NCBI GenBank assembly: GCA_029821495.1
Contig: JALGTG010000024.1
Location: 1-33,788, forward strand
Length of the DNA: 33,788 nucleotides
Direction of reading: 5' to 3'
DNA from: Candidatus Hebobacteria bacterium
GTDB lineage: Bacteria; Armatimonadota; Hebobacteria; Hebobacterales; Hebobacteraceae
Shown here: piece by piece, positions 1-33,788 of the stretch
How the letters are laid out: each line of letters starts with the position of its first letter
How positions within the stretch are numbered: the first letter of the stretch is position 1
Notes under the pieces: model-generated
Database searches by the model: none
What the model was told of the DNA's origin: nothing
The model's input: the letters and a program-made list of their open reading frames with translations, nothing else
Position numbers and translations under genes: made by a program

Positions 1-577
1 ACAGGGGGCGCGTGTCGGCGGACTCGGGGATGACGAAGCTCTGCGCCTGTCGGGCCTTCTCTCGCTCCTCCCTCAAGAAGATCAGGTGCATGGCGATTCC
101 GATGAGGAAGGCGAAGGCGACGGCGCCGATGGCGCGGGCGAGGCCGAGCTGGAAGCCGAGGACGCGGGCGGTGAGGATGATGGCGAGGACGTTGATGGCG
201 GGGCCGGAGTAGAGGAAGGCGGTGGCGGGGCCGATGCCGGCGCCGCGGGTGTAGATGCCGGCGAAGAGGGGGAGGACGGTGCAGGAGCAGACGGCGAGGA
301 TGGTCCCGGAGACGGAGGCGACGGAGTAGGAGAGTAGCTTGTTGGCGGTGGGGCCGAAGTACTTCATGACCGACTCTTTGCTGACGAAGACGGCGATGGC
401 GCCGGCAATGAAGAGGGCGGGGACGAGGCAGAGGAGGACGTGCTCGCGGGCGTACTCGTGGAGCATGGCGAAGGCCTCGAGGATGGAGGCCTGGACGCGG
501 CCGCTGCCGACGGGCAGGAAGTAGGCGGCGAGGAAGGCGGCGAGGAGGAGGATGAATTGTCGGAGTCTGGTGCTCAT
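1..577 (-). CDS. ArsP/DUF318-type permease (partial, runs off left edge)
   Basis: Hand translation of minus strand from ATG at 577: MSTRLRQFILLLAAFLAAYFLPVGSGRVQ...AVCSCTVLPLFAGIYTRGAGIGPATAFLYSGPAINVLAIILTARVLG; CSCTVLPLFAG and GPAINV motifs typical of PF03773 permeases. Overlaps arsM stop by ATGA. Confidence 0.85.
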   Translation of the reverse strand, partial: MSTRLRQFILLLAAFLAAYFLPVGSGRVQASILEAFAMLHEYAREHVLLCLVPALFIAGAIAVFVSKESVMKYFGPTANKLLSYSVASVSGTILAVCSCTVLPLFAGIYTRGAGIGPATAFLYSGPAINVLAIILTARVLGFQLGLARAIGAVAFAFLIGIAMHLIFLREEREKARQAQSFVIPESADTRPL

Positions 578-1365
578 GGGCTGGGCTTGCGGCCGGTGAC
601 ACGTAGGCTGGTGACGACGCCCTCGAGGTCGGAGGCGGTGATGCCGGCGGAGCAGCAGTCGCCGGCGAGGAGCTTGGAGGCGTCGGCCGCCGAGGCGACC
701 TGGATGTCGTCGAAACCGGCGGCCTCGATGGCCGCGAGGTAGTCGGCGCGGCTGATGGCGCCGGAGATGCAGGAGCAGTAGGCGTCCGAGTCCCCCTTGA
801 GGGCGTCGGGCAGGGGGCCATCGAGGACGATGTCGGCGATGGCGATGCGGCCGCCGGGCTTGAGGACGCGGACGATCTCGCGAAAGGCTTTCGGCTTGTC
901 GGGCACTAGGTTGAGGACGCAGTTGCTGATGACGAGGTCAACGGAGGCGTCCGCGACGGGGAGCGCCTCAATATCGCCGAGACGGAATTCGACGTTGGCG
1001 CAGCCGGCCTTCTGGGCGTTGGCGCGGGCTTGCTCGATCATCTCGGGGGTCAGGTCTACTCCGATGACGCGGCCGGTGGGGCCGACGCGGGCGGCGGCGA
1101 GGAAGGCGTCGAAGCCGGCCCCCGATCCGAGGTCGAGGACGGTGTCGCCGGGGGAGATGGTCGCGAGTGCAAGCGGGTTGCCGCAGCCGAGGCTCAGATC
1201 AACGCCCTCGGGCAGGGCGGCCAGGTCCTCCGGGGAGTAGCCGATCTGTTCGGCGGCGCTCTGACTTCCGGTGCAACAGGGGTCGGCGTCTCCGCAGCAT
1301 GGCTGCTTTTCCTGAGAGGCGATAGCGCCGTAGCGGCGCTTCACCCACTGCTTCTCACGAGACAT
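574..1365 (-). CDS. arsM: Arsenite S-adenosylmethionine methyltransferase
   Basis: SAM motif VLDLGSGAGFDAFLAA; SLGCGNPLALA; conserved Cys residues (ISNCVLNLVPDK, YCSCISGA, GDCCSAG); N-terminal CCGDADPCC; in an ars context. Confidence 0.93.
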   Translation of the reverse strand: MSREKQWVKRRYGAIASQEKQPCCGDADPCCTGSQSAAEQIGYSPEDLAALPEGVDLSLGCGNPLALATISPGDTVLDLGSGAGFDAFLAAARVGPTGRVIGVDLTPEMIEQARANAQKAGCANVEFRLGDIEALPVADASVDLVISNCVLNLVPDKPKAFREIVRVLKPGGRIAIADIVLDGPLPDALKGDSDAYCSCISGAISRADYLAAIEAAGFDDIQVASAADASKLLAGDCCSAGITASDLEGVVTSLRVTGRKPSP

Positions 1366-1368
1366 GGG

Positions 1369-1704
1369 TCACTCTCCTCCGTTGGGCTGGTGGTCCTGAG
1401 GGATCGGGTGGTAGGCAATCGGCTCGGAGCGCAGCTCCCGCGCCCAGCGGCGGACCCGTGTGAGGACGGGCTGCAACTGTCCCGAGGGATCGCCCCGTTG
1501 GGCGAGCAGGTGGCCGAGCATCATCACGTTGGCCTGCACGCCGGGGGGACACCAGGTGTCCTTGGGGTCGAAGGTGTGTAGGCCGGGAGGGGGGAGGTCG
1601 GATTCGCGATACTGGCACCACTGTCCGGTCTCGACACCGAGCGCGGAGCAGATGGGATAGCACGGGCACTGGATGGACTGGTCTGTTCCGGACTTGGCGT
1701 TCAT
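1369..1704 (-). CDS. Unknown 111-aa Cys-rich protein in ars operon
   Basis: ORF sits between arsR and arsM with ATGA overlap with arsR (1701-1704) and 3-bp gap to arsM; contains CPCYPICSALG ... WCQYRESDLPPPG ... WCPPGVQANVMMLG. Confidence 0.7.
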   Translation of the reverse strand: MNAKSGTDQSIQCPCYPICSALGVETGQWCQYRESDLPPPGLHTFDPKDTWCPPGVQANVMMLGHLLAQRGDPSGQLQPVLTRVRRWARELRSEPIAYHPIPQDHQPNGGE

Positions 1705-2039
1705 CTGCTGGTCTGAAGCTGAAGTGCGAGTGAGTCGGCGGCGGCGAGTTGGCCGGCGAGGAAGGCGCGCATGTAATCAATGGCCCTGAAGATGCGCTTG
1801 TCGCGGACGCGGTAGTAGACGGAGTGGCCTTCGCGGCGGGTCTGGACGAGGCCGGCGCGGCGGAGGGCGGCGAGGAGTTGGGAGAGGTTGGACTCGCTGA
1901 CACCGACCTGGGGGGCGAGGCGGCAGACGCACTCCTCCCCATCGCGAAGGAGGTCTAGGACTTTCATGCGTGCGGGGTGGCCCATGGCCCTGCAGACGGC
2001 GGCGTGGAGCTGGTAGATGCGATCATCGGAGAGTGTCAT
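1701..2039 (-). CDS. arsR: ArsR/SmtB-family metalloregulator
   Basis: Winged HTH: ALGHPAR-like MGHPARMKVLDLLRDGEECVCRLAPQVGVSESNLSQLLAALRRAGLVQTRREGHSVYYRV; ECVCRL metal-binding motif. Confidence 0.93.
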   Translation of the reverse strand: MTLSDDRIYQLHAAVCRAMGHPARMKVLDLLRDGEECVCRLAPQVGVSESNLSQLLAALRRAGLVQTRREGHSVYYRVRDKRIFRAIDYMRAFLAGQLAAADSLALQLQTSR

Positions 2040-2041
2040 TC

Positions 2042-2073
2042 CCGCAATACCTCATATCCGCTGAGTATTGCGG
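2042..2073 (-). promoter_or_regulatory. Inverted-repeat operator for ArsR
   Basis: CCGCAATACCTCA (2042-2054) and TGAGTATTGCGG (2062-2073) form a near-perfect inverted repeat directly between the -10 box and the arsR start. Confidence 0.8.
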
Positions 2074-2102
2074 ATTATAGCAGAAAGGGGGAGGGCTGTC
2101 AA
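2074..2102 (-). promoter_or_regulatory. Sigma70-type promoter of ars operon
   Basis: Minus strand TTGACA (2097-2102) - 17 nt - TATAAT (2074-2079), exact consensus. Confidence 0.88.
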
Positions 2103-2268
2103 GTCTCTGAGATGGGTGTTGGGCGGGCGGTGCGCGCGTATGCGGCCGATGAGGTCGGCAATGGGTGCGAGGCGAGGCGCAGGATGGCTGCGGTGGGATG
2201 CCGAAGGCGGGGGTGGACTGGGCGGGGTGGAGGAGGGACAGCGGACAGTGCAGGAGGAGGAGGAGGCG

Positions 2269-2715
2269 ATGGAGCTGAGACAAGACATGCTGACTCATGG
2301 GGTGAACGTCGTGGCGGCGGAGGACGCGGGGAAGCGGCGGGGGCTGGCGGTTGCGTGGGCAACGCAGGTGGCGAAGGATCGCGTCGTCATCTCTGTGGGC
2401 GAGCACAGCGCTACGCGAGAGCTGATACTGGCGTCGAAGGCGTTCGGGCTGAGCGTGCTGAGGCGGGACCAGCTGGAGGTGGCGCGCAGGTTCGGGACGC
2501 AGTCGAGCCGGGATGTTGACAAGTTCGAGGGGATAGGGTTCCACGCGGGGGAGACGGGGTCGCCGCTGCTGGACGAGTGTGGGGCTGCGTTCGATTGTGT
2601 TGTGGATGCGGTGTACGACCAGGGATGGCAGAAGCTGATAGTGGGGCGGATCGTGGGGGCCGAGTTTGCGGAGGAGGAGTACGAGCCATTGCTGTATCGA
2701 CAGGGGGACTACTGA
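2269..2715 (+). CDS. Flavin reductase-like FMN-binding domain protein
   Basis: MELRQDMLTHGVNVVAAEDAGKRRGLAVAWATQVAKDRVVISVGEHSATRELILASKAFGLSVLRRDQLEVARRFG...; typical flavin reductase fold pattern. Start chosen at 2269 rather than the long upstream ORF start 2068. Confidence 0.75.
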   Translation: MELRQDMLTHGVNVVAAEDAGKRRGLAVAWATQVAKDRVVISVGEHSATRELILASKAFGLSVLRRDQLEVARRFGTQSSRDVDKFEGIGFHAGETGSPLLDECGAAFDCVVDAVYDQGWQKLIVGRIVGAEFAEEEYEPLLYRQGDY

Positions 2716-2752
2716 GGGAGCCATTGCTGTATCGACAGGGGAACTACTGAGG
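2683..2752 (+). repeat. 35-bp tandem duplication (two copies, one mismatch)
   Basis: GAGCCATTGCTGTATCGACAGGGG[G/A]ACTACTGAGG repeated at 2683 and 2718; the first copy contains the stop codon of the flavin reductase gene. Confidence 0.93.
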
Positions 2753-2903
2753 GAGTCGTTGGGGGCGGCTGTGGGGGGATGCAGCGAGCGCGATGGGGGG
2801 CCGGGGATGGGGGCAGGAAAAGCGTTGTGAGGCAGTACTAGAGAGAAGGTGAGGGGCATGGCGGTGACGAAGGGGGGAGCGAGTTACGGAGGGCCCTCGC
2901 GGA

Positions 2904-2933
2904 TTGACTTCGGGCCCTGCGGCGTGCTAGGAT
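2904..2933 (+). promoter_or_regulatory. Putative promoter of the membrane operon
   Basis: TTGACT (2904-2909) - 18 nt - TAGGAT (2928-2933), 50 nt upstream of ATG 2984. Confidence 0.45.
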
Positions 2934-2983
2934 GGCCGGCGATGAGGCCCAGTGAGAACTGCCTAAGCGGGAGGCGACGTGAT

Positions 2984-5900
2984 ATGAGAGCGGGACGAGG
3001 GTGCGGACTGCACGGCGGGGGAGAGTCCGGGTGTCGCGCAGCGGCACCGCTCAGCAGACTCCTGCTCGTAGCATTGGCCGGCGCGCTCGTGGGGTTGATG
3101 AGCGCGCCGTCTTCGTTTGCGATACTGGGGAAGAAGGAGCCGACCGCGGAGCAGCAGGAGTGGTGGCCCAAGTTTGCGGGTGAGGTGGACATAGAGAATC
3201 TGGAGAAGCACGTCACGCGGATGAGCGATTTCAGTCCGCGTCTGGCGGGATATCCGGGGTCGGAGCTTGCCGCGCAGTACATCGTGGACCAGATCGAGGG
3301 GATGGGGGTGGCGGATGCGAGCAAGCAGGAGATCACGGAGGATGCGCTGGGTCCGAAGCTGCCCTATAGGGAGAGCTACTGGGTGACGGTGCCGTGGGTG
3401 CACGGGCAGCCGACGCTGGAGGTGCTGGATGGCGGGGAGGTGGTGGACAGCTATGATGTGTACCCGCTATGGCCGAACCTGGTGCGGACATCGCAGCTTC
3501 CGGAGGGTGGGAAGGAGTTCCGGCTGATAGACGGGGAGGACGGGAAGCTGGCGCGGTTCAACGGCCTGGACGTGGTGGGGACGGCGGTTCTGATGGACTT
3601 CAACAGCGGGTCGAACTGGCTGAACGCGCCGCGGCTTGGGGCGGAGGCCCTGGTGTTCGTGGAGCCGGAGACGACGACGCGGGGGGAGGCGGAGACGAAG
3701 TTCCTGCGGATTCCGATCAACATTCCACGATTCTGGGTGAGCCGGCGCGACGCGTATCACCTGCAAGCGCGGCTGAAGTCGGAGCCGGAGGTGCAGATCA
3801 GGCTGAAGTGCAAGATGACGTGGGAGCGGAAGCCTGCGTGGAACGTGGTGGCGGAGATACCGGGCACGGATGAGAAGCTGAAGGAGCAGACGGTCTACCT
3901 GACGGCTTACTATGACTCGATGTCGGTGGTGCCGCAGCTTTCGCCTGGTGCGGAGAGCGCGTCGGGGGCGGCGGCGCTGCTGGAGCTGACGCGAGTTCTG
4001 AAGAAGTACCCGCCGAAGCGGACGGTGCGGGTGGTGTTCAACGGGGCGCACTTCCTGGGGCTGGCCGGGGTGCGTAACTTCGTGGCGACGCATCTGGACG
4101 AGTTGACGGAGGGGACGCGGGTAGATAAGCCTGCGAAGTTCCTGGGACTGATACCTTACACGAAGACCGTCAGGGAGAAGATGAACGTTAATCTATTCCT
4201 GGCGGTTGATTTCTCGACGCAGAACGACAAGGTGGGCGTGTTCTACAAGGGGATGTTCTACGATCAGCGCGAGGACACGGATATCAGCCGGCATTTCTCG
4301 GACTTCGCGCGGACGCTGAGAGAGAACGCGACGCTGATGGGGTACTGGGGGACGAACCATGCGTCGTTTGCGGATGGGGTGAATCCGATCTACGGGAAGC
4401 CGTGGCGGACGTTCATCTTCGGGAAGATCGCGCTGGACAACGAGCCGATTACACTGGGAGGAGGCAGAGGGGCGGCCTTCGTGACGACGGACGATGCGCG
4501 GCCTCGGGTAGACACGCCGTTCGACACAGTTGAGTGGGTGAACTTCCAGAACCTGACGCGACAGACGCAGTTTCTGGCGGCGACGATGTGGGACATTGTG
4601 ACGGACCCGAAGATGCCGGTGGACAAGGAGCCGTCGTTCCACCGGATGTCGGTGACGGGGGGGTTCGCGGAGCTATCGGCGCGGGCGCTGGCGTTCGATC
4701 CGACTCGGAGCATTGTGGCGGACAAGGTGATTGACGGGACGATGGTGGTCGCGCGGATGTCGGACTCGACGCTGATGGGGACGCGCGGGGACCTGGTGGA
4801 GATCGTGGACTCGGAGGGGCGATCGCACTTCTGGGGTTATCCGACGATCAATGCTTACGGCTGGCGGAAGCCGAGCTACATCGAGGCGTATCACACGGAC
4901 CCGAAGACCGGCCATATAGACTATGCGCCGGACCGGGGGCCGATGGGGAACCGGAACCACCCTCGGGATCCGACGGAGTTCTTCATCACGTCTGGGAAGA
5001 AGGACTTCACAATAGTCGTGTTCGAGTGCGTACCGATCGCGATGTACGACCTGGTGGACCCGCAGAGCTTGACGACGCTGAGGTACATCAAGGTCTACGA
5101 CGGGCTGACGGATGCGGAGCCGCGGCGGTATGGGTTGACGGTGCCGCACCCCGAGCCGTGGCGGGGCCACGTGGAGGATGTGGCGCTGGTATTTGCGGAC
5201 AAGACGCCGGAGAACCCAGCGCGAGTGAAGGTGATGATGGGGCTGGGGGCGGGCTCGGTGCGGATGTTGCTGCTGGATGCTTCGACGGTCAGCGAGAAGA
5301 ACCCGCAGGGGCTGGGATACCTTGCGGATAAGCCGTTTGCGCTGCCGCACACGCCGCTGCGCGTGACGGAGGATATGTGGGCGCTGGACGAGATGCGGAT
5401 GCAGAAGCTGGCCGGCTTCCGGATCGTTAACGATATTGTGTGGAAGCATCACGCCAAGGCGAAGGAGCTGCTGGAGGAGGCGAAGGCGGCGCTGGCTGCA
5501 CGGGACTATAGGCTGACGGATGCGAAAGCGCGTGCGGCGTGGGGGTATGAGGCGCGGGCTTATCCGGCGGTGCTGTCGACGATGAACGATGTGGTGAAGG
5601 GGGTGCTGTTCTACCTGGCGCTGATGCTGCCGTTCGCGTTCTTCGTGGAGCGGTTGGTGTTTGCGTTTCCGAACTTGCGGCTGCAGATTGTGGGGTTCGT
5701 GGCGATCTTCGCTGCGATCTGCCTGGTGTTCAGCTTCATCCACCCGGCGTTTGAGATCACGACCAACCCGTGGATCGTGCCGCTTGCGTTTATCATGGTG
5801 GCGCTGAGCGTGCTGGTGATCGCGCTGGTGACGATGAAGTTCGAGGACCAGCTCAAGAAGATGCAGATGCAGGTGTCGGGCGTGCACCGCGCGGACATCG

Positions 5901-7732
5901 GGCGGATGAGCGTGGCGGCGGCGGCGTTCTCGCTGGGGATCAGCAACATGCGTAAGCGGCGCGCGCGGACGGTGTTCACGTGCCTTACGCTGGTGCTTCT
6001 GACGTTCACGGTGCTGTCGTTCACATCGGTGAAGACGGGGACGAAGTACAACGAGCGGCGGGCGAAGGGGAAGCCGGCGTATCAGGGGCTGCTGGTGCGG
6101 AACGCGATGTGGGAGCCGCTGGAAGAGTCGGCCTACCGGGTGTTGAACGACGAGTTTGGGCGAGAGCGCGCGGTGGCACCGCGGGCGTGGTTCTTCACAT
6201 CGAAGACTGAGGAGCAGTCGTTCATCCAGATCAGCACGGATGCGACCGATACGAAGTACGATGCGCGGGCGGTGACGGGGCTGAGCCCGGCGGAGAAGGA
6301 GGTGACCGGGCTGGGGAAGGGGGCGACGCTGAGGGCGGGGCGGTGGTTCGAGCCGGGGGATGTGCATGTGGCGATAATCCCGACGGGAATGGCGGAGGAG
6401 TTCCACATTGAGCCGGAGGATGTGGGGAAGGTAAAGATCTTCCTCGGTGGGGTGCCACACGATCTAATCGGGATCCTGGATGCGAGCCATGCGAAGCGTG
6501 CGGTGGATCTGGACCAGGAGCCGCTAACGCCGGTGGACTGGATACAGATGCAGAGGATGTCGCGGCAAGGAGGTGGGGGCGGCGGAGGGCAGCAGGGCCA
6601 GAGGACAGGTTTCCAGGAGTATCTGCACTTGTCGCCGGACCAGGTGGTGTTCATCCCGTTCGAGACGGCGCTGAACCTGGGTGCGGAAGTGGAGTCGGTG
6701 GCGGTGAGCTTCGGGCAAACGAAGCCGGGGGAGGCGGTGGACGCGGCGTTGGCGGCGGAAGTAGAGAAGCAGGCGCAGGAGGTAAGGGAGACGCTGTGGG
6801 GGCTGATGCCGCGGCTTGGGTTCAACCTGTACGCGGGGACGGGAGATGAGATTCGGAAGTGGAGTGCGATCGGGCGGACGTCGATCATCGGGATGGGAGA
6901 CGTGCTGATCCCGATTCTGATCGCGGCGCTGATCGTGTTGAATACGATGCTTGGTGCGGTCTACGAGCGGGTGCGGGAGATCCACATCTTCAGCTCGATC
7001 GGGCTGGCGCCGAGTCACATTGGGATGCTGTTCCTGGCGGAATCTTTCGTGTATGCGATTCTGGGGGCGATCTTTGGGTATCTGATCGGGCAAGGGACTG
7101 CGAAGCTGATCACAGTGTTCGACATACTGCCCGGTCTCTACCTGAACTACTCGTCGGTGGCGGCGGTGGCTTCGACGACGGTGGTGATCGGGGTGGTGAT
7201 GCTCTCGACGCTGTATCCGGCGCGGAAGGCGTCGGAGGTGGCGACGCCGGCGATCGAGCGGAGCTGGCAGCTGCCGGATGCGGTGGGGGATAGCTGGGAC
7301 ATACCGCTGCCGTTTGCTGTTACGGGCGATCAGGCGATAGCGCTGTCGCACTTCATGATGGAGTGGTTCCAGGCGTACGAGGAGTACTCGGTCGGGGACT
7401 TCGTGACGCAGGATGTGAAGTCGTGGGAGGAGCCGAGCGAGCACGGGACTTCGTATATCATCGAGCTGATGGCGTGGCTGGCTCCGTTCGACTTGGGGGT
7501 GAGCCAGAAGGTGCAGCTTCGGACCGTTCCGACGGACATGGAGGATGTGTTCGAGATAATGATGCACCTGGAGCGGGTGAGCGGGGACGTTTCGTCGTGG
7601 CAGCGTGTGAATCGACGGTTCCTGAATACGCTTCGGAAGCAGTTCCTGATCTGGCGAACGCTGAGGTCTGAGGAACGGGATCGGTACCTGAGTCTGAGCG
7701 CGGCGCCGGGGACGGCCGAGGCGGCTTCGTAG
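2984..7732 (+). CDS. Giant membrane protein: signal anchor + degenerate M28 peptidase-like domain + FtsX/MacB-type permease + C-terminal unknown domain
   Basis: ORF 2849-7732; ATG 2984 preferred (GGGAGG upstream, downstream of putative promoter, followed by hydrophobic LSRLLLVALAGALVGLMSAPSSFA). M28-like core VYLTAYYDS...PGAESASGAAALLELTRVL...RTVRVVFNGAHFLGLAGVRNFV. TM block FYLALMLPFAFFVERLVFAF..., then permease segments RRARTVFTCLTLVLLTFTVLSFTSVKTG and GMGDVLIPILIAALIVLNTMLGAVYERVREIHIFSSIGLAPSHIGMLFLAES...STLYPARKASEVAT. Confidence 0.85.
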   Translation: MRAGRGCGLHGGGESGCRAAAPLSRLLLVALAGALVGLMSAPSSFAILGKKEPTAEQQEWWPKFAGEVDIENLEKHVTRMSDFSPRLAGYPGSELAAQYIVDQIEGMGVADASKQEITEDALGPKLPYRESYWVTVPWVHGQPTLEVLDGGEVVDSYDVYPLWPNLVRTSQLPEGGKEFRLIDGEDGKLARFNGLDVVGTAVLMDFNSGSNWLNAPRLGAEALVFVEPETTTRGEAETKFLRIPINIPRFWVSRRDAYHLQARLKSEPEVQIRLKCKMTWERKPAWNVVAEIPGTDEKLKEQTVYLTAYYDSMSVVPQLSPGAESASGAAALLELTRVLKKYPPKRTVRVVFNGAHFLGLAGVRNFVATHLDELTEGTRVDKPAKFLGLIPYTKTVREKMNVNLFLAVDFSTQNDKVGVFYKGMFYDQREDTDISRHFSDFARTLRENATLMGYWGTNHASFADGVNPIYGKPWRTFIFGKIALDNEPITLGGGRGAAFVTTDDARPRVDTPFDTVEWVNFQNLTRQTQFLAATMWDIVTDPKMPVDKEPSFHRMSVTGGFAELSARALAFDPTRSIVADKVIDGTMVVARMSDSTLMGTRGDLVEIVDSEGRSHFWGYPTINAYGWRKPSYIEAYHTDPKTGHIDYAPDRGPMGNRNHPRDPTEFFITSGKKDFTIVVFECVPIAMYDLVDPQSLTTLRYIKVYDGLTDAEPRRYGLTVPHPEPWRGHVEDVALVFADKTPENPARVKVMMGLGAGSVRMLLLDASTVSEKNPQGLGYLADKPFALPHTPLRVTEDMWALDEMRMQKLAGFRIVNDIVWKHHAKAKELLEEAKAALAARDYRLTDAKARAAWGYEARAYPAVLSTMNDVVKGVLFYLALMLPFAFFVERLVFAFPNLRLQIVGFVAIFAAICLVFSFIHPAFEITTNPWIVPLAFIMVALSVLVIALVTMKFEDQLKKMQMQVSGVHRADIGRMSVAAAAFSLGISNMRKRRARTVFTCLTLVLLTFTVLSFTSVKTGTKYNERRAKGKPAYQGLLVRNAMWEPLEESAYRVLNDEFGRERAVAPRAWFFTSKTEEQSFIQISTDATDTKYDARAVTGLSPAEKEVTGLGKGATLRAGRWFEPGDVHVAIIPTGMAEEFHIEPEDVGKVKIFLGGVPHDLIGILDASHAKRAVDLDQEPLTPVDWIQMQRMSRQGGGGGGGQQGQRTGFQEYLHLSPDQVVFIPFETALNLGAEVESVAVSFGQTKPGEAVDAALAAEVEKQAQEVRETLWGLMPRLGFNLYAGTGDEIRKWSAIGRTSIIGMGDVLIPILIAALIVLNTMLGAVYERVREIHIFSSIGLAPSHIGMLFLAESFVYAILGAIFGYLIGQGTAKLITVFDILPGLYLNYSSVAAVASTTVVIGVVMLSTLYPARKASEVATPAIERSWQLPDAVGDSWDIPLPFAVTGDQAIALSHFMMEWFQAYEEYSVGDFVTQDVKSWEEPSEHGTSYIIELMAWLAPFDLGVSQKVQLRTVPTDMEDVFEIMMHLERVSGDVSSWQRVNRRFLNTLRKQFLIWRTLRSEERDRYLSLSAAPGTAEAAS

Positions 7733-7777
7733 GGTTACGAGACGGAGGCGAGGCGGATTGAGACCGACGAGAGGTAG

Positions 7778-9853
7778 GTGACCAGGTTGGCTGAAGAACT
7801 GGAGCGGGGCGAGGAAAAGCGGGACGAAGAGCAAGTAGACATAGCCAACTTCTACCTGGAGCGCAGGCCGGAACTGGAGCCCACGGAGTTCCGGGACGGC
7901 TTCACGTTGAAGACGGTGCTGGGGGTGTTGTTCGTCGCGATTCTGATGATGCCCGGGGCCATCTACCTTGGCCTGCTGGTCGGGCAGAACCTGGGGCCGG
8001 CGGGGCAGTGGACGACGATTATTCTGTTCACTGAGGTGTGCCGCCGATCGTTCACGGTGCTGACCCGACAAGAGCTGTACATGATCTACTACATGGCGGG
8101 CTCAATCAACAGCATGATGGGTGGATTGATGCTCGCCGGGGGCGCGTTCGCGTGGCTGATCTGGGCGCAGTATGTGGTAAACTCGCCGGCGGCGACGAGC
8201 TTCGGGATCGCCAACGATATTCCGACGTGGTACGCGCCGGCGCTTGGCTCAGAGGTGTATGTGAAGCGGACGTTCGTCCACAAGGACTGGCTGGTCCCGA
8301 TCCTACTCACGCTCACTACCACGGTGCTGGGTCGGATGCAGTGGGTGGGACTGGGGTACTTCCTGTTCCGGACGACGTCGGATGTGGAGCGGCTGCCATT
8401 CCCCATGGCGCCGATTGCGGCACAGGGAGCGACGGCGCTGGCGGAGGCCTCGGAGGAGTCGGAGTCGTGGCGCTGGGCGGTGTTCAGCGTGGGGACGATG
8501 ATCGGACTGGTGTACGGATTCTTCTACGTGGCGATCCCGGTGATCACAAGCGGATTCCTGGCGGATCCGCTGTCGCTGATACCGATACCCTTCATTGATC
8601 TGATGCGCAACACGGAGGACGTGCTGCCTGCCGGCAGGTTCGCCATCGGGACGGATCTGGGGCCGATCATGTGGGGCTTCGTGGTGCCATTCCCGATCGT
8701 GGCAGGGACATTCATCGGGTCTATGCTGTGTAACTTCGGACTCGCCCCGATGTTGTACCGGTTCTCGTACGATCCGGAAACGAGCAAGTCAGCCATATTC
8801 CCGACTTGGTCGAAGGGGATGAGCCTGATCCAGAGCGAGATGACGCTGAACTTCGACTTGTTCATGAGCATCGGGATCGGGATCGCGCTGGCGATCGCGG
8901 TGGTAGGGATTCACACGGTGGTGGCGACGATGCTGAAGGCGCGCGTGGATCGAGCGCGGGGGGGCGTGCAACGGGGCTATGGCGACATACCGGAGGGAAG
9001 AGGGGACTTCCCGATCTGGATAGCGCTGGCGGCGTGGTCGTTCTCGACGCTGTGCTATGTGCTGTTGGCGCATGCGCTGGTGCCGCGGTTCCCGTTGTTG
9101 TTCCTGGTGGGATTCGCCTTCCTTTGGACGCCGCTGATCTCGTACATGTCGGCCCGGATGATGGGGTTTGTGGGTCAGCCGCTGCAGATTCCGTATGTGG
9201 CGCAGGCGACGTTTATACTGAGCGGGTACAAGGGCATCGATATCTGGTTTGCGCCGATGCCGATCTTCGACAATGGGTGGGCGGCGCAGATGTTCCGAGA
9301 GGTGGAGCTGACCGGGACGAAGATGATCTCGGTGGTGAAGGCGGAGGCGCTGCTGCTGGTGGTGATGCTGGTGTTCAGCTTCACCTACTGGTCGTTCTTC
9401 TGGCGGTCGAGCCAGATACCGTCGTCGCAGTACCCGTATGCGCAGACGTTCTGGCCGTTGAATGCGTTCTATCAGTGTTTGTGGGCGACGGCGACTGACC
9501 CGAATGCCACGGATCGGCCGACGTTCTTGATAGAGGCACTGAAGTTCCCGGTGATCGGGTACTCGGGCGCGGGGATGCTGGCAGTGTACTTGGCGTTTGT
9601 GGCGTTCAAGATCCCGGCGCTATGGTTCTACGGGTTCGCCTACGGGGTGACGCAGTCGACGTGGATATGTACGCCGATGTTCATCGGGGCGATGCTGGGG
9701 CGCTACTACTTCTCGCGGCGGTTTGGAGCGGACCGTTGGAGGCGCTACGCCCCGGTGCTGGCGGCTGGATACACGTGCGGGGTGGGGTTGATCGGGATGG
9801 TGTCGATCGGCTTGACGATCATCTTCAAGGCGGTTAGGTCGCTGCCTTTCTAG
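7778..9853 (+). CDS. Polytopic membrane protein, oligopeptide-transporter (OPT)-superfamily-like
   Basis: 691 aa, many hydrophobic segments; FTLKTVLGVLFVAILMMPGAIYLGLLVGQNLGP, VERLPFPMAPIAAQGATALAEASEE and GQPLQIPYVAQATFILSGYKGIDIWFAPMPIFD resemble OPT-like architecture. GTG start at 7778 (TTG 7787 possible). Confidence 0.6.
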   Translation: MTRLAEELERGEEKRDEEQVDIANFYLERRPELEPTEFRDGFTLKTVLGVLFVAILMMPGAIYLGLLVGQNLGPAGQWTTIILFTEVCRRSFTVLTRQELYMIYYMAGSINSMMGGLMLAGGAFAWLIWAQYVVNSPAATSFGIANDIPTWYAPALGSEVYVKRTFVHKDWLVPILLTLTTTVLGRMQWVGLGYFLFRTTSDVERLPFPMAPIAAQGATALAEASEESESWRWAVFSVGTMIGLVYGFFYVAIPVITSGFLADPLSLIPIPFIDLMRNTEDVLPAGRFAIGTDLGPIMWGFVVPFPIVAGTFIGSMLCNFGLAPMLYRFSYDPETSKSAIFPTWSKGMSLIQSEMTLNFDLFMSIGIGIALAIAVVGIHTVVATMLKARVDRARGGVQRGYGDIPEGRGDFPIWIALAAWSFSTLCYVLLAHALVPRFPLLFLVGFAFLWTPLISYMSARMMGFVGQPLQIPYVAQATFILSGYKGIDIWFAPMPIFDNGWAAQMFREVELTGTKMISVVKAEALLLVVMLVFSFTYWSFFWRSSQIPSSQYPYAQTFWPLNAFYQCLWATATDPNATDRPTFLIEALKFPVIGYSGAGMLAVYLAFVAFKIPALWFYGFAYGVTQSTWICTPMFIGAMLGRYYFSRRFGADRWRRYAPVLAAGYTCGVGLIGMVSIGLTIIFKAVRSLPF

Positions 9854-9875
9854 GTGTGAGGGGTGGGAAAGCGGC

Positions 9876-10811
9876 TTGAGTGAGGAGAGAGGCTGGACAC
9901 TGATCGGGTGGCGGGGGATGTCGGTCCGGGTTCCGGAGGAGTGGACGCTCGGAGCGGTGGGGGGCGATAAGAAGTCGGGGTATCTGAGGGTGGATGACGA
10001 GACGATGCCGCGGGTGCAGGTGAAGTGGTCGCGGGGACACATCAACCTGGAGAAGAAGAGAGACGAGTACATCAAGCGGCTGACGAAGAGGGGCAGGTTC
10101 AGGAGGCGGGCGACTGGCCTGCAGGTGACCACGGACGCGCGCGTGGTGAGCAGGCGATCGAAGCCGAAGAAGGAGCTGGTGGGATATGGGTGGCGGGGGC
10201 CGCAGTGCGGGATGGGGGTGCTGTGGAACTGCGAGGTGTGCGACCGGGCGGTGATTGCGCAGGTGAGCTGGGCGCCGAAGGAGGAGGGAAGAGAGCTTGC
10301 TACGGCGGTGCTGGAATCGCTGGAGGATCATGGGACGGAGGGTTGGCAGGTGTGGGGGATGGACGGGCTTGCGTTTCTGGCGCCGGAGGAGTATGAGCTT
10401 GGGGGATGGCGGCGGATGACGCGGTATCTGGAGGTGAGTCTGGCGAAGGATGCGGCGAGTCTGAAGGTGGCGCGGTGGGGTATGGTGCCGCTGGTGCTGG
10501 AGGGGAGGCCGGTGAAGGACTGGTGGGAGGAGGAGAACAGGCGGCGGCGGGATGTGCGGTGGAGCGCGGAGGAGGAGGAGGTGAAGGGTCACGAGGGGGT
10601 GAGGGCATGGGGAGAGCGGCGGCGGCTGGGAGGGAGGCTGAGGCGGGTGGCAGCGCGGGCGGTGAGGCGGGAGGCGGTGGACCAGTTTGAGGCGTATGCG
10701 TGGCACTGCCCGGAGTCGAACCGGCTGTACATGGTTGAGAGCGTGCACGGGAGGGGCGGGGAGATGGCGCGAGGTGTTGTGGATTCTGTCTCGTGCCACG
10801 AGGAAGAGTGA
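9876..10811 (+). CDS. Conserved-looking hypothetical protein, 311 aa
   Basis: TTG start; WTLIGWRGMSVRVPEEWTLGAVGGDKKSGYLRVDDETMPRVQVKW...; contains CEVC pair; tight spacing with neighbours in operon. Confidence 0.65.
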   Translation: MSEERGWTLIGWRGMSVRVPEEWTLGAVGGDKKSGYLRVDDETMPRVQVKWSRGHINLEKKRDEYIKRLTKRGRFRRRATGLQVTTDARVVSRRSKPKKELVGYGWRGPQCGMGVLWNCEVCDRAVIAQVSWAPKEEGRELATAVLESLEDHGTEGWQVWGMDGLAFLAPEEYELGGWRRMTRYLEVSLAKDAASLKVARWGMVPLVLEGRPVKDWWEEENRRRRDVRWSAEEEEVKGHEGVRAWGERRRLGGRLRRVAARAVRREAVDQFEAYAWHCPESNRLYMVESVHGRGGEMARGVVDSVSCHEEE

Positions 10812-10814
10812 GAG

Positions 10815-11264
10815 ATGAGACTTCGGCGAAGGCCGCGGCTGACGCCGGAGCAGGTGCTTGCGTCGCGGCCGCTGCGAAATCCGGGATTGAGGGAGGAGTC
10901 GGTAGAGGGCGGTGGGGTACGGCTGTTCGTGGAGCGGCGGGGGGAATGGTGGGCGAGGGTGTTGTCGATGGTGTTCCCGATTCCGCGGGAGCGGATCGTG
11001 GAGCTGGACGGAGTGGGGGGGGAGGTGTGGAAGCTGTGCGACGGGGAGAAGACGCTGCGGGAGATGACGCGGGCTCTTCAGGAGCGGCACAAGCTGACGC
11101 GTGCGGAGGCGGAGTGGTCGCTGCGGACATACTTGAGGGATCTGGGGAAGCGAGGGCTGGTGGGGTTCGTGGTGGAGAAGTCGGGCCGGCCTGGTGAGGA
11201 GTCGGTAGGGGTGACTGAGTCCGGGGGCGAGGGCGAAAGCAGGAGAGGGAGAAGAGGCGCATGA
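10815..11264 (+). CDS. PqqD-like protein (RRE-type winged helix)
   Basis: ERIVELDGVGGEVWKLCDGEKTLREMTRALQERHKLTRAEAEWSLRTYLRDLGKRGLVGFV matches PqqD-family pattern (G..VW.LCDG..T..E....L......E.....L..L...GL). Overlaps next gene start (ATGA). Confidence 0.75.
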   Translation: MRLRRRPRLTPEQVLASRPLRNPGLREESVEGGGVRLFVERRGEWWARVLSMVFPIPRERIVELDGVGGEVWKLCDGEKTLREMTRALQERHKLTRAEAEWSLRTYLRDLGKRGLVGFVVEKSGRPGEESVGVTESGGEGESRRGRRGA

Positions 11265-11944
11265 CAAGCGTGCTCGATGAGGTGTCGAAGAGAGGTATCG
11301 AGAAGCAGATTGTATTGCCGTGGTCGCGCGCGCTGCAGATGACGCGGGAGAACATCTTCGTTCGTCTGGGGCGATCGGCCATCACGGCATTAGGGATCTT
11401 CCTGGGGATAGCATTCCTGGCGGCAGTGCTGTTCTCTGCGGCGGCTGCGCAGGTTGCGGCGGAGAAGCAGATGAGGGAGATCGGGGTGGACGCGGCGGAT
11501 GCCCAGACGCAGGCCAGAGTAATCTGGCTGGCAGCGATGTCGCTGCTTGTGGCGACGGTGGGCATCGTGAACTCGATGCTGATGTCGGTGACGGAGAGGT
11601 ACAAAGAAATAGGGACGATGAAGTGCCTGGGGGCGCTGGACAGCTTCATCGTGCGGCTGTTCTTGCTGGAGGCGGGGCTGCTGGGGATTCTGGGGTCGAT
11701 GCTGGGGGCGATTGCGGGGACCGGGGTGATGACTTTGGTGTCGGCGCATAGGCTGGGATGGAGCCTAGCGCTGTCGAGCTGGGGGAAGCCGGCGCTGGAG
11801 CTGGGGGGATGGACGGTGCCGCTGTGGTTAGGTATCGTGATAGCGATTGTGATCGGGGGAGTGCTGTCAGTTGGCGCGGCGCTCTATCCGGCGTGGAGGG
11901 CTGCGAAGATGCCGCCGGCGGCGGCGCTTCGATCAGAGTTCTAA
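11261..11944 (+). CDS. Minimal FtsX/MacB-type ABC permease (no periplasmic domain)
   Basis: RLGRSAITALGIFLGIAFLAAVLF...LLVATVGIVNSMLMSVTERYKEIGTMKCLGALDSFIVRLFLLEAGLLGILGSMLGAIAG...GGVLSVGAALYPAWRAAKMPPAAALR. Confidence 0.88.
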   Translation: MTSVLDEVSKRGIEKQIVLPWSRALQMTRENIFVRLGRSAITALGIFLGIAFLAAVLFSAAAAQVAAEKQMREIGVDAADAQTQARVIWLAAMSLLVATVGIVNSMLMSVTERYKEIGTMKCLGALDSFIVRLFLLEAGLLGILGSMLGAIAGTGVMTLVSAHRLGWSLALSSWGKPALELGGWTVPLWLGIVIAIVIGGVLSVGAALYPAWRAAKMPPAAALRSEF

Positions 11945-11974
11945 CGAAGGCGAAGGGAAGCAGGGAGGCGTTCA

Positions 11975-12715
11975 ATGTCCGTCTATGAGTACATCGTCAG
12001 AACGAAGGATCTGTCGAAAGTCTACACGATGGGGGATGTCCAGGTACGAGCGCTGGATGACGTAGCGCTGGACATACGGCGGGGTGAGTATGTGTCGATC
12101 ATGGGGCCGTCGGGGTCGGGGAAGTCCACGCTGTTCAACATGATCGGAGGGCTGGACAAGCCGACACAGGGAACGGTGTTCATCGACGAGGTGGACATGG
12201 CACAGCTCACGGCGCAGGAGCTGGCGTTCCTGAGATGCCGGAAGATCGGGTATATCTTCCAGACCTTCAACCTGATACCGGTGATGACGGCGCTGGAGAA
12301 CGTGACGCTGCCGATGGTGTTCGCGGGGCTGACGACGGATGATGCAATGGACAAGGGGGCGGAGTTGCTGAAGACGGTGGGGCTGGAGGGCCGGCGCGAC
12401 CACAAGCCGACGGAGCTGTCCGGAGGCCAGCAGCAGCGAGTGGCCACTGCGCGAGCGTTGGCGAACGATCCGGCCATCATACTGGCGGATGAGCCTACGG
12501 GCAACCTCGATCTGCGCACGGGTAAGGAGATTATCGATCTCCTGAAGAGGATGAACGAGGAGAAGAAGGTGACGGTGATCTCGGCGACGCACGATCTGAA
12601 GATGATCGACGTGTCGGATCGGGTGGTGTGGATTCGGGACGGGCAGATCGAGCGGATCGAGGAGCGGGCCGACATCGAGGTGCAGGTGGGCCAGATGGAG
12701 GGCGAGGAGCACTAA
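11975..12715 (+). CDS. ABC transporter ATPase, LolD/MacB-type
   Basis: Walker [10 protein letters not shown], signature [15 protein letters not shown], Walker [14 protein letters not shown]-loop SATHD. Confidence 0.95.
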
Positions 12716-12742
12716 CGGGAAGCGGGCAACTTGCGGCTACTA

Positions 12743-12770
12743 CTTCGCCTCCGCAGATGCGGGGGCGAAG
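12743..12770 (+). other. Stem-loop after ABC operon, overlapping repeat unit 1
   Basis: CTTCGCCTCCGCA (12743-12755) pairs with TGCGGGGGCGAAG (12758-12770), one G-U; very short loop. Confidence 0.65.
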
Positions 12771-12885
12771 CCGCTGATGGGGGCGGCGCGGGGCGGGGGA
12801 TGCGGGGGCGAAGCCGCTGATGGGGGCGGCGCGGGGCGGGGGATGCGGGGGCGAAGCCGCTGATGGGGGCGGCGCGGGGCGGGGG
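12757..12885 (+). repeat. Three perfect tandem copies of a 43-bp GC-rich repeat
   Basis: ATGCGGGGGCGAAGCCGCTGATGGGGGCGGCGCGGGGCGGGGG at 12757, 12800 and 12843. Confidence 0.97.
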
Positions 12886-12948
12886 ATGCAGGCCGTTTGA
12901 GAGTGGTTGTAGGGAAAGCGAGTGTTCGGCCTCAATGGGGGAAAGACC

Positions 12949-13605
12949 ATGAAACGGCAGCGAGGGCAGCTCAACATAGTGCGGGGCTTTCTGACGTTTT
13001 CGCTGCTATTGCTGGTGCTGGCAATAGGATTCGTGGTGGGGCGGCTGATGGTCGCGCGGACGTACGCGGAGGCGGCTCCGGAGTTGGAGAGGCTGCCTGT
13101 GGCGGAGCCGGAGGTCGCGGCGAGGGCGGTAGAGGACCGGGTGGTGTTGCCTGGGTCGGTGTACGTACCCGCTCCGGCGCCTCCGGAGCAGGTTCCGGAG
13201 GAGGCAGTGGGGGGAGTGATCGGGGGGGAGGCGTCGGCTGAGGCGGAGGGCGAGGAAGGGCCGTCACAGGCAGCGGCAGACGGGCTCCGCGCGGCGGTGG
13301 AGGCGGAGCCGGAGGAGATAGAGGCGGGAGGGGTGGTGGCGCCGGTGATGCCGGCGGAGACCGCGGAACCGGGTCGGATCAGATACTCGATTCAGGTTGG
13401 CGTGTTCACAATGCGGGAGGGGGCGCGGCAGGTGGCGGAGGAGCTGTCGCGGGTGGGATACCCGGCACAGATCGAGGTGACGACTGCTGAGGATCAGTCG
13501 CTGTACCGGGTGCTGACGGGCCGTTACTACACGGAGTACGCGGCACGGAAGGCGCTGTCGGAGCTCGAGAAGGAAGGGTACTCGGGCTTCCTGGTCAAGC
13601 GGTGA
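12949..13605 (+). CDS. Membrane-anchored SPOR-domain protein
   Basis: N-terminal TM FLTFSLLLLVLAIGFVVGRLMV; acidic/Pro-rich linker; C-terminal RYSIQVGVFTMREGARQVAEELSRVGYPAQIEVTTAEDQSLYRVLTGRYYTEYAARKALSELEKEGYSGFLVKR. ATG 12949 preferred over GTG 12922. Confidence 0.88.
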   Translation: MKRQRGQLNIVRGFLTFSLLLLVLAIGFVVGRLMVARTYAEAAPELERLPVAEPEVAARAVEDRVVLPGSVYVPAPAPPEQVPEEAVGGVIGGEASAEAEGEEGPSQAAADGLRAAVEAEPEEIEAGGVVAPVMPAETAEPGRIRYSIQVGVFTMREGARQVAEELSRVGYPAQIEVTTAEDQSLYRVLTGRYYTEYAARKALSELEKEGYSGFLVKR

Positions 13606-13657
13606 GCGGGTCGCACGTGAGGAACCCCAAAGGGATTATTGTGGGAGTGGAGAGGCA

Positions 13658-14287
13658 GTGAAGGAGAAGCGCGAGGATAGGGCGCCGGAAGAAGATGTCT
13701 TGGATGGTCCGGAGACCGCGGGCGAGGAGGAGGTGCTCGCGGGGGAGGGGCTGGCGCCGGAAGAACGCGAGGAGGGGGAAGAGAAGGAGTCCGAGGCCGG
13801 GGTGCTCCGGAATGAGCTGGCCATGCTGGAGGACCAGCTTCAGGACATGCGGGACCGGTACGTTCGGGCGGTGGCCGATCTGGACAATGCGCGCAAGCGG
13901 GCGCGGCAGGCGATAGGGGATGCGCGAAGGCAAGCGGCGGCGGGAGTTCTGCTGGAGCTGGTGGCGCTGGTGGATGATTTCGAGCGTGCGCTGGAGACGA
14001 TGCGGCCGGGAGCGGGGGCTTCGCAGGAGATGCTTGCGGCCTATGAGGGTGTCGAGCTGATCTACCGGCGGTTGATGACGCTGCTGGAGAGGCGCGGGGT
14101 GAAGGTGATCGAGGCGGTGGGGCAGCCGTTCGATCCCGGGAAGCACGAGGCGGTGGCGCAGATCCCGGCGACGGACGAGCAGAAGGACGGGACGGTGGCG
14201 CTGGAGATGGCAAAGGGCTATATGTATGGGAGTGAGGTGCTGAGGCACAGCCGAGTGGGAGTTGCGGTGCACGAGCGCGAGAAGTAG
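13658..14287 (+). CDS. grpE: GrpE nucleotide exchange factor
   Basis: RYVRAVADLDNARKRARQA...LLELVALVDDFERALE...GVELIYRRLMTLLERRGVKVIEAVGQPFDPGKHEAVAQIP...GYMYGSEVLRHSRVGVA. Confidence 0.92.
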   Translation: MKEKREDRAPEEDVLDGPETAGEEEVLAGEGLAPEEREEGEEKESEAGVLRNELAMLEDQLQDMRDRYVRAVADLDNARKRARQAIGDARRQAAAGVLLELVALVDDFERALETMRPGAGASQEMLAAYEGVELIYRRLMTLLERRGVKVIEAVGQPFDPGKHEAVAQIPATDEQKDGTVALEMAKGYMYGSEVLRHSRVGVAVHEREK

Positions 14288-14414
14288 GGCGCGGGGCAGG
14301 CGAGACGCGGAAGTGTAGGGCGTAAGAGGTGGGCTGGATTGGGCGGCGAAGAAGTGCGGGAACTTGTCTGGTACGCCGTGAATCATTCAGAGATGAGATG
14401 AGAGAGGTCTAGCT

Positions 14415-15632
14415 GTGGCATCGCCGAAGCGCAGGAGAAGGAAGTCGGGCGGGACGGAGGAGGGGGAAGCGAGAGCTACTGAGGGCACGCGGGAGGAAGA
14501 GGCGGCGGAGCCGTCGGGCGAGGAACAAATGGAGGCGGGGGGAGAGACGGTGAGCGCCCCCATGCCGACAGAGGGAGAGACTCCCATGTCGAGTAGCGAG
14601 GCACCGGGTACGGCAGTGATACGTGTGATCGGTGTGGGAGGGGGCGGGAGCAACGCGATAGACCGGATGATCGAGGTGGGGCTGCAGGGGGTGGAGTTCA
14701 TCGCCGCGAACACGGACGTGCAAGCGCTGTCTCGGTCGCGTGCGGCAATGAAGCTGCAGCTTGGGGCGCAGGTAACGAGCGGTCTGGGCGCGGGCGGGGA
14801 TCCGGAGATTGGTGCGCGTGCGGCGGAGGAGAGTCGAGCGGAGGTAAAGGAGAGCATCGAAGGCGCGGACATGGTGTTCATCACGGCCGGCATGGGGGGC
14901 GGGACGGGCAGTGGGGGCGCGCCGATGATTGCTGAGGTGAGCCGGGAGACGGGGGCGCTGACGGTGGCGGTGGTGACGAAGCCATTTGCGTTCGAGCGAG
15001 GGCGGCGACAGAGCATTGCAGAGGAGGGACTGGACAATCTTCGGACGAAGGTTGACACGCTGATAACGGTGCCGAACGACCGTCTGCTCGGGGTGGTGCA
15101 GAAGAAGGTGACGCTGCTGGAGGCGTTTCGGCTGGCGGACGAGGTGCTGCGGGAGGGGGTGCAGGGGATCTCGGACCTGATCACGATTCCCGGACTGATC
15201 AACCTGGACTTCGCCGACGTGAAGGCCGTGATGCAGGATGCGGGCTCGGCGCTGATGGGGATCGGCACGGGCACGGGAGAGACGAGAGCGGCAGACGCGG
15301 CGCAGGCATCGATCTCGAGCCCGCTGCTGGAGACTTCGATAGATGGGGCGACGCGGGTGCTGTTCAACGTGACGGGTGGGAGCGACCTGTCGCTGTCGGA
15401 GGTCGAGGAGGCGGCGCAGGTGATTCGCGCGGCCTCGGATTCGCCGGATACGAACGTGCTGTTCGGGGTGGTGATAGGGGACGAGCCGGCGGAGGAGGTG
15501 CGGATCACGGTGCTGGCGACGGGGTTCGGCCGGCGGCAGGCGCGGCCGCGGGAGACGGATGCCGGCATACCGGCGGTAGAGCCGATGCCGGAGACGGACC
15601 TGGAGGTGCCGACGTTCATACGAAATCGCTGA
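14415..15632 (+). CDS. ftsZ: Cell division protein FtsZ
   Basis: [42 protein letters not shown] tubulin signature, [12 protein letters not shown]-terminal peptide [10 protein letters not shown]. Start could be internal (ATG 14586). Confidence 0.95.
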
Positions 15633-15658
15633 GGGGCGCATACGATAGAGGAATGGAG

Positions 15659-15687
15659 GAGGATTCGGCCGGAGCGGCCGAATCCTC
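15659..15687 (+). terminator. Rho-independent terminator after ftsZ
   Basis: 12-bp stem GAGGATTCGGCC / GGCCGAATCCTC with 5-nt loop followed by TGTTGTTT. Confidence 0.85.
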
Positions 15688-15721
15688 TGTTGTTTGGCGG
15701 TAGGGATGAGGCGGTGTGGGG

Positions 15722-17350
15722 TCAGATGACCTCGGGGGAAGTCTCGACGTCCTCGGCGGTGGTGGGGAGGGTGGCGAAGGTTTGGCCGAGGTTCACGCCA
15801 GCGGTCTTGGCGCGGCGCCACATGATGATGAAGATGACAGCCCCAACAGACATGACGGCCGACCAGAGAAGAACGGTCGCCCCCGGGCCCTTGAGGAAAG
15901 GCACGGCAGCCAAGAGCGGGACAAGGAAGAGGATGGCGAGGAGTGCAACCGCGATTTGGGCGCGGCGCGAGCGAAGGAAGGATACGTGGGCCGCGATGCG
16001 AGGATTCCGGCGGGGTAGCGTGAGCACTGAGATAGCGACCAAGAGGTAGGTAAAGGTAAGAGCAAACACAACGATGTCAATGACATTGGTGTAGCTCTTT
16101 GACAGGGAGCAGGCTACGACGAAGCTCGTGGCGACGAGAGCGCAGGCGGTAAGGGCCCAGTGGGGGCTGTGGAAGCGTGGGTTGATGGCGGCGAGGCCCT
16201 TGGGAAAGACGCCATCGCGGGCCCAGGCGAAGAAGAGGCGGGAGGTGGCCAGGAGCATGGGAGGGATGTCGTTGGCGAGGGCGAGGGCGGCCATGAGAGC
16301 GATGAAGGCCGCCAGGGCCGGGTGCATGACGATGCCCAGCAGCAGCGGGACGGAGGCGTTGCCCCCGGCGACGTCAACGAAGCCGGCCACGAACTGCCAG
16401 CCGAAGGCGTGGTAGACGGCCCAACTGAAGAGGAGATAGTAGCCGCAGATAACGGCGGTGGCGATGAGGAAGGCGCGGGGTAGAATGCGACGGGCGTCGC
16501 GGGCCTCTCCGCCGGCCTGAGAGATGCCGGCGAATCCGATGTATGCGAAGAAGAGCCAGGCGACGGCGAGGGGAAGGGAGGTGAAGGGCTGCGGTTTGGA
16601 TGAGGCGCGGGCTTGGATGCCGCGGAAGTCGCGCGGGAAGGGCCTTCCTGGATCCTCTTCCCGCTGCTTCTTCTCGGCCTTGTCGAGGACATCGGTGATG
16701 GCGGTGCCGGGGCTGCGGTCGAAGGCGGTGGCGTACTGATCGGGGGTGGTTAGGGACCCGGTAACGACGACGGCGAGGCCGCCGGCGAGCATGAGCATCA
16801 TCAGGACGATGACGGTCCAGGCATAGGTGCGGACACCCAGGATGTTGACCAGCCAGAAGATCCAGATCATGGCGATGGGTATGACGAACTTGGCGGTAGT
16901 TGAGTTGAGAAAGGAGACTGTGCCCTCGACGTTGAGGTAGGTGTCGAGGTAGCCCAGCCCTGCGGCGAGCAGGCCGACGTCGAGGTAGGCGATGATGCCG
17001 ATTGCGGCGGCGAGGCCGAACCACTTGGAGAAGGTGGCCATGAAACCGAGGAAAGGATGGAGGGCGCGGGAGACATAGATATAGCCGCCTCCGGCGCGAG
17101 GCATGGCCGATGCCAGGACGGCATAGCAGAGAGCAGTGAAGAGAGCGGGGAAGACCCCAATGATGAAGGCGAGGGGGACGTAGGGGCCGATGCCGGGCAC
17201 CTTCTGCTGGATGTCGAGGGTGAGGTAGTTGATGCCGGCGCCGATGACGTTGCAGACGGCGGTGGCGACGAGGGCCAGGAGGCCGAGGTTGCGGACGAGG
17301 GTGATCTTGGAGCGCGCCCCGTCAGAGGCGCTCCGGTTGCTGGCGCTCAT
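15722..17350 (-). CDS. APC-superfamily amino acid permease
   Basis: LGLLALVATAVCNVIGAGINYLTLDIQQKVPGIGPYVPLAFIIGVFPALFTALCYAVLASAMPRAGGGYIYVSRALHPFLGFMATFSKW; 12-TM-like. Confidence 0.9.
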   Translation of the reverse strand: MSASNRSASDGARSKITLVRNLGLLALVATAVCNVIGAGINYLTLDIQQKVPGIGPYVPLAFIIGVFPALFTALCYAVLASAMPRAGGGYIYVSRALHPFLGFMATFSKWFGLAAAIGIIAYLDVGLLAAGLGYLDTYLNVEGTVSFLNSTTAKFVIPIAMIWIFWLVNILGVRTYAWTVIVLMMLMLAGGLAVVVTGSLTTPDQYATAFDRSPGTAITDVLDKAEKKQREEDPGRPFPRDFRGIQARASSKPQPFTSLPLAVAWLFFAYIGFAGISQAGGEARDARRILPRAFLIATAVICGYYLLFSWAVYHAFGWQFVAGFVDVAGGNASVPLLLGIVMHPALAAFIALMAALALANDIPPMLLATSRLFFAWARDGVFPKGLAAINPRFHSPHWALTACALVATSFVVACSLSKSYTNVIDIVVFALTFTYLLVAISVLTLPRRNPRIAAHVSFLRSRRAQIAVALLAILFLVPLLAAVPFLKGPGATVLLWSAVMSVGAVIFIIMWRRAKTAGVNLGQTFATLPTTAEDVETSPEVI

Positions 17351-17393
17351 GTGCTACTCCCTGTGGCTGGCGAGGAGACGATGTTCGGGGCTG

Positions 17394-18284
17394 TTACTCG
17401 GCCTTGAGCAGGCGCGCGGCGATAGCCCGGATGTGGTCCGGGGTGGAACCGCAGCAGCCGCCGATGAGAGTGGCGCCGAGATCGCGGAGGCGGGGAGCGG
17501 CCTGCGCCATCACCTCCGGGGTCTCGGGGAAGATCGTGCCCGACTCCGCTCGCTGGGGCCGGCCGGCGTTTGGCTGGGCGATGAGAGGGAGTGAGGTGGC
17601 GTCGCGGAAGCCGGCGATGATGTCCACCATCTCGGCGGGGGAAATGGTGCCGCAGTTGGCACCGACGACGGAGGCGCCGGCGTCGGCGAGCTGGGTGGCT
17701 GCCTGCGGAGGGGAGACGCCGAAGGCGGTGTGGCCGTTGGGATCGAAGGCCATGGAAGCGGCAACGGGGATGCCGGTTGCAGCGGCTGCCGCGACGGCGA
17801 GGAGGGCTTCCTCAATGGCGCTCATGGTCTCGACGATGAGGAAGTCAACGCCGGCGTCGGCGAGGGCCTGTGCCTGCTCTTCGAAGGCGGCGCGCGCGGC
17901 ATCTTCCGGGAAGTCGCCGTAGGGCTGGAGGATCTTGCCGGTGGGGCCGATGCGGCCGGCGACAAAGGCGCGGTCGCCGGCCGTCTCACGGGCGAGGTCG
18001 GCGCCAGCGGCGTTTAGTTCAGCGGTGCGGTCCCCGAGGCCGTGGCGGTCGAGAGCAGGGCGGCTGCCCTGAAAGGTGTTGGTCTGGATCAGGTCGGAGC
18101 CGGCGTCGAGGAAGCCCTTGTGGGCGGCGCGGACGGCGTCCGGCTGGTCAACGTTGAGCAGCTCGAGGGAATGGCCAGGGGTGTGTCCTTCGGCGCTCAG
18201 AGTGGTGCCCATGGCGCCGTCGCCGATGAGGAGGCCGCCCTGAAGTCGCTGTCTGAGCTCTGCCGCTCGGCCGTCGGGTGTCAT
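17394..18284 (-). CDS. Homocysteine S-methyltransferase family protein
   Basis: IGDGAMGTTLSAEGHTPGHSLELLNVDQPDAV...DLIQTNTFQGSRPAL...VGANCGT...LIGGCCGSTPDHIRAIA (Zn-binding Cys pattern). Confidence 0.9.
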   Translation of the reverse strand: MTPDGRAAELRQRLQGGLLIGDGAMGTTLSAEGHTPGHSLELLNVDQPDAVRAAHKGFLDAGSDLIQTNTFQGSRPALDRHGLGDRTAELNAAGADLARETAGDRAFVAGRIGPTGKILQPYGDFPEDAARAAFEEQAQALADAGVDFLIVETMSAIEEALLAVAAAAATGIPVAASMAFDPNGHTAFGVSPPQAATQLADAGASVVGANCGTISPAEMVDIIAGFRDATSLPLIAQPNAGRPQRAESGTIFPETPEVMAQAAPRLRDLGATLIGGCCGSTPDHIRAIAARLLKAE

Positions 18285-18293
18285 AGTACAGGG

Positions 18294-18323
18294 ATTTTAC
18301 CTTGACGCTTTCACGGGTGTCAA
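18294..18323 (-). promoter_or_regulatory. Promoter of homocysteine methyltransferase gene
   Basis: Minus strand TTGACA (18318-18323) - 18 nt - TAAAAT (18294-18299), 9 nt from ATG at 18284. Confidence 0.7.
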
Positions 18324-18399
18324 GCAAGCCGGACGGAGGGGACAGGAGGGGAGAGGTGAATTAGAAGGTGAGACAGATTGAGGGGAGCGGAGGAGAGCG

Positions 18400-19188
18400 A
18401 TGGAGTTCGGGGTGATCGGCGGCACTGGTTTCTACGGGGTGTGCGAGGGAGAAGAGGCGGAGACTCTGAGAGTGGAGACTCGATACGGGGTGGTGGAGGT
18501 GGACCGGGCGAGGCTGGGAGGGGTGGAGGTTGCGTTTGTGGCGCGGCACGGGAAGGAGCACAGCGTGCCGCCGCATCGGGTGAACTACCGGGGGAATATG
18601 GCGGCGCTGCGGGAGCTTGGGATTAGGAACGTGCTGGCGTCTGCGGCGGTTGGCTCAATGTCGGAGGAGCTGCCGCCGGGGTCGCTCGTGGTGCTGACGC
18701 AGTTCCTCGACTTCACACGAAACCGGCCGAGCACGTTCTTCGATGGGGAGGAGGGGGAGGTGAGGCACGTGGATATGACCGAGCCTTACTGCGCGCATCT
18801 GCGTGCGGAGCTGCAGGCGGCCGCCGAGGAGCTGGGAGAGAAGGTTCGGCCGGAGGGGACGTATGTGTGTGCAGAGGGGCCGCGATTCGAGACGGCGGCG
18901 GAGATCGAGATGTTCAAGAAATTGAGCGGCGATGTGGTGGGGATGACGAGCGTGCCGGAGGTGGTGCTGGCGCGGGAGGCGGAGATGTGCTATGCAGCAG
19001 TGGGCATCGTGACGAACTGGGCGGCCGGGGTATCGAAAGAGCCTTTGAAACATGATGCAGTAAGCGCTTTCATGGATCGGCAGACGCCGCGGGTGAGGGA
19101 GCTGTTCCGGGAGGTGGTGAAGACGCACAGGGAGGTCGCCGGAACGCCTCAGGCGACGTGCACGTGTCGGCCATGCAAGGAGGGGTAG
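18400..19188 (+). CDS. S-methyl-5'-thioadenosine / thioinosine phosphorylase-like
   Basis: GVIGGTGFYG, FVARHGKEHSVPPHRVNYRGNMAAL, YVCAEGPRFETAAEIEMFK, GMTSVPEVVLAREAEMCYAAVGIVTNWAAG; C-terminal CTCRPC. Confidence 0.92.
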   Translation: MEFGVIGGTGFYGVCEGEEAETLRVETRYGVVEVDRARLGGVEVAFVARHGKEHSVPPHRVNYRGNMAALRELGIRNVLASAAVGSMSEELPPGSLVVLTQFLDFTRNRPSTFFDGEEGEVRHVDMTEPYCAHLRAELQAAAEELGEKVRPEGTYVCAEGPRFETAAEIEMFKKLSGDVVGMTSVPEVVLAREAEMCYAAVGIVTNWAAGVSKEPLKHDAVSAFMDRQTPRVRELFREVVKTHREVAGTPQATCTCRPCKEG

Positions 19189-19214
19189 GGGAGGAGGGGA
19201 GAGAACGGCCGGCG

Positions 19215-20132
19215 GTGAGCGAGCGGGCGCTGTGGTGGGCGGCGCTGCAGCAGGTCGGCGGGATAGGGGCGGGGACGATGCTCCGCCTGGCGCGAACGTT
19301 TGGATCCGTGGAGGAGGCGGCGCGGGCATCGCGACGCGAGCTGATGGCGCGGGGGAGGCTCTCGGCAGAGCAGGCCGAAGCGGTGGCCGGTCTGGGGGAT
19401 GGGATGCCGCAGGTGCGGGCCAGGGTTGAAGCGTGGCGGGAACAGAGCATCGAGCTGGTGGAGATGGAGGATGCGGGGTATCCACGCGGGCTGCGGGACT
19501 TGCGCAGCCCGCCGCCGCTGGTGTACGTGCGGGGGAGTCTGTTGGCGGAGGACGAACGCGCGGTGGCAGTGGTGGGAACGCGGAGTCCGAGCCGAGCGGG
19601 AGCGCGGGTGGCAAGGAGACTGGCGCGGGGGCTGGCGGAGAGGGGGTTGGCGATAGTGAGCGGACTGGCGAGGGGGATCGATACGGCGGGGCACCGGGGC
19701 GCGCTTGCGGCAGAGCAGGGGAGGACGATCGCGGTGCTGGGGAGCGGGGTGATGGAGATCTATCCGCCGGAGAACGGGATGCTGGCGCGGCGGATTGTGG
19801 AGCGGGGGTGCTTGATGGCAGAGGTGCCACCAGAGACGCGGGTGGATCGGCGGCTGCTGCTGGCGCGAGATCGGATTCAAGCGGCGCTGGCGCGAGCGGT
19901 GATCGTGGTCCAGGCACATGGCGGGTGTGGGAGCATGGTGACGGCGCGGCATGCCGTGCAGTGCGGCCGAGCGCTGTTCGGAGTGCCGTGGGAGAAGGCG
20001 CCGTTCTCGGAGGGGTGGAGGGAGCTTAGGGAGATGGGGGCACGGCCTATCGCGAAGGATGTGGAGTTGGAGGCGCTGGCTGACGAGATTGAGGAGGGGT
20101 CGAGTGGGATGGGGGAAGGGCTGCTGCTCTAG
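19215..20132 (+). CDS. dprA: DprA/Smf family DNA-processing protein (divergent)
   Basis: AVVGTRSPSRAGARVARRLARGLAERGLAIVSGLARGIDTAGHRGALAAEQGRTIAVLGSGVMEIYPPEN; Rossmann core clear, downstream motif divergent. Start uncertain within ORF 19158-20132. Confidence 0.85.
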   Translation: MSERALWWAALQQVGGIGAGTMLRLARTFGSVEEAARASRRELMARGRLSAEQAEAVAGLGDGMPQVRARVEAWREQSIELVEMEDAGYPRGLRDLRSPPPLVYVRGSLLAEDERAVAVVGTRSPSRAGARVARRLARGLAERGLAIVSGLARGIDTAGHRGALAAEQGRTIAVLGSGVMEIYPPENGMLARRIVERGCLMAEVPPETRVDRRLLLARDRIQAALARAVIVVQAHGGCGSMVTARHAVQCGRALFGVPWEKAPFSEGWRELREMGARPIAKDVELEALADEIEEGSSGMGEGLLL

Positions 20133-22228
20133 GATGAGCGACGAGCTCGCGAAGCGAGCGCTGCGAGCATCAGGAGCGCCCAGAGGCCGAGCGACGCGAG
20201 GGTGACGGCGCGGCCCACTATGAGCCCGCGCGGGCGGTAGAGGAACTCGACAGTATGCTCTCCGCCGGGCAGGGGAGTGCCCATAAGGACACTCTCCACT
20301 CGGGCGAGTGGGGCCGGGTCGCCGTCGAGAAGGACCTTCCAGCCGGGATCCCAGCGTTCGTTGAGGACGAGGAAGGAGTCGTCCTCTGCGTCTGTGTGTA
20401 CGATGATGTGCTCGGGACGAGGCTCGTCCACGCTCACAGCTTGCGGTGGAACCTGCGTGGGGCGATGGTTCGCGCCCAACGTGAATGCCCTAGGGTAGGA
20501 ATCCGGATTCAGGTAGACCGTGAAGGGCGGGGCGCTGACGGCATTCAGCGCGGGTGCGTCAGCGCCGGGCGGCAGGGCGAGCCACCGGACGCCGAGGAGG
20601 GAGAGCTTACGGAGGTCGTGAGGCGGGGTGCCCGCCTCCGCGATGGCGGATGACCGGAAGAGCCTGTAATCCGGGTCAACGAGGGTGTCGTAGCCGTAGA
20701 TGATGCGGAGGCCGAACGACTGGGGGACGTTGGCCGGCAGACAGGCGCGGGCCTCGAACCAGCCGTCCGGATTCTGCGCCCAGCCACCGGGCGGGAGCCA
20801 GTCGGCCCAGATCTCAATCGGCGAGCCAATGAGAGCGCGCCCCCAGGTGGCGTCCTGCTGAAGTGAGTGGACGACGCGGGGAGTTGCCGTGCATGCCTCA
20901 AGGCCGGCGAGTGGGGCGAGTGGGCGGTCGAAGAGCATAAGGTCCGAGGTCGAGAGCACGGCCGCTGCTGCGCCGCAGATGAGCAGGCGGCGGCCGACCT
21001 TGAATGAGCGGAGAGCGGCGAGGGTCTCCCAGCCATAGCCCGTGAGGAGAGCGGCGGCGAAGGTGAAGAGGAAGATGAATCGAGCGGGAACGCGGAAGTC
21101 GGCGAAGCCCGGGAGGAAACGGAGGATCGGGTAGGTGGGGTGGCCCCTGGCGAGGGCGAGGAAGATCGCGATGAGGGCAAAGACGGCGAGCGTCCAGCCG
21201 CGGCGAGCGGCGGCGCCGATGCAAGCGAGGGCGAGGGGGGCAAGACCGATGTAGAGGACGTACTCCCAGTAGTAGCGCTCGCCCCGGTAGGTGTTGACAG
21301 CAGGAGTGCCCTGCCAGTTGGGGGCGATTAGGCCGAGGAGGTGCCTCGGCAACAGCGAGAAGCGGGTGACATATGCGAGAGCGCCGCGCTCGCCGTGGGG
21401 GGCGATGGCGGCGAGGTCGGCGGTGAGGAGGAGCTGCACTGCGGCGAGGCCGGCGCCGAGGCAGAAAGTGATTGCGAGCACTGCGGCAGCGCGGAGCACA
21501 GGCTTTGCGTCGCGCTGACGGCGGGATTGGATGAGCCGCCAGGCAACCCAGAAGAGCAGTGTGAGAGATGTCAGAAAGATGGTCTGGGGATGGCCGCAGA
21601 GGGCTGCGGCGGCCCACGCTAGCGCTGCCAAACACGCGTTTGCCAACAGGTTGCCCCGCCAGGCGCGTTGGATGAACAGGATGGTGAGGGGCAGCCAGGC
21701 GGCCGCGCAGATGAGGCTGACGTGGTGGAGGTGGGCGAAAAGGTAGCCGCTGAAGGAGAACGTGAGGGCCGCCAACCAAGCGGCGAATGGAGAGAGGCCG
21801 AGAGCGCGGGCGAGCAGGTACATGGAGACCGCGGCGAGGAGGAGATGAGAGATGACAAGCCAGTTGATGGCGGCGGGGGAGGGGAGGAGCCAGGAAATGA
21901 GGAGGGAGGGAGGATAGAAGGCGGCGATTTGACCCTCGGCCGCGATTGGGTAGCCGCAGAAGATGTAGGGCGACCATAGGGGAAGGCGGCCCGCCTTAAG
22001 GGACTCGTGCAGCAGCGCCTTGGCAGGCTCGAAGAAGTAGCAGATGTCGCTGTGGATGAGGAAGCCGCGGAGGAGTGCCGCGCGCCACAGGAAGCCGAGG
22101 TGGAGGAGGAGCAACGCCCCTATGCCGATGAAATCGTGCCGTCGCGACCAGACGGGCCGCGCCTCTCCCGCGACAGGCCCGCGTCCCGCGGGGCCTCCCC
22201 TGCTGCTCTCGCACGTCTTTCTGGCCAT
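20129..22228 (-). CDS. YfhO-like multi-pass membrane protein
   Basis: 699 aa; FLIHSDICYFFEPAKALLHESLKAGRLPLWSPYIFCGYPIAAEGQIAAFYPPSLL; C-terminal ERWDPGWKVLLDGDPAPLARV...GEHTVEFLYRPRGLIVGRAVTLASL. Confidence 0.78.
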   Translation of the reverse strand: MARKTCESSRGGPAGRGPVAGEARPVWSRRHDFIGIGALLLLHLGFLWRAALLRGFLIHSDICYFFEPAKALLHESLKAGRLPLWSPYIFCGYPIAAEGQIAAFYPPSLLISWLLPSPAAINWLVISHLLLAAVSMYLLARALGLSPFAAWLAALTFSFSGYLFAHLHHVSLICAAAWLPLTILFIQRAWRGNLLANACLAALAWAAAALCGHPQTIFLTSLTLLFWVAWRLIQSRRQRDAKPVLRAAAVLAITFCLGAGLAAVQLLLTADLAAIAPHGERGALAYVTRFSLLPRHLLGLIAPNWQGTPAVNTYRGERYYWEYVLYIGLAPLALACIGAAARRGWTLAVFALIAIFLALARGHPTYPILRFLPGFADFRVPARFIFLFTFAAALLTGYGWETLAALRSFKVGRRLLICGAAAAVLSTSDLMLFDRPLAPLAGLEACTATPRVVHSLQQDATWGRALIGSPIEIWADWLPPGGWAQNPDGWFEARACLPANVPQSFGLRIIYGYDTLVDPDYRLFRSSAIAEAGTPPHDLRKLSLLGVRWLALPPGADAPALNAVSAPPFTVYLNPDSYPRAFTLGANHRPTQVPPQAVSVDEPRPEHIIVHTDAEDDSFLVLNERWDPGWKVLLDGDPAPLARVESVLMGTPLPGGEHTVEFLYRPRGLIVGRAVTLASLGLWALLMLAALASRARRSS

Positions 22229-22473
22229 CCTGGGAGTCTTTCTGGGCGGGCGAGAGGTAGACCTACCGATTGGCGGCGGTGAATTGGGGTGAGGCAGGGC
22301 CGCGAGGCGGAGGGGGAGGGGCGCGAGTTGGCGTTTTGGGGACTAGTTGGAAATGCGCATTCTACGTCCGATAATTACTGTTATGTTACATATTGCTCTC
22401 CCGGGGGAAGGGCACGACTGATCGGCGGCGGTGCGGAGTGCGGATCGGCTGCTGGGTGTGAGCCTGCGAGTGG

Positions 22474-23244
22474 CTAGTCTGGGAGAGCCGCGACGTAGAA
22501 GACTCGGTCGCTTTCTGGGGTCGGAGGCGTGGTGCGGTATGCGTCGTAGGCAGTAATGCTCGCGAAGCCGGCATCTGTGAGGACCGATCTTAGGTCAGCG
22601 TCGGTGTAGGCTCGCTGCTGATGGACGATGGAGATGCGCTCGTTTGTGTCAACGACTCGGAAATCCATTTTGATGCGACTGAGCTGGGTCTTTGGGTTGT
22701 ACCTGCTCCGCCAGCGATACTCGACGGGAGATCCGGGCCTGTTCCGCTGAGTGAAGAGCTCCTGCTCGAGTGCTGTGACAGTATTGACGTCGAAGATCAA
22801 CAGGGCTGCAGGCTTGAGAGCGGCGCGGACGTTGGCAAACGCCTGTTTGAGCTCGGTGGGTTCGAGGATGTAATTGAAGCTGTCGTAGAGGCAGACGGCG
22901 TGGTCGAAGCTGGGTGGCAGGTGGAAGTCGGCGAGGTCGCGGCAGAGGAAGGGGATGTCCAGGCACTGGGCAGCGGCTTTCTTCCGTGCCTGCTGGAGCA
23001 TGGGATCGGAGCAGTCTATCCCGGTGACTCGGCAGCCGAGGGCGGCGAACTCGAGCGCCATTGATCCGGTGCCGGTGGCGAGGTCGAGGACGGCGCTGTC
23101 GCGGCGGACGGGACGGCCGGCGCGGGAGGCGAGCAAGACGACGTACTGAGTCCAGAGGTCATAAGGGACGTTGGACATGAGGGTGTCGTAATGGGGGGCA
23201 ATGGGGGCGAAGGGGTCAGAGGGGTTTCGGCCGCGCGAGGGCAT
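22474..23244 (-). CDS. Class I SAM-dependent methyltransferase
   Basis: [54 protein letters not shown]. Confidence 0.88.
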
Positions 23245-23251
23245 GCGCTGA

Positions 23252-23270
23252 GGGTCCTCCCCTACTCCGC
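23252..23270. repeat. Dispersed 19-bp repeat copy 1
   Basis: GGGTCCTCCCCTACTCCGC, identical to 32487-32505. Confidence 0.85.
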
Positions 23271-24307
23271 TACTCGCACGGCACCGGCAGTTCGCGGCCG
23301 ATGGCCGTGGCGAGCCCAGTAAGCGATTGCATGAGGTCGGAGAACTTGTCCGGACGGAGGGACTGCGGGCCGTCGGAAAGAGCGGCGGCCGGGTTGGGGT
23401 GGACTTCTATCATGAGGCCGTCGGCACCGGCAGCGACGGCGGCGAGGGCCACGGCCTTCACGTAGTGCCAGTCGCCGGTGGCGTGGCTGGGGTCGGCTAT
23501 GACGGGGAGGTGGCTGAGGCGCTTCATGACGGGAATAGCGTTGAGGTCGAGCGTGTAGCGAGTGGCGTCTTCGAAGGTAGTGATGCCGCGCTCGCAGAGG
23601 ATGACGTTGGGGTTGCCCTCGAGCATGACATACTCGCAGGCCATGAGAAGGTCGCGGACGCGGCAGCCTGGATTCCGTTTGAGGATGACGGGCTTGCCGG
23701 TCTGACCGACCTCCTGGAGGAGGCGGAAGTTCTGCATATTGCGGGCGCCGACCTGGATGATGTCGGCGTACTGGACTATGTCGTCGAGGTCGTTGGGGTG
23801 GAGCACTTCCGTGACGATGGGGAGGCCGACGAGTTCGCGCGCCTCGGCCAGGATTTGGAGGCCGGCGACGCCGAGTCCCTGGAAGCTGTAGGGTGAGGTG
23901 CGAGGTTTGAAGGCGCCGCCGCGCAATGCGTTGGCGCCGGCTTGCTTCACGGTGCGGGCGGTCTCGATCATCTGCTCGCGGTTTTCGACGCTGCACGGCC
24001 CGGCGATGACGGTGAGCCGGGGGCCGCCGATGGCGACGGTGCCGATGTCGACGAGGGAGGGCTCGGCACGAGTGCGGCGGGAGGCGAGCTTGTAGGGTTC
24101 GGAGATGAGGGTGACGCGCTCCACGCCCGGGAGAGCGGAGAAATGGTCCACGAGCTCGGCCTTCTCGGCGTCAACAGCGCCGAGGAGGGCGATGACCTTC
24201 CGCTCGACACCTGGGTTGACCCAGGGGCGAAAGCCGGCGCCCTCGACGGCGCGGAGGACGGCGTCCACCTCGGACTCAGGAGCGCCGGTCTGCATTATGA
24301 TGACCAC
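23270..24307 (-). CDS. aroF: 3-deoxy-7-phosphoheptulonate (DAHP) synthase, AroF/AroA-beta type
   Basis: [54 protein letters not shown]...[27 protein letters not shown]...[14 protein letters not shown]. Confidence 0.95.
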
Positions 24308-24322
24308 TGCGTCGGCCTCGGG

Positions 24323-24766
24323 CTAGGGGGTGTCGGGATCGGTCTGGGCGATCTGGTTGAGCACGCTTTCTGTGGCGAAGATGGGGACTTCGGCACGGAG
24401 AGCGAGGGCGACCGCATCGCCGGGGCGGGCTTCGATGGAAAGGGCGCCCTGGGCGGTGTGGAGATGGAGTGTGGCGTGGAAGTCGTGGTCCGTGAAGTCG
24501 TCGATGACGACTCTATGGATGTCCGCTGAGAGCTTCTGGATGAGCCGAAGAGCGAGGTCGTGGGTGAGGGGTCGGGGGACTATCTGTTGCTGGACGGAGA
24601 TGTGGATGGCGAGGCCCTCGCAGGAGCCAATGGGCACGCGGAGCTCCCTCTCGCTGGGGTCACGGAGGACGAGGAGGGGTATGCGCTGCTCCTCATCGCG
24701 GAGCTCGATTCGGTGCTCGAAGACCCCGACGACCTGGACCTCGACTTCACCCGGTGGGCTGGTCAC
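24323..24766 (-). CDS. Bifunctional nuclease (DUF151/BFN) family protein
   Basis: VLRDPSERELRVPIGSCEGLAI...RPLTHDLALRLIQKLSADIHRVVIDDFTDHDFHATLHL...IEARPGDAVALALRAEVPIFATESVL. Confidence 0.88.
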   Translation of the reverse strand: MTSPPGEVEVQVVGVFEHRIELRDEEQRIPLLVLRDPSERELRVPIGSCEGLAIHISVQQQIVPRPLTHDLALRLIQKLSADIHRVVIDDFTDHDFHATLHLHTAQGALSIEARPGDAVALALRAEVPIFATESVLNQIAQTDPDTP

Positions 24767-24797
24767 GGTCGGCAGCTCCGGTCGGGGCGGAGGGGGT

Positions 24798-26063
24798 TCA
24801 CTTCGATTCCTTGCTGAGTTCCCGCTGGACCCACTTGAGGAACTCGGCGTTGGAGGGGGTCTTGCGGATGCCGGTGAGGAGGAGTTCGGTGGCCTGGGTG
24901 ACGTCGAGGGAGTTGAGAACGCGGCGGAGCTGGTAGACTCGCTGGAGCTCTTCGTCCGAGAAGAGAAGCTCCTGGTGTCGAGTGCCGGAGCGAGGGATGT
25001 CGATGGCGGGGAAGACGCCTCGGTCGGCCATCGAGCGGTCGAGGACGATTTCCCAGTTGCCGGTCGCCTTGAACTCTTCGAAGATCATGTCGTCCATGCG
25101 GCTGCCCGTTTCAACGAGGGCGGTGGCGATGACGGTGAGGCTGCCGCCTTCCTCGATGTTGCGGGCAGAGGCGAAGAAGCGCTTCGGCCGATAGAGGGCG
25201 CTGGGGTCGAGCCCGCCGGAGAGGGTGCGGCCACTGGGTGCAACGGTTAGGTTGGAGGCGCGGCCGAGGCGAGTGAGGGAATCGAGGAGGACGACAACAT
25301 CCCGGCCCGATTCGACGAGGCGCTTGGCGTGTTCGAGGACGATTTCCTGGAGCTTGAGGTGGTTCTCGGGGACTTCGTCGAAGGTGGAGGCGGCGACTTC
25401 GCCGTCCACGGAACGTCGGATGTCGGTGACTTCCTCGGGGCGTTCGTCTATGAGCAGGACGAGGAGGTAGACCTCGGGATGGTTGGTGGTGATGCTGTTG
25501 GCGATGAGCTTGAGGAGGGTGGTCTTGCCAGCCTTGGGGGGAGAGACGATCATGCCGCGCTGGCCCTTGCCGACGGGGGCGACGATGTCGATGAAGCGCC
25601 CGGAGACGTTGTCCGAAGTGGTTTCCATGCGGAGGCGGTCGCAGGGGTATATGGGGGTGAGATCGTCGAAGGCGGTGCGCTTGCGAATGCTCTCGGGTGA
25701 GGCTCCGTTGACGGCTTCCAGCTTGAGCAAGCTGTAGTAGCGCTCCCCACTCTTGGGTCGGCGGACGGCCCCGACGATAACGTCGCCGGTCTTGAGGCCG
25801 AAGCGTTTGACCTGAGACTGGGAGACGTAGACGTCCTTGGGGCTCTGAAGGTAGTTGTTAACGCGGAGGAAGCCATATCCCTCCGGGAGGATCTCCAGCA
25901 CTCCCTGGGTCCAGAGGAGGCCGTTCTGCTCGGCCTGCGCGCGCATGATGCGGAGGACGAGGTCGCGCTTGCGGAGCTTGGCGACGTCATTCAGGGAGAG
26001 CTCCTTGGCGAGCTCTTGGAGGTCACTGACGTTCTTGTCCTGTAGCTGTGCAAGTTCGAGCAC
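24798..26063 (-). CDS. rho: Transcription termination factor Rho
   Basis: [66 protein letters not shown] start. Confidence 0.97.
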
Positions 26064-26383
26064 TTCTCGTACCTTGTCTTGCCCGTGGGAGGGCGAAGTG
26101 GTTTGTGGGGCGTGGTGTCAGCGAGATGGCACACTCAGGGTCCGGTCAGCACAGCCAGGCTTGCCGAGTGCGGCTCGTCTGGCGGTGAGCGGTGTGGCCG
26201 ATCCGTTGGGCCGTTGAGTTCAGCCGTGCTGTGGATATGCCGCTCCAGTAGGGGTAGCAGTCCGCATAGCAGGTGTGGGGGTTGGGGACCCCCGCGCGCC
26301 CGCGTTTGCCTTTACGACGGTGGAACCTAAACCGAGTCGGGCGACGCGCGCCTCAAGGGATTCGTCCGGGGTTCACCGCGGGC

Positions 26384-26412
26384 ATTATACCACAGACGAG
26401 GGGGAATGTACA
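26384..26412 (-). promoter_or_regulatory. Putative rho promoter
   Basis: Minus strand TGTACA (26407-26412) - 17 nt - TATAAT (26384-26389); implies ~310-nt rho leader. Confidence 0.65.
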
Positions 26413-26448
26413 CCCGACTGGGGTCAGTTTCTTGAGGGAGTGATGGGA

Positions 26449-27015
26449 TCATTCGATCTCGTCGGGCGGGGTGCCTCGGCCGGCGTAGATCTCCGGCTTG
26501 AGGATGCCGATGCAGGATAGGTTGCGATAGCGCTGGGCGAAGTCCAGTCCGTAGCCGACGACGAAGGCGTCGGGGATCTGGAAGCCGAGGTAGTCCGCCT
26601 TGGCCTCGATTCGCCGGCGACTGGGTTTGTCGAGCAGGGCGACGACCTTGACGCTGGCGGGCTTGCGGGCGCGGATGGTGTCGAGAAGGTAGTGGAGGGT
26701 GAGGCCGGTGTCGATGATGTCTTCGACGATGAGGACGTGCTTGCTCTCGACGTTGGTCTCGAGGTCCTTCATGATGCGGAAGACGCCGCTGGAGGAGGTG
26801 TCCTTGCCGTAGCTGGACCAGGAGACGAAGTCCACGGCGCAGTCCAGGTCGAGGTGGCGCATGAGATCGGCGAGGAAGACGAAGGCGCCGTTGAGGACGC
26901 CGACGAGGACAGGCTTCTTGTCCCGGTAGTCGCGCTCGATCTGCTCGGCCAGCTCCTTGACTTTGGCCTGGATCTGATCGGCGGTGAAGAGGATCTTACT
27001 GATGTCTGACGTCAT
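26449..27015 (-). CDS. hpt: Hypoxanthine phosphoribosyltransferase
   Basis: PVLVGVLNGAFVFLADLMRHL, HVLIVEDIIDTGLTLHYLL PRPP motif, FVVGYGLDFAQRYRNL. Start ATG 27015. Confidence 0.95.
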   Translation of the reverse strand: MTSDISKILFTADQIQAKVKELAEQIERDYRDKKPVLVGVLNGAFVFLADLMRHLDLDCAVDFVSWSSYGKDTSSSGVFRIMKDLETNVESKHVLIVEDIIDTGLTLHYLLDTIRARKPASVKVVALLDKPSRRRIEAKADYLGFQIPDAFVVGYGLDFAQRYRNLSCIGILKPEIYAGRGTPPDEIE

Positions 27016-27026
27016 GGCAAAGCACC

Positions 27027-28577
27027 TCATTCCCATTCGATGGTTGCGGGAGGCTTGGAGCTGATGTCGTAGGCGACGCGATTGACGCCGGGGACCTCGT
27101 TCATGATGCGAACGCTGATGCGGGAGAGCACTTCGTAGGGGAGCTGCGCCCAGTCGGCGGTCATGGCGTCGTCGCTGGTGACGGCACGGAGGACGATGGC
27201 GCCGCCGTAGGTACGTTGGTCGCCCATAACGCCGACGCTCTTGATGGGCGCCAGGATGCCGAAGCACTGGAAGAGGCGACGATAGAGGCCGGCGGCCATG
27301 ATCTCTTCGATGATGATGGCGTCGGCCTCACGGAGGGTGTCGAGGCCGTCGGGTGTGACCTCGCCAAGGATGCGAATGGCCAGCCCCGGGCCGGGGAAGG
27401 GATGGCGCCAGACGATGTCGTCCGGAAGCCCGAGCTCCTCCCCTACCGCGCGGACTTCGTCCTTGAAGAGGTAGCGAACGGGCTCGACGAGTTGAAGCTT
27501 GAGGGTTTCGGGGAGGCCGCCCACGTTGTGGTGGGTCTTGATGCGGGCGGCCTGACGGGTGCCGCTCTCGATGACGTCGGGATAGAGAGTGCCCTGGGCG
27601 AGGAATTGGACGTCGCCGAGGTCACTGGCGTTTTCCTCGAGGACATTGGCGTACTCCTCGCCAATGATGCGGCGCTTCTCCTCGGGGTCGACGACGCCGG
27701 CGAGGCGGCTGAGGAATCGTTCCTGGGCCTGGACGTGGACGAGATTGACGTGGAAGTTCTCGCGGAAGGTGCGCACGACCTGGCCTGCCTCCTCCTTGCG
27801 GAGGAAGCCGTGATCCATGAAGACGCAGGTGAGCTGGTCGCCGATGGCACGATGGACGAGCGCGGCGGTGACGGCGGAATCGACGCCGCCGCTGAGCGCG
27901 CAGGCGACTCTTCCGTCGCCGACCTGGTCTTGGATGCCGCGGACGGCGGTGGTGACGACGGAGGCGGGGGTCCAAGTCTGGCGGCAGCCGCACTGGCGGT
28001 ATAGGAAGTTGCGGAACACCTCAGCGCCCCAGGGCGTGTGCACGACCTCGGGATGGAACTGGACTCCGAAGATGCGACGACTGCGGTCGGACATGGCGGC
28101 GAGGGCGCTGGAGGTGCGTGCGGTTTCGGCGAAGCCGGGGGGAACGCTGTCGACGCGGTCTCCGTGGCTCATCCAGGCGATGAGGCGGGGGTTGAGGTCC
28201 TGGAAGAGGTCGCCGTGGTCGAGGACAGTGATCTCGGTCTTTCCGTACTCCCGTTGCTCGCCCGCGCTCACGCTGCCGCCGAGGAGCTTCGCCATCAACT
28301 GCATGCCGTAGCAGATGCCGAGAATGGGGATGCCGGCGTCGAAGATCTGAGGATCGCAGACCGGCGCGCCGTCTTCGTAGACACTGCTGGGGCCGCCGGA
28401 GAAGACGATGCCCTTTGGGCGGCGAGCGAGGAGCTGCCCTGCGGGTGTGTCATGGGGGAGAATCTCGCAGTAGACGTGGCACTCTCGAATGCGACGTGCG
28501 ATGAGCTGGCTATACTGAGCACCGAAGTCGAGGACAATGACCAGCTCTTCGGCTTTGGGCGAATTCTGTATGGTCAT
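27027..28577 (-). CDS. guaA: GMP synthase (glutamine-hydrolysing)
   Basis: [48 protein letters not shown]-terminal [18 protein letters not shown]. Confidence 0.97.
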
Positions 28578-28600
28578 AGACGCGCTTTCTTGGCGACGTG

Positions 28601-29761
28601 CTAGCGAGTGCCCCCGACGCCTTGGGCTCGCTGGAGGGCCTTGCCCTCGGTGGGCATGGCGGGGGCGACGACGATCTCGGCCTGCTGCATCTCGCGGATG
28701 TTCTTCGCTCCACAGCAGGACATGGAGAGGCGGAGGGCACCGAAGAGATTGAGGGTGCCATCGTCGCGCTTGGCGGGGCCGAGGAGGATCTGCTTCATGG
28801 GTCCAGAGGTGCCGACGTGGATGCGGGTGCCGCGAGGCAGGCCCATGTGGGAGGTGGCCATGCCCCAGTGGTAGCCGCGGCCGGGGGCCTCTTCGGCGGC
28901 GGCGAGGGGAGAGCCGATCATGACGGCGTCTGCTCCGGCGGCGATGGCCTTGGCGATGTCGCCGCCGACTCGCATACCTCCGTCGAGGATGATGGGGACG
29001 CGCTTGCCGGTTTCCGTCTCGAAGTCGTCGCGGGCGGCCGCGCAGTCGGCGGCGGCGGTGACCTGGGGTACGCCGATACCAAGGACGCGGCGGGTGGTGC
29101 AGGCGGCGCCGGGCCCGACGCCAACGAGGATGCCGTCCGCGCCGGCGCGCATGAGCTCGAGTGCGGCCTGGTAGCTGACGCAGTTGCCCACGAAGACAGG
29201 GGCCTGGACCTGGTCGGCGAGGCGCTTGAAGTCAGGGCTCTGGTAGCGGGAGGAGATATGGCGGGCGGTGGTGACGGTGGCCAGGATGAAGAGGGCATCT
29301 ATGTTGCCGGGGCCGATTATCTCGGCGGCGCGCTGTGCGAAGATCGGGGTCGGCGACACGGCGACTTTGGCGCCCTTCTCCTTCAGCTCGGCCACGCGGC
29401 GCTCGACGAGATGGTTTTTGAGGGGCTCCTGGTAGGCCTGCTGGATGACGGTGACAGCTTCCTCGGCGGAGGCGGCGGCGATCCGCTCGAGCAGGGGATC
29501 GGGGTCTTCGTAGCGACACTGCAGGCCCTCGAGGTGAAGCACGCCGAGGCCGCCCAGCTCGGCGAGCACGGTCGCGGAACGGACATCGACTACTGCGTCC
29601 ATCGCGGAGGCGAGGAGCGGCAGGTCCAGGCGGAGCGTTGCGAGCTCGCAAGTCAGGTCGACATCTTTCGGATCGAGCGTCGTCGCTCCAGGCACGAGGG
29701 CGACGTCGTCGAAGCCGAAGGTCTGTCGGGCTTTTCGTGCACGACCGATTGGTATCTCCAC
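28601..29761 (-). CDS. guaB3: GuaB3-type IMP dehydrogenase/GMP reductase family protein (no CBS domains)
   Basis: [91 protein letters not shown]; 386 aa. Confidence 0.85.
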
Positions 29762-30021
29762 GCCGGTGCGGCCCTCCTTGTAGCGGGTTAGCTGCCGAGG
29801 ATCGACGGGTAGCTGGTGGAGTGCTGCGGAAGGGCTACCACCGTCGGGACCTCATCCGGGGGCGGAAAACGCGTCCGGTTGCCCGGTGGGCAGGGAGCCG
29901 GCCGAGGTGGGCACCGCTCGTCGCCGTCGGGCAAGGGCCTGTGCGGGCCGCCTCTCCCGAGAAGCAGACGGGCGGCAGTACAGAGTCGGCATCGACCCCT
30001 GCCGGTCCGCCGCCAGAGAAT
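29762..30021 (-). promoter_or_regulatory. ~260-nt 5' leader of guaB3-guaA-hpt, potentially structured
   Basis: Between the consensus promoter and the guaB3 start; contains complementary arms such as TTGCCC/GGGCAA, GGCGGC/GCCGCC and GGTAGC/GCTACC. Confidence 0.5.
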
Positions 30022-30027
30022 TGGGGT

Positions 30028-30056
30028 ATTGTAGCAACGGGGCGCGGGGTTGTCAA
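30028..30056 (-). promoter_or_regulatory. Sigma70-type promoter of guaB3-guaA-hpt
   Basis: Minus strand TTGACA (30051-30056) - 17 nt - TACAAT (30028-30033). Confidence 0.82.
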
Positions 30057-30130
30057 ACGCGAGAGCACACGGTTGATCTGAGGGATGGGAGGATATAAGA
30101 TAGAGGCGAAGGGGGCTAGCGACAAGTAAG

Positions 30131-30589
30131 ATGGCCGACTGGTGGGAGATCGCGAGGAAAGACGAGAGCGGGGACCCATGCGACGGGTGCCACGAATGTG
30201 GGCTGCGGTGTGTCGCCGGGATCCAGATGACCCGGCCTGAGTTCGACCGCATCGTGGAGCATCTTCGGGGTCTGGATCCGAGCCAGGTGATCCGGGTGAT
30301 GGAGCAAGAGAAGCGGGTGGCGTGGTTCGAGGATATCGAGACGGAGGCATGTCTCTTCTATGACGTGGCGCGGCGGCGGTGCCTGGTATACCCAGCACGG
30401 CCGCTGGTGTGCCGCCTGTTCGGGCGGGTGGAGTGGATGCCGTGTCCGATCGGCAAGCAGCTGCGGCCGATCCGTGACGGGCTGCGGATATTCCAGGAGT
30501 ACGCGGGGGAGGAACGGGCCACGTTTGTGGAGTGGTGTACGGCGCTGGGGATGTTCGATTTCAAGCAGCTTACGTCAGAGGGGCGATAG
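30131..30589 (+). CDS. YkgJ-like CxxCxxxxC cluster (putative metal-chelating) protein
   Basis: PCDGCHECGLRCVAGIQMTRPEFDRI...EACLFYDVARRRCLVYPARPLVCRLFGRVEWMPCPIG. Confidence 0.82.
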   Translation: MADWWEIARKDESGDPCDGCHECGLRCVAGIQMTRPEFDRIVEHLRGLDPSQVIRVMEQEKRVAWFEDIETEACLFYDVARRRCLVYPARPLVCRLFGRVEWMPCPIGKQLRPIRDGLRIFQEYAGEERATFVEWCTALGMFDFKQLTSEGR

Positions 30590-31486
30590 GCGCCGCAGTT
30601 CAGGGGTGAGAGCAGCGTAGGGAGCCGTAGGGAGCGACGGCTGGGGCGATTGGTGGTGCTCCTTTCCGCAGACGGGGCAGGGGCCGAAGGGGACCACCCA
30701 CCAATCGTTGGTCCAGACGCCGCAGTCAAAGAGCACGCCCTCATCGGCCAGTGTGACGGGGCAGGCGCCGTAGATGGTGTGGAACCCTTCGAAAGTCTGG
30801 CAGCCGTCGCTGGTGCGGCCGCAGTTCGGGCAGCGGAACTTCGGGGACATGAGGGTGCCACGCGAGAAGCGGTAGCCGACGAACTCGACGGGAGATCGGC
30901 AGTTGATGCACATGGCGCCGTCGAGTCGGGCGAAGTTGATGCGGAGGAAGCGGATGCCGCGGGGGGCTTCCACAAGCTCATCTCGGTAATCGCGCGGCAG
31001 GTACATGAGCTTGGGAAGAGCGAGGCCGGCGGCGTCGAGGTTCTCGTGGAGGCTGGGGACGAGGGCGACGACCCGCGGGCCGAGGGCGGACTCGCCGACC
31101 GGCGCCGCGGCGCCGGGTATGAAACCCGAGACGAGAATGAGGGCCGCGGCCAGGATGACACCGAAGACTACTCCGAAGCCGGCGCCGCCGATGCGGTTGG
31201 CGACCTTGGATGTCTGGAAGCGTTCTGCTAGAAACGAGAAGCCCCATCCGGCGAGGACCACGCCTAGGACTGCGACGAGGGCGAAGCCGAGGAAGTCGCC
31301 CAGGGCCTGACCGGCGTGGAACACCCAACGCAGGGGGGCTGCGCCGATGGGATAGGCGACGGCGGCGAGCATGAGGCCGATGACGAGGGAGATGACGTCT
31401 CCGCCGGCGAGGATGATGCCGCGCCGAGCCCCCGAGAGTGCGAATGCTCCGACAATGGCGAGGATGAAGAGGTCGACTTGGTTCAT
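30575..31486 (-). CDS. CvpA-like membrane domain fused to multi-Cys zinc-ribbon-like C-terminus
   Basis: N-terminus MNQVDLFILAIVGAFALSGARRGIILAGGDVISLVIGLMLAAVAYP...GVVFGVILAAALILVSGFIPG; C-terminus CINC, CPNCGRTSDGC, CGVW, CPVCGKEH. Confidence 0.72.
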   Translation of the reverse strand: MNQVDLFILAIVGAFALSGARRGIILAGGDVISLVIGLMLAAVAYPIGAAPLRWVFHAGQALGDFLGFALVAVLGVVLAGWGFSFLAERFQTSKVANRIGGAGFGVVFGVILAAALILVSGFIPGAAAPVGESALGPRVVALVPSLHENLDAAGLALPKLMYLPRDYRDELVEAPRGIRFLRINFARLDGAMCINCRSPVEFVGYRFSRGTLMSPKFRCPNCGRTSDGCQTFEGFHTIYGACPVTLADEGVLFDCGVWTNDWWVVPFGPCPVCGKEHHQSPQPSLPTAPYAALTPELRRLSPL

Positions 31487-31509
31487 GGATCCAGGACGCG
31501 GCGGGGGAG

Positions 31510-32229
31510 TTAGGGGCCGCGCTTACACTCCGCGATGTTAGCGCGCAGTTGGAGCATCTTGTCAGTGCGGGTTACGGGGGCGGTCTTACGCACACAGGTG
31601 AGCGTTTGCTCGGGGCCCTGGTCGAGGGGGACAACCATGCGGCCGTTGTCGGCGAGTTCCTTAAAGAGCTCGTCGGGCACCAGTTTGGTGGCGCACGTCA
31701 TGAGGATGGCATCGTAGGGCGCGTGCCCGGCGCAACCAACCTTGCACGCCTGGCCGTTCTCCCAGGTGGGCGATGAGGAGCCGGCCGCTTCGAGGCGCTT
31801 GCGGGCGGCTGCGGCCACCTTTGGCCGGGCGTCCATTACATGCAGCTTTGAGGTCAAGTGGGACAGGATGGCAATGCAGTAGCCGGATTCCGCTCCCACC
31901 TGGAGGACGCTCTCGTCGGGCTCTATGTCGAGAACCTGGGCAGCGAGAGCGACCACGTAGGGACGACAGCAGGCAGGGCCGCCGCCGGCGGCAAGGAGGG
32001 GAACGTCGTCGTATGCGCGATCCTGGTGCTCTTCGGATACGAAGCGATGCCTGGGGACGCTGCCCATGGCGGCGAGGACGCGCTCGCTGCGTATGCCCTG
32101 GGAGCGGAGGTGTTCGACCATAGCTGCACGCTCCGCCTCGTAGCGCGGGGACGCGCCGGTGCCGGGACGGACGCTGGAGAGTGCGGCCCCCAGTAGGATG
32201 ACAGCGGCCCAGGAATGCTTTGCTGTCAC
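31510..32229 (-). CDS. Signal-peptide-bearing protein-L-isoaspartate methyltransferase-like protein (degenerate)
   Basis: Signal MTAKHSWAAVILLGAALSSVRPGTGASP; RVLAAMGSVPRHRFVSEEHQDRAYDDVPL typical of PCMT; SAM motif altered to VLQVGAESGY. Confidence 0.72.
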   Translation of the reverse strand: MTAKHSWAAVILLGAALSSVRPGTGASPRYEAERAAMVEHLRSQGIRSERVLAAMGSVPRHRFVSEEHQDRAYDDVPLLAAGGGPACCRPYVVALAAQVLDIEPDESVLQVGAESGYCIAILSHLTSKLHVMDARPKVAAAARKRLEAAGSSSPTWENGQACKVGCAGHAPYDAILMTCATKLVPDELFKELADNGRMVVPLDQGPEQTLTCVRKTAPVTRTDKMLQLRANIAECKRGP

Positions 32230-32486
32230 AACTTATCTTCGACTCTGCGGAAGATGTGCGCCAAGAGTGTGCGGTAACTCAGCAGAGCTCTGCCGTACAG
32301 GATTCTGCGGGGGGCTGCGGACCCCTGCCAGGACATCGGAAGTGGCAGGAAAGTTGGGTATGGAACGAGAAGCGGGGCAGGAGCGGAAGGGATGGAGAGG
32401 GTTGCCGCCAGGGGGGAGGGGGTCGAAGCCGGGACGACGCCGCACACCGTGAAGGTGCTGGTTCCTCCGGCTGGGGAGGATGAAGT

Positions 32487-32505
32487 GGGTCCTCCCCTAC
32501 TCCGC
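32487..32505. repeat. Dispersed 19-bp repeat copy 2
   Basis: GGGTCCTCCCCTACTCCGC, identical to 23252-23270. Confidence 0.85.
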
Positions 32506-32578
32506 GTGGGGCGAGGGGTTTGGCGCGCGTTCGCGGCGGGGGTGTGACGACACTGGCAGTAGGCTGGATTGAGAGGCT

Positions 32579-33342
32579 ATGAGCGGATACCGGATCGTCT
32601 CCAAGCGGGTGATGGCCCCCGGGGTAACGCGGCTGGAGGTGGAGGCGCCGCGGATTGCGCGAAAGGCGCGGGCCGGGCAGTTCGTGATTGTGCGCGTGGA
32701 CGAGCGAGGGGAGCGCATTCCGCTGACCATTGCAGAGCACCACCCCGAGAAGGGCACGATAGCGGTCGTGTTCCAGGCGGTCGGCTTCTCCACGCGCCAG
32801 ATGGCGGGGCTGGAGGTCGGGGAGTCGCTGGCGAACGTGCTCGGGCCGCTCGGACGGCCGACGGAGGTGAAGCAGTACGGCCGCGTGGTGTGCGTGGGAG
32901 GGGGCGTGGGGATCGCGTTCATGTATCCGGAGATACGAGCTTTCGCGGAGGCGGGGAACGAGATTATCACTATCCTGGGGGCCCGGACGAAGGAGGCCTG
33001 CTGGAGGGTGGGGAGCAGTACGACTACTGCATCGCGATCGGGCCGATCCCGATGATGAAGGCGACGACGGAGCTGACGAAGGAGTACGGGCTGGCGACGC
33101 TGGTGAGCCTGGATCCCATCATGGTGGATGGGACGGGAATGTGCGGGGGATGTCGCGTGACGGTGGGAGGCGAGGTGAAGTTCGCGTGCGTTGACGGGCC
33201 GGACTTCGACGGACATCAGGTGGACTTCGACGAGCTGGCGAAGCGGAAGCGAGCGTATGTGGCGGAAGAGGAGCAGTGCCGGCTGGAGGAGGTGGTGTCG
33301 GGGATGGAGGGAGACGGGGCGGAGGCAGAAGAGTCCGAGTGA
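32579..33342 (+). pseudogene. Ferredoxin-NADP+ reductase / sulfide dehydrogenase subunit (NfnA/SudB-like), internally deleted and frameshifted
   Basis: Frame 1 (32579-33055): YRIVSKRVMAPGVTRLEVEAPRIARKARAGQFVIVRVDERGERIPLTIAEHHPEKGTI...VCVGGGVGIAFMYPEIRAF...ITILGARTKEA; continues in another frame (to 33342): LLEGGEQYDYCIAIGPIPMMKATTELTKEYGLATLVSLDPIMVDGTGMCGGCRVTVGGEVKFACVDGPDFDGHQVDFDEL. The expected DDGSxGxKGxVTD segment is absent. Confidence 0.8.
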
Positions 33343-33410
33343 GCCGGGCCAGGTGGGCTGCGGGTGACAGCAGGGAGCGGAGGGGACACAGAGACGCACC
33401 CGCCCTGCAG

Positions 33411-33433
33411 GGGCAGGAGACGCGCTCCTGCCC
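33411..33433 (+). other. Intergenic hairpin
   Basis: GGGCAGGAG-ACGCG-CTCCTGCCC, perfect 9-bp stem between the NfnA-like and NfnB-like genes. Confidence 0.75.
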
Positions 33434-33464
33434 TACCGATTTGGGGAGCGCGTTGAGGTGAAAG

Positions 33465-33788
33465 ATGCCGAAGGAGACGGACGGGGCTGCGAAGAGACAA
33501 GGGAAGAGAGTGCCCAGGAATCCGCTGCCGAGAAGGGACCCGAAGGAGCGGGCGAGAGACTTCGAGGAGGTGGCGCTCGGATTCGATCTGGAGGCGGCGC
33601 TGTCCGAGGCGGAGCGGTGTCTTCAGTGCAAGCAGCCCAAGTGTGTAGACGGGTGTCCGGTGGGCATAGACATTCCGGGGTTCATCAAGGCACTGCATGA
33701 GAGGCGGTTCGAGGATGCCGTCAGGGCGCTGAAGGACAAGAACAACCTGCCGGGGATCTGCGGGAGGGTGTGTCCGCAGGAGACGCAG
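33465..33788 (+). CDS. NfnB/SudA/GltD-type NAD(P)-dependent oxidoreductase (partial, runs off right edge)
   Basis: Hand translation: MPKETDGAAKRQGKRVPRNPLPRRDPKERARDFEEVALGFDLEAALSEAERCLQCKQPKCVDGCPVGIDIPGFIKALHERRFEDAVRALKDKNNLPGICGRVCPQETQ; Fe-S cluster motif CxxCxxxxCxxxCP. Confidence 0.93.
   Translation, partial: MPKETDGAAKRQGKRVPRNPLPRRDPKERARDFEEVALGFDLEAALSEAERCLQCKQPKCVDGCPVGIDIPGFIKALHERRFEDAVRALKDKNNLPGICGRVCPQETQ

Follow-up and report, generated by a model that had tools for sequence, protein, structure and literature searches.

The window analysed here (33,788 nucleotides, the whole stretch of contig JALGTG010000024.1 from a Candidatus Hebobacteria bacterium, phylum Armatimonadota) carries an operon headed by P0001, which encodes a large ABC permease with an ectodomain related to M28 peptidases. 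The genes of the operon are as follows, with coordinates given in the window:

2849–7732, + strand: P0001, pseudo-M28/FtsX fusion ABC permease (1627 aa as listed)
7778–9853, + strand: P0002, OPT-like transporter (PF03169, 24.7 bits against a cut-off of 25.8)
9876–10811, + strand: conserved protein of about 311 aa, apparently made of two similar halves
10815–11264, + strand: PqqD-like protein (PF05402, 44.4 bits)
11261–11944, + strand: minimal FtsX-type permease (FtsX2), without a large extracytoplasmic domain (PF02687, 69.2 bits)
11975–12715, + strand: ABC ATPase of the LolD/MacB/FtsE type (NCBIfam, Pfam)

Sequence searches yielded no match for P0002 in the PDB and none for the 311 aa protein in Pfam or NCBIfam. 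The ATPase, encoded in the same operon as P0001, has LolD as its best NCBIfam match, with 236.7 bits, below the equivalog cut-off of 307.75, so that the match defines its type and not orthology. Beyond the operon, genes for a SPOR-domain protein, a GrpE-like protein and an FtsZ-family protein occupy positions 12922–15632.

Translation of P0001 probably begins at one of two ATG codons, 2942 or 2984, because an in-frame stop precedes residue ~28 in the nearest homolog. The hydropathy profile displays a signal-like segment (residues 68–86), a long soluble stretch, three TM helices and then the FtsX core, which leads to the following layout:

2984–3121, + strand: signal-peptide-like N-terminus, the hydrophobic segment being followed by SSFA (inferred from hydropathy)
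3146–5563, + strand: extracytoplasmic domain (aa 100–905), an M28 fold that contains an inserted lobe, then β-rich domains and a helical hairpin
5591–5830, + strand: three TM helices predicted downstream of the ectodomain (aa ~915–994; hydropathy)
5969–7231, + strand: FtsX/MacB-type permease, with a TM helix at ~1041–1059, a second extracytoplasmic domain and TM helices at ~1346–1455 (Pfam, hydropathy)

Pfam assigns residues 332–415 to Peptidase_M28 (45.8 bits against a cut-off of 21.3) and residues 1355–1462 to the FtsX permease domain (PF02687, 51.1 bits). Among its sequence matches in the PDB are BSAP of Bacillus subtilis (E 5e-8) and an M28 protein from Shewanella (E 1.5e-5). The ectodomain (residues 100–905) was modeled by AlphaFold2 using 56 family members, with a mean pLDDT of 92 and a pTM of 0.91. 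Foldseek matched the model with M28 enzymes of the PA type (the aminopeptidases 2ek8, BSAP and 3iib, and GCPII) and with transferrin receptor 1 (TfR1), with an rmsd of ~7–12 Å over the whole chain, so that only the fold class is certain; the high rmsd indicates lobes arranged differently from those of the matched structures. By both sequence and fold, the ectodomain of P0001 is an M28 homologue. Residues 582–905, when modeled alone, gave a confident β-rich fold with a helical hairpin, for which the structure search returned weak β-sandwich matches at best.

To describe the former active site, we use the ligand naming established for the family (SGAP/BSAP), with a two-zinc set H, D, E, D, H. 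The register was fixed by a profile–profile alignment in which canonical M28 enzymes from within the phylum served as reference (probability 99.7, E 2e-25), and the two-zinc site is that given in outline in PMC3426542. The relevant positions are:

3908–3910, + strand: Tyr354, at the position of the first zinc His of HxD (translation, profile alignment)
3914–3916, + strand: Asp356, the Asp of HxD, kept (alignment of relatives)
3944–3967, + strand: PGAESASG (P366 to G373, including E369), in place of the DDNASG-type motif (profile alignment)
4049–4054, + strand: His401 at the general-base Glu position and Phe402 at the zinc Glu position (profile alignment)
4208–4210, + strand: Asp454, at the zinc Asp position, kept (profile alignment)
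4490–4525, + strand: DDARPRVDTPFD (aa 548–559), with Asp549, Arg551, Asp555 (zinc His position) and Asp559

The translation reads A353-Y354-Y355-D356-S357 and F397-N-G-A-H401-F402-L-G-L-A-G407 in the two key segments. The replacements put forward in the original prediction, of the zinc His by Tyr at 3908–3910 and of the Glu-Glu pair by His-Phe at 4049–4054, match this reading, and the profile–profile alignment agrees on the register, with the general-base Glu ahead of the zinc Glu being absent and His401 standing in its place. PGAESASG, which had been taken as the equivalent of DDNASG, is present as read and altered, and it turned out to be one residue shorter than the motif; Glu369 corresponds to the shifted ligand Asp or to its neighbour, the PDB sequence match and the profile–profile alignment placing it differently. 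Two points are added by the present analysis: the C-terminal zinc His motif YHTxxD reads VDTPFD, Asp555 replacing the His, and the zinc Asp is kept as Asp454. Altogether, the ligand set of P0001 is Y354, deleted or E369, F402, D454 and D555, with only D454 retained: the general base is altered, as are four of the five ligand positions, and the H, D, E, D, H set is absent. That the ectodomain lacks a canonical co-catalytic zinc site is well supported by these alignments, and P0001 would lie outside the active M28 peptidases, presumably being devoid of their activity.

Homologs were gathered across the phylum and from a genome collection, whose contig scan covered 80 relatives, the best among at least 319; conservation was measured on 113 sequences that share less than 90% identity in the ectodomain. 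The relatives from the collection are mainly Armatimonadota, some being found in bins labelled Omnitrophota, Desantisbacteria and others, and the pseudo-M28/FtsX fusion is present in most Armatimonadota and in some bacteria of other phyla. The former zinc His and zinc Glu positions are variable: residue 354 is Y in 92 of the 113 relatives, F in 12 and H in 2, with N, W, P and S also observed, and residue 402 is F in 84, with H, Y, G, C and A elsewhere (conservation ranks within the ectodomain of 18% and 32%, respectively). His401 and Arg551 are invariant (113/113); Asp356 is present in all 112 relatives with a residue aligned there, Asp549 and Asp559 in 112 of 113 each, Asp555 in 111, and position 454 is D in 111 and E in 2. 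All these positions rank among the top 2–4% of ectodomain conservation. Position 369 is E or D in 110 of the 113 sequences; in another phylum, some members have T or S there. His401, Asp454 and Asp555 are probably clustered, because the residues homologous to them lie around the zinc ions.

The original prediction had proposed to look for these substitutions in homologs, and for homologs with canonical ligands. The same losses recur in the 113 non-redundant relatives and in other phyla, and the full canonical set was found in none of the 113 (despite His354 in two) nor in the sampled phyla, where the collection scan took in the 80 best relatives out of at least 319. The loss of the co-catalytic zinc site in the M28-fold ectodomain of an FtsX-type ABC permease is thus better supported than was claimed, since it is family-wide. 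In the phylum of locus L186, the pseudo-M28 family was found in 30 of the 35 genomes searched, and the loci fetched from it carry the same zinc-site substitutions. Standalone M28 enzymes of the same phylum, used as controls, mostly show the HxD, D[DN]xxSG and EE motifs in a check by simple regular expression that left some of them unmatched; such ordinary M28 enzymes are found alongside the fusion, in the phylum and in individual genomes. Besides His401, no His of the ectodomain is conserved at 90% or more, so that an alternative zinc site elsewhere in the ectodomain lacks support. Because the substitutions and the altered site are conserved family-wide, the sequences indicate that the zinc site was lost long ago and that a different residue set was fixed across the family; the invariant His401 and Arg551, together with the near-invariant Asp454, Asp549, Asp555 and Asp559, read as a mark of constraint, not of decay. 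This new residue set, like the OPT-like, PqqD-like and second FtsX partners, had no place in the original prediction. Sequencing error or chance is ruled out as the cause of the substitutions by their recurrence in the 113 relatives and other phyla. The plasmid collection searched contained no match. A divergent pseudo-M28 relative in the same class, L258 (G011:C330), displays YYDS and SGHAQSLEG in a 626 aa ORF.

The partner genes were compared in 80 loci, gene orders being counted by hand. The six-gene order is identical in 28 of the 80 loci, and in 12 more the FtsX2–ATPase pair lies upstream and the OPT-like gene downstream of the pseudo-M28 gene. Altogether, the OPT-like gene is present in 58 of the 80 loci, and it lies directly downstream of the pseudo-M28 gene in other phyla as well. 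The ATPase and second FtsX genes lie away from the pseudo-M28 gene in some lineages (e.g. the Fimbriimonadaceae-type loci L084–L089); since the genes are not adjacent in all lineages, the pairing of P0001, FtsX2 and the ATPase as subunits is a presumed one. Across the phylum, the ABC/OPT operon also contains the PqqD-like protein, which is of the RiPP-recognition type, with no obvious modifying enzyme gene adjoining.

Among 291 genomes of the phylum, 190 contain both the pseudo-M28 and the OPT-like gene, 87 contain neither and 14 are discordant (by hand count, eight with pseudo-M28 only and six with OPT-like only), which gives a Fisher p of ~1e-56, a statistic that ignores the relatedness of the genomes. 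Because the scoring of pseudo-M28 took in only two candidates per genome, a presence is more certain than an absence in this count. In a single genus, g22, nine genomes have both genes, 11 have neither and none is discordant; in the family of this genus the two genes are unlinked, lying for instance on contigs C6 and C4 in G123 and ~67 kb apart in G116. These data suggest that the two genes are jointly gained and lost and, therefore, that they have a joint function. The only consistent exception is family f33, in which G200, G201, G204, G205, G207 and G209 keep the OPT-like gene and pseudo-M28/FtsX was not found.

The best-known non-enzymatic M28 ectodomains are those of eukaryotic receptors. 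The transferrin receptor is a non-enzymatic M28B receptor (PMC9768917), and the nicastrin ectodomain, which resembles aminopeptidases and TfR, serves in substrate docking (PMC4326451). Like TfR1 and nicastrin, P0001 combines the M28 fold with a lost metal site on a membrane ectodomain; these two are single-pass eukaryotic proteins, whereas P0001 is a bacterial fusion with a type VII ABC permease. Compared to the inserted-lobe M28 aminopeptidases BSAP (6hc6), Aneurinibacillus 2ek8 and Shewanella 3iib, P0001 has the same fold and motif order and shares the HxD Asp, the zinc Asp and the TPxD Asp, but differs by the replacement of the general base and of four ligand positions out of five, and by its fusion to an ABC permease. 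As for the transport machinery, MacB, LolCDE, FtsEX and YbbAP–TesA also comprise an FtsX core, a LolD/MacB-like ATPase and large extracytoplasmic domains, YbbAP being moreover paired with a hydrolase; P0001 differs from them in its N-terminally fused pseudo-M28 domain, its three extra TM helices and its OPT-like and PqqD-like neighbours. An open-access literature search on M28–FtsX fusions returned nothing relevant.

We consider it likely, with a probability of about 0.65, that P0001 belongs to a type VII ABC complex that cooperates with the OPT-like transporter, and that its ectodomain is a pseudopeptidase serving as receptor or substrate gate. P0001 would be the large permease subunit of an FtsX/MacB/Lol-like complex and its ectodomain an M28 peptidase dead since ancient times, whose remodelled cleft (His401, Arg551, Asp454, Asp555, Asp549 and Glu/Asp369) would hold a ligand uncut, perhaps a peptide or an N-terminus. 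On binding ATP, the LolD-like ATPase, acting on P0001 and the minimal FtsX, would then drive a mechanical movement of the ectodomain, and ligand uptake or release would be achieved jointly by the complex and the OPT-like transporter. The binding of a substrate or peptide, already put forward in the original prediction, is plausible by analogy with TfR1 and nicastrin, and by the same analogy the ectodomain may bind its ligand without cleaving it. In type VII ABC systems, ATP moves extracytoplasmic domains, typically with an outside partner, by mechanotransmission (PMC12646458). For the P0001 complex, we infer mechanotransmission from these relatives (PMC12646458), and subunit assembly and the direction of transport are presumptive in the same way. 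A more specific proposal, which we regard as tentative, is that the zinc site was rebuilt into a conserved site (His401, Arg551, Asp454, Asp549 and Asp555) for a specific ligand or a non-peptidase reaction, in an ABC-driven device that feeds or gates the paired OPT-like transporter; if true, it would amount to an undescribed envelope transport system common to Armatimonadota and several other phyla.

If the domain were still an enzyme or a metal protein, the rebuilt site could hold a single metal on His401, Asp454, Asp555 and Glu369, or a His401–Asp catalytic pair acting on a different bond. In favour of this, His401 coincides exactly with the place of the general base, former ligand positions carry the all but invariant Asp454 and Asp555, Arg551 has come in as a further invariant residue, and the conservation of the new set, of the degree usual for catalytic residues, is typical of catalytic or ligand-binding sites. 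However, the zinc His and zinc Glu positions vary, position 369 does so in another phylum, and a sole well-conserved His makes a poor classic zinc site; we thus judge this reading improbable. Nor does the known single-zinc, M28-fold enzyme with an altered metal site, glutaminyl cyclase, offer a counterpart: it keeps the zinc Glu and the C-terminal zinc His, at the positions occupied by Phe402 and Asp555 in P0001.

Slightly less probable still is a purely structural role, as a scaffold or a dimer interface binding no small ligand. TfR-like proteins use the M28 fold for protein–protein contacts and TfR1 is among the best fold matches, but many of the most conserved ectodomain residues occupy old active-site positions, as expected for a function of the cleft. 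Finally, several ligands are missing together in the window protein, as would follow from local degeneration of a once-active peptidase domain in this lineage; this has next to no chance of being correct, as the losses are shared by all members sampled from the phylum and recur in other phyla, with strong conservation of the altered site; this family-wide conservation refutes it.

With the receptor or gating reading of P0001, a phylum-wide bacterial family of putatively dead peptidases becomes a new place to ask how a peptidase turns into a receptor, and the association of pseudo-M28, an FtsX-type permease and one co-occurring transporter draws attention to an unstudied envelope system in a phylum that has itself received little study. 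Annotated automatically from its Pfam match, P0001 would be called an 'M28 peptidase', which is probably wrong.

Upstream of P0001, positions 2688–2755 consist of two near-identical tandem copies of ~34 bp (GAGCCATTGCTGTATCGACAGGGG..ACTACTGAGGGAG); the first copy holds the end and stop codon of the upstream ORF, so that this gene seems to have a duplicated 3' end.
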